Origin: Burkholderiaceae bacterium
GTDB lineage: Bacteria; Pseudomonadota; Gammaproteobacteria; Burkholderiales; Burkholderiaceae_E
DNA length: 64,000 nucleotides
Reading direction: 5' to 3'
Assembly (NCBI GenBank): GCA_023954015.1
Contig: JAMLIS010000003.1
Location: forward strand, 1-64,000
Part shown: positions 1 through 64,000 of the stretch, piece after piece
Layout of the letters: each line of letters opens with the position of its first letter
Numbering within the stretch: position 1 is the stretch's first letter
Notes under the pieces: generated by a model
What the model was told of the DNA's origin: nothing
Databases searched by the model: none
Seen by the model: only the letters and a program-made list of their open reading frames with translations
Position numbers and translations under genes: made by a program

Positions 1-19
1 TCTGCACGCCTCTACCCTC

Positions 20-180
20 AGAACGTGTGAACCAATCGGCCGTGACCGGAAAGCGCGCCAGGAAGCGTCCGATCGAGGCGCAAAGCGCAGCCATATCGGT
101 AGATATGGCGAGCATTTGCAACGAAGAGCGGGCGCTTCCTGGCGCGCGAGACGGGCATGGACGATTGGTTCACACGTTCT
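20..180. repeat. 161-bp nested imperfect palindrome at the metY stop
   Basis: Three pairs of inverted arms share one centre near position 100. The outer arms (20-38 and 162-180) are perfect over 19 bp, the middle arms (53-67 and 133-147) over 15 bp, and the inner arms (91-97 and 102-108) over 7 bp. The right end falls on the last base of the metY stop codon. As RNA from the minus strand it would fold into one long branched hairpin directly after translation ends. It could be an extended terminator or mRNA-stabilising element, or a short palindromic mobile repeat. It has no terminal T-run. Positions 1-19 show nothing recognisable. Confidence 0.75.
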
Positions 181-1475
181 CAGCCGCGCGCGGCCGCGCG
201 GAAGGCCGAGTCGAGATCGGCGACGAGATCGTCGGGGTCCTCCAGTCCGATCGACAGGCGCAGCGTGCCCTCGCCGATTCCGGCGGCGGCAAGTGCGGCG
301 TCGTCCATCCGGAAGTGTGTCGTGGTCGCCGGATGGATGACGAGCGAGCGCGCGTCGCCGACGTTCGCCAGGTGCGAGAACAGTCGCAGCGCCTCCACGA
401 AGCGCCGTCCGGCGGCGCGATCGCCCTTCAACTCGAAGCTGAACACCGACCCGCAGCCGCGCGGCATCAGGCGTGCGGCCAACGCGTGGTCGGGGTGCGT
501 GGGCAGCCCCGGGTACAGCACGCGCTCGACCATCGGGTGCGCGGCGAGGTGCTCGGCGATGCGTTGCGCGTTCTCGACGTGGCGCGCCATGCGCAGCGGC
601 AGCGTCTCGATGCCCTGCAGGATCTCGAAGGCATTCACCGGGCTGAGGCACGCGCCGAAGTCGCGCAGTCCCTCGCGGCGCGCGCGCAGCAGGTAAGGCG
701 CGACGGTCGATTCGTCGGAGAACACCATCCCGTGAAAGCCTTCGTACGGCTCGGTCAGCTCGGGGAAACGGCCCGAGGCGTCCCAGTCGAAGCGGCCGAC
801 GTCGACCAGCAGCCCGCCGACGACGGTGCCGTGGCCGCAGAGGAATTTCGTCGCGGAGTGCAGGACGAGGTCGGCGCCGAGTTCGCCCGGCTTCACCAGC
901 CACGGCGTCGTGAACGTGGAGTCGACCAGCAGCGGCACGCGATGCGCGTGCGCGATGTCGGCGACGGCGGCGACGTCGAGCACGTCGAGCCCCGGGTTGC
1001 CGAGCGTTTCGCCCAGCAGCAGCTTCGTGTTCGGGCGCAGCGCGCCGCGCCACGCATCGAGGTCGCGCGGATCGACGAAGGACGTTTCGATGCCGAAGCG
1101 CGGCAGCGTGTACCGCAGCAGGTTGTGCGAGCCGCCGTACAGCGCACGCGAAGCGACTACGTGCGAGCCGGCGCCGGCGATCGTGGCGATCGCCAGGTGC
1201 AGCGCCGCCTGGCCGCTGGCGGTGGCGATCGCTCCCACGCCGGATTCGAGCGCGGCGATGCGCTCCTCGAGCACCGAGACCGTCGGGTTGCTGATGCGGG
1301 AATAGACGTGGCCCGACTGCTCCATGTCGAACAGCGCCGCGGCCTGGTCGGCGTCGCGGAAGGCGAAGGCCGTCGACAGGTAGATCGGCGTGATTCGCGC
1401 GCCGGTGGCCGGATCGGGCCGCGCACCGGCGTGCACCGTGAGCGTGTCGAAGCCGTGGAAGTCGCGCTGGGACAT
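180..1475 (-). CDS. metY: O-acetylhomoserine/O-succinylhomoserine sulfhydrylase, PLP-dependent
   Basis: A 431-residue member of the Cys/Met metabolism PLP enzyme family (cystathionine gamma-synthase fold). It is predicted to make homocysteine from an activated homoserine and sulfide in methionine synthesis. The start 'HGFDTLTVHAG' and the segment SGHVYSRISNPT are typical of sulfhydrylases. The PLP lysine is Lys210 in the HSATKF motif. The ATG at 1475 was chosen because the family's conserved N-terminus begins there; the same reading frame stays open far upstream only as high-GC read-through. A TAGCAT element lies 27 bp upstream. MetY and MetZ are hard to tell apart from sequence alone, so the acyl donor is uncertain. 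Confidence 0.92.
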   Translation of the reverse strand: MSQRDFHGFDTLTVHAGARPDPATGARITPIYLSTAFAFRDADQAAALFDMEQSGHVYSRISNPTVSVLEERIAALESGVGAIATASGQAALHLAIATIAGAGSHVVASRALYGGSHNLLRYTLPRFGIETSFVDPRDLDAWRGALRPNTKLLLGETLGNPGLDVLDVAAVADIAHAHRVPLLVDSTFTTPWLVKPGELGADLVLHSATKFLCGHGTVVGGLLVDVGRFDWDASGRFPELTEPYEGFHGMVFSDESTVAPYLLRARREGLRDFGACLSPVNAFEILQGIETLPLRMARHVENAQRIAEHLAAHPMVERVLYPGLPTHPDHALAARLMPRGCGSVFSFELKGDRAAGRRFVEALRLFSHLANVGDARSLVIHPATTTHFRMDDAALAAAGIGEGTLRLSIGLEDPDDLVADLDSAFRAAARG

Positions 1476-1501
1476 GCGGGGATCCGACGGAGGTCTCTTC
1501 G

Positions 1502-1507
1502 ATGCTA
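1502..1507 (-). promoter_or_regulatory. Putative -10 element of metY
   Basis: On the minus strand this reads TAGCAT, preceded by TGC (extended -10 style), about 27 bp before the metY ATG. No good -35 hexamer is visible. The same type of hexamer recurs upstream of several other genes here. Confidence 0.4.
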
Positions 1508-1595
1508 GCACGCCACTTGGTGAGATCGAGGCTTGGGGCGACAATGCGCGGCGACGCGATGCCGGGGGCGTCGGCGAACGGGGGTCTCGGGCGAC

Positions 1596-2816
1596 ATGGG
1601 CATGGAAAGCAGACCGGAATACCGGGTGGCGGCCGCCGGACTCGATCCGCGCGACGTCCGCCTGATCGAGATCGTCTTCAAGCACAGCCAGTACAACCGC
1701 TACGGGTTCCGCTTCGAGACCGGGCCCGATCCGCTCGGCGCGGACATCCTGATCGTCAATCCGCTCGCGCCCGAGGGGCTGCGTGCGGTGGCGCGCGTGC
1801 GCAGCGCCGGTCGCAGCCTGCCGGTGATCTCCGCCGTGCCGCGCGGGGCGACCAGCAGCGCACGGCACGCGATCTCGATCGAACGGCTCACGTTGCAGCT
1901 GCTGCCGATCCTGAACCGGGTCGTCGAACTCGAGTTGCGGCGTTCGAAGGATCCGGTCGACGCGCGCGGCGCCGGCGAGCCGCGCGCGGCGACACCCGGG
2001 GCCGCGGGCCCGACGGCGGGCGCCGCGGGCGCGAGCGCGAACGCGAACGCGGGCGGGGGGGGCCTCCCGCCGCCCTCCGCTGCCGGGAGCGGCGCCGCAG
2101 CGGCCGGCGCCGAAGGCGCCGCGTCGACGCGCGAGTTCCTGCGCGAAGCGGCGCGCAAGTCGCGCGAAGGCGACCAGGCGCGAGAGGCGGCCGCGCGTGC
2201 GCGTGCGGCGGCCGTTCCGCAGCCGGCCGAGCCGACCCCGGCCCGAACCGGGCAGGCGCCGTCGAACCTGGTCGCGTTCCCGCGAAGCGCCGAGCCTGCA
2301 CCTCCGCGCATTCGCGTTCTCGTCGTCGACGACAGCCCGACGGTCCGCCAGCAGTTGTCGATCGCCTTCTCTCGTATGAGCGTGTCCTGCGATGCAGCGG
2401 CGAGTGCCGACGAGGCGCTCGCACGCCTGGCGGAGACGCATTACGACCTCGTACTCGTCGACGTCGTCATGCCGGGAGTGGACGGCTACAAGCTCACGCG
2501 GCAGATCCGGCGTCGCCATCGCGGCGTGCCGGTGATCATCCTGACGAGCCGCTCGTCGCCTTTCGATCTTGCGCGCGGCGCGCTCGCCGGCTGCAACAGC
2601 TATCTCGTCAAGCCGGTGCCGTTGCGCCAACTCGAGGCCGCCGTCGTCAAGCAGCTGCGAAAGTCGCTGGCCATCGACGACCTCAACGGATTGCTGCGGC
2701 TCACCCCCGACGCCCAGGCACTCGCGGCTGCGCAGGGGGCGAAGCCCGCGCCCGATGGTGCCGGCACGCAGTCCGCGTCGGCGCGCACCCGGCACGGAGG
2801 CGGTGCCGCCGGATGA
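1596..2816 (+). CDS. PilG-like response regulator with extended N-terminal domain
   Basis: A 406-residue protein. Residues about 5-115 form a compact domain unlike the C-terminal receiver in sequence but with a similar feel (ADILIVNPLAPEGL), possibly a degenerate receiver. A low-complexity Ala/Gly/Pro linker covers about 115-235. A canonical CheY-type receiver follows, with the acidic pair in VVDDSP, phosphoacceptor Asp289 in LVLVDVVMPG, and the LVKPV lysine. It heads the chemosensory operon in the place of pilG, whose product controls type IV pilus twitching. Ordinary PilG is only a single receiver of about 130 residues, so this form is unusual. An ATG at 1602 is an equally good start. The stop overlaps the next ATG by 4 nt. 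Confidence 0.8.
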   Translation: MGMESRPEYRVAAAGLDPRDVRLIEIVFKHSQYNRYGFRFETGPDPLGADILIVNPLAPEGLRAVARVRSAGRSLPVISAVPRGATSSARHAISIERLTLQLLPILNRVVELELRRSKDPVDARGAGEPRAATPGAAGPTAGAAGASANANAGGGGLPPPSAAGSGAAAAGAEGAASTREFLREAARKSREGDQAREAAARARAAAVPQPAEPTPARTGQAPSNLVAFPRSAEPAPPRIRVLVVDDSPTVRQQLSIAFSRMSVSCDAAASADEALARLAETHYDLVLVDVVMPGVDGYKLTRQIRRRHRGVPVIILTSRSSPFDLARGALAGCNSYLVKPVPLRQLEAAVVKQLRKSLAIDDLNGLLRLTPDAQALAAAQGAKPAPDGAGTQSASARTRHGGGAAG

Positions 2817-2902
2817 GCGCCGCCTGCCCCACGTGCGCGAGCCGCTTCGCTGCCGGCACAATGGCAGGCGTGCCCGACATGCCGCGGAGAGAGCATCGAT
2901 GA
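2813..2902 (+). CDS. Candidate 29-residue micro-ORF with a CPTC motif
   Basis: This 30-codon frame starts with ATGA overlapping the pilG-like stop and ends with ATGA overlapping the pilH start. It therefore fills the only gap in an otherwise fully coupled operon. The peptide begins MSAACPTCASRF and has a CxxC pair. It may be a translated coupling peptide that carries ribosomes to pilH, or a small metal-binding peptide. Third-position GC is somewhat lower than in the neighbours (about three quarters), so coincidence is possible. I do not recognise any family. Confidence 0.4.
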   Translation: MSAACPTCASRFAAGTMAGVPDMPRREHR

Positions 2903-3261
2903 ACACCGCACTGGTCGTCGACGACGCCGCGACGGAGCGTGCGCGAATGTCGGCGATCCTCACCGACGCCGGTTGGCGCGTGAGCACGGCCGTCGGCGGA
3001 ATCGAGGCAATCGAGAAGGCCCGCGCCGAGCGGCCGGCGATCATTTTCCTCGACATCGTGATGCCCGATCTGGACGGCTACCAGACGTGCCGGCGACTGG
3101 CCGTGGATCCGCTCACCCGGGCGATCCCGGTCGTGTTCGTGTCCACCAAGTGCCAGCGCGCCGACCAGGTGTGGGCGCGCATGCAGGGCGCGAAGGCGCT
3201 GATCGGCAAGCCCTACAGCGACGCGCAGGTGCTCGAAGCGTTGAAGTTCGCCGTGCAATGA
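2899..3261 (+). CDS. pilH: PilH-like single-domain response regulator
   Basis: A 120-residue stand-alone receiver: acidic pair in VVDDAA, phosphoacceptor Asp52 in IIFLDIVMPDLDG, and the GKPYS lysine near the C-terminus. In the Pil-Chp system PilH works with PilG downstream of the ChpA/PilL kinase to control pilus extension and retraction. A purine-rich stretch (GGAGAGAG) ends about 5 nt before the ATG. The stop overlaps the start of pilI in an ATGA tetranucleotide, suggesting translational coupling. Confidence 0.88.
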   Translation: MNTALVVDDAATERARMSAILTDAGWRVSTAVGGIEAIEKARAERPAIIFLDIVMPDLDGYQTCRRLAVDPLTRAIPVVFVSTKCQRADQVWARMQGAKALIGKPYSDAQVLEALKFAVQ

Positions 3262-3713
3262 CGCAGCCGCCGTCCTTCGGCGTGTGCCTCGCGGGGCTCC
3301 CGGTGCGCCTTCCGGCCGGCACCGCGCTCGAATTCGTCGCGCAGGCGTCGCTGCATCCGCTGCCGCTCGCCGCCCGGCGCGTGGTCGGGCTGATGCAGTT
3401 GCGCGGCCAGCCGCTCGTCGTGCTCGATGCGTCGCCCGATCGCGACGGCGCCGCGCCGCAATCGACGCATGCCGTGCTCGTCGTCGGCACGCTGCCGAAT
3501 GCCGCCGGGCTGCTCGTCGACGGCGCGCCGCGCGCGGCGCCGGTCGACGGGCCCGCGATCGGCCTTCCGCTCTCGAAGACGGATGCGCTGGCCGGATGCC
3601 CGTTCTTCGAAGCGATCGTTTCGCACCATGTCGTCGCGGCCGACCATGCCGAAAGCGCCGAGTGGTACGAGGTCGACCCTTCGCGGCTGGTCGCCGCACT
3701 GCTGGCGGACTGA
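3258..3713 (+). CDS. pilI: PilI-like CheW-type adaptor
   Basis: A 151-residue protein in the position of pilI. It has a CheW-like arrangement: a segment before strand 'LPLAARRVVGLMQLRGQPLVVLD' matching the CheW core 'G..NLRG...PV.D', and an extended C-terminal half. CheW adaptors couple the chemoreceptor (here PilJ) to the histidine kinase. It starts 4 nt inside pilH and ends 4 nt before the GTG start of pilJ. The sequence is divergent, and the assignment rests on the core motif plus operon position. Confidence 0.78.
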   Translation: MTQPPSFGVCLAGLPVRLPAGTALEFVAQASLHPLPLAARRVVGLMQLRGQPLVVLDASPDRDGAAPQSTHAVLVVGTLPNAAGLLVDGAPRAAPVDGPAIGLPLSKTDALAGCPFFEAIVSHHVVAADHAESAEWYEVDPSRLVAALLAD

Positions 3714-3717
3714 AGCG

Positions 3718-5112
3718 GTGACCGAGCGATCCTTCGCCGCGCGACTGCGCACCGGAATCGCGCTACTCGCGGCCGCGCCGCTCGCCGTTGCGCTGGTGGC
3801 TGCTGCAGCGGCCTGGCTGCTGGCGCACGGCGCGGACGGCAGCTCGGCGTTCGAAGCGACGGGGCTGGCCGTGTTGACGGCAGCCGGGCTGCTCGCCGTG
3901 GCTGCAGCGACCTACGGGCGCCGCCTCGCGGAATCGGTGAGCGGACCGATCGCGCGCATCCAGTCGACCCTCGAAGCGCTGGCCGACGGCGATCTCGATG
4001 CGCGCGTGCGATGGGAGGGCCGCGACGAATTCGCCGGCCTCGCCGATGCGCTCGACCGGCTGCTCGACGATCGCGTCGCCGGCCTCGACCGCACGATTCG
4101 GGACAGCGAGGAGCTGAACACTTCGGTGATCGAGATCATGAAGGCGGTCGGCACGATCGCGACGACGAAGGATCTCGGCGTGCGCGTTCCGGTCACCGAG
4201 AACGTCACCGGCGCGATCGCGGATGCGCTGAACCTGCTCACCGACGAGATGGCGCGCGTGCTCGAGAACGTCACGCGGCTGGCCAACGAGGTCGCGCAGG
4301 CCGCCTTCGCGCTGCGCGGGCAGTCGGACCTCGCCATCACGGCGGCGGCGCGCGAGCAGCGCGAGGTCGGCATGGCGGCGAGCGAGCTGTCACAGGCGGC
4401 GCAGGCGCTGGTCGCCGTCGCGCAACGCGCGCACCAGGTCGATCAGTCCGCCGGGCGCGCGCTCGTCGAGACCGGCGAGGCGGTGCGCGTGGTCGGCGCG
4501 ACGATCGAAGGCATCGTGCAGTCGCGCGAGCTGATCCGCCAGACCGAGAAGCGCATCAAGCGGCTCGGCGAGCGCAGCCAGGAGATCGGCCAGGTCGTCG
4601 GCATCCTGCAGGGAATCTCGGAGCGCACCGGCATCCTCGCGCTGAATGCTTCGATGAAGGCAGCTTCGGCCGGCGAGGCGGGGCGCAGCTTCGCGGTAGT
4701 CGCCGACGAGGTGAAACGGTTGTCGGAGTCGGCACGCGAATCGACGGCGCGCATCGCGCGGCTCGTCACGTCGATCCAGACCGAGGCCCACGAGACGGTG
4801 CGCGCGATGAACGACGCGATCGGCCAGGTCGTCGTGATCACGCGCATGGCCGACGATGCGGGCCAGGCGATGCGTCGCACGCAGGCGGAAACCGGCTCGC
4901 TGGTGGACGACGTGCGCCAGATTGCGGCCACCTCCGAGGAGCAGGCGCGCATCAGTTCGGGTCTGCAGACGCGCGCCGACGTGATCCGCGACGCGAGCGC
5001 CGAGACGGCGCGCCAGTTGCGTGCGCAGTCGATCGAGACGCGCCGTCTCGTCGAGTGCGCGCGTTCGCTCGTCGAGGAAGTCAAGGTGTTCCGCACGCCG
5101 TCGCGATCATGA
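3718..5112 (+). CDS. pilJ: PilJ-like methyl-accepting chemotaxis protein lacking a periplasmic domain
   Basis: A 464-residue inner-membrane receptor starting at GTG 3718, 4 nt after pilI. TM1 is about residues 13-37 and TM2 about 47-66. Only some 10 residues lie between them, so there is virtually no periplasmic sensor domain. A HAMP-like segment follows (68-120), then a long coiled-coil cytoplasmic region. The hairpin tip is near 299-335 (ISERTGILALNASMKAA), followed by FAVVADEVKRL, as in PilJ. Family PilJ proteins are about 680 residues with a sizeable periplasmic module, so this copy is reduced. It presumably senses cytoplasmic or membrane cues, or takes input through partners. Confidence 0.87.
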   Translation: MTERSFAARLRTGIALLAAAPLAVALVAAAAAWLLAHGADGSSAFEATGLAVLTAAGLLAVAAATYGRRLAESVSGPIARIQSTLEALADGDLDARVRWEGRDEFAGLADALDRLLDDRVAGLDRTIRDSEELNTSVIEIMKAVGTIATTKDLGVRVPVTENVTGAIADALNLLTDEMARVLENVTRLANEVAQAAFALRGQSDLAITAAAREQREVGMAASELSQAAQALVAVAQRAHQVDQSAGRALVETGEAVRVVGATIEGIVQSRELIRQTEKRIKRLGERSQEIGQVVGILQGISERTGILALNASMKAASAGEAGRSFAVVADEVKRLSESARESTARIARLVTSIQTEAHETVRAMNDAIGQVVVITRMADDAGQAMRRTQAETGSLVDDVRQIAATSEEQARISSGLQTRADVIRDASAETARQLRAQSIETRRLVECARSLVEEVKVFRTPSRS

Positions 5113-8100
5113 ACGCGAACGCCGACCCTGCCGCCGATCCGCGGCTCGATGCGCTCGATGCTGCCGCCGTCGGGTTGCTCGAGCCGTTGATCGTCGGCAT
5201 GCCCTTCGAGACTGGCGCTGCGCAAGGCGCCGGCGGTTTCGCTTCCGACGCGACGAACGACGCCGGCGCGCAGGCTGCGGCCGCCGGCGACTGGCGCGCG
5301 CGACTGGCGCAGGCCCTCGATCGACTGTCGCTCGCCGCGCTGCCGCTGGAACTGGCCGGCCTTGCGCAGACCGCGACGCTGCTCGCCGAGTGGCTGCGTA
5401 CACCGCGACCCGACGGCGAAGGCGCGCCGGCGGACGCCGCCGCCGGCGTGTTGCGCGACGGCGAAACGGCGCTCGAACTTGCGCTCGCCGAGGGCTGGGT
5501 GGGCGATGCGATCGCCTTCTGCAGCGGCGAACTCGGCAGCGACGAGTCGGCAAGCCTGGTCGGCCGGCTTCGCGATTGGCCGGGAATCGACGCGCAACTG
5601 ACGCCCGAGCGCGCAAGCGCGCTGGCGATGCGCCTGCGCGCCGACGCGCAGCGGATCGCGCAGGCGACCCGCGCGAGCCTGCCGGCGCAAGCGAGCGCGA
5701 GCGCCGCAGCTGCCGCGGACCCGGGGCCGTCGCCGCAGCCCGAGGCGCGCGGCGGCCTTCCGGCCCCCTCGGCGCACGACGCCTCGCTCGCGATCGGGTC
5801 CGACGAACTGCAGATGCTCGCCGAAGCGGCAGAGCAACTCGACGAGGAATTTCGCGACGCGCTGGCCGCCGGCCCCGATTTCGAGTCCTTCGCGCGGATC
5901 GGCGACGCGATCGAGCGCTACGCGAGCGCGATCGCCTACGTCGGCCTGGTTCCGGTGAGCGACGCGCTCTTCGCCTGGCATCGCAACCTCGCGTGTCTCG
6001 CGCGCGAGACGCATCGCTTCGGCCAGGCGCATCGTGACCTGCTCGCCCGATTGCCGTCGCTGTGGGCGGCGCTTTTCGAGGCGCCGTCGTCCGATGCGGC
6101 CGGCGCCGCGCTCGCTCCGCTGGCCGATGCGGCCTGGCCGGTGTCGGTCGATCCGACGACGCTCGATGCCGCGCGCCGCGCCTTTGCGTCGATCGTCAGG
6201 GTCGGCACTCGGCGCGTCTCGGCTCCCGAGGCCGAGCCCGACGACGAGGCGATGTCGCTCGAGATTCCGCCCGACGCCGATCGCGAGGTCGTCGACAACC
6301 TGTTGCGCGAGTTGCCGGCGCTGTCGGCGGCGTTCTCGGCCGCGATCGAGCGCGCTCGCGCCGGCTCGCGCGAAGACCTCGCCCAGGGGCAGCGCATCGC
6401 CCACACGTTGAAGGGGTCGGCGAATACGGTGGGAGTGCGCGCGATCGCCTCGCTCACGCATCGGCTCGAAGACCTGTTGCAACTGCTCGACGGCGCCGAC
6501 GGCGAACGGCTCGCGCCGGATCTCGCCGACGTGCTGTCCGATGCCGCCGATTGCCTCGCCGAGATGAGCGAAGCGGTGGCCGGGCTGGGCGATCCGCCGG
6601 CGCGCGCGCGCGACGTGCATCGCTCGGTGGGCCAGTGGATCGTGCGCCTGCTGCAGGTATCGGCAAGCGGGCAGTACGTGCAGCCGGCGGCGCCGCACGA
6701 GGAGGGCGGCGCGCAGGGGCAGACAACGCTGCCGCCTCCGGACGACGCGCCGATGTCCGCGCCGCCGCAGGCGGCCTTCGGGCACACCGATGGCGCGGCT
6801 GCGGCACGCGAGCCCGTGGCGGCAGCACCCGAGCCGGCGGCGGCAACACCCGAAACTGCGGCGGCAACACCCGAAACTGCGGCGGCAACACCCGAAACTG
6901 CGGCGGCAACACCCGAAACTGCGGCGGCAGCACCCGAAACTGCAGCGGCAGCACCCGAAGTCGGCGCCGTTGCGCGCGGCGACGACGACGAGCGCCCGCA
7001 CGAGCCGGGCGCCGGCGCTGCCGCGCAGGAGTGGCTGCGCGTGCCGGCGTCGCTGATCGAACGCCTGCTCGCATTCGCCAACGAGGCCTCGATCCTGCTT
7101 TCGCAGGCACAGGAGCAGGCGGTCGAGGTCGACCGCGTGCGCGCGACGCTCGTCGGCGGCACCGATCAGCTGCAGGATCTTTCTTCGGAACTCGAGCGGC
7201 TCGTCGACCTGCGCGGCTCCATGCTCAGCGAGCGGCGCGAACGCGACGACTTCGATCCGCTCGAACTGGACGAGCACAGCGACCTGCAGATGGTGTCGCG
7301 CCGCATCGCCGAGTCGGGAGCCGACGGCCGCTTGATCGAGCAGCAACTCGGGCGCAACGTCGCGGCCCTGCGCGACTCGCTGTCGCGTCTCGAGCGGCTG
7401 CAGGTCGATCTGCGCGAGGCGGCGCTGCAGACGCGCACCGTGCGCGTCGAGTCGATGGTGCCGCGCTGGGCGCGCACCGTACGCCAGGCGGCGCGGATGG
7501 CGATGCGCGAGGCGACGCTGCGCGTGCAGGGCGAGGACGTCGAGGTCGACGCCCAGTTGCTGCAGGCGCTCGTCGAACCGATCGGTCACCTGCTGCGCAA
7601 CGCGGTCGATCACGGGATCGAGCCGCCCGACGAGCGTGAGCGGCTCGGAAAGCCGCGCGCGGGCTGCGTCTCGCTGCATTTCTCGCGCGACGGCGGTGAT
7701 CTCCTCATCGAATGCTCGGACGATGGTCGCGGCCTCGACCTGCCGGCGATCCGCTCGCGCGCGGTCGCCCTGGGCCTGATCGCTCCCGACGAGTCGCCGT
7801 CGGACAGCGCACTGGCACGCCTGGCCTTCGTCCAGGGCTTTTCCACCCGCGAACGTGCGACGCAGCTTTCGGGTCGCGGCATCGGGCTCGAAGTCGTCGA
7901 GCGGATCGCGCGCGAGCATCGCGGAACAGTGGCGATCGACACGCAGCGCGGCGTGGCGACCCGCGTGCGCTTGCGACTGCCGGTGCGGCTCGCCGCGATG
8001 CCGGTCGTCGTCGTGCGCTCGGCCACGTACGTGATCGGCCTGTCGGTGCGCGACGTCGAACGGATCGTCTCGGCCGATGCGGGCGTCGCGGCCGATGCGA

Positions 8101-8840
8101 GCGATGCGGGCGATGCGGGCGATGCGGGCGTCGCGATGCGCATCGTCCGGATCGAAGACGTGCTGGGCCTGCCCGAAGATGCATTCGCGCCCGAACCCGG
8201 CGGCGAAGCGCGTACGAAGGTCGTGCTCCAGGTGCGCATGCCCGACGGCGAGTCGATCGGCATACGCGTGCCCGAGCCGGGACAGCCGCGCAACGTGGTG
8301 CTGCGCCCGCTCGCCTCGTTCGTCGGCGAGATTCCCGGCTTCGAAGGAGCGACGGTGCTCGGCGACGGTGCGGTGGCGCCGGTCTACGACCTGCCGCGAC
8401 TGCTCGCCCAGCGCCGGGCCGGGCGCGCGGCGCCGGCGCTGCACGCGGCGCGGGCGGCGCTGCCCGTGTGCCTCGTCGTGGACGATTCGGTCAGCGTTCG
8501 CCGGATGATGGAGCAGTTCGTGCGCGATCTCGGCTACGAGCCGGACAGCGCCGGCGACGGTGTCGAGGCGCTCGAGCGCGTGCGCCGCCGCATTCCGTCG
8601 ATCGTGCTCGTCGACCTGGAGATGCCGCGCATGAACGGCGTCGAGTTCGTGCGGGCGCTGCGTGCACAGGAGGCGACGCGCGACGTGCCCGTCGTGATGA
8701 TCACGTCGCGCTCGTCGGAGAAGCACCGCGCGCTCGCGCACGACGCGGGGGTCGATGTCTTCCTCACCAAACCCTACACCGAGGACGCGCTTGCCTCGCA
8801 CATCACGGCGCTGCTGCAGTCGCGCGGCGCCCGGCGCTGA
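5109..8840 (+). CDS. pilL: PilL/ChpA-like hybrid CheA kinase
   Basis: A 1243-residue hybrid histidine kinase overlapping pilJ by ATGA. Residues 1-420 are Hpt-like helical segments without an obvious active His. A true Hpt follows with His432 in AHTLKGSAN. Then comes a Pro/Ala linker holding a 7-residue repeat (about 570-620), the dimerisation helices, and the HATPase with its N-box near Asn831 (LLRNAVDHG) and its G-box SDDGRGLDL. A CheW-like regulatory domain covers about 960-1110. A C-terminal receiver carries phosphoacceptor Asp1169 (VLVDLEMPRMNG) and a TKPY lysine. It should phosphorylate the PilG/PilH receivers encoded upstream. P. aeruginosa ChpA is roughly twice as long and has more Hpt domains. 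Confidence 0.9.
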   Translation: MNANADPAADPRLDALDAAAVGLLEPLIVGMPFETGAAQGAGGFASDATNDAGAQAAAAGDWRARLAQALDRLSLAALPLELAGLAQTATLLAEWLRTPRPDGEGAPADAAAGVLRDGETALELALAEGWVGDAIAFCSGELGSDESASLVGRLRDWPGIDAQLTPERASALAMRLRADAQRIAQATRASLPAQASASAAAAADPGPSPQPEARGGLPAPSAHDASLAIGSDELQMLAEAAEQLDEEFRDALAAGPDFESFARIGDAIERYASAIAYVGLVPVSDALFAWHRNLACLARETHRFGQAHRDLLARLPSLWAALFEAPSSDAAGAALAPLADAAWPVSVDPTTLDAARRAFASIVRVGTRRVSAPEAEPDDEAMSLEIPPDADREVVDNLLRELPALSAAFSAAIERARAGSREDLAQGQRIAHTLKGSANTVGVRAIASLTHRLEDLLQLLDGADGERLAPDLADVLSDAADCLAEMSEAVAGLGDPPARARDVHRSVGQWIVRLLQVSASGQYVQPAAPHEEGGAQGQTTLPPPDDAPMSAPPQAAFGHTDGAAAAREPVAAAPEPAAATPETAAATPETAAATPETAAATPETAAAAPETAAAAPEVGAVARGDDDERPHEPGAGAAAQEWLRVPASLIERLLAFANEASILLSQAQEQAVEVDRVRATLVGGTDQLQDLSSELERLVDLRGSMLSERRERDDFDPLELDEHSDLQMVSRRIAESGADGRLIEQQLGRNVAALRDSLSRLERLQVDLREAALQTRTVRVESMVPRWARTVRQAARMAMREATLRVQGEDVEVDAQLLQALVEPIGHLLRNAVDHGIEPPDERERLGKPRAGCVSLHFSRDGGDLLIECSDDGRGLDLPAIRSRAVALGLIAPDESPSDSALARLAFVQGFSTRERATQLSGRGIGLEVVERIAREHRGTVAIDTQRGVATRVRLRLPVRLAAMPVVVVRSATYVIGLSVRDVERIVSADAGVAADASDAGDAGDAGVAMRIVRIEDVLGLPEDAFAPEPGGEARTKVVLQVRMPDGESIGIRVPEPGQPRNVVLRPLASFVGEIPGFEGATVLGDGAVAPVYDLPRLLAQRRAGRAAPALHAARAALPVCLVVDDSVSVRRMMEQFVRDLGYEPDSAGDGVEALERVRRRIPSIVLVDLEMPRMNGVEFVRALRAQEATRDVPVVMITSRSSEKHRALAHDAGVDVFLTKPYTEDALASHITALLQSRGARR
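6817..6960 (+). repeat. 21-bp minisatellite inside pilL
   Basis: About seven tandem copies of a 21-bp unit lie here, at least four of them identical, encoding the heptad AATPETA in the interdomain linker. Because 21 is a multiple of 3, copy-number change would alter linker length without breaking the frame. Confidence 0.9.
8073..8134 (+). repeat. 9-bp tandem repeat inside pilL CheW-like domain
   Basis: Repeats of the type GATGCGGGC encode an Asp-Ala-Gly run (DAGDAGDAG) between 'ERIVSA' and 'MRIVRIEDV'. It is an in-frame insertion into a loop of the CheW-like domain. Confidence 0.75.
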
Positions 8841-8898
8841 AGCGCGTCGCGCGGCAGCGGCCGCCGGCGCCGCGCGCTGCGGACGCGGCCGCGTACGC

Positions 8899-8927
8899 TT
8901 GTTCGCCCCTCGTCGCTGCGATAGCAT
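8899..8927 (+). promoter_or_regulatory. Putative sigma70 promoter of the CBS-domain gene
   Basis: TTGTTC (8899-8904) and TAGCAT (8922-8927) are separated by 17 bp, 47 bp before the ATG. This is the best-spaced pair among the TAGNAT-type -10 elements in the window. Confidence 0.5.
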
Positions 8928-8973
8928 CGACCTGCCTGGAGGCGCGCACGCGGCCGGGCTTCCGGAGGTCGCC

Positions 8974-9438
8974 ATGCAGGTCAGCGAAGTACTGCGGGTG
9001 AAGGGAAATGCCCTGTTCACCGTCACGCCCGACGCGATGCTGTCGGACTGCGTCGTCACGATGGCGGAGCACGACGTCGGCTCGCTGGTCGTGATGGACC
9101 GCGGCCGGCTCGCGGGCATGCTCACTTTTCGCGAAGTCATCGAGGTGCTGGCGCGGCGCCAGCGCGAGCAGCGCTCGGGACCGACGCCGCCGGTGGCCGA
9201 AATCGGCGTGCGCGAGGTGATGAAGACCGACCCGCTGGTCGTCTCGCCGCGGACCGACATCAACGAGCTGCGGCGCATCATGCTCGAGACGCGCCAGCGC
9301 TACGTGCCCGTGATGGAAGGCGCTACGTTGCTGGGCGTCATCTCGTTCCACGACGTCGCGCGAGCGGTTCTCGACGAGCAGGGCTTCGAGAACCGCATGC
9401 TCAAGGCCTACATCCGCAATTCGCCCTCCGAGAGCTGA
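8974..9438 (+). CDS. CBS-domain protein
   Basis: A 154-residue soluble protein made almost wholly of two CBS motifs (about residues 5-65 and 80-140). Such pairs form a Bateman module that binds adenosine nucleotides. The second motif shows the usual ending [23 protein letters not shown]. There is no attached catalytic domain, so it probably regulates a partner in response to nucleotide levels; the partner is unknown. GGAGG at 8963-8967 fixes the ATG at 8974. It is followed 50 nt later by surE, and the two may be cotranscribed. Confidence 0.88.
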
Positions 9439-9488
9439 AAGCACCGAAATATGAATGCCGCCGCTCGCGCGTGCGTGGCCGTTGCCGC

Positions 9489-10241
9489 ATGCGCATCCTG
9501 ATCAGCAACGACGACGGCTATTTCGCTCCCGGGATCGAAAAGCTCGCTGAAGTCGCCTCGGCCTTCGGGGACGTCACCGTGATCGCCCCCGAGCGCGATC
9601 GCAGCGGCGCGTCGAACTCGCTGACGCTCGACCGGCCGCTGTCGGTGCGCGTCGCGCACAACGGCTTCCTCTACGTGAACGGCACGCCCACCGACTGCGT
9701 GCACATCGCGGTCACCGGCCTGCTCGAGCACAAGCCCGACATCGTCCTGTCGGGAATCAACGACGGCGCGAACATGGGCGACGACACGATCTACTCGGGC
9801 ACCGTCGCCGCTGCGATGGAAGGCTATCTCCTGGGCGTTCCGTCGATCGCGTTCTCGCTCGCGCGCCGCGGCCACGAGCATCTGGACACCGCCGCCGAGG
9901 TTGCCCGCCGCCTGCTCGCGCGCCACGCGCGGCGGCGCCTGCCGGCGCCGATCCTGCTCAACGTGAACGTACCGGCGCTGCCGCTCGCCGAATTGCGCGG
10001 CGTGACGGTCACGCGCCTCGGGCGCCGGCACCTGGCCGAGCCGGTCGTGCGCGCCACGAGCCCGCGCGGCGACACGATCTACTGGATCGGGGCGGCGGGT
10101 CGCGCGAAGGAGGCCGGCCCGGGCACGGATTTTCACGCGGTCGACAGCGGCTGGGCGTCGGTCACGCCGCTCGACATCGACCTGACCGCCCCGCGCGCGT
10201 TGGGCGTCGTGCGCGAATGGGTCGGGGAAAGCAATGAGTGA
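9489..10241 (+). CDS. surE: 5'/3'-nucleotidase SurE
   Basis: A 250-residue metal-dependent nucleoside monophosphatase that removes phosphate from 5'- and 3'-NMPs. The N-terminus [15 protein letters not shown] carries the metal-binding Asp-Asp pair (residues 8-9). SGASNSLTL and [13 protein letters not shown] are further family signatures. The ATG at 9489 was chosen because the family starts exactly at MRILxSNDDG; an upstream in-frame ATG would add six untypical residues. It overlaps pcm by 8 nt, the usual surE-pcm arrangement linked to stationary-phase survival. Confidence 0.96.
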
Positions 10242-10983
10242 TCGGCCTTCGTGGCTGCCGCTGAAACCTTCGGTCGCGCGCCGGCGAGCCGAGCCAGCCG
10301 CGCCGGCACACCGGGAACGCACGGCGCCGTCGCTCGCCACCGACGGTGCGCGCGCCCGGATGATCGACGGACTGCGCCGTGCCGGGCTTCGCGATCCGCA
10401 GGTGCTCGAGGCGATGGCGCAGGTGCCGCGGCACCTCTTCGTCGATGCGGCGCTCGCCAGTCGCGGCTACGAGGACGTGGCGCTGCCGATCGGCCGCGGG
10501 CAGACCATCTCGAAGCCGAGCACGGTCGCGCGCATGATCGAGCTGGTCGCCGAGCCGCTCGCGCCGGCGCGGCGCGCCGGCGCCCGCGCCCTCGAAGTCG
10601 GCACCGGTTGCGGCTACCAGGCCGCGGTGCTGTCGCGCGTGTTCGGCGAAGTGGTATCGGTCGAGCGCCTGCGCGGGCTGCACGAGCAGGCGCGAACGAA
10701 CCTGCGGGCGATGCGCCTGCCGAACCTGCGACTCGTCTTCGGCGACGGAAACCTGGGCGTTCCGCAGGCGGCTCCTTTCGACGCGATCATCGTCGCCGCG
10801 GCAGCCGGCGATTCGATTCCGGAGTCGCTGCTCGAACAGATGCGCATCGGTGCGCGGCTCGTCGCACCGGTAGGCTCGACGCGACAGTCGTTGCACCTGG
10901 TCGAGCGCGTCGAGCGCGATCGCTGGCAGCTCACGATTCTCGATGCGGTACGATTCGTTCCGTTGCGCACCGGCACCGTCTAG
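10234..10983 (+). CDS. pcm: Protein-L-isoaspartate O-methyltransferase
   Basis: A 249-residue SAM-dependent methyltransferase that repairs isoaspartyl residues in aged proteins. The SAM-binding motif I is [16 protein letters not shown], preceded by the family signature [15 protein letters not shown]. The N-terminal about 35 residues are Arg/Ala-rich and poorly conserved, so a start further in (for example MIDGLRRAG) is possible. The ATG at 10234 gives an 8-nt overlap with surE. Next downstream is nlpD, as in many proteobacteria. Confidence 0.95.
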
Positions 10984-11049
10984 GAGGTCGACTCCCCGGG
11001 CCGGATCTTTTCCGCCCTGCGACAGTGCGCCCGCGCGGCGCGAGCATCG

Positions 11050-11943
11050 ATGACCATCCTTCGAGCCGGCTTCGCTCGCGGCGAAGCCACCGCGGCGTTC
11101 CCGCGCCCGTCGTGGACCGCCGTCGCGGCGCTCCTCGTCCTGGCGGGTTGCGCCAGCCCGCATCCCGCACCGATCGTGCACCGTGCGCCGCCGACGCCGG
11201 TCGCCGCGGCGCCCGCCGTTCCCGCACCGCCCGTCGCCCCGCCGGATGCAGCTTCCGCTGCCGCCGGCGCAGCCGCCGCTGCAGCGGCGCCCGAGGCCGG
11301 CGTGCAGACGACGCCGATCGCGCGCGGACCGATCGAGACACGGCCGCTGCCCGGCGCTGCCGAGACTGCGGGCGCTGCCCCGGCGAACCTGCTGAAGACC
11401 GAACCGAAGGCGCTGAAGCAGCCGTATTCCGATGCGGCGCTCGCGCAGATGCGAGCGAACGCGCCCGCTGCTGCCGAGCCGATTCCGCCGGTGGCGAGCG
11501 CCGCGCCCAGTGCGGCTGCCGCGGCACGATCGGCCCCGCCCGATGTTCCGGCAGCACCCGCGGCAGGCGGTGCCGGCGCGAGCGAGTGGATCTGGCCCGC
11601 GTCGGGCCAGGTCGTCCAGGACTTCGCCCAACCGCGCAGCATGGGAATCGCGATCTCCGGCAAGCCCGGAGACCCGGTCGTCGCGGTCAACGACGGGCGC
11701 GTGATCTTCAGCGGCGCCGGTCCGCGCTCCTACGGCAACCTCGTCATCGTCAAGCACGGCGACGACACGCTTTCCGTCTACGCGCACAACCGCGCGCTGC
11801 TCGTGAAGGAAGGCCAGAGCGTCAAGCGCGGCCAGCGCATTGCCGAACTGGGCAGCTCGGGCACCGATTCGCCGAAGCTGCACTTCGAGATCCGCAAGGA
11901 CGGCCGGCCGATCGACCCGCGCAAGGTACTGCCCGCGCGCTGA
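11050..11943 (+). CDS. nlpD: NlpD-like LytM-domain lipoprotein without a LysM domain
   Basis: A 297-residue envelope lipoprotein. The signal sequence ends in the lipobox LAGC (Cys34). A Pro/Ala-rich stretch (35-170) follows where NlpD normally carries a LysM peptidoglycan-binding domain; I see no LysM. The segment KALKQPYSDAALAQM is typical of betaproteobacterial NlpD. The C-terminal LytM/M23 domain (about 180-297) keeps the fold but has lost the HxxxD and HxH metal ligands (SMGIAISG, LHFEIR). It therefore probably activates an amidase rather than cutting peptidoglycan. Position after surE-pcm supports nlpD. The usual next gene, rpoS, is missing. Confidence 0.88.
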   Translation: MTILRAGFARGEATAAFPRPSWTAVAALLVLAGCASPHPAPIVHRAPPTPVAAAPAVPAPPVAPPDAASAAAGAAAAAAAPEAGVQTTPIARGPIETRPLPGAAETAGAAPANLLKTEPKALKQPYSDAALAQMRANAPAAAEPIPPVASAAPSAAAAARSAPPDVPAAPAAGGAGASEWIWPASGQVVQDFAQPRSMGIAISGKPGDPVVAVNDGRVIFSGAGPRSYGNLVIVKHGDDTLSVYAHNRALLVKEGQSVKRGQRIAELGSSGTDSPKLHFEIRKDGRPIDPRKVLPAR

Positions 11944-11974
11944 CACGCCGACCCGCGCAAGCAGCCGTACGCCG

Positions 11975-12786
11975 ATGACCCCGATCCTGTGCTTCGACAT
12001 CGAGACGGTTCCCGACATCGCGGGCCTGCGCGCGTTGGGGTCGCTCGACGATTCGATCGACGACGCCGCGGTGGCCGAGCTCGCTTTCGCCAGGCGGCGC
12101 GAACAGACCGGCAGCGACTTCCTGCCGCTGCACCTGCAGCGCGTGGTGGCGATCGCGTGCCTGTTCCGGGACGACGACGGGCTGTCGATACGCTGTCTCG
12201 GACAACCCGGCGATCCCGAGGCGCGTCTCGTGCAGGCGTTCTACCGATTCGTCGACCGGCACACGCCGCAGCTCGTTTCCTGGAACGGCGGCGGCTTCGA
12301 CCTGCAGGTGCTGCACTACCGCGCGCTGATCAACGGCGTGCAGGCAACGCGCTACTGGGAGCAGGGCGACGACGACCGGGATTTTCGTTTCAACAACTAC
12401 CTGAACCGCTATCACGCGCGTCATCTCGACCTGATGGCCCTGCTCGCGCTGTTCACGCCGCGCGCGAATGCGCCGCTCGACGAGCTGGCGAAGCTGTGCG
12501 GCTTTCCGGGCAAGCTGGGGATGGACGGTTCGCAGGTGTGGGACGGCTACCTTGCGGGGCGCCTGCCGGAGATCCGCGCCTACTGCGAGACCGACGTCGC
12601 CAACACGTGGCTGGTGTTCTGCCGGTTCCAGACGATGCGCGGCGCCTGGACGCCCGAGCGCTATCGCAGCGAGCTGGCGCTGTTGCGCGAGACGCTCGCC
12701 ACGCAGTGTGCGCAGGCGCCGCACTGGCGGGAATTCCTCGACGCCTGGCCCGAGCGTTCGGCCGGCGCCGAACGGGCGGGCGACGG

Positions 12787-12790
<4 letters not shown>
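11975..12790 (+). CDS. Predicted 3'-5' exonuclease related to the PolB exonuclease domain
   Basis: A 271-residue DnaQ-fold protein. The Exo I motif is FDIETVPD near the N-terminus (Asp and Glu metal ligands). Exo II is [16 protein letters not shown] and Exo III is [12 protein letters not shown]. It matches the stand-alone PolB-like exonuclease family and should degrade DNA or RNA from the 3' end; no cellular role is established. The ATG at 11975 places the Exo I motif immediately after the start. The stop overlaps the TTG start of rlmD by 4 nt, so the two are likely translationally coupled. Confidence 0.88.
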
Positions 12791-14148
<1,358 letters not shown>

Positions 14149-14186
14149 GCCTTCGTCGAAGGCGCCCGGGCAGTGCCTGAAACGGG

Positions 14187-14212
14187 CGATGCCCGCGCGG
14201 AGGCGGGCATCG
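14187..14212 (-). terminator. Hairpin terminator between rlmD and the Bax inhibitor-1 gene
   Basis: A perfect 10-bp stem (CGATGCCCGC with its complement) and a 6-nt loop. Read on the minus strand it is followed by CCCGTTT, so it best serves the minus-strand gene. It could act in both directions between these convergent genes. Confidence 0.6.
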
Positions 14213-14274
14213 AGCGGGCCGGTGGGCCCTGCGGCCGGTTCGAGACCCGGCCGGTTCGGCGCCGAAGCGCCTCC

Positions 14275-14985
14275 TCAGTCGCGCTCGCCGCCGAAGACGC
14301 CGAGCAGCATCAGCAGGTTCGCGAAGACGTTGTAGACGCTCAGGTAGACCGACAACGTGGCCGTCACGTAGTTGGTTTCGCCGCCGTTCACGACGCGCTG
14401 CAGGTCGTACAGGATGAACGCCGAGAAGATCAGCACGGCAAGCGTGGAGACGGTGAGCATCAGCGCCGGCATCTGCAGCCAGATATTGGCGATGGCCGCG
14501 ACGAAGATGACCAGGAATCCCATGAACAGCCACCTGCCCATGCCGCTGAAATCGCGCTTCGAGACGCTGGCCACCGTGGCCATGACGGCGAAGATCGCCG
14601 CCGTGCCGCCGAAGGCCGTCATGATCAGGCCCGCGCCGTTCGAGAAGCCGAGCACCGCTCCGATCAGGCGCGACAGCATCAGCCCCATGAAGAACGTGAA
14701 GCCGAGCAGCAGCGCGACGCCGATCCCGCTGTTCTTGAAGCGCTCGATGGCGAAGAAAAAGCCGAAGGCCACGCCGAGGAAGAGGATCAGCCCCATGAAC
14801 GGACTGCCGGCGAAGAACGAGAAGCCGGTCTGCACGCCGATCCAGGCACCCAGCACGGTGGGGACCATCGAAAGGGCGAGCAGCCAGTACGTGTTGCGCA
14901 GCACCCGGTTGCGGCTCGCCGCGTCGAGTGCGCCTCCGTAGCTGCCGCGTACTGCGCGGGTGTCGATGCGATCCTGGAATGCCAT
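14275..14985 (-). CDS. Bax inhibitor-1/YccA family membrane protein
   Basis: A 236-residue, seven-helix inner-membrane protein of the BI-1 (TMBIM) family. The N-terminus resembles bacterial YccA/YbhL members (RNTYWLLALSMVPTVLGAWIG), and the C-terminal helix contains the typical FILYDLQRVVNGGETNYV segment with its conserved acidic residue. Bacterial members are thought to modulate membrane proteases or calcium leak. It is convergent with rlmD and divergent from ndk. Confidence 0.93.
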   Translation of the reverse strand: MAFQDRIDTRAVRGSYGGALDAASRNRVLRNTYWLLALSMVPTVLGAWIGVQTGFSFFAGSPFMGLILFLGVAFGFFFAIERFKNSGIGVALLLGFTFFMGLMLSRLIGAVLGFSNGAGLIMTAFGGTAAIFAVMATVASVSKRDFSGMGRWLFMGFLVIFVAAIANIWLQMPALMLTVSTLAVLIFSAFILYDLQRVVNGGETNYVTATLSVYLSVYNVFANLLMLLGVFGGERD

Positions 14986-15278
14986 GTGTCGTCTTCTCCG
15001 TAAGGGATGCCGCCGTGCCCGACATGGGGGCGAATGCGGCCGGTTTCAAGGCGCCGCGTGCTGCTGCGGCGTCGGGGCGGCGGACAGGCGCATGCTAGAC
15101 TTGATCCGTGTGCCGCGCACCGTCCCGGGCGGACGCCCGGGCGTTGAAGATGCGCCACACCTTCGCCTGCGCCGGCGGATTTCCGCCCATTCTATTCAAT
15201 AATTCACCGACGAACCTGCATTTGCCGCGTTGCGCTCGCGCCGTTGCGACCGTGCGGCGATGCTTCACCGGAATCTCC
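14986..15278. other. Intergenic region between the BI-1 gene and ndk
   Basis: A 293-bp divergent intergenic region. It holds an extended -10-like TGCTAGACT (15093-15101) and a strong short hairpin (15124-15141, arms CCCGGGCG/CGCCCGGG), followed by an AT-rich patch (TATTCAATAATTC near 15193). The hairpin lies inside the presumed ndk leader and could be a weak attenuator. No conserved small gene is visible. Confidence 0.5.
15093..15101 (+). promoter_or_regulatory. Putative extended -10 upstream of ndk
   Basis: TGCTAGACT reads as TGN followed by the hexamer TAGACT. It lies 178 bp before the ndk ATG and would give a long leader. No clear -35 is seen. Confidence 0.3.
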
Positions 15279-15704
<426 letters not shown>

Positions 15705-15730
15705 CCGACGAGGGCCGGCGCCACGCTGTC

Positions 15731-16900
15731 ATGAACGCCTCGAAGGACAACGAAGCGGTGAAGGTCCGCCTGCTCGGCCTGGATCGGGAAGCGCTCGAAC
15801 GGCAATGCGTCGAATGGGGCCAGAAGCCCTTTCGCGCCCGCCAGCTGTTGCGCTGGATCCACCAGCGCGGCGCCGCCGATTTCGACGCCATGACCGATCT
15901 CGCGCACGACTTCCGTCGCGTGCTCGCGCAACGTGCGTGCATCGAGGCGCCCGCCGTGCTGGCCGATCACGAGTCGGCCGACGGCACGCGCAAGTGGCTG
16001 CTCGACGTCGGATCGGGCAACGCGGTCGAGACGGTCTTCATCCCCGAGGTCGACCGCGGGACGCTTTGCGTGTCCACGCAGGCCGGCTGCGCCGTGAACT
16101 GCCTGTTCTGCTCGACGGGCAAGCAGGGCTTCGCGCGCAACCTTCGCGCCGACGAGATCGTCGCGCAGGTGTGGCACGCGAAGCGCGCGCTCGGGCGCGA
16201 CGACGACGAGACGCGGACGCCGTCGCCGCTGCGCGCCGTGACGAACGTGGTGTTCATGGGGATGGGCGAGCCGCTGCAGAACTACTCGGCCACGCTCGCC
16301 GCGCTGCACCTGCTGCTCGACGATCACGCCTACGGGCTTTCGCGCAGGCGCGTCACCGTGTCGACCTCCGGCGTCGTCCCGATGATCGACCGGCTGCGCG
16401 AGGACTGCCCGGTCGCACTCGCCGTCTCGCTGCACGCGCCCGACGACGCGCTGCGCGACCGGCTCGTTCCGCTGAACCGGAAGTATCCGCTGGCCGAGCT
16501 GATGGGCGCGTGTCGGCGCTATCTCGAGCGGGCGCCGCGCGATTTCGTCACCTTCGAGTACGTGATGCTCGACGGCGTCAACGACAGCGACGCGCAGGCC
16601 GACGCGTTGCTCGCGTGCGTGCGCGGCGTCCCCTGCAAGTTCAACCTCATCCCGTTCAACCCGTTCCCCAATTCGGGCCTGCGGCGCTCGACCGACGCGC
16701 GCATCCGCGCGTTCGCGCAGCGGCTGCTCGATGCGGGCATCGTCACCACGGTGCGGCGCACGCGCGGCGACGACATCGACGCGGCATGCGGGCAGCTCGC
16801 CGGCGAGGTGCAGGATCGCACCCGGCTGCGCGAGCGCGAGCAGCGCACGCGCAGCGTCGAACGAACCCGGCGAAGCGCCGTCGAAGGAATCCGCCCGTGA
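15731..16900 (+). CDS. rlmN: Dual-specificity 23S rRNA/tRNA (adenine-C2) methyltransferase RlmN
   Basis: A 389-residue radical-SAM enzyme that methylates A2503 of 23S rRNA and A37 of some tRNAs. The cluster motif is CAVNCLFC (Cys120, Cys124, Cys127). GMGEPLQNY and [10 protein letters not shown] are family signatures, and the conserved cysteine near the C-terminus is in [12 protein letters not shown]. The ATG at 15731 precedes the usual N-terminal helix. The stop overlaps the GTG start of pilF by 4 nt. Confidence 0.96.
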
Positions 16901-17724
16901 AAGCTTCCGTCGCCGCTGTCGCCGTCGTGGCGTCGTTGCTCGGGCTCGCCGGATGCGCGACCGAAGGAGCGATGCCGGCGACGGACGGGGCGCTGAGCAC
17001 GACCTCGGCGGCCACCGGAGCGGTATTGCCCGGCTCGCCCGAGGAGAGCGACGAGCGTCGGCGGGCGCGAATCCGGCTGGAGCTCGCGGCGAGCTATTAC
17101 CAGCAGGGAAATTTCAAGGTCGCGCTCGACGAACTGCGCCAGGCGATGGAGATCGACCCGGGCTACGCACCGGTCTACGGCGTGCTCGGACTGGTCTACA
17201 ACGACCTCGGCGAACGCGATCGCGCCGAGGATGCGTTCCAGCGCGGGCTGCGGCTGGCGCCGAACGACGCCGACCTGAACAACAGCTACGGCTGGTTCCT
17301 GTGCCAGACCGGGCGCGAGCGCGCCTCGCTCGAGCGCTTCGCGCGGGCGCTGAACGACCCGCTGTACCGTACGCCGGCCAAGCCGCTGCACAATGCCGGC
17401 ATCTGCGCCCTGCGCATCGGCGACGAGGAAACGGCCGAGCGCAACCTGCAGCGCGCCTTCCAGGTCGACCCGTCGAACGCCGTGGCGATGTACCACCTCG
17501 CCGAGCTGTACCTGAAGCGCGCAGAGGCGAATCGCTCGCGCTTCTATTCGCAGCGGTTGCTGAGCACCTACGAGCCGACGCCGCAGACGCTCTGGCTCGC
17601 GCTGCGGGTCGAGCATGCGCTCGGCCACGTCGACGCCGAGAAGAGCCTGGCCGCGCAGCTGCAACGCCGTTTCCCCGATTCGCCCGAAGCAGCGCTGCTG
17701 GCGCAGGGCCGCTTCGGCGGCTGA
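16897..17724 (+). CDS. pilF: Type IV pilus pilotin lipoprotein PilF/PilW
   Basis: A 275-residue TPR lipoprotein starting at GTG 16897 within a GTGA overlap with rlmN. The lipobox is LAGC (Cys20). After a 40-residue linker come about five to six TPR units ([20 protein letters not shown] and following). PilF helps assemble the PilQ secretin in the outer membrane, which fits the pil chemosensory operon elsewhere in the window. The position between rlmN and rodZ is conserved in betaproteobacteria. Confidence 0.92.
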
Positions 17725-17734
17725 CACGGACACC

Positions 17735-18925
17735 ATGAACGTCGAAGCGACTCCCGCCCCGGAATCGATCACCCGGATCGCATCGCCCGAGCAACTCGTC
17801 GGCGCGCGCGAGGCGCGCGGCTGGTCCCGGTCCGACATCGCAGCCAAGCTCGGCATGATGCCGCGACAGATCGACGCCATCGAGCAGGGACGCTGGGAGG
17901 CGTTGCCGGGCAACGCGTTCGTGCGCGGCGCGATCCGGGCATACGGCAAGGCGCTGCAGCTCGATGTCGCGCCGTTGCTCGCCGCGCTCGGCGCGCAGGC
18001 GAACGCGCCCGAGCTGCGCCCGTCTTCGTCGCTCGACTCGCCGTTGCCGCGCCACGGCGCGCTGGGCTTCGACAACGGAGGATCGGGAAGCCGGATCGTC
18101 TGGATCCTGCTCGGCGTCATCGGCGTGATCGCCATCGCCATGTATTTCGGACGCGGCGCCGATCTCGGCCAGGTGCTCGAGCCGGGGCGCAGCGGCAGTA
18201 CCACCGGGCGCAGCACGGTGGACGTCGTTCCGGTCGTGCCGGGCGCGAGCAGCGGCAGCGACGTGTCCGACGTCCAGCGGGGGAGCGCGACTGCGGGTTC
18301 GGGTGCCGGCGCGGCAACGCCGGCGGCGCCCTCCGCGGTGCCGCAACCGGCCGGTTCCGCAGCGGTGCCTGCGCCGTCGGCCGGCGCACCGGCTGCGGGT
18401 GCGACCGCGGGCGTCGGCGGCTCCGACGGGTCGGCGGGCGCGGGCGGCGCATCGGGAAGCGCTTCGAGCGGCATGTCGGGCGGCGCTTCGAGCGGCGGCG
18501 CTTCCGCCGCCGTGCTCGGCGAGGCGTCCGCCGCTTCGCCGACTTCCGCTGCGACTTCGTCGGCGGGCACCGCCGCACCCGGTTCGGGCGGCGCATCGGC
18601 CGACGCCGGGCGGGTCGGCGGCGTCTCCGGCGCGGCCGCGACTCCCGCGAGCGCCGGTGCAGCGAGCGCGGGTGCCCCGCCTGCGGCGGCCGGCTCGGTC
18701 GTGATGCACTTCGAGCGCGAGTCGTGGGTCGACGTGCGCGATGCGAACGGCAAGGTCCTGCTGATGGGCACGCAGCCGGCGAACAGCACTCGCGAAGTCT
18801 CCGGGCAGAAGCCGTATTCGTTGACGATCGGCAACGCTGCTTTCGTGCGCATCGAGCACGCAGGACGCGACGTCGACCTGGGTACCGTCACGCAGAAGGG
18901 CGTGGCACGCGTGCGCATCGAGTGA
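17735..18925 (+). CDS. rodZ: RodZ-like cytoskeletal membrane protein
   Basis: A 396-residue bitopic protein. The cytoplasmic helix-turn-helix of the RodZ type covers about residues 18-85 ([19 protein letters not shown]). A single TM lies at 121-138 ([18 protein letters not shown]). A low-complexity Ser/Gly/Ala/Pro stretch of about 180 residues follows, then the C-terminal beta domain (about 322-396, [16 protein letters not shown]). RodZ links MreB to the elongasome and sets rod shape. The periplasmic linker is long for the family. The stop is part of a GTGA overlap with the first possible ispG start. Confidence 0.9.
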
Positions 18926-18964
18926 ACGCGCACCGAGTGAACGCGCAGCGAGTGAACGCGCATC
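18922..18964 (+). repeat. Triplicated 15-bp start-codon region of ispG
   Basis: Three near-identical tandem 15-mers, GTGAACGCGCAC/G/T-CGA/C, each carry an in-frame GTG. The first includes the rodZ stop codon. The encoded repeat is [15 protein letters not shown]. Confidence 0.9.
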
Positions 18965-20262
18965 GCGGGCCCGTGGCGATCGCTGCCTCGCCGATGGCGA
19001 TCGGCGCCTCGCCGCGTCGCGCCTCGCGGGCGATGCGCGTGGCGTGGGGCACGCGCTGCGTGCAGGTCGGCGGCGACGCACCGATCGTCGTGCAGTCGAT
19101 GACGAACACCGACACCGAGGACGCGATCGCCACGGCGATCCAGGTGAAGGAGCTGGCGCGCGCCGGTTCCGAGCTCGTGCGCATCACCGTGAACACCGCC
19201 GCGGCCGCGGCCGCGGTCGCGCCGCTGCGCGAGCAGCTCGACCGCATGGGCGTCGACGTTCCGCTGATCGGCGATTTCCATTTCAACGGCCACAAGCTGC
19301 TCGCCGAGCATCCCGACTGCGCGCAGGCGCTGTCGAAATACCGGATCAATCCGGGCAACGTCGGCCTCGGCCGCCGGCGCGAGGACAACTTCGCACGGAT
19401 GATCGAGATCGCCTGTCGCAACGGCAAGCCGGTGCGCATCGGGGTGAACTGGGGCAGCCTCGACCAGGCATTGCTCGCGCGGCTGATGGACGAGAACGCC
19501 GCGCGCCCGCAGCCGTGGCAGGCGCAGGCGGTGCTGCGCGAGGCGCTCGTCACGTCGGCGATCGAGAACGCCGAGCGAGCGGTGGCGCTCGGCCTGCCCC
19601 TCGATGCGATCTGCCTGTCGGCGAAGGTCTCGCAGGTGCAGGATCTGATCGCCGTCTACGGCAAGCTCGCTCGGCGCTGCGACTGGCCGCTGCATCTCGG
19701 TCTCACCGAGGCGGGAATGGGCAGCAAAGGCATCGTCGCCTCCACCGCCGCGCTCGCGGTGCTGCTGCAGCAGGGCATCGGCGACACGATCCGCGTCTCG
19801 CTCACGCCCGAGCCGCGCGGCGATCGTACGCGCGAGGTGGTCGTCGCGCAGGAGATCCTGCAGGCGATGGGGCTGCGCATGTTCACGCCGCAGGTCGTCG
19901 CCTGTCCCGGCTGCGGGCGCACGAGCAGCAGCTTCTTCCAGGAGCTTGCCGCGTCGATCCAGGGGTGGCTGCGCGAGAGCATGCTCGCCTGGAAGGATCG
20001 CTATCCGGGCGTCGAATCGCTGCAGGTCGCGGTGATGGGTTGCGTGGTGAACGGCCCGGGCGAAAGCCGGCACGCCGACATCGGAATTTCGCTGCCCGGC
20101 TCGGGCGAGGCGCCGGTCGCGCCGGTGTTCATCGACGGCGAGCGCAGCGTCACGCTCAAGGGCGAGCGCATCGCCGAGGAATTCCAGGCGATCGTCGCCG
20201 ACTACGTCGAGCGGCGCTTCGGCGCTGCGGCGAGCGGCGACCGCGCGAAGAAGGCTCGATGA
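18922..20262 (+). CDS. ispG: 4-hydroxy-3-methylbut-2-en-1-yl diphosphate synthase IspG
   Basis: Converts MEcPP to HMBPP in the MEP isoprenoid pathway using a 4Fe-4S cluster. With GTG 18922 it is 446 residues. The cluster ligands are Cys328, Cys331 and Cys374, with the conserved Glu in [10 protein letters not shown]. The start is uncertain. Three tandem 15-bp repeats each begin GTGAACGCGCA (18922, 18937, 18952) and give three in-frame GTG codons; an in-frame ATG is at 18994. The first GTG overlaps the rodZ stop by 4 nt, the coupling style of this operon, and was taken. Conserved sequence begins only near '[13 protein letters not shown]'. The stop overlaps hisS by ATGA. Confidence 0.94.
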
Positions 20263-21584
20263 GCGCCGTGAACCCCAGTCGCGCCGTCGAACGACTGAGC
20301 GGCGTGCGCGGCATGAACGACGTGCTGCCGGCCGACGAGGCGCTGTGGCAGCGCTTCGAGGACGCGGTCGCCGACACGATGCGCGCCTACGGCTACCGTC
20401 GAATCCGCACGCCGATCGTCGAGCACACGCGCCTGTTCGTGCGCAGCATCGGCGAGGTGACCGACATCGTCGAGAAGGAGATGTACTCCTTCGTCGATGC
20501 GCTCAACGGCGAGAACCTCACGTTGCGACCGGAGAACACCGCCGGCGTGGTTCGCGCGGCGATCGAACACAACCTGCTGTACGAAGGTCCGCAGCGTCTG
20601 TGGTACGCGGGTCCGATGTTTCGCCACGAGCGTCCGCAGAAGGGTCGCTACCGGCAGTTCCACCAGGTGGGGGCCGAAGCGCTGGGCTTCGCCGGACCGG
20701 ACGCCGACGCCGAGGTCATCCTGCTGTGCCAGCGGCTGTGGGACGAGTTGGGCATCGTCGGCGCCCGGCTAGAGATCAACTCGCTCGGCCAGGCCGACGA
20801 GCGGCGCGCGCATCGCGAAGCGTTGATCGCCTATTTCGAGGCGAACGCCGACCGGCTCGACGCCGACGCGACGCGCCGGCTGCACGGCAATCCGCTGCGC
20901 ATCCTCGACACCAAGAACCCGGCGATGCAGTCGCTGGTGGAGGGCGCACCGCGCCTGTCGGAGTTCCTCGGCGAGCCGTCGCGCGCGCACTTCGACCGGC
21001 TGCAGCAACTGTTGCGCGTGCAGAACCTTCCCTACCGGATCAATCCGCGGCTCGTGCGCGGGCTCGACTACTACAACCTGACGGTCTTCGAGTGGGTCGC
21101 CGAGCTCGGCGGCTCGACGCTGACGATCTGCGGGGGCGGTCGCTACGACCCGCTGCTCGCGATGCTCGGCGGCAAGGATGCGCCGGCCTGCGGCTTCGCA
21201 CTCGGTGTCGAGCGCGTGCTCGCGCTGCTGCGCGAGCAGGACGAATCGGCTGCGCACGGCGCCCGGTGCGACGTGTACGTCGTGCACCACGGCGACGCCA
21301 CGCTCGACGCCGCGCTCGTCGCCGCAGAGCGTTTGCGCGACGCCGGTTTCGACGTGATCCTTCATTGCGGCGGCGGCAGCTTCAAGTCGCAATTCCGCAA
21401 GGCGGATGCGAGCGGTGCGCGGCTCGCGCTGATCCTCGGCGTGGACGAACTCGCACGCGGCGAGGCGTCGTTGAAGTGGCTGCGCGGCGAGGCCGGCCCG
21501 GCGGGCGATGCCGCTCGTCAGCAGAGCGTGGCGCTCGGCGACATCGTCGAGCGCGTGCTCGATGCGATGACCGCGGACGATTGA
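20259..21584 (+). CDS. hisS: Histidyl-tRNA synthetase
   Basis: A 441-residue class II aminoacyl-tRNA synthetase. Motif 1 lies around [17 protein letters not shown], motif 2 is [16 protein letters not shown], and motif 3 is [11 protein letters not shown]. The histidine-specific loop [15 protein letters not shown] is present. The C-terminal anticodon-binding domain begins near residue 340. The start overlaps the ispG stop by 4 nt. A HisRS-like paralogue, HisZ, is encoded further downstream at 28744. Confidence 0.98.
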
Positions 21585-21602
21585 CCGGAGAAGCGACGGG
21601 CG

Positions 21603-22241
21603 ATGGCCTACAACCTGGAAGAGCAGGAACAACTCGAGAACCTCAAGGCGTTCTGGAACCGCTACGGGAATTTTCTCGTGACGGTCGTCACGCTGCTCGC
21701 GCTGGCGATCGCCGGATGGCGCGGTTGGGGCTGGTACCAGGAGCGCCAGTCCGTGCAGGCGGCGGCGGTCTACGAGACGCTGCGCGAGGCGGCGAGCGAG
21801 CGCAACGTCGACGGCGTGCGAGCCGCCGCCGGCAAGCTGTTCGACGAGTACGGCCGCACGGTCTACGGCCCGATGGCCGCGCTGGTCGCAGCCGGCGCCT
21901 ACCTGCAGTCCGGCGACGCGAAGGCGGCGAAGATCCCGCTGCAGTGGGCGATCGACAACGCCGACGATGCGGACTTCCGCCTGACGGCCCGGCTGCGGCT
22001 GGCTTCCATCCTGCTGGACGAGGGCGCCTACGACGAGGGGCTGAAGACGCTCGAGGTCGAGTCCCCGGGCGCGTACCTCGCCCTGTACGAAGACCGGCGC
22101 GGCGATCTGCTGAGCGCCGCCGGGCGTCGCGACGAGGCGCGTGCCGCCTACGAGCGCGCGCTCGCGTCGCTGGCGCCGAATGCGGCGCTGCGCGGCATCG
22201 TCCAATTGAAGCTCGACGCCTTGGGCGGAGTGCCAGCATGA
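21603..22241 (+). CDS. yfgM: YfgM-like tetratricopeptide membrane protein
   Basis: A 212-residue inner-membrane protein. One N-terminal TM (about 21-40, NFLVTVVTLLALAIAGW) follows the typical LEEQEQLENLKAFWNRYG start. TPR-like helices fill the rest. YfgM associates with SecYEG and periplasmic chaperones. A GGAGAAG ribosome site precedes the ATG. It lies between hisS and bamB, as in E. coli, and its stop overlaps bamB by ATGA. Confidence 0.9.
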   Translation: MAYNLEEQEQLENLKAFWNRYGNFLVTVVTLLALAIAGWRGWGWYQERQSVQAAAVYETLREAASERNVDGVRAAAGKLFDEYGRTVYGPMAALVAAGAYLQSGDAKAAKIPLQWAIDNADDADFRLTARLRLASILLDEGAYDEGLKTLEVESPGAYLALYEDRRGDLLSAAGRRDEARAAYERALASLAPNAALRGIVQLKLDALGGVPA

Positions 22242-23380
22242 GCGCGCGAACGACGGGCCCGGCACTGCGTCGCGTGGTGGTCGCCACGCTGGCGATCGCA
22301 TTGGGCGGCTGCGCCTGGCCGTGGTCGTCGCGCACGAAGATTCCCGAGCCCGCGCCGATCACGGCGCCGGCGAGCGCTTCGCTCGCCTGGTCGGTGGCGC
22401 TCGGGCCCGCCGGCGTGAACTTCCAGCCCGTGCTCGCGGGCGACAGCCTGTGGGCCGCTGCACGCGACGGAACGGTGGCGCGCATCGACCCGGCCAGCGG
22501 GGCGGCGCGCTGGCGCGTGAAGCTCGATCGGCGGTTGATCGCGGGAGCCGGCAGCGACGGCGAAACCGTGGTCGTCGCCGGCGTCGACGGATCGCTGGTC
22601 GCGCTCGACGGCGCCGGCAACCGGCGCTGGGCGTCGCCCGCGGGCGCGGAAGTGGTGACCGTCCCGAGCGTCGCGCTCGGACTGGTGATCGTGCGCACGA
22701 GCGACAATCGCGTCTCGGCCTTCGAACTCGACAGCGGCAAGCGACGCTGGACCTTCCACCGCCAGGGCCCGCCCCTGGTGCTGCGCCAGACCTCCGCCAT
22801 CGCGATCGACGCCAGCAGCGCCTACGTCGGCCTGCCCGGCGGGCGGCTGGTCGCGCTCACGCTCGACAGCGGTGCGCTGCGCTGGGAGGCAGCCGTCGCG
22901 ATCCCGCGCGGGGCCAACGAGATCGAACGCATCGCCGACGTCGTCGGCATGCCGCTGGTGGGCGGACGCGAGGTCTGCGCGGCGAGCTTCCAGGGACGCA
23001 TCGGCTGCTTCGAAGCGGCGACCGGGCGCACGCTGTGGGTGCGCGAACTCTCGTCTCCGTCGGGCTTCGACATGGACGCCGATCTGGTCGTCTCGCCCGA
23101 CGATGGCGGCGACGTGCACGCGTACTCGCGGCGGGGAGCGAGCGTCTGGCGGCAGGACGGTCTGCGACGGCGCGAACTGGCGGCGCCGCTGCTGATGGCG
23201 CGCTTCGTCGCAATCGGGGACAACACCGGCCTGGTGCACGCGCTGCAGCGCGACGACGGTCGCATCGCGGCGCGCCTGGCCACCGACGGCTCGCGCATCG
23301 TCTCGGCGCCGGTCGCGGCGGGGGGCCTCGCCGTGGTGCAGACGAGCGGCGGCGGGCTGTATGCGTTCCGCATCGACTGA
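22238..23380 (+). CDS. bamB: Outer-membrane assembly lipoprotein BamB
   Basis: A 380-residue lipoprotein of the BAM complex, which inserts beta-barrels into the outer membrane. The lipobox is ALGGC (Cys25). The remainder is a PQQ-like beta-propeller with repeated Asp-Gly/Trp blades, for example [14 protein letters not shown] and [13 protein letters not shown]. It overlaps yfgM by 4 nt at the start and der by 20 nt at the end. The operon order hisS-yfgM-bamB-der is conserved. Confidence 0.94.
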
Positions 23381-24803
23381 CGCGAGCAGCGCGCTGCTTC
23401 CGGTCGTCGCGCTGGTCGGGCGTCCGAACGTCGGCAAGTCCACGCTGTTCAATCGGCTCACGCGCAGCCGATCGGCTTTGGTGGCCGATGCACCGGGGTT
23501 GACGCGCGATCGGCAGTACGGGCGCGGGCGCATCGGCGAGACTCCCTTCATCGTCATCGACAGCGGCGGCTTCGAGCCGGTGGCGCGCGACGGAATCGCC
23601 GCGCTGATGGCGCGCCAGACGCGGCAGGCGATCGTCGAGTCGGACGTCGTCATCTTCCTCGTCGACGGACGCGAAGGACCGAGCGGACGCGATCGCGAGA
23701 TCACCGACGAGTTGCGGCGTACGGCGCGGCGCGTGCTGCTGGCGGTGAACAAGACCGAAGGACGCCCGCGCGAGCAGGCGGTTGCCGAGTTCCACGAGTT
23801 GGGACTCGGCGAGCCCTGGCCGATATCGGCCGCGCACGGCGACGGTGTCCGCGAGTTGGTCGAGGCCGCGCTCGAGCCGTTCGTCGCGCCGCCGGCCGTA
23901 CCGGAATCGGCCGAAGGGAAGGACGCGAAGGACGCGGAGGACGCCGGCCAGGCCGCAACCGCCCGCGTCGCGCCTGCCGCGGGCGATTCCGCGCATGCGC
24001 GCGTGCGCGTCGCGGTCGTCGGGCGCCCGAACGTCGGCAAGTCGACGCTGATCAATGCGTTGCTCGGCGAGGAGCGCCTGATCGCCTTCGACCAGCCGGG
24101 AACGACGCGTGATGCCGTCGCGGTCGACTTCGAGCACGCCGGGCGAGCCTACACGCTCGTCGACACCGCGGGACTGCGCCGTCGCAGCCGGGTGGACGAG
24201 GCGATCGAGAAGTTCTCGATCGTCAAGACGCTGCAGGCGATCGAGCAGGCGCACGTCTGCGTCCTGCTGCTCGATGCGAGCCAGGACGTCTCCGACCAGG
24301 ACGCGACGATCGCCGGCTACGTGCTCGAAGCCGGCCGCGCGCTCGTCGTCGCAGTCAACAAGTGGGATCTCGCCGACGCAGGCGAGCGCGAGCGCGTGCG
24401 CAGCGAACTCGATCGCACGCTGCACTTCCTGCGCTTCGCGAAGTGGCACTTCGTTTCGGCGCTCGAAGGTTTCGGCATTCCGGCGCTGATGCGCTCGGTG
24501 CAGGCCGCACACGCGGCGGCGATGGCGAAGTTGCCCACGCCGAAACTCACGCGCGCGCTGCGCGAGGCGGTCGAGCGCCAGCCGCCGCCGCGTCGCGGCA
24601 TCACGCGCCCGAAGCTGCGCTATGCGCACCAGGGCGGCCAGAATCCGCCCATCGTCATCGTGCACGGCAGCGCGCTGGACGGCGTGCCCGATGCGTATCG
24701 GCGCTACCTCGAGTCGTGGTTTCGCGAGCGCTTCGCGCTCACCGGCACGCCGCTGCGCATCGAGTTCCGCAGCGGCTCTAACCCGTACGCCCCGCGCACT
24801 TGA
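23361..24803 (+). CDS. der: Ribosome-assembly GTPase Der (EngA)
   Basis: A 480-residue tandem GTPase needed for 50S maturation. The first G domain begins [16 protein letters not shown] and the second [16 protein letters not shown]. Each is followed by the DxxG and NKxD motifs (VNKTEG in the first, VNKWDL in the second). The C-terminal KH-like domain ends [12 protein letters not shown]. The linker between the domains is charged and low-complexity ([11 protein letters not shown]). The ATG at 23361, 20 nt inside bamB, is the only reasonable start. Confidence 0.97.
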
Positions 24804-24831
24804 ATTGGGCGTGACGGTCCCCAATTTACGC

Positions 24832-24837
24832 TAGAGT
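24832..24837 (+). promoter_or_regulatory. Putative -10 element of hfq
   Basis: TAGAGT lies 55 bp before the hfq ATG in the der-hfq gap, in the context ACGCTAGAGTGG. It resembles the recurring TAGNAT-type hexamer of this window. The -35 is weak. Confidence 0.35.
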
Positions 24838-24892
24838 GGTCGATGCGCGGGCTGTCGTCCCGCAAGTCCAATCACAACAAGCCGGAGTCCCC

Positions 24893-25129
24893 ATGAGCAA
24901 CAAAGGGCAGCTGCTACAAGACCCGTTCCTGAATCTGCTTCGCCGGGAGCACGTTCCGGTGTCGATCTATCTCGTCAACGGCATCAAGCTGCAAGGCCAG
25001 ATCGATTCCTTCGACCAGTACGTCGTGCTGTTGCGCAACACGGTCACCCAGATGGTCTACAAGCACGCGATCTCCACGGTCGTGCCGGGCCGCGCCATCA
25101 ACTTCCAGCAAGAAAGTCCGGAAAGCTGA
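24893..25129 (+). CDS. hfq: RNA chaperone Hfq
   Basis: A 78-residue Sm-like protein that pairs small RNAs with mRNAs as a hexamer. Sm1 runs from [22 protein letters not shown], and the Sm2 signature is [10 protein letters not shown]. The C-terminal tail is very short. It begins the hfq-hflX-hflK-hflC cluster. Its stop codon shares a CTGA tetranucleotide with the only possible hflX start. Confidence 0.98.
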
Positions 25130-26325
25130 ACAAGCCAGTCACCCCCGTTTCGTGCCTGCTGGTCGGCGTCGCCTTCGGTGGCGCGCCGGCCGGTTCCGAG
25201 TCTCTCGACGAGCTCGCCGCGCTCGCGCAGTCGGCCGGACTCGCGCCGTGCGGCCGCGTCGTCGCGCGCCGTGCCAGGCCCGACGCCGCCCTCTTCGTCG
25301 GTTCGGGCAAGGCCGACGAGATCGCCGCACAGTTGGCGGCCGAGGGCATCGCGCTCGTCGTCTTCGACCAGGAACTGTCGGCGATCCAGCAGCGCAACCT
25401 GCAGCAACGCTGGGGCGTGTCGGTGGTCGACCGCACCGAGCTGATCCTGGAGATCTTCGCGCAGCGCGCGCGCAGCCACGAGGGCAAGCTGCAGGTCGAG
25501 CTGGCCCGCCTCGAACATCTGTCGGCGCGCCTCGTGCGCGGCTGGTCGCACCTCGAGCGCCAGCGCGGTGGCATCGGCGTTCGCGGCGGCCCGGGCGAGA
25601 CGCAGCTCGAACTCGACCGGCGCCTGCTGTCCGTGCGGGTGAAGCGCCTGCGCGCGCAGCTCGGTCAGTTGCGCACGCAACGCCGCACGCGCCGGCGCGC
25701 GCGCGACCGCAAGCCGGCCTTCACCGTCTCGATCGTCGGCTACACGAACGCCGGCAAGTCGACGCTGTTCAATGCGCTCACCGGCGCCGGCACCTATGCC
25801 GCCGACCAGCTCTTCGCCACGCTCGACACGCTGACCCGCCGCCTGCGCCTGCCATCGGGCAGCGAAATCGTGCTCTCCGATACGGTGGGTTTCGTTCGGG
25901 CGTTGCCGCACTCGCTGGTCGAAGCGTTCACCGCCACGCTCGAGGAAACGGCGCAGGCCGATCTGCTGCTGCACGTGGTCGACGCCTCGGCGCCCGATCG
26001 CGACGAGCAGATCGCGCAAGTCGATCGCGTGCTCGCGGAGATCGGTGCGGCCGAAGTCGCGCAGATCCTCGTGCACAACAAGATCGACCGTGTCGGGCGC
26101 GAGCCGGAAGTCGGCCGGGATCCTTGTGGTAGGATCGCCCGCGTCCAGGTCAGCGCCGTCACCGGCGCCGGGCTCGACGCGCTGCGCGGGGCGATCGACC
26201 AGCAGGTCGAATGCTGGCGCCGGGCTCGCGCGGCGCCCGCCGAAGCATCGTCCGCGACGATGCACGAATCCGGTCTCGACGATTTCTCCGATCCGCAAGA
26301 GCGTGCCGCACCGCGAGCGGCCTGA
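25126..26325 (+). CDS. hflX: Ribosome-associated GTPase HflX, probable CTG start
   Basis: A 399-residue GTPase that splits stalled ribosomes. The N-terminal HflX domain spans about residues 5-185 ([54 protein letters not shown] in family order), followed by [11 protein letters not shown] (G1), the DTVGF G3 motif and HNKID (G4). The frame has no ATG, GTG or TTG before conserved sequence: the first such codon, TTG 25333, would delete about 69 residues of the domain. The only upstream candidate is CTG 25126, sharing CTGA with the hfq stop. The C-terminal domain seen in E. coli HflX is reduced to about 50 residues. Confidence 0.9.
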
Positions 26326-26340
26326 ATCCGCCCCCTGCCC

Positions 26341-27600
26341 ATGTGGAAACCCATCCGCTCGATCCTCTCGCTCAATGATCCCGGTTGGGGCCGTGGCGGC
26401 GGTGGCGCAGACCAGCGTCCGCCGCAGCGCCCGGGCGGCGACGGGCCGCCCGACCTCGACGAGCTCTGGCGCGACTTCAACCGGCGACTGAACAGCCTGT
26501 TTCGTCGCGGCGGCGGGCCGCGCGGGCCGTCCGGCGGCGGCGGAGAGCCCCCGTCGATGAAGGGTGCCGGCGCCGGAGTCGGGCTGCTCGTCCTGGTCGC
26601 CGTGCTGCTGTGGCTGGCGAGCGGCTTCTACATCGTGCAGGAAGGACAGGCGTCGGTCGTCCTGCGTTTCGGCGAGTACAAGCAACTGGTCGATCGCGCC
26701 GGCTTCACCTGGCGCCTGCCGTATCCGATCGAGACGAACGAGATCGTCAACGTGCAGCAACTGCGCACGGTGGAGGTCGGCTATCGCAACGCGGTGCGCA
26801 ACAAGACGTTGCGCGAGTCGTTGATGCTCACGCTCGACCAGAGCATCGTCGACATGCAGTTCACCGTCCAGTATCGCGTGGGCGACGTTAAGGCCTACCT
26901 GTTCAACAACGACCTGGGTCCGGTGCCCGAGGAGATCGTCCGGCAGGCGGCCGAGACGGCGATGCGCGAGACGGTCGGGCGCAACGGCGTCGACCAGGTC
27001 CTCTACGAGGAGAAGGAACAGGTGGCGCAGGCCGCGCGCAAGCAGATCCAGTCGATCCTCGATCGCTACCAGGCCGGCATCTCGATCGTCGACCTGACGA
27101 TCCAGCAGGTCCAGCCGCCCGAGCAGGTGCAGGCCGCCTTCGAGGACGCGAACAAGGCCGCGCAGGATCGCGAGCGCCTGATCAACGAGGGACGCGCCTA
27201 CGCGAACGACGTCATACCGAAGGCGCGCGGAACCGCGGCGCGGCTGCTGCAGGAAGCCGAGGGCTACCGCCAGCGCGTCGTCGCCAACGCCGAGGGCGAC
27301 ACGAGCCGGCTGAACCAGGTCGCCGCCGAATACGCGAAGGCGCCGCAGGTCACGCGCGACCGCCTGTACCTCGAGACGATGGAACGCATCTTCGCGAACA
27401 CGAGCAAGGTGTATCTCGACGCGCGCGCGAGCGGCAACCTGCTGTACCTGCCGCTCGACAAGCTGCTCGGCCAGGCAGGCGCCGACGCTGCGCGATCGGG
27501 CAATGCCGCGTCTTCGGCGAGCACGCAGGAGACGCAGGCGCCGACTTCGCCGACGGCGCGCAGCGACGGCCTGCGCAGCCGCGATCGCGACAGCCGCTGA
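26341..27600 (+). CDS. hflK: HflK, FtsH protease modulator
   Basis: A 419-residue SPFH/band 7 protein that forms a large inner-membrane cage with HflC around FtsH. A Gly-rich cytoplasmic N-terminus (1-78) precedes one TM (about 80-100, GVGLLVLVAVLLWLASGFYI). The SPFH domain then starts VQEGQASVVLRFGEY, followed by a coiled-coil. The Ala/Ser/Thr-rich tail is variable. The ATG lies 15 nt after the hflX stop, and hflC follows after 15 nt. Confidence 0.96.
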   Translation: MWKPIRSILSLNDPGWGRGGGGADQRPPQRPGGDGPPDLDELWRDFNRRLNSLFRRGGGPRGPSGGGGEPPSMKGAGAGVGLLVLVAVLLWLASGFYIVQEGQASVVLRFGEYKQLVDRAGFTWRLPYPIETNEIVNVQQLRTVEVGYRNAVRNKTLRESLMLTLDQSIVDMQFTVQYRVGDVKAYLFNNDLGPVPEEIVRQAAETAMRETVGRNGVDQVLYEEKEQVAQAARKQIQSILDRYQAGISIVDLTIQQVQPPEQVQAAFEDANKAAQDRERLINEGRAYANDVIPKARGTAARLLQEAEGYRQRVVANAEGDTSRLNQVAAEYAKAPQVTRDRLYLETMERIFANTSKVYLDARASGNLLYLPLDKLLGQAGADAARSGNAASSASTQETQAPTSPTARSDGLRSRDRDSR

Positions 27601-27615
27601 GCGGGGGAAGCAACC

Positions 27616-28494
27616 GTGCAGAAAATCGTTCCCGCCGTCATCGGTCTGCTGATCGCGCTGTTCGTGCTGATGTCGAGCGTCTTCGTGGTCGACCAGCGCC
27701 AGTTCGCCGTCGTCTACGCGCTCGGCGAGATCCGCAAGGTGCTCGACGAGCCGGGGCTGTACTTCAAGCTGCCGCCGCCGTTCCAGAACGTCGTCTACTA
27801 CGACAAGCGCATCCTGACGATCGACACCTCCGACAGCGACCGTTTCATCACGTCGGAGAAACTCAACGTGATGATCGACACCTTCGTGAAGTGGCGCATC
27901 ATCGATCCGCCCAGCTTCATCCGGTCGGTCTCCGGCAGCGAACAGATCGCCGTCGATCGCATCAACCGCAGCCTGCGTGACGCACTGAACAACGAGATCG
28001 CCAGGCGCACCGTCTCCGACATGATCTCGAGCGCGCGCGACCAGGTCGTCGAGAGCGTGCGCGCGAAGGTCAACGAAGACTCCAAGCAGATCGGCGTCGA
28101 GATCATCGACGTGCGGCTCAAGCGGGTCGACTTCGCTCCGGAAGTTTCCGAGCGCGTGTTCGCGCGCATGGAGTCCGAGCGCAAGCAGGTCGCCAACGAG
28201 CGCCGGGCCACCGGCGCCGCCGAGTCGGAGAAGATCCGCGCCGAAGCGGATCGCCAGCGCGAGGTGATCGTCGCCGAGGCCTATCGCGAGGCGCAGCAGA
28301 TGCGCGGCGAGGGCGATGCGCGCGTGGCGCAGCTGTTCGCGGCCGCGTGGGGCAAGAACCCGCAGTTCGCCGGGTTCTATCGTAGCCTCGAGGCCTACCG
28401 GCAGGCCTTCGGCAACAAATCCGACGTCCTCGTTCTCGACCCGTCCTCGGAGTTCTTCCGCTACTTCAAGGCGCCCGACGGATCGGCGAAGTGA
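27616..28494 (+). CDS. hflC: HflC, FtsH protease modulator
   Basis: A 292-residue SPFH protein, partner of HflK. The N-terminal TM is about residues 5-25, followed by VDQRQFAVVYALGEIRKVL and a long coiled-coil (ESERKQVANERRATGAAESEKIRAEAD in family terms). The start is GTG 27616, preceded by GGGGGAAG. The stop overlaps the next gene in a GTGA tetranucleotide. Confidence 0.96.
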   Translation: MQKIVPAVIGLLIALFVLMSSVFVVDQRQFAVVYALGEIRKVLDEPGLYFKLPPPFQNVVYYDKRILTIDTSDSDRFITSEKLNVMIDTFVKWRIIDPPSFIRSVSGSEQIAVDRINRSLRDALNNEIARRTVSDMISSARDQVVESVRAKVNEDSKQIGVEIIDVRLKRVDFAPEVSERVFARMESERKQVANERRATGAAESEKIRAEADRQREVIVAEAYREAQQMRGEGDARVAQLFAAAWGKNPQFAGFYRSLEAYRQAFGNKSDVLVLDPSSEFFRYFKAPDGSAK

Positions 28495-28673
28495 CGATCG
28501 ACGACTGGCTGCGCGCCATCGGCCTGGTGCTGGTCCTCGAAGGCATGATGCCGCTGTTCGCGCCGGCGAACTGGCGCGAAATGTTCCTGCGCGTCGCGCA
28601 GCTGCGCGACGGACAGATCCGCTTCGTCGGATTCGGCGCGACGCTGGCCGGTCTCGCGCTGCTGTTGATCTGA
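28491..28673 (+). CDS. DUF2065 family small membrane protein
   Basis: A 60-residue protein with two predicted TM helices (about 5-23 and 43-60) joined by a short polar loop containing NWREMFLRVAQL. It matches the DUF2065 (YjeT-like) proteins encoded immediately after hflC in many proteobacteria. The function is unknown; an association with the HflKC-FtsH complex is suggested only by gene order. The GTG start overlaps hflC by 4 nt. Confidence 0.9.
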   Translation: MTIDDWLRAIGLVLVLEGMMPLFAPANWREMFLRVAQLRDGQIRFVGFGATLAGLALLLI

Positions 28674-31289
<2,616 letters not shown>

Positions 31290-31309
31290 ACTGCTCGGGT
31301 ACACCGCCG

Positions 31310-31816
31310 GTGCGCGACCTGCACGTTTCCTGGGACGAGTACAACCGCCTCGTCGAGAAGCTTGCGCTGAAGGTCTGGGACGCTGCGTGGAGCTTCGATG
31401 CGGTGGTGTGCGTCGCGCGCGGCGGGCTGCGCATCGGCGACGTGTTCTCGCGCCTGTTCGACAAGCCGCTGGGCGTCGTCTTCACGAGTTCGTACCGCGA
31501 GGACGAAGGCAAGCGGCGCGGCGACCTTCACATCGGCGAGCATCTGGCGAGTGCGGGCGCACTGCCCGGGCCGAACTGGCTGCTGACGGACGACCTGGCC
31601 GATTCGGGCGAGACGCTCGCGCGGCTGGTGCCCGCGCTGCTCGCGCGTCACCCGCAGGCGAAGGAGATCCGCACGGCGGTACTATGGCGCAAGGGCGCCT
31701 CGATCGTGCAACCGGATTTCGCCGTCGAGCATCTGCCGAGCAACCCGTGGATCCATCAGCCTTTCGAAGAGTACGACCACATGCGGCCGGGCGACTTGAA
31801 AGCGCGATGGGGATAG
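31310..31816 (+). CDS. Purine-type phosphoribosyltransferase
   Basis: A 168-residue type I phosphoribosyltransferase starting at GTG 31310. The PRPP-binding loop is WLLTDDLADSGETL, and the pyrophosphate-loop region is VVCVARGGLRIGDVFSR. The N-terminal DLHVSWDEYNRLVEKLA matches the small betaproteobacterial family found next to purA. These are usually annotated as hypoxanthine/xanthine-type salvage enzymes; base preference cannot be read here. It is probably cotranscribed with purA. Confidence 0.9.
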   Translation: MRDLHVSWDEYNRLVEKLALKVWDAAWSFDAVVCVARGGLRIGDVFSRLFDKPLGVVFTSSYREDEGKRRGDLHIGEHLASAGALPGPNWLLTDDLADSGETLARLVPALLARHPQAKEIRTAVLWRKGASIVQPDFAVEHLPSNPWIHQPFEEYDHMRPGDLKARWG

Positions 31817-31830
31817 CCCCGAAAACGGCA

Positions 31831-31850
31831 AAGCCTGCTCGCGCAGGCTT
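31831..31850 (-). terminator. Rho-independent terminator of tRNA-Leu
   Basis: A perfect 8-bp stem AAGCCTGC/GCAGGCTT with a 4-nt loop. On the minus strand it is followed by TGCCGTTTTC, 6 nt after the tRNA 3' end. It may also stop transcription from purA and the phosphoribosyltransferase gene. Confidence 0.75.
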
Positions 31851-31855
31851 CGTGA

Positions 31856-31942
31856 TGGTGCCCAGAAGAGGACTCGAACCTCCACAGTGTTGCCACCGCC
31901 AGGACCTGAACCTGGTGCGTCTACCAATTCCGCCATCTGGGC
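31856..31942 (-). tRNA. tRNA-Leu (anticodon CAG)
   Basis: The minus strand gives an 87-nt class II tRNA with encoded CCA. The acceptor stem pairs GCCCAGA with TCTGGGC, and the D-arm includes GCGGAATTGGTAGACGC. The anticodon stem-loop is CCAGG-TTCAGGT-CCTGG (anticodon CAG, reading CUG). The long variable arm is CGGTGGCAACACTG, and the T-arm contains GGTTCGAGTCC. A terminator hairpin follows. Confidence 0.97.
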
Positions 31943-32079
31943 GATGCGCCGCGGAGGAGTACCGCAGGCAGCAACCGGACGGAAGGCCGGTCGCGCGTAG
32001 AGGCGGGATCTTACACTTCGCCCCCGGCTTTGTCGAATTGCCGGCGCCTGCACCACAGGGGGCGCAGATGCCGGGCGTG

Positions 32080-32127
32080 GCGCAGACGCTGGACGCGGCG
32101 CGGACGCTGGACGCGGCGCAGACGCGG
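32080..32127 (+). repeat. 18-bp tandem repeat upstream of rnr
   Basis: About 2.7 copies of an 18-bp unit (GCGCAGACGCTGGACGCG type) lie immediately before the rnr start. The region 31943-32079 shows nothing else recognisable. Confidence 0.7.
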
Positions 32128-32138
32128 GAGATACCGGC

Positions 32139-34778
32139 TTGACCGACAAGACCTGGTTCGCGCCGACGCGCGAGGCGATCCTCGAGTGCCTGCGCGCAGC
32201 CGACGTCCCGATGACGCCGGAAGAACTCGCCGGGCGTCTGGCGGTGCCTTCGACGCATTTCGAAAACCTCAATCGGCGGTTGCTCGCGATGGAGCGGGAC
32301 GGGCAACTGCTGCCGAACCGCAAGGGCGTCCTGCTGCTGGCCAGCAAGCTCGATCTCGTCGCCGGCCGCGTCCAGGGGCATCGCGACGGATTCGGCTTCC
32401 TGATTCCCGACGAGGGAGGGGTCGACGTGTTCCTGTCGCCGCGCGAGATGCAGAAAGTGATGCACGGCGACCGCGTGCTGCTCAAGCGCACCGGCTTCGA
32501 CGCACGGGGACGTCCGGAGGGACGCATCGTCGAGGTCACCGAGCGGGCGAACCGCCGCATCGTCGGCCGCTTCCTGGAGGAGCGTGGCGTCTCGCTCGTC
32601 GTGCCGGAAGACCAGCGCATCAAGCACGACATCGTCATCCCGTCGGGCGATACGCAGCGCGCGCAGCAGGGGCAGGTGGTCACCGTGGAGATCATCGAGC
32701 CGCCGGCCGGAGGTTCGCCGCCGATCGGACGCGTGATCGAAGTGCTGGGCGAGATCGACGACCCGGGCATGGAGATCGAGATCGCGGTGCGCAAGTTCGA
32801 CGTACCGCACGAGTTCAGCGACGCGGCGCTCGATGCCGCCGCGCGCATGCCCAACGCCGTGCCGGTCGCCGATCTCGCCGGGCGCGTCGATCTGCGCGAC
32901 GTCCCGCTGGTGACGATCGACGGCGAGGACGCCCGCGACTTCGACGACGCGGTCTATTGCGAGTCGATGCCCGCGAGCCAGCGGCTCGAGGCGGCGTTCC
33001 GGCTGATCGTCGCGATCGCCGACGTGGCGCACTACGTTCGCGACGGCGACGCGCTCGACCACGACGCGCTCGAACGAAGCACCTCGGTGTATTTCCCGCG
33101 TCGCGTGATTCCGATGCTGCCGGAGAAGCTCTCCAACGGCCTGTGCTCGCTCAACCCGAACGTCGACCGCCTCGTGCTCGTCTGCGACATGGTGATCGAG
33201 CGCAGCGGCCGCCTGCGCGGCTACCAGTTCTACGAGGCGGTGATGCACTCGGCGGCGCGCCTGACCTACGACGAGGTATGGGCGATGCTCTCGGGCGCTG
33301 CCGCATCGCTGTCGGTGGCGCCCTCGCATGCCGCGCTCGCGCCGCAGCTGCGCGATCTGCACGAGCTGTACCGCGTGCTCGCCGGCGCCCGTCGTTCGCG
33401 CGGCGCGATCGACTTCGAGACGGTCGAGACGAAGATCATCTGCGATCCTGCCGGACGCATCGAGCGGATCGTGCCGAGCCAGCGCAACGACGCGCACAAG
33501 CTCATCGAGGAGTGCATGCTCGCGGCGAATGTCTGCGCTGCCGACTGGATGCGTCGCAGTCGACATTCCGGCCTGTATCGCGTGCACGAGGGGCCGGTCC
33601 CGGACAAGCTCGCCAAGCTGCGCGAGTTCCTGCGCGGGCTCGGCCTTGCGCTGGCCGGAGGCGACGATCCGTCGCCCGCCGACTATGCGGCGCTCGTCGA
33701 GTCGGTGCGCGCGCGCCCCGATTCGTCGCTGCTGCAGACGATGATGCTGCGCTCGATGCAGCAGGCAGTGTATTCGCCCGACAACGAGGGGCACTTCGGT
33801 CTCGCCTACGACGCCTACGCGCACTTCACGTCGCCGATTCGGCGCTATCCCGACCTGCTCACGCATCGGGTGATCAAGGCGCTGCTGCGCGGGGAGCGCT
33901 ATCGGCCCGCCCCGGACGACGCCTTGCTGAGCGAGGCGATCCGAATCCGGCCGCCCGGCGCGGACGACGACCTGACCGAGCCCGAGATCGACGACGAAGG
34001 CGCCGCCACCGGATTGACCTTCGATGCGCGACGCCCGCACGGCTCCGGCGGCGACCGGGTGCAGCTGCCGAAGGCAGGCGCCGGCGCCGCCTCGTCCAGG
34101 CGTGCCGCCTCTGCGGCGAAGAGGTCGCAGCGCTCTGCGACGCCTGCGGCGGCGGCCCGGGGACGTTCCGCATCGCGTGCAGGCGCACGCGCAGCGGACG
34201 GCAACGTTGCGGCGGACGGGCGCCGCGAGCACGAGCTGTGGCGGCTGCTCGGCGCGATCTGCTCGATGCACGAGCGGCGTGCGGACGAGGCCTCGCGCGA
34301 TGTCCAGGCGTGGCTCAAGTGCCTGTACGTGCGCGAGCGCGTCGGCGAGGCCTTCATCGGACGCGTCACGGGCGTTGCCCCCTTCGGGATCTTCGTCACG
34401 CTCGACGAGCTGTACGTCGAGGGGCTGGCGCACGTCTCCGAACTGGGCAGCGAGTACTTCCAGTACAACGAAGTTGCGCACGAGCTGCGCGGCGAGCGCA
34501 CCGGCAAGCGATACCGGCTCACCGACGAGGTCGAGGTGCAGGTTTCGCGCGTCGATCTCGAGGCGCGCCGCATCGACTTCCGTCTCGTGGACCGGCTCGG
34601 TTTTCGCGAGTTGCAGCGCGGCCTGGAGGCACGCGACGCGCCGGCGCCGCCGCTTTCCAAGGCTGCCCCGGCGAAGTCGGAGAAAGTGAAGAAGGCGCGG
34701 GCCGAGCGCGCCGCTGCGCGCAGCAACGCGCCGGCAGCGGCGAAGAAGCGGCGCACCGGCCTGCGCCGGCATCATTGA
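32139..34778 (+). CDS. rnr: Ribonuclease R with an inserted disordered segment
   Basis: An 879-residue 3'-5' exoribonuclease of the RNB family. A winged-helix N-terminus is followed by cold-shock domains (VQGHRDGFGFLIPDEGG) and the RNB catalytic core with EDARDFDDAVY. An S1 domain (FIGRVTGVAPFGIFVTLDELYVEGLAHVSE) precedes a Lys/Ala-rich tail. Between the end of the RNB core (LTHRVIKALLRGERY) and the conserved MHERRADEASRDVQAWLKC helix there is an extra stretch, about residues 600-690. It is rich in Ala, Arg and Ser and is much longer than in related RNase R. The TTG start 32139 is preceded by GGGAG. rlmB follows, the usual rnr-rlmB pair. Confidence 0.95.
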   Translation: MTDKTWFAPTREAILECLRAADVPMTPEELAGRLAVPSTHFENLNRRLLAMERDGQLLPNRKGVLLLASKLDLVAGRVQGHRDGFGFLIPDEGGVDVFLSPREMQKVMHGDRVLLKRTGFDARGRPEGRIVEVTERANRRIVGRFLEERGVSLVVPEDQRIKHDIVIPSGDTQRAQQGQVVTVEIIEPPAGGSPPIGRVIEVLGEIDDPGMEIEIAVRKFDVPHEFSDAALDAAARMPNAVPVADLAGRVDLRDVPLVTIDGEDARDFDDAVYCESMPASQRLEAAFRLIVAIADVAHYVRDGDALDHDALERSTSVYFPRRVIPMLPEKLSNGLCSLNPNVDRLVLVCDMVIERSGRLRGYQFYEAVMHSAARLTYDEVWAMLSGAAASLSVAPSHAALAPQLRDLHELYRVLAGARRSRGAIDFETVETKIICDPAGRIERIVPSQRNDAHKLIEECMLAANVCAADWMRRSRHSGLYRVHEGPVPDKLAKLREFLRGLGLALAGGDDPSPADYAALVESVRARPDSSLLQTMMLRSMQQAVYSPDNEGHFGLAYDAYAHFTSPIRRYPDLLTHRVIKALLRGERYRPAPDDALLSEAIRIRPPGADDDLTEPEIDDEGAATGLTFDARRPHGSGGDRVQLPKAGAGAASSRRAASAAKRSQRSATPAAAARGRSASRAGARAADGNVAADGRREHELWRLLGAICSMHERRADEASRDVQAWLKCLYVRERVGEAFIGRVTGVAPFGIFVTLDELYVEGLAHVSELGSEYFQYNEVAHELRGERTGKRYRLTDEVEVQVSRVDLEARRIDFRLVDRLGFRELQRGLEARDAPAPPLSKAAPAKSEKVKKARAERAAARSNAPAAAKKRRTGLRRHH

Positions 34779-34872
34779 ATCGCGCCGGGGGATCGCGCGC
34801 CTGGCCAGGCGCGCAGGCGTCGAAGACCCGCACCTGCGGCGTTTTCCGGACCATGCACGAGCACGACAGACG

Positions 34873-35637
34873 ATGCTGATCTACGGATTCCATGCGGTGC
34901 TCGCGCGCCTGCGACGTGCGCCGGCCGGCGTGCGCGAGCTGTACGTCGACGCACGGCGCGAAGACGTCCGCGTGCGCGATCTGCTGCGCGTCGCCGAGCT
35001 CGCCGGTGTGCGCGCGCATTTCGTCGACGCCGATCGCCTGGAACGACTGTGCCCGCGCAAGCGTCACCAGGGCGTGATCGCGCTCGTCGAAGCGCCGCCG
35101 AAGGCGCAACGGCTCGACGATCTGCTCGATGCGCACGAAGGCGACGCCGAGCCGATCCTGCTGCTCGTGCTCGACGGCGTCACCGATCCGCGCAATCTCG
35201 GCGCGTGCCTGCGCGTGGCCGACGGCGCCGGCGCCGCTGCGGTGATCGCGCCGAAGGATCGCGCCTGCGCGCTCACCGAGGTTGCGATGCAGACGGCGAG
35301 CGGCGCTGCCGAGAGCGTGCCGTACCTGATGGTGACGAACCTCGCGCGTGCGCTCGACGAGATCCGTGACCGCCACATTTTCGTCGTCGGCACCGACGAG
35401 CGCGCGAGCGCCGACCTGTACGCGCAGCGCCTGGTCGGCCCCGTGGCCTGGGTGCTCGGCGCCGAAGGCACCGGCATGCGCAGGCTCACGCGCGAACGCT
35501 GCGATGCGCTTGCGCGCATTCCGATGCACGGAGCGGTGGGCAGCCTGAACGTGTCGGTCGCCGCCGGCGTCGTGTTGTACGAAACGCTGCGCCAGCGCGC
35601 GGCGCCGGTCGCGCTACCGCCGCTGCCGGCGAAATAG
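34873..35637 (+). CDS. rlmB: 23S rRNA (guanosine2251-2'-O)-methyltransferase RlmB
   Basis: A 254-residue SPOUT-class (TrmH family) enzyme. The N-terminal substrate-binding domain starts LIYGFHAVLARLRR. The three knot motifs are DGVTDPRNLGACLRVADGAG, WVLGAEGTGMRRL and GSLNVSVAAGVVLYE. It follows rnr by 94 nt. Its last 24 nt overlap convergently with the nuclease gene on the other strand. Confidence 0.96.
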   Translation: MLIYGFHAVLARLRRAPAGVRELYVDARREDVRVRDLLRVAELAGVRAHFVDADRLERLCPRKRHQGVIALVEAPPKAQRLDDLLDAHEGDAEPILLLVLDGVTDPRNLGACLRVADGAGAAAVIAPKDRACALTEVAMQTASGAAESVPYLMVTNLARALDEIRDRHIFVVGTDERASADLYAQRLVGPVAWVLGAEGTGMRRLTRERCDALARIPMHGAVGSLNVSVAAGVVLYETLRQRAAPVALPPLPAK

Positions 35638-36270
35638 CCAGGGCGCGAGCGGCTCGCTCTGCTGCCACAACCCGGCGCGCTGCTCGCGCGCGTTCGCCTG
35701 TGCTCGCGCGTAGCGCTCGCGCTCGGCGGGCGGCAGGTCGGCGTCGTAGCGCACGAAGTGCCAGGCCAGGCCCTGTTCGAGCTGGCCGAGCCCGACGTCG
35801 TGCCCGGCGACGAACACGCGCCCGACGGTGCGACCGAATGCGTCGCGCTTGATCGCCTCGACGCGCACTTCGCGCGCGCCGATCGCCTGCTGCAGTGCCT
35901 TTCGGGCCACGTTGGCGAAAGGCTGCGTGCGCTCGGGCGCGTCGATTCCCGCGATCCGCACGCCGATCTCGTCTCCGTCGGCGGTGCGCAAGCGGAACGA
36001 ATCGCCGTCGTACACGTAGGCGACGACGCCGGCGATCCAGGAGACCGTCGGGGTCGCGCGCGCTTCGGCGCGCGCATGCGCCACGCCGGCGCCGACGGCG
36101 AGCGCCGCGAGCAGCGCGAGCAGCGCGACAGCCCACGACGAAGCGCGCGCGAAGGACCGGCCGGCCGGCGTGCCGGCGGCCGGTTTCCGGAGGATCCGTC
36201 CGTTCAGCGCCGTGTCAGCAGCACGCCGAGCAGTACGCCGACGGCCGCGGCGATGCCGACGGCGTTCCAC
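35614..36270 (-). CDS. Thermonuclease (SNase)-like exported nuclease
   Basis: A small calcium-dependent nuclease of the staphylococcal nuclease fold, probably secreted or periplasmic. VYDGDSFRLR, VRIAGIDAPE and YDRDAFGR-like DAFGRTVGRVF cover the metal and catalytic region. A hydrophobic signal segment (WAVALLALLAALAVGAGVAHA) precedes it. The listed ATG at 36270 gives 218 residues but adds an odd Arg-rich leader inside the DUF883 gene (67-nt overlap). CTG at 36207 would give a cleaner signal peptide and a 4-nt CTGA overlap with the DUF883 stop, mirroring hflX. The true start is therefore unresolved. Confidence 0.82.
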   Translation of the reverse strand: MERRRHRRGRRRTARRAADTALNGRILRKPAAGTPAGRSFARASSWAVALLALLAALAVGAGVAHARAEARATPTVSWIAGVVAYVYDGDSFRLRTADGDEIGVRIAGIDAPERTQPFANVARKALQQAIGAREVRVEAIKRDAFGRTVGRVFVAGHDVGLGQLEQGLAWHFVRYDADLPPAERERYARAQANAREQRAGLWQQSEPLAPWLFRRQRR

Positions 36271-36533
36271 GGGTGCTCGTGCACGTATTCGTTCGTGTCG
36301 GCCGCCGTGCGGCGCGCGGTTTCGAAGGCGGCTTCCTGGAAAGCGTTCAGCTCGTCGCGGGCCGCGCCGACTCCCCGTTCGAGACGCTCGCGAACGAGGT
36401 TCAACTGGTCGTTTCCGCTGCGCGAAGCTGCCTTGAGCATCTCCTCGGCGTCGGACACCAGCGAGCGCAGTTCGGCGGCGAGACGATCGCGCGCCGTGGC
36501 GGCCTGTTCGGCGGCCTGTTCCATCGTGTTCAT
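36204..36533 (-). CDS. DUF883 family (ElaB/YqjD-like) membrane-anchored protein
   Basis: A 109-residue protein. A long amphipathic helical region (about 1-85, with LVSDAEEMLKAASRSGNDQL) leads to the family signature YVHEHPWNAVGIAAAVGVLLGVLLTRR, a C-terminal membrane anchor. E. coli YqjD and ElaB of this family bind ribosomes at the membrane in stationary phase. It lies 25 nt downstream of the universal stress gene and probably forms one stress-related minus-strand operon with it and the nuclease gene. Confidence 0.9.
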   Translation of the reverse strand: MNTMEQAAEQAATARDRLAAELRSLVSDAEEMLKAASRSGNDQLNLVRERLERGVGAARDELNAFQEAAFETARRTAADTNEYVHEHPWNAVGIAAAVGVLLGVLLTRR

Positions 36534-36558
36534 TCGTTGTTCTCCGTCGTGTATCGGG

Positions 36559-37002
36559 TCAGCGGAATACCAGTACGGGGATGCTCGAGTGCGTGAGCAC
36601 CTTGTTGGTCTCGCTGCCGAGCACCAGCGCGCTCAGGCCGCGGCGACCGTGCGAGGCCATGAAGATGAGATCGCAGCCCCGGTCGCGCGCCGTCTCGATG
36701 ATCGCGCGATACGGTTGCGTGTGTCGCGTCGAGACCGTCTCGCAGTCGACCCCGGCCGCGGCTGCCGACTGCGCGACCGCATCGAGCACGATGCGCGCCG
36801 TCTCCTCGGTGGCCTTGGTAAAGTCGGCGAACGAGGCTTGGCCGGCAGCGGGAAACTCGGCGAAGGCCGGCGGAATGTACTCGGGCATGACGTGCAGCGC
36901 CGTGATGCGTGCGCCGCTCTCGCGCGCGAAGCCGATCGCGCGCTCGACGGCATTATTCGACAGCTCGGATCCGTCGGTGGGAACCAGCAGGTGCTTGTAC
37001 AT
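36559..37002 (-). CDS. Universal stress protein (UspA family)
   Basis: A 147-residue alpha/beta protein of the UspA fold. MYKHLLVPTDGSELSNNAV is the typical start. The ATP-binding signature Gly-x2-Gly-x9-Gly-Ser appears in SHGRRGLSALVLGSETNKVL, so it probably binds ATP. The ATG at 37002 was chosen over 37032 because of the conserved N-terminus and a GGAGAAG site upstream. It is divergent from the Crp/Fnr regulator gene, which may control it. Confidence 0.93.
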   Translation of the reverse strand: MYKHLLVPTDGSELSNNAVERAIGFARESGARITALHVMPEYIPPAFAEFPAAGQASFADFTKATEETARIVLDAVAQSAAAAGVDCETVSTRHTQPYRAIIETARDRGCDLIFMASHGRRGLSALVLGSETNKVLTHSSIPVLVFR

Positions 37003-37030
37003 CGTCTTCTCCGCGAGCAGCGATGTATCC

Positions 37031-37036
37031 ATGCTA
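37031..37036 (-). promoter_or_regulatory. Putative -10 element of the usp operon
   Basis: On the minus strand this reads TAGCAT, 29 bp upstream of the usp ATG. The -35 region is unclear. Confidence 0.35.
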
Positions 37037-37153
37037 GTCGATGCGCGAGGCTCGCGCGAGCCGTTGCGCGCGCCGTGGTCGGCTTCCCGCAGGAGCGTTA
37101 CAAACTGTTACCCGCTGTTGCCGCGCTGCCATCGCGCGGCGCAGGGCGGCCGG

Positions 37154-37159
37154 TAGATT
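37154..37159 (+). promoter_or_regulatory. Putative -10 element of the Crp/Fnr regulator gene
   Basis: TAGATT lies 45 bp before the ATG. A direct repeat GTTAC-N5-GTTAC (37097-37111) sits upstream in the 200-bp divergent region. No Fnr box (TTGAT-N4-ATCAA) was found. Confidence 0.3.
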
Positions 37160-37203
37160 GGGGGCGAACCGGGCAACCGCCCCGGGGATGCAGGAGTTCT
37201 CCC

Positions 37204-37974
37204 ATGTCGATGCCGCATCTCGCCCCGTCTCCCGTCGCGCCGCTCGGCCTTGCCCTCGTCGAGGTCTCGGCACCTGCGAATGCGGCCACCCCGGCCCGAA
37301 CGGCGACCCGGCGCCCCGACGGACTGGAGATGCTGCTCGGCGCCACTTCGGCAACGCGCCGGCGCGTACGACGCGGGGAATACCTGTTCCGCTACGGCGA
37401 TCCTTTCCATTCGCTGTTCGGCATCCGCGCCGGCTCGTTCAAGTCGGTGCTCCTCACCGAGGACGGGCGCGAGCAGGTCACCGGCTTTCATCTGGGCGGC
37501 GAGGTGCTCGGTGTCGACGGCATCGGGCTGGACGTCCACGCGGGCGACGCCGTTGCACTGGAGGACAGCGAGGTCGTCGAGATTCCGTTCGTCGAGCTCG
37601 ATGCGCTCGCCACGCGCGACCCGTTGCTGCAGCGCGAGCTCTTTCGCATGCTCTCCGCCGAGATCCAGCGCGAGCGCGCGCTGATGCTGCTGCTCGGCTC
37701 GATGCGCGCGGAGGAGCGCCTCGCCGCGTTCCTCATCAACCTGTCGCAGCGCATGGCGGCACGCGGTTTCTCGGCGAGTTGCTTCGTGCTGCGCATGACC
37801 CGGGAAGAAATCGGCAGCATGCTGGGGCTGAAGCTGGAGACGGTAAGCCGGATCCTGTCGCGCTTCCAGGGCGAAGGCCTGATCCGCGTGCGCAACCGCG
37901 AGATCGCGATCGTTTCGCTGCAGGCGCTGCGCGCCGTGATCGGACGCGGCGACACGCGGCGAGAGGCGCGCTGA
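37204..37974 (+). CDS. Crp/Fnr family regulator lacking the Fe-S cysteines
   Basis: A 256-residue regulator. A cyclic-nucleotide-binding-type beta-barrel spans about residues 50-150 (GEYLFRYGDPFHSLFGIRAGSFKS). A dimer helix and a winged helix-turn-helix follow, with EEIGSMLGLKLETVSRILSRF; the ETVSR recognition helix is the Fnr/Anr kind. However, the N-terminus (1-50) has no cysteine at all, whereas Fnr needs three there plus one in the barrel. The protein should bind Fnr-like half-sites without a 4Fe-4S oxygen sensor. AGGAG precedes ATG 37204; ATG 37210 is an alternative. Confidence 0.88.
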   Translation: MSMPHLAPSPVAPLGLALVEVSAPANAATPARTATRRPDGLEMLLGATSATRRRVRRGEYLFRYGDPFHSLFGIRAGSFKSVLLTEDGREQVTGFHLGGEVLGVDGIGLDVHAGDAVALEDSEVVEIPFVELDALATRDPLLQRELFRMLSAEIQRERALMLLLGSMRAEERLAAFLINLSQRMAARGFSASCFVLRMTREEIGSMLGLKLETVSRILSRFQGEGLIRVRNREIAIVSLQALRAVIGRGDTRREAR

Positions 37975-37990
37975 GCGCGCTCGTCGCGCG

Positions 37991-40105
37991 TCAGGGGGGC
38001 GACGGCTCCGCCGGCGTCGGCGGCAGCGACTCGCCCGTTTCCGGCGAGCCCTGCGGCGCCGGATCGTCCAGGGCCCGGCGCAGCAACTGCGCGAGCTGAT
38101 CGATCCGATAGGGCTTCGACAGCAGTTCGGCTCCCGCTCGTCGCCCGAGCAGCTCGATCGATTCGGGCGCATGCGCCGACGTGAAGACGACACGCAGGCC
38201 GGGGCGCCGGCGCGTTGCCTCGCGCGCGAGAGCCGGCCCGTCGAGTTCCCCGCGCATGACCACGTCGCTGAACAGCAGGTCGATGCGTACGCCCGAGTCG
38301 ATGTGCGCGAGCGCCTGCGTGGCGTCGTTCGCCTGCAGCACCTGGTAGCCGAGTCTTTCGAGAAAGGCGACCGCTATCGCGCGAACCTCGTCGTCGTCCT
38401 CGGCCACGAGGATCGTCTCCGCGCCGCCCGCATAGTCGGCGCCGCCCACTCGTCTTGCGCGCGGCGCGGTGCTGCCGTCGTCGACGGGCAGGTACAGCGA
38501 AATGCAGGTTCCGGCGCCGAGTGCGCTGCGCACGTCGATGTGCCCGCCCGACTGCTTGGCGAAGCCGTAGACGAGACTCAGCCCCAGTCCGCTGCCCTTG
38601 CCGCTCTCCTTTGTCGTGAAGAACGGCTCGAACGCACGCGCGAGTACCTCGGGAGCCATCCCCGAACCGGTGTCGGTGACTGCGATCCGGACGTACTCGC
38701 CGGCAGGGAGCGGCTCGTCCCGCGTTGCCGGATGCACGGGCGCGCTCACGCGGTCGGCCGAGAAGGTGAGCCGTCCGCCGTCGGGCATCGCATCGCGCGC
38801 GTTCACGGCGAGATTCAGCAGGGCCGTGTCGAGCATTCCCGGATCGGCCTTCGCCGCCGGCAGCGCACCTTCGGCCTGCAGGCAAACGTCGATCTTCGCC
38901 CCCAGCGTGCGTCGAAGGATGTCGACGATCGACTCGAGCAATTGCGCCACGTCGATCGCGCGCGGCTGCAGAGTCTGTCGCCGCGAGAAAGCCAGCAGCT
39001 TGCGCGTGAGGTCGGCGCCGCGACTCGTCGCGCGCATCGCGGCCTTCGCCAGGCGCGCGCCGAGCGCGTCGCCGGCGATCCGTTCCTCGAGCATCTGCAG
39101 ATTGCCCGAGACGACGGTCAGCAGGTTGTTGAAGTCGTGCGCGACGCCGCCGGTGAGTTGCCCGAGTGCCTCGAGGCGTTGCGACTGGAACAGTCGCGCC
39201 TCGGCGCCTTCGCGCTGCAGCGCCGCGCCGACCGTGTTGGCCAGCGCCTGCACGAAGCTGCCGTCGTCGCGCGAGAAGCTGCGCGAGGCGCGCGAACCGG
39301 CCAGCAGCACGCCCAGGCATTGGGTTTCCTCGCCGGGAATCGCGCAGGCGATCGCGGTCGTGGGCGCGCCGCCGGCCTGCGGCGGCATCGGTTGCTCGAG
39401 CAGCATCGGCCGATCGAGCAGCCCCGGGGCGTCGTCGGCCACGAGCCGTTCGAGCTGCGCGCGCAGCGGTTCGGTGCGCTCATCGTCGCCGAGGCCGAGC
39501 CGGGCGGCGATGTCCAGCCGGCCGGCAGGTGCGAGCTGACCGCACAGCGCGAAATCGACTCCGAGGTGCTCGACGATGATCGCGCACGCCTGCCGCTGGA
39601 TCGCGGCGAAGTCGCGCGTGGCGAGCGCCGTGCGGCCGAAATCGGCAACCGCGTTCGCCTGCCGGGCGCGGACGATGAGATCGCGCGCACGGCGCTGCGC
39701 GTCGACGTTGCGCACATTCGCGCAGGTCCAGACGGCGCCGTCCACGCGCAGTGGATTGAGGCTGATCTCGACGGCGAATTCGTGTCCGTCCCGGTGCCGC
39801 GCGGTGAGGGCGATGTTCGTTCCCATCGGCCGCGAGCGGGGGGCTTTGCGATAGCGCGCGCGATGCTGTGCGTGCGATTCGCGGAAACGCGGGGGGATCA
39901 GCTCCTCGATCGACCGGCCGACGAGCTCGTCGAAGCGGTAGCCGAAGACCTCCTCGCTGCGCGCGTTCGCGGTCCGGATGCGACCCGCGTCGTCGACGAT
40001 CAGCATCGCGTCGGAAGCGGCGTGGAAGATCTGGCGGTACAGCTGCGCCTCGTCGAATCCCGGCGAGCCCTGCTCGACAGCAGGGCGCGGATCAGTGGGC
40101 TGCAT
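37991..40105 (-). CDS. Hybrid sensor histidine kinase (PAS-GAF-HisKA-HATPase-REC)
   Basis: A 704-residue predicted cytoplasmic kinase with no TM segments. A PAS domain (about 20-140, IFHAASDAMLIVDDAGRI) is followed by a GAF-like domain (150-300) and a HisKA domain with phospho-His323 in GGVAHDFNNLL. The HATPase has NARDAMPDGG, DTGSGM and GKGSGLGLSLVYGF, and the C-terminal receiver spans about 565-685 (DLLFSDVVM). The ATG overlaps the end of the response-regulator gene by 14 nt, so the two form one transcription unit. The input signal is unknown; a PAS-GAF front suggests a soluble cue. Confidence 0.9.
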   Translation of the reverse strand: MQPTDPRPAVEQGSPGFDEAQLYRQIFHAASDAMLIVDDAGRIRTANARSEEVFGYRFDELVGRSIEELIPPRFRESHAQHRARYRKAPRSRPMGTNIALTARHRDGHEFAVEISLNPLRVDGAVWTCANVRNVDAQRRARDLIVRARQANAVADFGRTALATRDFAAIQRQACAIIVEHLGVDFALCGQLAPAGRLDIAARLGLGDDERTEPLRAQLERLVADDAPGLLDRPMLLEQPMPPQAGGAPTTAIACAIPGEETQCLGVLLAGSRASRSFSRDDGSFVQALANTVGAALQREGAEARLFQSQRLEALGQLTGGVAHDFNNLLTVVSGNLQMLEERIAGDALGARLAKAAMRATSRGADLTRKLLAFSRRQTLQPRAIDVAQLLESIVDILRRTLGAKIDVCLQAEGALPAAKADPGMLDTALLNLAVNARDAMPDGGRLTFSADRVSAPVHPATRDEPLPAGEYVRIAVTDTGSGMAPEVLARAFEPFFTTKESGKGSGLGLSLVYGFAKQSGGHIDVRSALGAGTCISLYLPVDDGSTAPRARRVGGADYAGGAETILVAEDDDEVRAIAVAFLERLGYQVLQANDATQALAHIDSGVRIDLLFSDVVMRGELDGPALAREATRRRPGLRVVFTSAHAPESIELLGRRAGAELLSKPYRIDQLAQLLRRALDDPAPQGSPETGESLPPTPAEPSPP

Positions 40106-40847
40106 CGCTCGGACGCCGATCGGACGTAACCCGCGCGGCGAAAAGATAGCCGACGCCGCGCACCGACTTGACGAGCTTCGGATCGGCCGGGTCGCGCTCG
40201 ATCTTGCGGCGAAGCCTCCCGACCAGTACGTCGATCGCGCGGTCGAAGGGGCCCGCCTCGCGCCGGTACAGCACGTCCATCAACTCGTTGCGGGTCAGCG
40301 CGCGGTTCGGATGGCGCACGAAGGTGGCCAGCAGGTCGAATTCGCTCGTCGTGAGCGCCACGGAGGTGCCGTCGGGCAGCGCGACCGAGCGGGCGCCGAG
40401 GTCGATGCGCCAGCCGTCGAATTCGAAGCGCTCGGGCTGCCGGGCGGTGTGCGCCGCCGCCGGCTGCGCCGCCCCTTCGGGGCGCAGGCGTCGCAGGACG
40501 CTGCGCACGCGAGCCACCAGCTCGCGCAGGTCGAAGGGCTTCGGAATGTAGTCGTCGGCGCCGAGTTCCAGGCCGAGGATGCGGTCGACCGGCTCGCCGC
40601 GGCCGGTGACGATGATGATCCCGGGCACGTCGTCGCGGCTGCGCAGCTCGCGCGCGAGCACGAGACCGTCTTCGTGCGGCAGGCCGAGGTCGAGCAGCAC
40701 CAGATCCGCCCGATGCTCGGCCAGGTGGCGACGCATCTCGGCGCCGTCGGCCACCGCAGCGACTTCGAAGCCGAAGTCGCTCAGGTAGGCGCACAGCAGC
40801 TCCCGGATTCCTTCTTCGTCGTCGACGACGAGAATGCGTTCCGCCAT
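40092..40847 (-). CDS. OmpR-family response regulator
   Basis: A 251-residue DNA-binding regulator. The receiver (1-120) has the acidic pair in VVDDEE, phosphoacceptor Asp53 in LVLLDLGLPHEDG and the KPFD lysine. An Ala/Arg-rich linker precedes a winged-helix effector domain (about 150-240, LTTSEFDLLATFVRHPNRALTRNELMDVLY). It is the likely output of the hybrid kinase encoded directly after it. It lies 17 nt downstream of nrdJ on the same strand, so read-through from nrdJ is possible. Confidence 0.93.
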   Translation of the reverse strand: MAERILVVDDEEGIRELLCAYLSDFGFEVAAVADGAEMRRHLAEHRADLVLLDLGLPHEDGLVLARELRSRDDVPGIIIVTGRGEPVDRILGLELGADDYIPKPFDLRELVARVRSVLRRLRPEGAAQPAAAHTARQPERFEFDGWRIDLGARSVALPDGTSVALTTSEFDLLATFVRHPNRALTRNELMDVLYRREAGPFDRAIDVLVGRLRRKIERDPADPKLVKSVRGVGYLFAARVTSDRRPSDAAH

Positions 40848-40864
40848 CTCCCGTCAGGCGGCCG

Positions 40865-43762
40865 TCATCCGCACTCGCCCTGGTGTCCGCAGGCGGTGCA
40901 GAACATGCAGCCGTCGCGCCGGATGTACGCGTGCGCGCCGCACGACGGACACGCCTGGCCGGCGATCAGCGGCGCTTCGTTGCCGCCCGCCTGGGGCTTC
41001 TCGTGATCGGGCAGCGCGAGCGCGCCGGCCCCGCCGATCGCCCGGCCTTCCGAGTCGAGCAGCCCGAGTACCTTGAAGCGATTCAGCAGCAGCGCCGCGA
41101 TGTAGGCGACCGTGCTCGGCCAGACCTGCTGGCGCGACTCCCCGGGGACCTGCGCCCAGAACGATCCGTTCAGCTCGCCGAAGGCAAGCAGCTTGCGCAG
41201 CTTCAGGCCGATCCAGTTCACGTCGATCAGGTGCATGTCGATCGACAGCAGCTTGGCAAGCCCGTCGAGAGCGCGCGGATAGTCGCCCGAGAGCCAGATC
41301 GAGTAGGGCCGGCGCGTGCCGTCCGGCAACTGCAGTTCCTTCACGCCGATGACGAAGTCGTCGTTCGTGGCTGCATTGGCGACGTCCGCCGTCCACGACA
41401 GCGTGCCCAGCGGCCCGGACTTCGGCTCCTTGCGGAACATCATCGCGTCGACCATCGGCGACGGTTGCGCGTCCAGCGCCTCGAACATGCCGAGTTCCTC
41501 GCAGCGATGCCGAACGATCTCGGCGAAGCCGGCCACCAGCCCCGGCGTCCAGCGCATCTCGCCATTGGGCGGGAAGGGCATCTGCAGCGGCTGTTCGTCG
41601 CGGGTGCGGGCCAGCGCGTCGAGCTTCATCTTCAGCCAGGCACGGTCGTTCGAGCGCATGTCCATCGACAGCGCCTTGGCGATGGCGCCCAGCCCGCGCG
41701 GCTGCTCGTTGCCGTTGACCCAGGTCTCGAAGGGAACGCTGCGCAGGCCGGTCGTGCCGTCGGCGCGCGGATAGGGTTCCTCGGTCTGTCCGATGAAGAT
41801 GCAGAACGACGCGCGTTCGTCGAGCGGCTCGACCATGTACGAATACGCGAGGTTGCCGCCGGGCAGCTTCGGGCGACTGGGCCAGCGCAGCGACGACAGC
41901 GCCGGCTGCGGCACGCGCTCGATGCGCAGTCGTCGATCGGACTCCTCGGGAACGACCTGCAGGTCCTGCGGCTGCTGCGCGCTGGCCGAAGGTGCCACGC
42001 TGAGCACCGAGCCGATGACGCTGTTCGGTCGATAGGTGGTGATGCCCTTCAGGCCTGCGCGCCACGCCTCGAAATACAGCGTCTTGAATTCCTCGTACGG
42101 ATATGCCTCGTCGACGTTGACCGTCTTGCTGATCGCCGAGTCGATGTACGGCTGCACCGCCGCGCTCATGCGCATGTGGTCGAGCGCCGAGATCTGCATC
42201 GCGGAAACGAAGTAGTCGGGCAGCGCATTGGTGTCGTGCCCGAGGTGGCGCCACATCCGGTAGGCGAAGTCCTCGACCTGGTATTCGTGGCGGCTGCCGT
42301 CGGGCATGCGCTTGCGCCGCGTGTACGTCCACGAGAACGCCGGTTCGATGCCGCCGGAAGCGTTGCCCGCGAAGGCGATCGAGATCGTGCCGGTGGGCGC
42401 GATCGACAGCAGGTGCGAATTGCGGATGCCGTGCTCGCGCACGCGCTTCTTCAGCGCATCGGGCAGGCGCGAGGCGGCGTGCGGTTCGGCAAGCCACTGG
42501 TCGGCGTCGAACAGCGGAAACGCGCCGCGTTCGATCGCCAGCTCCACCGATGCCTCGTAGGCGACGTCGCGCATCGACTGCGCGATGCGCGCGGCGAAGG
42601 CGCGCGCATCGTCGGTGTCGTAGCGCAGCCGCAGCATCGTGAGCGCGTTGCCGAGCCCCGTGAAGCCCAGCCCGATGCGGCGCTTGGCCTGCGCCTCGCG
42701 CTCCTGCGCCTCGAGCGGCCACAACGTCAGGTCGAGCACGTTGTCGAGCGCGCGCACCGAGATCGCCACCGTGCGGCGAAAGCGCTCGAAATCGAAGGCC
42801 GGCTTCTCGCCGAAGGGATCGACGATGAAGCGCGTCAGGTTCAGGCTGCCGAGGTCGCAGCAGCCGTACGGAGGCAGGAACTGCTCGCCGCACGGGTTGC
42901 TCGCCTCGATGCGTTCGCAATACGAGAGGTTGTTGTCGCGGTTGACGCGATCGATGAAGATCACGCCCGGCTCGGCGTGATCGTAGGTGGAGGCCATGAT
43001 CTGGTCCCACAGCTCGCGCGCGCGCAGCCGGCGGTAGATCCACTTGCCTTCGGCGTTTCGGCCCAGTCCGTTCTCGTCGAAGGGCTGCACCTCGTGCACC
43101 AGCTCGAACTCGCCGTCGGCCTCCACCGCGCGCATGAACGCATCGGTGACCGCCACCGACATGTTGAAGTTCGACAGCGATCCGTCGTTCTTGGCGCCGA
43201 TGAACTCCTCGACGTCGGGATGGTCGACGCGCATCACGCCCATCTGCGCGCCGCGGCGCGAGCCGGCGGACTCGAGCGTCTCGCACGACTTGTCGAACAC
43301 GCGCATGTACGACACCGGACCCGAGGCGCGGGACAGCGTGCCCTTGACCAGCGCGCCGCGCGGGCGGATCGACGAGAAGTCGTAGCCGACGCCGCCGCCG
43401 CGGCGCATCGTCTCGGCGGCTTCCTGCAGCGCCGCGTAGATGCCCGGCGTGCCGGCCTGATCGTATCCCCATACCGCGTCGCCGATCGGCTGCACGAAGC
43501 AGTTGATCAGCGTGGCCCGGATGTCGGTGCCGGCGGCCGAATTGATGCGTCCGGCGGGCACGAAGCCGTGCTCCATCGCCCACAGGAACTCGCCCGCCCA
43601 GTGTTCGCGCAGCGCCTGCGGTTCGATCGACGCCAGCGCGCGCGCGACGCGCTGGCGCACCTCGTGGGCGTTCGACTCGTCTCCCTTGGCGTACTTTTCG
43701 CGCAGGACGTCGATCGTGACTTCCTGCTCGGGCAGGGCGGCGAGGATGTCTTCGATTTTCAT
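40865..43762 (-). CDS. nrdJ: Adenosylcobalamin-dependent ribonucleotide reductase (class II)
   Basis: A 965-residue class II enzyme that reduces ribonucleotides using a B12-generated thiyl radical, independent of oxygen. [42 protein letters not shown] and [22 protein letters not shown] belong to the catalytic barrel. The C-terminus ends in a zinc-ribbon-like CPSCGAH...[13 protein letters not shown]. The ATG at 43762 ([13 protein letters not shown]) is the family start; an upstream in-frame ATG adds an untypical leader. I found no cobalamin riboswitch motif in the leader. Its presence implies B12 uptake or synthesis. Confidence 0.96.
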
Positions 43763-43906
43763 GCGTGGGTTCCGTGTTTTCGCATATCGCAGTTGAGGGG
43801 AAGGTGCGAGGGCAAAGAGCGAGGAACGCCGCGGTGAAGCGGGCGGGGCGATCGGCATGCGATCGGGCGTGCGACCCCGGATTCGATCGCGCGTCCGCCG
43901 GACGCC

Positions 43907-43912
43907 ATTCTA
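43907..43912 (-). promoter_or_regulatory. Putative -10 element of nrdJ
   Basis: The minus strand reads TAGAAT within GCTAGAATGG, 145 bp before the nrdJ ATG, which implies a long leader. There is no good -35. The rest of 43763-43966 holds nothing recognisable. Confidence 0.35.
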
Positions 43913-43966
43913 GCTTCCGCGTGCCCGGCGCGCTGCTCGCGCGCGTGCCGAAAGCCGCGAGCCCTG

Positions 43967-44049
43967 GTACGCCGACCCGAAAGTATCGCAACATGAAAGC
44001 GCCGAATTCATCGCTTTCATTTTGTTGCGATACCTGCGGGTCGGCGTAC
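43967..44049. repeat. 83-bp near-perfect inverted repeat at the lapA stop
   Basis: The left arm reads GTACGCCGACCCG, AAA, GTATCGCAACA, TGAAAGCG. The right arm, reverse-complemented, reads GTACGCCGACCCG, CAG, GTATCGCAACA, AAA, TGAAAGCG. A 10-nt centre (CCGAATTCAT) separates them. The right end is the last base of the lapA stop codon. The composition is more AT-rich than its surroundings. It may be a long terminator hairpin, a stem that protects lapA mRNA, or a short palindromic mobile element. Confidence 0.9.
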
Positions 44050-44558
44050 TAGCTGCCCGGGCCGCGCATCGGGGACTCCCGCTCGCGGCGATCGCGGTCG
44101 TAGCGGTCGGCAAGCTCGGCCAGTGCCGCCGCCAGCGAGTTTCCCTGCAACTCGATGCTCGCCTTCAGCTGCGATTCGAGCGCGTCCAGTCGCGCCTGAA
44201 CGGCGCGCTCGATCTCCTCGCGCCGGTCGTCGCTGCGCGAGAAACGCGACTCGAGATACGAGCGCAACTCGGTGAACCGCGACGACTCGGCCTGGTCGGC
44301 GAGATCGCGCTGCGCCTGGATCTCCTTGCCGTGGCGGCGGGCCTCGAGCAGCCCCGACATCTGCAGGTAGACGATGTAGCCGAGCAGCAGCACGGTGACG
44401 AGCACGATGAACGCGAGCATCACCAGGCCGAGCGGCGCCTGCACCTCGGTGAAGGCCACCGACAGCACCGTGGGCGTGTTCAGCACCTGCCAGTTGACCA
44501 GCACGAACGCGACGAGCGCGCCGAAGACGAGGATGAACAGCAGCGAACGCAGCGTCAC
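44049..44558 (-). CDS. lapA: LapA-domain (lipopolysaccharide assembly protein A) membrane protein
   Basis: A 169-residue inner-membrane protein. TM1 is about 5-23 and TM2 about 42-65 (VMLAFIVLVTVLLLGYIVYL), followed by a cytoplasmic coiled-coil (70-155). The LapA domain protein of E. coli works with LapB in controlling LpxC turnover and LPS assembly. No lapB is adjacent, so equivalence is inferred from topology and the N-terminal LRSLLFILVFGALVAFVLVNW region. The stop lies inside the right end of the 83-bp hairpin. Confidence 0.83.
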   Translation of the reverse strand: MTLRSLLFILVFGALVAFVLVNWQVLNTPTVLSVAFTEVQAPLGLVMLAFIVLVTVLLLGYIVYLQMSGLLEARRHGKEIQAQRDLADQAESSRFTELRSYLESRFSRSDDRREEIERAVQARLDALESQLKASIELQGNSLAAALAELADRYDRDRRERESPMRGPGS

Positions 44559-44592
44559 GATTCGGCTCCGGGGGGCGGCGGATCCGATGGAT

Positions 44593-45009
44593 TCAACGCG
44601 ATGCGCGCGGCGTTGTCAAAGGGGAGTCGCAGCGCTCGACGCGGATGGTGGCGAAGCTTTCGGCCAGTCCGGCGACCTGGGCCAGCGGGCGGCAGCGCCC
44701 GTCGACGCAGAAGCGGTACGGCTGCGCATAGGGCGAGATCGCCAGCACGAGCGCCTCGTGCGTACGCGTTCGCGGCGCAGGCGCATAGTGCCAGACGCCA
44801 TCGCGCAACACCGCGCCCGGGGGCGGCTCCATGCCGGCGCCGCTGCCCTCGATGCGCGCTTCGACGAGCACCAGGCCTTCGTCCACGACGCGCCAGTCTT
44901 CTTCCCAGCTCGTCTTTTCGATCGAGTGTACCCAGCCGAGCGTGAACGCGAGCACCGGGACGAATGCCCGCACGGCCTGGTCGACGACCAGGCACACGCC
45001 GACCGTCAT
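44593..45009 (-). CDS. DUF1850 protein linked to the TAXI-TRAP transporter
   Basis: A 138-residue protein. A short hydrophobic N-terminus is followed by the DUF1850 pattern LGWVHSIEKTSWEEDWRV, EARIEGSGAGMEPPPGA and APRTRTHEALVLAISPY. Genes of this family commonly follow fused TAXI-TRAP permeases, but their role is unknown. The ATG at 45009 overlaps the permease stop by 4 nt, supporting coupling. The last residues are Arg/Thr-rich and unremarkable. Confidence 0.87.
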   Translation of the reverse strand: MTVGVCLVVDQAVRAFVPVLAFTLGWVHSIEKTSWEEDWRVVDEGLVLVEARIEGSGAGMEPPPGAVLRDGVWHYAPAPRTRTHEALVLAISPYAQPYRFCVDGRCRPLAQVAGLAESFATIRVERCDSPLTTPRASR

Positions 45010-47105
45010 GCGGTTCCCCCGCGGTTCGGGCGGCTGCGCCGCCAGCGCAGCGCATGCACCGCGGCGAACACCGCGCACAGTGCGAAGCCGAGGTCGTCGG
45101 TGAGCGGAATCGCCGCCACGAGCAGGAAAGCGCCCGCGACGGCGAGGATCCGTTCCCACCACGGCAGCTTCGTCGCCAGGAAACCGATGCTCGCGGCGCC
45201 CCACAGGCCGATCGCCAGCAGCGCCTTGAAGACGACGTAGGCAGTGTCGAACACGGTGCCGGTCTGCAGCATCAACGCGGGGTCGTAGACCGCCATGAAC
45301 GGCACGACGAACCCGGCGATCGCGATGCGCATCGCCTGCACGCCGATCGACAGTCCTGTCGCGCGTGCGATCGGCGACGCCGCGTACGCGGCGAGCGCCA
45401 CCGGCGGTGTCAGGTCGGCCATGATCCCGAAATAGAAGACGAACATGTGCGAGACGATCAGCGGCACGCCCATCGCGAGCAGCGCCGGTGCGGCGAGCGA
45501 ACTGGTGATGATGTAGTTCGGTATCGTCGGGATGCCCATGCCCAGCACCAGGCAGGTGATCATCGTCAGCACGAGCGACAGGAACAGGCTGTGTTCGCCC
45601 AGCCGGATGACGAAGCCGCCGAAGGTCGTCGCCGCTCCGGTCAGCGTCATCACGCCGATGATCACGCCGACCAGCGCGCAGGCCACCCCCACCGGCAGCG
45701 CATTTCGCGCGCCTTCGGCCATGCCGTCGAGTGCCTGGCGAAGCACCGTGCGTCCGCCGCGCACGACGAGGTTCACCGCGACCAGTGCGGCGATGACGGC
45801 AACGATTGCGGTGATGCCGTATTTCAGGAAGCTCGACGACAGCAGCCCGAGACCGACCCAGAAGATCACGCGCAACGCCATGTGCGAGGTGCGCACCGCG
45901 ATCGCCATGCCGAAGATCAGGATCACCGTCGCCGCCAGGCCGACGGTTCCGGAGAACAGCGGCGTGTAGCCCGAGAAGAGCAGCCAGACGAGCGCGGCGA
46001 GCGGCAGGATCAGATACCAGTTGCCGCGGATCGCGGCCCATGCGTCCGGGCATTCCTCCTTGGGAAGCCCGAGCAGGCCGAGGCGACCCGCCTCGAGATG
46101 CACCATCCAGAACGCGGTGGCGAAGTACAGAAGCGCCGGAATCAACGCCGCCTTGACGATCGAGACGTAAGGCACGCCGATCGTCTCCGCCATGATGAAT
46201 GCGACCGCTCCCATCACCGGCGGCATGATCTGCCCGCCCATGCTCGACGTCGCTTCGACACCGCCGGCGAAGGCAGCGCCGTAGCCGAAACGCTTCATCA
46301 GCGGGATCGTGAACTGGCCGGTGGTGACGACGTTGGCGACGCCCGACCCGTTGATCGTACCCATCATGCCCGACGCGACGACGGCGACCTTTCCCGGACC
46401 TCCGCGCGTGTGACCGACGGTGCCCATCGAGAAGTCGGTGAACAGCCGGATCATGCCGGCCTGCTCGAGGAAGGTGCCGAACAGGATGAACAGGAAGATG
46501 TAGGTCGACGAGACGTAGGTCGGGATTCCGTAGATGCCTTCGGTGCCGAAGGACATCTGGTTGATGACCTGGTCGAGGCCGAAACCGCGATGCGCGAGCA
46601 CCCCGGGCAGGTAGTTGCCCCACAGCGCGTACGCCAGAAAGAGCGCGCAGATCAGCGGCAGCGCCGGTCCCATCATCCGGCGCGTGGCTTCGAACACGAG
46701 CACGAGGGTGGCGATGCCGACCGCCACGTCGAGTTGCGTGAGGTCGCCCGAGCGGACGATCAGCTCCTCCTCGAAGATCCAGTGGTACAGGCCGAGCGCG
46801 AAGCCGACGATGCCGATCGCCCAGCCGAACGCCCTGGCGCGGTCGTGTCGCTTGCCGAACCCGGGCAGCATCACGAAGGTGAGCAGCAGCAGGAAGCCCA
46901 CGTGCAGCGAGCGCATCACGATGCTCGACAGCGGCGCGTAGGCGGCCGTGTACACCTGGTATGCCGAGAACGCCACGCCGATCCCGTAGACCGCCCGGCG
47001 CTGCCCTTCGGTCGCGCTGTCGGGGACGTGCGGATCGCCCGGCACTTCGGGATTGCCCGGCACTTCGATTTCGACGGCCTGCGGAGCTTCGGTCTGTGCT
47101 GTCAT
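45006..47105 (-). CDS. TAXI-type TRAP transporter fused permease (DctQM fusion)
   Basis: A 699-residue polytopic inner-membrane protein with roughly 15-18 predicted helices. The N-terminal quarter corresponds to the small DctQ subunit and the remainder to the large DctM subunit (GSGVANVVTTGQFTIPLMKRFGYG, GGVEATSSMGGQIMPPVMGA). It imports an organic acid with sodium or proton coupling, using the TAXI binding protein encoded upstream. The substrate is not predictable from sequence. It is flanked by the binding-protein and DUF1850 genes. Confidence 0.93.
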   Translation of the reverse strand: MTAQTEAPQAVEIEVPGNPEVPGDPHVPDSATEGQRRAVYGIGVAFSAYQVYTAAYAPLSSIVMRSLHVGFLLLLTFVMLPGFGKRHDRARAFGWAIGIVGFALGLYHWIFEEELIVRSGDLTQLDVAVGIATLVLVFEATRRMMGPALPLICALFLAYALWGNYLPGVLAHRGFGLDQVINQMSFGTEGIYGIPTYVSSTYIFLFILFGTFLEQAGMIRLFTDFSMGTVGHTRGGPGKVAVVASGMMGTINGSGVANVVTTGQFTIPLMKRFGYGAAFAGGVEATSSMGGQIMPPVMGAVAFIMAETIGVPYVSIVKAALIPALLYFATAFWMVHLEAGRLGLLGLPKEECPDAWAAIRGNWYLILPLAALVWLLFSGYTPLFSGTVGLAATVILIFGMAIAVRTSHMALRVIFWVGLGLLSSSFLKYGITAIVAVIAALVAVNLVVRGGRTVLRQALDGMAEGARNALPVGVACALVGVIIGVMTLTGAATTFGGFVIRLGEHSLFLSLVLTMITCLVLGMGIPTIPNYIITSSLAAPALLAMGVPLIVSHMFVFYFGIMADLTPPVALAAYAASPIARATGLSIGVQAMRIAIAGFVVPFMAVYDPALMLQTGTVFDTAYVVFKALLAIGLWGAASIGFLATKLPWWERILAVAGAFLLVAAIPLTDDLGFALCAVFAAVHALRWRRSRPNRGGTA

Positions 47106-47187
47106 GTCGGGCGGCGAACGAAAAAGGGACGCGTTGCGCGTCCCTGGAGAAGAGCGGGCCGCAAGCGGCTCCCGCCGGCGTTCCTGC

Positions 47188-48144
47188 CTATTTCAGGACG
47201 CCTTTTTCGCGATAGTACTTCTCGGCGCCGGGATGCAGCGGCACCGGCATGCCTTTCGTCGCATTCTGCAGCGAGATCTGCTTGGCCGCCGCGTGCGCGG
47301 AAACCATCTGGTCGAGATTTTCGAAGAGCGCCTTCGTCATCTTGTAGCCGAGTTCCTCGGAGACGCCCTCGTGCGTGACGAGGAAGTTGGCGATGGCGGC
47401 GGTCGGCACGTCGGCGGCCTGCCCCTGATAGGTGTTGGCGGGAATCATCGCCGACTGGTAGGCGGCGTCGCCCACCTTGGCCACGACGTCGGCCGGGATC
47501 GGCACCACGACGATGTTCACCGAGGTGGCCAGGTCGCGGATCGAGGCCACGCCCAGGCCGGCGGACTGCAGGGTGACGTCGAGCTGGCGATTCTTGATGA
47601 GTTCCACCGACTCGCCGAAAGGCAGGTATTCGACCTTGGCGAAATCGCCGTAGGTGAGCCCGGCCGCCTTGAGGATGGAGCGGGCATTGAGCTCGGTGCC
47701 CGACTTGGGGGCGCCGACGGAGATGCGCTTGCCTTTCAGGTCGGCCATGGTCTTGATGCCCGAATCGGCCGAGGCGACGATCTGGATGTAGTTGCTGTAG
47801 GTCGCCGAGACGCCGCGCAGCTTGTTCAGCGGCGTTTTGAAGCCCGCATCGGCGTCACCCTTCCAGGCCAGCGAGAGGGCATCGCCCAGCGTCAGGGCGA
47901 TCTCGCCGCGACCCGCCTGCAGCAGATTGAGGTTTTCCGCAGAAGCCTTGGTCGATTGCACCGTGGCCTTGGCGGTAGGAATGGCCTTGCCGTAGATCTG
48001 CGTCAGGGACACGCCCAGCGGATAGTAGATGCCGCTGGTGCCGCCGGTGAGCACGTTGATGAACTGCTGTTGCGCAAGAGCGCTGCCCGCGCCGGCCAGC
48101 GACAGCGCACAGGCGGCAACAAGAGTACCGAGGAGACGTCGCAT
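47188..48144 (-). CDS. TAXI-family TRAP solute-binding protein
   Basis: A 318-residue periplasmic protein with a Sec signal peptide (1-24, cleavage near SALAQ). FINVLTGGTSGIYYPLGVSLTQIYGK and DLKGKRISVGAPKSGTELNARSILKAAG are TAXI signatures. The ATG at 48144 was chosen because the signal peptide starts there and an AAAGGAACG site precedes it. It lies upstream of the fused permease with an 82-nt gap. It delivers an unknown anionic substrate. Confidence 0.94.
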   Translation of the reverse strand: MRRLLGTLVAACALSLAGAGSALAQQQFINVLTGGTSGIYYPLGVSLTQIYGKAIPTAKATVQSTKASAENLNLLQAGRGEIALTLGDALSLAWKGDADAGFKTPLNKLRGVSATYSNYIQIVASADSGIKTMADLKGKRISVGAPKSGTELNARSILKAAGLTYGDFAKVEYLPFGESVELIKNRQLDVTLQSAGLGVASIRDLATSVNIVVVPIPADVVAKVGDAAYQSAMIPANTYQGQAADVPTAAIANFLVTHEGVSEELGYKMTKALFENLDQMVSAHAAAKQISLQNATKGMPVPLHPGAEKYYREKGVLK

Positions 48145-48562
48145 GCTTCGTTCCTTTGGGTGATGGAGCGGAAGGTGGCGCAAATGGTAACGGCGACCGC
48201 GGTTCCCGCAGGCCGGATCGACGCGATGATCGGGGATATCCCCTAGGAGGCTGTCGGACTATGGACAGGGGTCGCGTTCGAGCCAGAAAGCCGCGAGGCA
48301 AGGCGCCGGTTCCGGTCGATAGCCGTAGCTATCGACCGGGTTCGGCAACGCCGCATCGCGGCTTTCTGGCTCGAACCCGCAGGGCAGAGGACGGCAGGGC
48401 GCATTGCGCGGCCGCGAGAACGAAGACGACGCGCGCTTCGCGCGCGCACCGGCGCTGCTGCGCTTCTCGTCTGCGCAAAGGCGCGCCCGCGGCAGGCGGC
48501 CCGCGCCTTCGCCGGAGAAACACCTGCTTGCGTGAGGAAACCCTCCTCGAGCATCGCGAGCG
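48145..48562. other. Intergenic region between the two TRAP clusters
   Basis: A 418-bp region with no conserved gene. It holds the likely promoter of the TAXI operon (TACCAT on the minus strand in GTTACCATTTG), a 12-bp palindrome GGGGATATCCCC (48232-48243) and a 101-bp imperfect inverted repeat (48276-48376). A further GC-rich segment rich in short repeats (GCGCGCTTCGCGCGCGC) runs up to the dctM stop. The segment 48244-48545 has the look of a dispersed intergenic repeat. Confidence 0.55.
48276..48376. repeat. 101-bp imperfect inverted repeat, possible dispersed element
   Basis: The outer arms GTTCGAGCCAGAAAGCCGCGA and their complement are perfect over 21 bp. The inner arms around CGGTCGATAGC flank a 4-nt centre, and the part between is only partly complementary. 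It sits between dctM and the TAXI binding-protein gene. The form (about 100-bp palindrome in an intergenic space) resembles a MITE or an extended terminator. Confidence 0.8.
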
Positions 48563-49846
48563 TCAGAAATTCAACGCCCTCGGCAGCCACAGCGACAACT
48601 CCGGCACCGCGATCAGTGCCGCGAGCACCACGAGCATCGCGAACACGAACCAGATCACCCACGGCACGGTCTGCTCGATGCGCACCCCGGCCAGGCGCGA
48701 GGACACCATCAGGTTCACCGCCAGCGGCGGGGTGAACTGCCCGATCGACACCATGTAGGTGAGCAGTACGCCGAACCAGACGGCGTCCCAGCCGAAGCCG
48801 CGCACCAGCGGCAGCAGCAGCGGGACGAAGATCAGGAAGATCGAGATTCCGTCGAGCACCATGCCGGTGACGAGCAGCACGGCGACGATCGCCACCAGCG
48901 CCCACCACGGGCCCATCCCGCTGTCGAGGATCGCGCGCGTGAGCGGATCGGCGATGCCCAGCGTGCTCACCGCGTAGGCGAAGATGCTGGCGAGCGCCAC
49001 GACGATCATGATGACGCCGGAGACCTCGGACGATTCGATCAGCGATTCGACGATCTCGCGCACGCCCATCGTGCGGTAGACGAATACGCCGACGAACAGG
49101 CCGTAGAAGACCGCGACGACGGCGGCTTCGGTCGGCGTGAACCAGCCCATGCGCATGCCGCCGAGAATCAGCACCGGCGCGAACAGGCCCCAGGCGGCTT
49201 CGCGCAGCGCACGCAGGAACGGCGGGCGTTCGATGTCGGCTTCGCCGGCGCCGAAACGGTGGCGTCGCGCCAGCCAGATTGCCGGGGCGATCAGCGCGCA
49301 GCCGGCGAGCAGGCCAGGTACCAGCCCGGCGGCGAACAGCGCCGGCACCGAGGCGCCGGGCACCATCACCGAATAGACGATGAACGCGATCGACGGCGGA
49401 ATCAGGATGTCGGTGGCGGCAGCAGCGCCGATGACGCTTGCCGAATACGCCGGCGGGTAGCCGGCGCGCGCCATCGACGCGAGCATCACGCCGCCGACGG
49501 CGGCGGCGCTCGCGGGCCCCGAACCCGAGATCCCGCCCATGAACATCGCAACGCCGATCGCGACCATCGGCAGCATGCCGGGTCCGCGGCCGACGATCGC
49601 CAGCGCGAACTGCACCAGCCGATGCGCCACGCCCGAGCGATCGAAGACGGAGCCTACGAGCACGAACATCGGCAATGCGAGCAGCGGGTATTTCGCGATG
49701 CCGGCGTAGAAGTTGTTCGGGATCGACAGCCAGCCGAGATCCGCCACGCCGATCGCCAGCGATCCGCCGAGCATCAGCGCGACGCCGATCGGCACGCCGG
49801 CCAGCGTGAGCGCGACGAAGAGCGCGAAGATCGCGACGTCGATCAT
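48563..49846 (-). CDS. dctM: TRAP transporter large permease DctM
   Basis: A 427-residue inner-membrane protein with about 12 helices. Family signatures are ALPMFVLVGSVFDRSGVA, FMGGISGSGPASAAAVGGVM and DILIPPSIAFIVYSVMVP. It forms the ion-coupled translocation channel of a DctPQM TRAP system with the two genes upstream. The start codon lies 25 nt after the dctQ stop. The substrate is unknown. Confidence 0.95.
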   Translation of the reverse strand: MIDVAIFALFVALTLAGVPIGVALMLGGSLAIGVADLGWLSIPNNFYAGIAKYPLLALPMFVLVGSVFDRSGVAHRLVQFALAIVGRGPGMLPMVAIGVAMFMGGISGSGPASAAAVGGVMLASMARAGYPPAYSASVIGAAAATDILIPPSIAFIVYSVMVPGASVPALFAAGLVPGLLAGCALIAPAIWLARRHRFGAGEADIERPPFLRALREAAWGLFAPVLILGGMRMGWFTPTEAAVVAVFYGLFVGVFVYRTMGVREIVESLIESSEVSGVIMIVVALASIFAYAVSTLGIADPLTRAILDSGMGPWWALVAIVAVLLVTGMVLDGISIFLIFVPLLLPLVRGFGWDAVWFGVLLTYMVSIGQFTPPLAVNLMVSSRLAGVRIEQTVPWVIWFVFAMLVVLAALIAVPELSLWLPRALNF

Positions 49847-49871
49847 CGGTCGTGCGCCCGGCGAAGCGGGT

Positions 49872-50408
49872 TCATCGTTCGCAGGCCGGCGGCGTGCGAC
49901 GCCCCCGCGGTCGAGCGAGCCGCACGAGACGCTGCACCGATCGCGCCGCGATCAGCAGCGCGAGCACCGGAAGCCACACCGTGTACCACCACTGCGGAAC
50001 GCCGATGCCCGGCGACGTGACCTCGTAGCGCCAGTCGTCCCACAGCAGCCGCAGCGACAGGCCGAAGAGCATCAGGAACGCGACCATCGACGCGACTTCG
50101 GAGAACATCGCCAGCGCCCGGCGGCGGCGCGGCGAGCCCGCGTCGTACAGGAACTCGACGCGGATGTGGCGGTTGCGTGCGGCGGCGCCGGCGCTGGCGA
50201 TCATCGTCAGCACGACCATCAGCGACACCGAGATTTCCTCGGTCCACGCGAAGGACTCGTCGGTGAAATAGCGTGCAATCACGTTGGCGAAGGTGATCGA
50301 CGCGAGCAGCGCCATCGCTGCGGCGCCGATCCGATCCTCGGGCAGGCGACGCGCGAAAGGCGAGATGCGCGGGTCGCCGCCCGTACCCGCTTCGTTCGAG
50401 TCGGTCAT
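49872..50408 (-). CDS. dctQ: TRAP transporter small permease DctQ
   Basis: A 178-residue protein with four predicted TM helices. The segment NVIARYFTDESFAWTEEISVSLMVVLTMI is the DctQ signature (FxWxEE). The N-terminal 25 residues and the Arg-rich C-terminus are variable. It lies between dctP and dctM on the same strand with short gaps, which is the standard order. Confidence 0.94.
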   Translation of the reverse strand: MTDSNEAGTGGDPRISPFARRLPEDRIGAAAMALLASITFANVIARYFTDESFAWTEEISVSLMVVLTMIASAGAAARNRHIRVEFLYDAGSPRRRRALAMFSEVASMVAFLMLFGLSLRLLWDDWRYEVTSPGIGVPQWWYTVWLPVLALLIAARSVQRLVRLARPRGRRTPPACER

Positions 50409-50481
50409 GACGGAACCGGGAACCGGACGGGCCGCAGGCGAAACCCGTCGCGTCCGGCCGGGGCGCGAGTGCGAGCTGGCG

Positions 50482-51528
50482 TCAGGCCGTCCTGCGCGAT
50501 GCGACGGCAGCTTCGGCGCGCTTCACGAGGTCGGGGCCGATCTGCTTCGTCCACTTCTCGTAGACCGGGCGCACCGTCTTCTCGAAGACCTTCTTCTCGT
50601 CGTCGGACAGGCGCGTCACCTTCACGCCGAGCGCCTCGACTTCCTTGACCAGCGACTGGTCGTTCCTCGTCAGGCCCTTGCGCGCGATTGCGATCTCCTG
50701 CTTGCCCGCCTCGAGCGCGGCCGCGCGTACGTGGTCGCGATCGGCCGGCGTCCACGAGTTCCATACGTCGCGGTTGACGACGTAGATCAGCGGGTCGGCG
50801 ACGTAGTCCCACATCGTCACGAACTTCTGGCCGAGCGTGTGCAGCTTGGCCGCCGTGAAGATGTGCAGCGGGTTCTCCTGGCCCTCGACGGCGCCCGAAG
50901 CCAGTGCGGGCTGCGCGTCGGCCCAGCTCATCTGCGTGGGATTGGCGCCGAGCGCGGTGAAGGTGTCGTTGAAGATCGGCGAGCCGACGACGCGGAACTT
51001 CAAGCCCTTCATGTCGGCCGGCGTGCGGATCTCGTGCCTGGAGTTGGTCAGCTCGCGGAATCCGTTCTCGCCCCAGGCGAGCGGCACGACGCCGGCTTTC
51101 TCGACGATCTTCAGGATGCGCTCGCCGACTTCGCCCTGCGTCATCGCGTCGATGCCCGCGTGGTCCCGCGCGAGGAAAGGCAGCGAGAACAGGTTCAGCT
51201 CCTTGACCTGCGGCGACCAGTTGATCGTCGAGCCGACGGCCACGTCGATCACGCCTTGGCGGATCGCGGAGAATTCGCGCGTCTGGTCGCCGTTGACGAG
51301 CGACACGTTCGGATACAGCTTCATGTTGATCCGGCCCTGCGTGCGCTCCCGCACGAGGTCGATCCAGGTCTGTGCGCCCTTGCCCCAGGGAAACGCGGTG
51401 CCCACGACGGTGGACAGCCGGTATTCGGCCCGGTAGTTCTGCGCGTGCGCCGCGCGCGTGACGACGAACGGGGCGGCCAGCGCGGCCGAGCCGGCAGCGC
51501 CGGCTTTGAGCAGGGAACGGCGGTCCAT
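50482..51528 (-). CDS. dctP: TRAP transporter solute-binding protein DctP
   Basis: A 348-residue periplasmic binding protein. The N-terminus MDRRSLLKAG...HAQ carries an Arg-Arg pair and a hydrophobic stretch, so a Tat signal is possible. FRVVGSPIFNDTFTALGANPTQMSWADA is the family's ligand-binding segment with its conserved Arg. DctP proteins bind C4-dicarboxylates or other organic acids. The ATG at 51528 is preceded by CAGGAG; the longer in-frame start upstream has no signal features. A TAGAAT element lies 95 bp upstream. Confidence 0.94.
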   Translation of the reverse strand: MDRRSLLKAGAAGSAALAAPFVVTRAAHAQNYRAEYRLSTVVGTAFPWGKGAQTWIDLVRERTQGRINMKLYPNVSLVNGDQTREFSAIRQGVIDVAVGSTINWSPQVKELNLFSLPFLARDHAGIDAMTQGEVGERILKIVEKAGVVPLAWGENGFRELTNSRHEIRTPADMKGLKFRVVGSPIFNDTFTALGANPTQMSWADAQPALASGAVEGQENPLHIFTAAKLHTLGQKFVTMWDYVADPLIYVVNRDVWNSWTPADRDHVRAAALEAGKQEIAIARKGLTRNDQSLVKEVEALGVKVTRLSDDEKKVFEKTVRPVYEKWTKQIGPDLVKRAEAAVASRRTA

Positions 51529-51622
51529 CGGGGTCTCCTGGATTTCGGACGATCGGGTTCTTGCCGAACCGTGCGCACCGGGTGCAACGAAGCGGTCGGC
51601 CGCGGCGAAGACGCAGCGGGCC

Positions 51623-51628
51623 ATTCTA
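51623..51628 (-). promoter_or_regulatory. Putative -10 element of dctPQM
   Basis: The minus strand reads TAGAAT in GTTTAGAATGG, 95 bp before the dctP ATG and just after the serA stop. The -35 is not clear. Confidence 0.35.
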
Positions 51629-51649
51629 AACCCGTGCGCCGGCGTCGTT

Positions 51650-52834
51650 TCAGTCTGCGGCGGGCAGGTAACGCACCGAAAGAACGCCGTCGATGCGCTC
51701 GATCGACGCGATCGCGTCGCGCGATACGGCGCTGTCGACGTCGACGATCGTGTACGCCATGTCGCCGCGCGACTTGTTCAGCATGTTGTTGATGTTCAGG
51801 TCGGCGCGCGCCATTGCGGTGGAGATCTGCCCGAGCATGTTGGGAACGTTGGCATTGGCGATGGCGATTCGGAATGCGGACTCTCGCGGCGCCCAGGTGT
51901 CGGGGAAATTGACCGCATTGCGCACGTTGCCGTTCTCCAGATAGTCGCGCAGCTGGTCGGCCGCCATGCACGCGCAGTTCTCCTCGGCCTCGCGCGTCGA
52001 GGCGCCCAGGTGCGGCAGCGCGATCGCCCGCTCGTGCGCGTCGATCGCCGCGCTCGGAAAATCGCATACGTAGCGCAGCAACCGTCCCTCGTCGAGCGCG
52101 GCGAGCACCGCTGGCTCGTCGACGACGCCTTCGCGCGAGAAGTTCAGCAGCACCGCGCCCGGCTGCACGTTTCGCAGGCTCTCGGCGCCGATGAGGCCGC
52201 GCGTTGCGGCGAGTAGCGGAACGTGCAACGTGACGAAACGCGCCGCGCGCAGCGCCTCGCCGACCGAGTGCGCCTTGCGCACCTGCGAAGGCAGGCTCCA
52301 GGCGGCGTCGACGGTGATTTCCGGGTCGAAGCCGATGACGTCCATGCCGAGCCGGATCGCGGCGTCGGCGACCAGGCAGCCGATGCGACCCAGTCCGATC
52401 ACCGCGAGCGTCTGGCCGGCCAGTTCGAAGCCGGAGAACGCCTTCTTGCGTTGCTCCACGAGCGCTGCGATGTCGGGACAGTCGGCGTCGATCGACTCGA
52501 CGAAGCGCAACGCCTCGGGCAGGTTGCGCGCGGCGAGCAGCATGCCGGCGAGCACGAGTTCCTTGACCGCGTTCGCGTTCGCGCCCGGTGCGTTGAATAC
52601 CGGCACGCCGCGCGCACTCATCTGCGCCACCGGAATGTTGTTGGTGCCGGCGCCGGCGCGGGCAATCGCGCGCACCGATTTCGGAATCGTCGTCGCGTGC
52701 AGGTCGGCCGAGCGCAGCAGGATCGCGTCGGGCGACTCGACCGCAGGGCCGACGACGTAGGCCGGCGCGGGCAATCGCGCGAGTCCACCCTGGGAAATCC
52801 GGTTCAGCACCAGCACGCGGATCGGTTCGCGCAT
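51650..52834 (-). CDS. serA: D-3-phosphoglycerate dehydrogenase
   Basis: A 394-residue NAD-dependent dehydrogenase catalysing the first step of serine synthesis. The Rossmann motif is VIGLGRIGCLVADAAIRLGM. Catalytic Arg and His lie in AGAGTNNIP and LPHLGASTREAEENC. A C-terminal ACT domain (about 320-394, LNINNMLNKSRGDMAYTIVDVD) probably gives serine feedback control. It follows serC by 18 nt, so serine synthesis steps 1 and 2 are in one operon. Confidence 0.95.
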   Translation of the reverse strand: MREPIRVLVLNRISQGGLARLPAPAYVVGPAVESPDAILLRSADLHATTIPKSVRAIARAGAGTNNIPVAQMSARGVPVFNAPGANANAVKELVLAGMLLAARNLPEALRFVESIDADCPDIAALVEQRKKAFSGFELAGQTLAVIGLGRIGCLVADAAIRLGMDVIGFDPEITVDAAWSLPSQVRKAHSVGEALRAARFVTLHVPLLAATRGLIGAESLRNVQPGAVLLNFSREGVVDEPAVLAALDEGRLLRYVCDFPSAAIDAHERAIALPHLGASTREAEENCACMAADQLRDYLENGNVRNAVNFPDTWAPRESAFRIAIANANVPNMLGQISTAMARADLNINNMLNKSRGDMAYTIVDVDSAVSRDAIASIERIDGVLSVRYLPAAD

Positions 52835-52852
52835 CGCGTTCTCCTCGGTCGT

Positions 52853-53935
52853 TCAGCCGTGGCTCTTCTCGAACTCGCGCATCCAGTCGACCAGAGCGCG
52901 CACGCCTTCGATCGGCATCGCGTTGTAGATCGACGCCCGCATGCCGCCCACCGAGCGATGCCCCTTCAGTTGCAGGAGCCCGCGTTGCTTCGCGCCCTTC
53001 AGGAACGCTTCGTCGAGCGCAGCGTCGGGCAGCCGGAACGGGATGTTCATCCGCGAGCGATCGGAGCGATCGACCGGATTCGTGTAGAAGGCGGTGGAGT
53101 CGAGATAGTCGTAGAGCAGGTTCGCCTTCTCGGTGTTGCGCTGCTCGATCGCCGGTACGCCGCCCTGGCGCTTCAGCCACTGGAAGACGAGCCCGGCGAT
53201 GTACACGGCCCACGTGGGCGGGGTGTTCAGCATCGAGTCGGCGTCGGCGTGCACCTGGTAGTCGAGCATCGTCGGGAGGCCGGCGCGCGCGTGCCCGAGC
53301 AGGTCCTTGCGCACGATCACGATGGTCAGGCCCGCGGGCCCGATGTTCTTCTGTGCGCCTCCGTACATCAGCGCGTGCTTCGCGACCTCGACCGGGCGCG
53401 AAAGGAAGTTCGACGAGATGTCGGCGACCAGCGGCACGTCGCCGGCATCGGGCGTGAAGGAAAATTCCACGCCGCCGATCGTCTCGTTGGCGCAGTAGTG
53501 CAGATAGGCCGCGTCGGGCGAGCGCTTCCACGTCGACTGCGGCGGAACGTAGGTGAACCTGCGGTCTTCGGAGGATGCGACGACGTTCACGTCACCGAAG
53601 CGGCGCGCTTCCTTGATCGCCTTCGTCGACCACTCGCCGGTGTTCACGTAGTCGGCGCGCGAGCGCTCGCGCATCAGGTTCAGCGGCACCATCGCGAACT
53701 GCAGCGTCGCGCCCCCCTGCAGGAACAGCACCGCGTGCGACTCGGGGATGCCCATCAGTTCGCGCAGGTCGCGCTCGGCCTGCGCGTGGACGCTCATGTA
53801 TTCCTTGCCGCGATGGCTCATCTCCATCACCGACTGGCCGCTGCCGTGCCAGTCGAGCATTTCGGCGGCGGCCTGCGCGAGCACTTCCTCGGGCAGGACG
53901 GCAGGCCCGGCGCTGAAGTTGAACACCTGTCGCAT
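52853..53935 (-). CDS. serC: Phosphoserine aminotransferase
   Basis: A 360-residue class V PLP aminotransferase acting in serine and pyridoxine synthesis. [19 protein letters not shown] is the family start. The PLP lysine is in [17 protein letters not shown], and [15 protein letters not shown] is the C-terminal signature. It is the first gene of the serC-serA operon. A TAGAAT element is located 26 bp upstream. Confidence 0.97.
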
Positions 53936-53960
53936 CTCGTTCCCCGTTGGCGAAAGGCGG

Positions 53961-53966
53961 ATTCTA
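53961..53966 (-). promoter_or_regulatory. Putative -10 element of serC-serA
   Basis: The minus strand reads TAGAAT within GCGCTAGAATCC, 26 bp before the serC ATG. No convincing -35 hexamer is seen. Confidence 0.4.
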
Positions 53967-54007
53967 GCGCGGCGTTTTCACGCCCAATTTTCGCGTATCG
54001 TCGCCCG

Positions 54008-55663
54008 ATGAGCACCGAACCGGCCACGTCCGCCGCCGTCGAGGGCGGTGTCTCGATCGACGCGCTGCGCGCGCTGCTGCAGGCGAGCACGGGTCGCGAG
54101 GTCGCACTCGTCGAGACGCACATCTCGTGGGTGTTGCTCGACGGCGAGCACGCCTGGAAGTTGAAGAAGCCGCTGACGCTGGGATTCCTGGACTTCGCGC
54201 GGCTCGACACGCGTCGCGCGTGCTGCGAGGAGGAACTGCGGCTGAACCGGCGCCTGGCACCCGAGATCTACCTCGAGGTGGTCGGTGTTCGCGGCGAGCG
54301 CGATGCGCCGCGCCTGGATGGCGACGGGCCGGCGATCGAATACGCGGTGAAGATGCGCCAGTTCACCGACGGAGCGCTCTTCTCCGAACGGCTTGCGCAC
54401 GGCAGGCTCGATGCCGACACGGTCGAGCGCTTCGGCGTGCGACTCGCGGCCTTTCATCGCGACGCGCAGCGCGGCGATGCGAGTCGATGCGACGCGGCGC
54501 AGGCCGGTGCAGCGCATTTGCCTGCATCCCGGCGCCGCGGGCAGCCGCGGTGGGGAAGTGCCGAGCGCGTGCGCGCCGACACGGCGCTCGCGCTCGACGG
54601 CATCGTCGCCGCAGCGCCCGCGTCGTCGGCGCAGGTCGCCGCGCTGCGTGCGCGCTTCGAGGCGCAGGCGGACGCCCTTCGGCCGGTGTTCGACGAACGC
54701 CAGCGGCAGGGCTGGATCCGCGAGGGGCACGGCGATCTGCACCTGGCCAACGTCGTCGTGCTCGACTCGCAGGTCACCGCCTTCGACTGCATCGAGTTCG
54801 ATCCCGGCCTGCGCTGGATCGACGTGCAGAGCGACGCCGGCTTTCTCGCGATGGACCTGCTCGCGCACGATCGAGCCGACCTGGCGCATCGCTTCCTCGA
54901 TGCCTGGCTCGGTGAACTGGGCGACTACGAAGGGCTGGCGGTGCTGCGCTACTACCTCGCCTATCGGGCTGTGGTGCGCGAACTCGTGGCGTCGATCCGC
55001 GGCGCGCAGCGAACGGACGCGCCGTCGGATTCGCCCTATGCGCGCCTGGCGTCGCGCCTGCTCGAGTCACGCGAGCCGAGGCTGTTGATCACTTCCGGTG
55101 TCTCGGGCTCGGGCAAGAGTTTCGTCGCAAGCGAACTGCTCGCGCGGACGGGCGCGATCCGCATCCGCTCCGATCTCGAACGCAAGCGGCTGCACGGTCT
55201 GGGCGCGCGCGCGCGCTCGCATTCCGGCCTCGACCAGGGGTTGTACACGGCCGACGCGTCGCAGCGCACGTACGCGCGCCTGCTCGCGCTGGCGGCGATC
55301 TCGCTCGACGCGGGGTGGCCCACGATCGTCGACGCGACCTTCCTGCGCGCGCGCGACCGCGCGCGCTTTCGCGCGCTCGCGCAGCAGCGGGGCGTGCCCT
55401 TCGCGGTGCTCGAATGCGTGGCCGACGAAGCGGTGCTGCGCGAACGCGTCGAGCGCCGGTTGGCGCACGGAGCCGACCCCTCCGAGGCCGATCCGGGCGT
55501 GCTCGAACGACAACTCGCGCAGCGCGAAGCGTTCGACGAGGTCGAGCGCGCGACCGCGATCGTCGTCGACACGACGCGCGGCGGGCTCGACGTCGATGCG
55601 ATCGCTGCGGCCTGGCGCGGCGCGCCGGCCGCCGGGCGCGCAGCGCCGCTCCCGGCGCGATGA
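54008..55663 (+). CDS. Fused APH-like phosphotransferase and P-loop kinase
   Basis: A 551-residue two-domain protein. The N-terminal domain (about 15-345) is an aminoglycoside-phosphotransferase-like kinase fold with the catalytic loop HGDLHLANVV near residue 241 and FDCIEFDPGLRWIDVQSD as metal site. The C-terminal domain (about 358-545) is a P-loop NTPase/kinase with Walker A GVSGSGKS at about 364 and a downstream IVDATFLR acidic segment. This fusion is widespread in proteobacteria and of unknown substrate; drug resistance is not implied. It is divergent from serC. Confidence 0.87.
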   Translation: MSTEPATSAAVEGGVSIDALRALLQASTGREVALVETHISWVLLDGEHAWKLKKPLTLGFLDFARLDTRRACCEEELRLNRRLAPEIYLEVVGVRGERDAPRLDGDGPAIEYAVKMRQFTDGALFSERLAHGRLDADTVERFGVRLAAFHRDAQRGDASRCDAAQAGAAHLPASRRRGQPRWGSAERVRADTALALDGIVAAAPASSAQVAALRARFEAQADALRPVFDERQRQGWIREGHGDLHLANVVVLDSQVTAFDCIEFDPGLRWIDVQSDAGFLAMDLLAHDRADLAHRFLDAWLGELGDYEGLAVLRYYLAYRAVVRELVASIRGAQRTDAPSDSPYARLASRLLESREPRLLITSGVSGSGKSFVASELLARTGAIRIRSDLERKRLHGLGARARSHSGLDQGLYTADASQRTYARLLALAAISLDAGWPTIVDATFLRARDRARFRALAQQRGVPFAVLECVADEAVLRERVERRLAHGADPSEADPGVLERQLAQREAFDEVERATAIVVDTTRGGLDVDAIAAAWRGAPAAGRAAPLPAR

Positions 55664-55667
55664 CGGC

Positions 55668-56669
55668 ATGGGCGAGCGAACGATGGCCCACGCTGCCCCG
55701 CAACGCTTCGACGTGTGCAACGGCGACGCGGACGGACTGTGCGCGGTCGTGCAGTGGCGCCTGCACGAACCGGCGTCGTCCACGCTCGTCACCGGCCTGA
55801 AGCGCGAGATTGCGCTGCTCGATCGCGTCGACGCCGCCGACGGCGACGAAGTGCTGGTGTGCGACCTGTCGATGGAGCGCAATCGCGATGCGCTGTTGCG
55901 CCTGCTTCGACGCGGTGCGCGCGTGCGCTATTTCGACCATCACGCCGTTTCCGACGTTCCGCGGCACCCGGGGCTGGAGGCGCACATCGATCTGTCCGCC
56001 GACGTGTGTACCAGTGCGATCGTCGATCGTTTCCTGGACGGCGCCTTTCGCGCGTGGGCCGCGGTGGGCGCCTACGGCGACAACCTGCAGGCGCTCGGCG
56101 AACGGCTGGCCGGCCAGGCGGGCGTCGATGCGCCGGGTCGCGAGCGGCTGCGCCGCCTGGGCGAGGCGATCAACTACAACGCCTACGGCGAGCACGAGTC
56201 GGACCTTCGCATCGCGCCGGCCGCGCTCTACGCGCTGCTCGTTCGCCACCGCGATCCGCTCGCGTTCTTCGAGGAGGAGTCGATCGCCTCGGATCTGATT
56301 GCGCTGCGCGCCGCCGACCTGCAGCGCGCGCTCGAGGTGCCGCCGTACTGGAGCGGCGCCAGTGGCAGCGTGCATCTCTTGCCCGATGCCGCCTGGAGTC
56401 GCCGCGTGATCGGCAGCGCGGCCAATGCGTGGGCGGTCGCTGCGCCTTCGCGCGCGCACGCGGTGCTGCGCCGTCGCGCCGACGGCTCGCTGGTCGCCAG
56501 CGTGCGGGCGCCGCTCGATTCGCCGTCGGGCGCGGGCGAGTTGTGCGCGCGCTTCGGCGGCAGCGGGCGCAGCGCGGCGGGGGGCATCGACCGGCTTTCG
56601 GTCGACGACCTCGACCGCTTCGTGCAGGCCTTTGCCCGGATGGACTGGGGGAGGGCAACAGCATCGTGA
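55668..56669 (+). CDS. DHH-type phosphoesterase-like protein
   Basis: A 333-residue protein (328 if it starts at ATG 55683, where similarity is more natural). Asp residues in CNGDADGLCAVVQWR, the DHH triad in YFDHHAVSD near residue 90, and the C-terminal glycine-rich GGSGRSAAGGIDRL (DHHA1-like) place it in the DHH superfamily of metal-dependent phosphoesterases. Members act on nanoRNA, pAp or cyclic dinucleotides, but this subtype is not characterised to my knowledge. It follows the kinase-fusion gene closely and overlaps the start of the cation-efflux gene. Confidence 0.82.
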   Translation: MGERTMAHAAPQRFDVCNGDADGLCAVVQWRLHEPASSTLVTGLKREIALLDRVDAADGDEVLVCDLSMERNRDALLRLLRRGARVRYFDHHAVSDVPRHPGLEAHIDLSADVCTSAIVDRFLDGAFRAWAAVGAYGDNLQALGERLAGQAGVDAPGRERLRRLGEAINYNAYGEHESDLRIAPAALYALLVRHRDPLAFFEEESIASDLIALRAADLQRALEVPPYWSGASGSVHLLPDAAWSRRVIGSAANAWAVAAPSRAHAVLRRRADGSLVASVRAPLDSPSGAGELCARFGGSGRSAAGGIDRLSVDDLDRFVQAFARMDWGRATAS

Positions 56670-57718
56670 TGGACCCCGAACTGGCGCATGAGCGCCGGCC
56701 GGCACGCCGGTTGCGGCCAGTGGCAATGGCGCAGGAATCGAAGACGGCTGTCGTTGCCGCGATCGTCGGCAACCTGGCGATCGCAGTGGCGAAGTTCATC
56801 GCTGCCGCATTTTCCGGCAGCGCCGCGATGCTGTCCGAGGCGATCCACTCTCTGGTCGACACCGGCAACGGCGGCTTGATGCTGTACGGGATGAAGCGCA
56901 GCCGCCGGCCGGCCGACGCCGAGCATCCGTTCGGCTACGGGCACGAGCTGTATTTCTGGGCGCTGATCGTCGGCGTGCTCGTCTTCGCCCTCGGGGGCGG
57001 CATGTCGATCGTGTCGGGAATCGTGCACATGCGTGCAGCTGAAATGCCCGGGGACCTCGGCTCGAACTACGCCGTCCTCGCCTTGGCCACCGTGTTCGAA
57101 AGCGTTTCCTGGTACTACGGCCTGAAGGCCTTCCGGACCGAGCAACGCGGTCGCGGGTTCGTCGAGACGATCCGCGAGACGAAGGATCCGACCAGCTTCA
57201 CCGTTCTTCTCGAGGATTCGGCAGCGCTGCTCGGGCTGGTTTTCGCGTTCGGCGGAATCTCGCTTGCCGTCTGGCTCGACGCCGCCTGGATCGACGGCGC
57301 GGCGTCGGTCGCGATCGGCGTGTTGCTGTGCGCAGTGGCGCTGCTGATGGTCTACGAGAGCAAGGGGCTCCTGGTGGGCGAGGGGGTGGAGAAGCAGACG
57401 CTCGACGAGATCCGGCGCATCGCCGGCGCCGAGCCCCAGGTCGAGCGCGTGTGTCGACTGCTCACGATGTATCTCGGGCCCGACGAGATCATGCTCGTGC
57501 TCGAACTCGCATTTCGGCGTACGTCGCCGGACGACTTCGACACCCGCGCGACGATCGAACGGATCACGCAGGCGATCCGCGCACGATTTCCGCGCATCCG
57601 CCACGTGTTTCTCGACATCACGCCCGACGACGCGCCGGAGCCGCCCCGCACGCCCGGACGCGGGCCGGGCCGGCCGTCACCGGTCACTGCGATGCCACCC
57701 GCGGGACGGCAACGATGA
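56669..57718 (+). CDS. Cation diffusion facilitator family transporter
   Basis: A 349-residue divalent-cation efflux protein. About six TM helices lie in residues 25-225. Metal-site candidates are the HSLVD of SEAIHSLVDTGNGG in TM2 and EDSAALLGL in TM5. The cytoplasmic C-terminal domain (230-320) is ferredoxin-like. The N-terminal 20 residues are Arg-rich and may not be translated: ATG 56726 and GTG 56666 are alternatives. The metal is probably Zn, Co, Fe or Mn and cannot be fixed from sequence. A terminator hairpin follows. Confidence 0.9.
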   Translation: MDPELAHERRPARRLRPVAMAQESKTAVVAAIVGNLAIAVAKFIAAAFSGSAAMLSEAIHSLVDTGNGGLMLYGMKRSRRPADAEHPFGYGHELYFWALIVGVLVFALGGGMSIVSGIVHMRAAEMPGDLGSNYAVLALATVFESVSWYYGLKAFRTEQRGRGFVETIRETKDPTSFTVLLEDSAALLGLVFAFGGISLAVWLDAAWIDGAASVAIGVLLCAVALLMVYESKGLLVGEGVEKQTLDEIRRIAGAEPQVERVCRLLTMYLGPDEIMLVLELAFRRTSPDDFDTRATIERITQAIRARFPRIRHVFLDITPDDAPEPPRTPGRGPGRPSPVTAMPPAGRQR

Positions 57719-57720
57719 GA

Positions 57721-57753
57721 ACGACGAAGCCCGCGAGATGCGGGCTTCGTCGT
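57721..57753. terminator. Hairpin between the cation-efflux gene and tRNA-Asn
   Basis: A perfect 14-bp stem, ACGACGAAGCCCGC with its complement, and a 5-nt loop. It lies 2 nt after the efflux-gene stop and 7 nt from the tRNA-Asn 3' end, so it can end transcription from both sides. There is no long T-run; the minus-strand side has TTCTCATCGTT. Confidence 0.65.
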
Positions 57754-57760
57754 CGAATGG

Positions 57761-58074
57761 TGGCTCCCCGACCTGGGCTCGAACCAGGGACCTGCGGATT
57801 ACAAGTGCCCGAACGTTTCCGCTCGGCTTGGACTTTCTCTTCACCGTAGCGATCGATTCCGATCGCCTTAGGCGCACCCCGTAAAGTCTCTACACATGCC
57901 CGGAAGCGATTGCTCGCCGCCTGCTTGCTCGGGATTGCCTTAGCGGGTGCACGACATGCGTCGCGCGAACGCGCCTTAGGGTTCCCCGAATTGGGGGTGT
58001 TTTCACCGCACGGTTTCCCGCGCGGGCTGCCATGAGTTAACAGTCCGTCGCTCTACCGACTGAGCTATCGGGGA
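57761..58074 (-). tRNA. tRNA-Asn (anticodon GUU) interrupted by a group I intron
   Basis: Two exons on the minus strand, 58040-58074 (35 nt) and 57761-57801 (41 nt with encoded CCA), join into a 76-nt tRNA. The acceptor stem pairs TCCCCGA with TCGGGGA, and the D-arm is AGCTCAGTCGGTAGAGC. The anticodon arm after joining is ACGGA-CTGTTAA-TCCGC (anticodon GTT). The T-arm is CCTGG-TTCGAGC-CCAGG, with discriminator G. A 238-nt insert splits the anticodon between U35 and U36. Simple tRNA scanners may miss or mis-model this gene. Confidence 0.93.
57802..58039 (-). ncRNA. Group I self-splicing intron in tRNA-Asn (IC3-like)
   Basis: A 238-nt intron with no ORF. Exon 1 ends in CUGU, which pairs with internal guide GCAG to form P1 with the expected U-G wobble at the 5' splice site. 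The intron ends in G, as group I introns must. The R element GTGTAGAGACTTTACGG (57881-57898 region) and the S element AAGAGAAAGTCC (57829-57840 region) form P7. AATTCGGGGAACCCTAAG and GCGCCTAAGGC resemble segments of the Azoarcus tRNA-Ile intron. It should splice autocatalytically using guanosine. Confidence 0.9.
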
Positions 58075-58098
58075 GTAGCCCGGCAGTATAGCACGCGC

Positions 58099-59307
58099 CT
58101 AAGCCTTGATCACTCCGGCCATCGCCTTCGCCACGCCATCGATGTTTCCGCTGTTCAGCGCTGCCAGGCAGATGCGCCCGGTTCCCACGGCGTAGATTCC
58201 GAACTCTTCGCGCAGTCGGTCGACCTGCTGCGCGTTCAGTCCGGAGTAGGAGAACATTCCGCGCTGGCGTTCGACGAAGGAGAAGTCCTGGTCCACGCCG
58301 CTTGCGCGCAGTCGTTGCACGAGTCCGGTGCGCATCGCGCGGATGCGGTCGCGCATTCCGGCCAGCTCGCGCTCCCACAGCGCGCGCAACTCCGGCGTCG
58401 ACAGCACCGAGGCGACGATCGCCGCGCCGTGGGTAGGCGGGTTCGAATAGTTGGTGCGGATCACGCGCTTGACCTGGCTGGTGACGCGTGCGGTTTCGTC
58501 TCGATCGGCGGTGACGATCGACAGCGCGCCGACGCGCTCGCCGTACAGCGAGAACGATTTCGAAAACGAGCTGGAAACGAAGAAGGCCAGGCCGGAATCG
58601 GCGAAGCTGCGCACCGCCATCGCGTCGGCGTCGATGCCGTCGGCGAAGCCCTGGTACGCCATGTCGAGGAATGCGATCAGATCGCGCGAGCGAACGACTT
58701 CGACGACGTCGTTCCATTGCGCCGACGTCAGGTCGACGCCGGTGGGGTTGTGGCAGCAGGCGTGCAGGACGACGATCGAGTGCGCGGGAAGTCCGCGCAG
58801 CGCCCCGAGCATCGCGTCGAAACGCAGTCCGTGCGTGACCGCGTCGTAGTACGGATAGGCCTGCACGGCGAAACCGGCTGCCTCGAACAGCGCGCGGTGG
58901 TTCTCCCAGCTGGGGTCGCTGATCCAGACGCCCGCCTCGGGGAAGAGCCGGCGCAGGAAATCGGCTCCGACGCGCAGCGCGCCGGTGCCGCCCAGTGCTT
59001 CGAAGGTCGCCGCCCGCCCGGCGGCGATCAGCGGCGATTCGGCGCCGAACAGCAGCTTCTGCACCGCCTGGTTGTAGGCCCCGAAGCCTTCGATCGGCAG
59101 GTAGCCGCGCGCCGGGGCGGCGTCGACGCGCGCGCGCTCGGCGCGTCGCACGGCCTCGAGCAACGGAATCCGACCGCTGTCGTCGTAGTAGATGCCGACG
59201 CCCAGGTTCACCTTGTCGGTGCGCGGGTCGGCATGGAAGGCTTCGGTCAGGCCGAGGATAGGATCTCTCGGCGCCATTTCCACGGCGGAAAACATCGACG
59301 AAGTCAT
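58099..59307 (-). CDS. tyrB: Aromatic-amino-acid/aspartate aminotransferase
   Basis: A 402-residue class I PLP aminotransferase of the AspC/TyrB group. [20 protein letters not shown] is the family N-terminus and [14 protein letters not shown] the cofactor-binding Asn segment. The PLP lysine lies in [16 protein letters not shown]. The arginine of the TNYSNPP region and of [14 protein letters not shown] follows the family pattern. It may act on tyrosine, phenylalanine and aspartate. ATG 59307 is listed, and ATG 59295 is a close alternative. It is divergent from uvrB. Confidence 0.93.
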
Positions 59308-59621
59308 CGCGGTCGAAACTCTTCGAGTGGGACGATCGGGTCCGCGCGCGGCTCGGTGCGCTGCAACATCAAACGCGCGCGACGCTGGATTTTTGGGTAG
59401 CTGGAGGCGATAATGACGGTTTTGCCGCAGGCACCTCGCACACTGGTGCAGGTGGATTTTCGGGGCAATCGCGCTCGCTTCGGGGTACCGGAAAATCCGG
59501 ACAGTGGCGATTTGTGCGATGCAACGAAAAACTGCCTTGCCGCTGTCGCGCGGCAGTGCGGGACAACCCTCGAATGCAGTTTAGCACGCTGCTCATCCGC
59601 GCCGATCCGGACCTCCGCCGC
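59308..59621. other. Divergent region between tyrB and uvrB
   Basis: A 314-bp region, less GC-rich than the genes. A GATAAT hexamer at 59409-59414 could be a -10 for uvrB. An 8-bp inverted repeat GGATTTTC/GAAAATCC spans 59453-59500. No LexA box of the CTGT-N8-ACAG type was found. A 70-codon frame crosses the region but has low third-position GC and is probably not a gene. Confidence 0.45.
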
Positions 59622-61757
<2,136 letters not shown>

Positions 61758-61794
61758 ACAGATTTCTTCGACTCACGCGGTTACGGGAACCAAT

Positions 61795-62316
61795 ATGGCA
61801 AAGAGAGAACCGGTATCGCTCGCGATGAACACGCGCGTGCTGTTCGTCTGCATGGGCAACATCTGCCGCTCGCCGATGGCCGAGGGCGTGTTCCGGACCC
61901 TGGTGCGCCAGGCCGGGCTCGACGAGGTCGTGCGGGTTGCCTCCGCCGGCACGCACGCCTTCCACATCGGCGAAGCGCCCGATCGGCGTGCCCAGGCGGC
62001 GGCATCGCGTCGCGGCTACGAAATCGCCGACCTGCGTGCCACGCGGGTGCGCGCGAACGATTTCGACGACCACGACCTCGTCCTGGCAATGGACTGGGAC
62101 AACCTGTCGGCGCTGCAACAGATGGCGCCGAAGAGTTCGCATCACAAGCTGCAGCTGCTGATGCGCTTTGCCACCGAGCACGAGACGGCGACGATTCCCG
62201 ATCCGTACTATGGGAGCGCCGAGGGCTTCGAGCAGACGCTCGACTACATCGAGGACGCCTGCAACGGCCTGCTCGAGCTCGCGAAGCGGCGCGCGACACA
62301 GGTCGCCGCAGCCTGA
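61795..62316 (+). CDS. Low-molecular-weight protein-tyrosine phosphatase
   Basis: A 173-residue phosphatase. The active-site loop is CMGNICRS, with nucleophile Cys19 and Arg25. The general-acid Asp is in the C-terminal DPYYGSAEGFEQTLDYIEDAC. Bacterial members often act on tyrosine kinases of exopolysaccharide synthesis, but no such locus is nearby. ATG 61795 or ATG 61825 (MNTRVLFVCMGN) may be used; the second is nearer the conserved start. It lies 37 nt after uvrB. Confidence 0.93.
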   Translation: MAKREPVSLAMNTRVLFVCMGNICRSPMAEGVFRTLVRQAGLDEVVRVASAGTHAFHIGEAPDRRAQAAASRRGYEIADLRATRVRANDFDDHDLVLAMDWDNLSALQQMAPKSSHHKLQLLMRFATEHETATIPDPYYGSAEGFEQTLDYIEDACNGLLELAKRRATQVAAA

Positions 62317-62325
62317 AGTCGTGGT

Positions 62326-62427
62326 GGGCGCCGCCCCCAGGGGCGGGGGGCGCCGCCCCTGGGCGGGAGCGCCGTCCCTGGGCGGGAGCGCCGTCCCTGG
62401 GAGGGAGCGCCGTCCCTGGGAGGCGCC
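62326..62427 (+). repeat. 19-bp GC-rich tandem repeat between the phosphatase gene and iscR
   Basis: About five copies of GGGCGGGAGCGCCGTCCCT (15-20 bp variants) are arrayed. Each unit contains a short GC-rich inverted element, so the transcript would be highly structured. Runs of GGG on one strand could form G-quadruplexes. Confidence 0.85.
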
Positions 62428-62454
62428 GTAGCGCCCCGCCCGGGGCAGGACAGT

Positions 62455-62475
62455 CGGGGCCGCGTAGCGGCCCCG
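62455..62475 (+). terminator. Hairpin downstream of the phosphatase gene
   Basis: A perfect 9-bp stem CGGGGCCGC/GCGGCCCCG with a 3-nt loop, followed by GCGTCGTCTTTG. It probably ends the uvrB-phosphatase transcript. The remaining part up to iscR holds a second short inverted repeat (TTTCCGA/TCGGAAA, 62699-62716) of unknown role. Confidence 0.5.
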
Positions 62476-62747
62476 CGTCGTCTTTGCCGCCCGGCCGCAG
62501 CGCCGAAAACCCGGTAGCCGACGAGGGTCTGCGCTAGGGATTTCCCTAGACGGGACGCTGGAATGCTTGTAGTTCGGCGCGACCCCTTTGGCGGGGGCGT
62601 GCGGTGCCGGCTTCCGGCTCGGAGAGCACAGCGAACCGGGCCTGGCGAAGCACCGCGGAGAACCACGGCGACAGAAACGAAAGGAAAAGCGGAAGCTGTT
62701 TCCGACTTTTCGGAAAGATTTCCCGGTGCCGCGGTAGACAACTCGCA

Positions 62748-62772
62748 ATATCAGACTAGACTAGTCCACTAC
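62748..62772 (+). promoter_or_regulatory. IscR box (type 1) upstream of iscR
   Basis: The 25-bp segment contains ATATCAGACT, AGACT and AGTCCACTAC, matching the type 1 IscR site pattern ATASYYGACTRWWWYAGTCRRSTAT at most positions. It ends 12 bp before the iscR ATG. It should allow repression by cluster-loaded IscR, i.e. autoregulation. Confidence 0.75.
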
Positions 62773-62784
62773 TCGGAGCTCTCC

Positions 62785-63315
62785 ATGCGACTCACCACGA
62801 AGGGACGCTTTGCGGTCACTGCGATGATCGACCTGGCCATGCGTCAGCATCACGGCCCGGTCACGCTCGCGGGGATCAGCCAGCGCCAGAAGATCTCGCT
62901 GTCGTATCTGGAACAGTTGTTCGGAAAGCTGCGGCGTAACGAACTGGTCGAGAGTACGCGGGGCCCGGGCGGTGGTTATACGCTGGCGCGTGCGATGAAG
63001 GACATCACCGTCGCCGACATGATCTTCGCGGTCGACGAGCCGCTGGACGCGACCCACTGCGCAGGCAAGGAGAATTGCCAGGACGAGGATGGTCCGTGCA
63101 TGACGCACGAACTGTGGACGAACCTGAACAAGCGAATGATCGAATATCTCGATTCGGTTTCGCTGGCGGATCTCGTCGAGCAGCAGAAGGGGCGCGAGAC
63201 GAAGTCGCATCCGCGGGAGATCTCGGTGCTCAAGGAACATCGCGCAGCGCTCGAGTTTCCGACCTCGACGCTGCAGCCGATCAAGCTCGAAAAGGGTCGC
63301 ATCACGACGTTGTGA
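62785..63315 (+). CDS. iscR: Fe-S cluster regulator IscR
   Basis: A 176-residue Rrf2-family winged-helix repressor. The start [19 protein letters not shown] is canonical. The 2Fe-2S ligands are Cys92, Cys98 and Cys105, with a nearby His108 ([17 protein letters not shown]). The C-terminus is somewhat extended ([16 protein letters not shown]). The ATG at 62785 is preceded by GGAG; upstream in-frame codons are not conserved. It overlaps an in-frame GTG of iscA, but the iscA ATG is 8 nt downstream. Confidence 0.96.
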
Positions 63316-63323
63316 GGGAAGGA

Positions 63324-63662
63324 ATGGGTGAAGAATCGACGGGTGTGCGCCTCAGCGAGGCGGCCGCCCGCCATGTCGCGCGATCGCTCGAGCGCCGCGG
63401 CAAGGGCCTCGGGCTGCGCGTCGGCGTGAAGGCCTCGGGCTGCTCGGGCCTGTCGTACCAGCTCGAGTTCGCCGACGAACGCAAGGCCGACGACATCGAA
63501 TTCGAGTCGAACGGCGTGCGGGTGCTGATCGATCCGAAGAGCCTGCCGTACCTGGCCGGCATCGAGCTCGATTTCGTGCGCGAAGGGTTGAACGAAGGTT
63601 TCCGGTTCAACAATCCGAACGTCAAGGCCACCTGCGGCTGCGGCGAGTCGTTCGCTGCCTGA
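63324..63662 (+). CDS. iscA: Fe-S assembly scaffold/carrier IscA
   Basis: A 112-residue A-type carrier. The three conserved cysteines are Cys40 ([16 protein letters not shown]), Cys104 and Cys106 (TCGCGESF). It passes Fe-S clusters to apoproteins. GAGGGAAGGA precedes ATG 63324. It is directly downstream of iscR; the iscS and iscU genes that normally stand between them are absent here. IscA, SufA and ErpA are close relatives, and the [15 protein letters not shown] context favours IscA. Confidence 0.93.
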
Positions 63663-63743
63663 TTCGCATCCATTCGTCGAGGCACGGTGCCGGGGTCGGC
63701 GCTGCCGTGGCAGTCGCGCGCAGCCCGGGCCGTCGGCAGCGAG

Positions 63744-64000
63744 CTATGCGACCGGCTGCGGATTGCCGCGCGCAAGGCGCACGAGCGCGAGTATCGCGCC
63801 GAGGGCGCCCAGTGCCAGCAGGCCCAGCAGCGAGAGCCCGGCGGCAGGCCCTGCCGCCTCGAGTAGCGCCGAGAAAAGCACCGGGGCCGCGGCCGCCGCG
63901 ATGAAGCCGGGGCCGGCGATCCGGCCGAGCAGTTCGGCATAGCCGCCGCTGCCGAAGATCGCCAGCGGAAGGGACCCGCGCACGATCGTCATCAGCCCGT
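63744..64000 (-). CDS. C-terminal end of a probable MFS transporter (partial)
   Basis: Only the last 80-odd codons lie in the window; the gene continues beyond position 64000 on the minus strand. The visible part is hydrophobic and has two TM helices (about GFIAAAAAPVLFSALLEAAG and LSLLGLLALGALGAILALV) after the loop GSGGYAELLGRIAG, as in the last helices of major-facilitator proteins. Substrate and exact family cannot be given. It converges with iscA; 63663-63743 holds no recognised feature. Confidence 0.6.
   Translation of the reverse strand, partial: GLMTIVRGSLPLAIFGSGGYAELLGRIAGPGFIAAAAAPVLFSALLEAAGPAAGLSLLGLLALGALGAILALVRLARGNPQPVA

Follow-up and report, generated by a model that had tools for sequence, protein, structure and literature searches.

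Bacterial tRNA genes described in the literature as hosts of group I introns comprise tRNA-Leu(UAA), tRNA-fMet, tRNA-Ile(CAU), the latter including cases in Acidovorax and Burkholderia (PMC8450103), tRNA-Arg(CCU) (PMC5733544), and tRNA-Arg(UCU) in Beggiatoa/Thiomargarita (PMC4853749). Phage introns known by 2014 were, according to a review, all located in protein-coding genes (PMC3984707). In the literature searched for this study, which lay outside subscription papers and specialised intron databases, no description of tRNA-Asn as a group I intron host was found; doubt on exactly this point had been raised in an earlier reading of the locus from its letters only (hereafter, the sequence-only reading), and it proved to be justified. 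The locus presented here very probably represents such a case, namely a small tRNA-type (IC3-like) group I ribozyme without an ORF, interrupting, after U35, the sole tRNA-Asn(GUU) gene detected in the genome. While the kind of ribozyme is known, the tRNA-Asn host, the 35/36 position, the recurrence of introns at this site, and the occurrences in phages are new. The asparagine tRNA and position 35/36 are thereby added to the short list of ribozyme-interrupted bacterial tRNAs.

Structure of the Split tRNA-Asn(GUU) Gene

The tRNA-Asn(GUU) gene occupies positions 57761–58074 on the minus strand of the window, i.e., the whole 64,000-nt stretch of Burkholderiaceae DNA analyzed, and is interrupted between U35 and U36, inside the anticodon. 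All features described below are located on the same strand. Exon 1 (58040–58074; positions 1–35 of the tRNA) ends with C32-U33-G34-U35 and showed 100% identity with positions 1–38 of the intact tRNA of a congener. Exon 2 (57761–57801) extends from U36 through the encoded CCA and was likewise 100% identical to the intact congener tRNA. The 238-nt intron between them (57802–58039) contains no long ORF of its own. The spliced exons match the intact tRNA-Asn of congener G001 at 76 out of 76 positions, yielding a standard cloverleaf with a GUU anticodon, and the coordinates at which the sequence-only reading had joined the two halves were exact.

The exon–intron boundary was set by means of four homologues (L063, L066, L078, and L048), in which an identical CUGU is followed by an intron starting with C or TG; together with the terminal G of the intron, these starts place the end of exon 1 at U35 and the beginning of exon 2 at U36. 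The terminal (omega) G, at 57802, was found in all 17 aligned homologues, preceding UAAUCC. Upstream of the tRNA and outside the intron, an ORF encoding an aminotransferase-like protein was identified (58099–59307), and the tail of the same gene lies 5′ of the intact tRNA-Asn in three congeners (G001–G003). Directly downstream of the tRNA, a perfect hairpin (GACGAAGCCCGC ... GCGGGCTTCGTC) was observed at window positions 57720–57756, resembling a terminator stem, although no clear run of T is present in the strand of the tRNA. A scan for promoters and terminators revealed nothing useful.

Using the Rfam covariance model RF00028 with an opened threshold, the interval was matched over model positions 1–253 of 253, with 45.6 bits and an E-value of 1.3e-10. 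This score falls short of the gathering score, set at 50, which is a curation cut-off and not a biological feature; for comparison, the best congener reached 49.9 bits, and the intron of a phage tRNA-Asn (L115) scored 53.0 bits, above the cut-off. Since the score of the window intron falls under the gathering score, it is missed by a default Rfam scan, which reported only a tRNA-Leu over the window, the same one that was the sole result of ARAGORN. The split tRNA-Asn was overlooked by both of these standard tools, and genomes of this kind consequently appear to be devoid of tRNA-Asn.

Conservation of the Ribozyme Fold

For the covariation analysis, 17 different split tRNA-Asn genes were aligned, and the group I structure (P1–P9, including the P3/P7 pseudoknot) was imposed on the alignment. 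Standard pairs were found in 93.8% of the cells over 48 pairs, and compensating double changes were detected in 19 out of these 48 pairs, compared to a mean of 8.3 in shuffled alignments. Cells changed on both sides amounted to 55 vs. 13.6 in the shuffles, with none of the 500 shuffles being as high. As a control, the pairing partner was slid by 1–3 bases, which left pairing in only 31–49% of the cells. Furthermore, RNAalifold recovered P2, P3, P4, P5, P6, P8, and P9 when the structure was not supplied. On this comparative evidence, chance is excluded as the origin of the fold, and selection is indicated to act on the structure of the ribozyme.

The P2 hairpin (58006–58025), featuring a GAAA loop, showed double changes in six of its eight pairs. 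The 5′ strand of P3 (57994–57999) pairs with its 3′ strand GGGGUG (57880–57875), with 93% of the cells paired and double changes in four of six pairs. P4 (57990–57985 with 57933–57928), belonging to the P4–P5 domain (57928–57990), and P7, formed by the 5′ strand GACUUU (57883–57888) and the 3′ strand AAAGUC (57836–57831), had 98% and 99% of their cells paired, respectively, and also exhibited double changes, a single one in the case of P7; the 3′ strands of both P3 and P7 were placed by the covariation alignment. The P9 hairpin (57809–57826) carries a further GAAA loop and three pairs with double changes. The GAAA loops of P2 and P9 are kept across the alignment, P9 being shortened in L063. 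P8 (57844–57872) harbors the receptor-like motif CCUAAG...UACGG, identified by eye, the outer CC/GG pairs of which were 97% paired; this motif and a second one, CCUAAG...CUAAGG, are, as judged by eye, close to and not identical with the 11-nt motif. The fold is that of a standard small tRNA-type ribozyme, and its P2/P9 GAAA loops and P5/P8 receptor-like motifs seem, by eye, to resemble subgroup IC3.

P1 (58027–58043) is formed by the exon sequence CUGU (58043–58040) and the internal guide GCAG (58030–58027), setting a U35·G wobble at the 5′ splice site that is present in 17 out of 17 homologues. All four pairs of P1 are invariant in these homologues and hence uninformative for covariation; support comes from the guide changing with the host tRNA, as GCAG faces CUGU in tRNA-Asn and GUGA faces UCAU in tRNA-Ile(CAU). 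The elements named in the sequence-only reading, i.e., a 238-nt group I intron, P1 with its U·G pair, both P7 strands, and the terminal G, were all found in place, and the comparison with RF00028 that it had proposed returned the full-length match given above.

A Single tRNA-Asn Gene Detected in the Genome

The genome comprises 3.46 Mb on 28 contigs and is 95.9% complete. A BLAST search of this genome with the spliced tRNA returned the two halves and short chance matches only, so that a second, intron-less tRNA-Asn(GUU), for which the sequence-only reading had advised to search, was not found. RF00005 yielded 42 tRNA matches in the genome, to all of which anticodons were assigned by ARAGORN, except for one weak match (L061, 32.1 bits); asparagine was the only standard amino acid without a tRNA among the assigned matches. 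The split gene was also the only one seen in the congener G008, the genome of which is more complete (98%). ‘Asn-like’ matches of 86–87% in congeners turned out, among those inspected, to be tRNA-Lys(UUU) and a CAU tRNA. A second tRNA-Asn may possibly reside in the unassembled part of the draft. Since no other tRNA-Asn was found in the genome, splicing must be needed for asparagine decoding, in agreement with the earlier claim that the position between U35 and U36 makes it a prerequisite for the anticodon. The split gene is the only known source of asparagine decoding in this cell.

Another group I intron was observed in the 23S rRNA gene of the same genome (L001 1501–2222; contig C28:132627–133348, minus strand; RF00028, 66.2 bits), holding a LAGLIDADG_1 reading frame (Pfam, E 1.4e-22).

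Distribution and History of the Intron

Within 18 genomes of the genus, tRNA-Asn was found to be split in 12, intact in three, and was not found in the remaining three; in this search, the two forms were never seen together in one genome. The split gene is carried by several named public records, among them Zeimonas arvi CC-CFT501, an isolate of the order Burkholderiales, Lautropia sp. SCN 69-89 and 70-15, and several Burkholderiaceae bins. The search pattern behind these records demanded the terminal G, whereas the search of the 18 genomes did not. A record labelled Gallionellaceae (L071), which may be misbinned, carries an intron nearly like that of a Burkholderiaceae bin. Outside the genus, the intron was detected in the tRNA-Asn of another genus of the family, represented by G073/L108, where the upstream DNA is unrelated, and the gene is split at the same site in the further betaproteobacteria L063 and L123, the latter representing another family. 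Looking for the same insertion in related genomes had been recommended in the sequence-only reading. Across the order and class, the core pattern of the window intron matched only congeners and L112. The archaeal sequence L068, picked up in the pattern scan, matched only by chance, through a short intron of the archaeal type, and was left out.

The 1.24 kb upstream of the tRNA aligned in 15 out of 15 congeners with a readable gene, and the aminotransferase tail was present wherever the reading frame was shown. The intact and split alleles are thus orthologous, and the gene is cleanly intact at the same locus in G001–G003. For the pairs G008/G007 (with G016 close by), G009/G005, and window/G017, the trees of the intron and of the flanking gene were in agreement; on the latter, the intact state requires three or more changes, even if only well-supported branches are counted. 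These results are most simply read as vertical inheritance together with the host locus within the genus and some three clean losses, gains being possible as well.

The introns of L063 and L123 grouped with those of tRNA-Ile(CAU) (support 100/99), and one clade for all bacterial Asn introns was rejected by the AU test (p-AU 0.0133), the p-value being moderate and the tree containing long branches. This grouping and the rejection of a single clade imply that the site was filled at least twice, and, at the moderate p-value obtained, at least two intron lineages are indicated to occupy the exact 35/36 site of tRNA-Asn.

Occurrence in Viral Sequences

Pattern scans revealed tRNA-Asn genes interrupted at exactly the base at which the gene of the window is split in the viral contigs L115 (7600–7880, minus strand), L116 (4630–5600), and L148 (580–850), and a further contig, L147, contains exon 1 and the intron (near 8839) up to the end of the available stretch. 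Many other tRNA genes are present in L115 and L148. The intron of L116 encloses a 203-aa LAGLIDADG_2 ORF (Pfam, E 1.5e-23); a homing endonuclease gene is absent from the window intron, which, with 238 nt, is too short. Group I introns were also found to split tRNA-Lys(UUU) after U35 in the viral contigs L113/L119 and L117, the intron of L117 measuring 657 nt with a long reading frame within. L148 also contains another match to a group I intron, at 11152–11348 (56.6 bits). Regarding isolated phages, unannotated split tRNAs were detected in Klebsiella phage Muenster (tRNA-Ile(CAU); L150 900–1210) and Agrobacterium phage Atu_ph07 (tRNA-Leu(UAA); L151 819–1178), both apparently interrupted by group I introns. 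The viral matches L114, L118, L120, L121, and L149 were, by eye, not group I introns in tRNA-Asn and were left out.

The window intron itself had no match among isolated phages or plasmids, and none of the phage introns included in the tree was a close relative of its type. Phages with a split tRNA-Asn may plausibly serve as carriers of introns. It is conceivable, if rather doubtful, that the CUGU|U anticodon of tRNA-Asn is a recurrent homing site: phage-borne introns, some of them equipped with a LAGLIDADG gene, would enter the single bacterial tRNA-Asn, lose the endonuclease, become fixed, be passed on vertically, and sometimes exit cleanly.

Proposed Splicing Mechanism and Alternative Explanations

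Following folding of the pre-tRNA, the guide GCAG would pair with the exon CUGU and set the U35·G pair at the 5′ splice site, which would then be attacked by a guanosine bound in P7. The freed U35 end would subsequently attack after the terminal G and be joined to U36, restoring the GUU anticodon. The gene structure, the conserved fold, the guide–exon match, the occurrence as a single copy, and the presence of an uninterrupted allele at this locus in relatives were established by the analysis, and both steps of self-splicing are predicted; in the cell, splicing is presumably efficient enough to supply all of the Asn-tRNA.

Dependence of splicing on a host protein, e.g., a tRNA synthetase or an RNA chaperone, instead of the RNA alone is known for some organellar group I introns (PMC3984707). 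However, the window intron is small and GC-rich, and its hairpins and GAAA loops match those of the tRNA-Ile intron of Azoarcus, an analogy that makes such help appear rather unlikely in this case. The Azoarcus intron splices unaided in vitro.

The sequence-only reading had proposed that the intron could act as a checkpoint on asparagine decoding. Under such a scheme, the rate of splicing, via GTP, Mg2+, or temperature, would tune the supply of Asn-tRNA and hence translation. All asparagine decoding requires splicing, no other tRNA-Asn having been found, and group I splicing requires guanosine and Mg2+, both of which fit such a role. The clean absence of the intron from the same locus in three congeners, its state having changed three times or more on the flanking-gene tree, nevertheless shows it to be dispensable and weighs mildly against regulation. 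Introns of this kind also reside in unrelated tRNAs (Ile, Leu, Thr, and Arg), which argues for a site preference and not for an asparagine-specific role. Nothing was found in support of the checkpoint, which is considered quite improbable.

It is hardly credible that the locus represents a broken tRNA pseudogene and that Asn codons are decoded by another tRNA-Asn, hidden in the 4% of the genome missing from the assembly. Although the incomplete assembly (95.9%, 28 contigs) leaves room for such a gene, the exons are unchanged, selection on the fold is evident across 17 homologues, and only the split gene occurs in 12 out of 12 intron-bearing congeners. An assembly artefact or chimera, as might be suspected in a draft assembly, is already refuted: 11 further congeners, the cultured isolate Zeimonas arvi among them, were assembled independently and show the gene interrupted in the same way.

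Beyond the ribozyme-interrupted tRNA-Asn(GUU) gene of the window, the recurrent insertion at one site, the three clean intact alleles of congeners, and the phage genes split at the same base constitute a natural experiment on the gain, movement, and loss of tRNA introns. With Zeimonas arvi being available as a cultured isolate, the system is testable.

Comparison with Known Systems

The window intron resembles the intron in the pre-tRNA-Ile(CAU) of Azoarcus BH72 (IC3) and its betaproteobacterial relatives in size, order of P1–P9, and the GAAA loops of P2 and P9, and it further shares with them the position in the anticodon loop, the lack of an ORF, and, as judged by eye, receptor-like motifs in P5 and P8. 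Host and site differ, as the introns of the Azoarcus type are spliced after U36 of tRNA-Ile(CAU) with a guide to UCAU, whereas the window intron is spliced after U35 of tRNA-Asn with GCAG directed to CUGU; moreover, introns of the window type formed a clade separate from the tRNA-Ile introns in the tree. Host tRNAs were identified by eye, ARAGORN being far too permissive on in-silico spliced candidates. In L145, a group I intron apparently interrupts tRNA-Ile(CAU) ahead of the anticodon, its site falling between U33 and C34.

The nearest non-Asn relatives in the tree were the tRNA-Thr(UGU) introns L112, L127, and L129 from other Gammaproteobacteria/Burkholderiales, and the exons of both types end with UGU. 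Unlike the window intron, they are spliced after U36, and kinship between the two is tentative, given the long branch of L112. We know of no description of tRNA-Thr(UGU) as a group I intron host. The Agrobacterium-type tRNA-Arg(CCU) and cyanobacterial tRNA-fMet introns also reside in anticodon loops of bacterial tRNAs, in these cases of other hosts, and some of the fMet introns carry endonuclease genes, in contrast to the window intron. The IC3-type intron of tRNA-Leu likewise interrupts the anticodon itself, being located after U34, whereas the intron of the window is located after U35 of tRNA-Asn.
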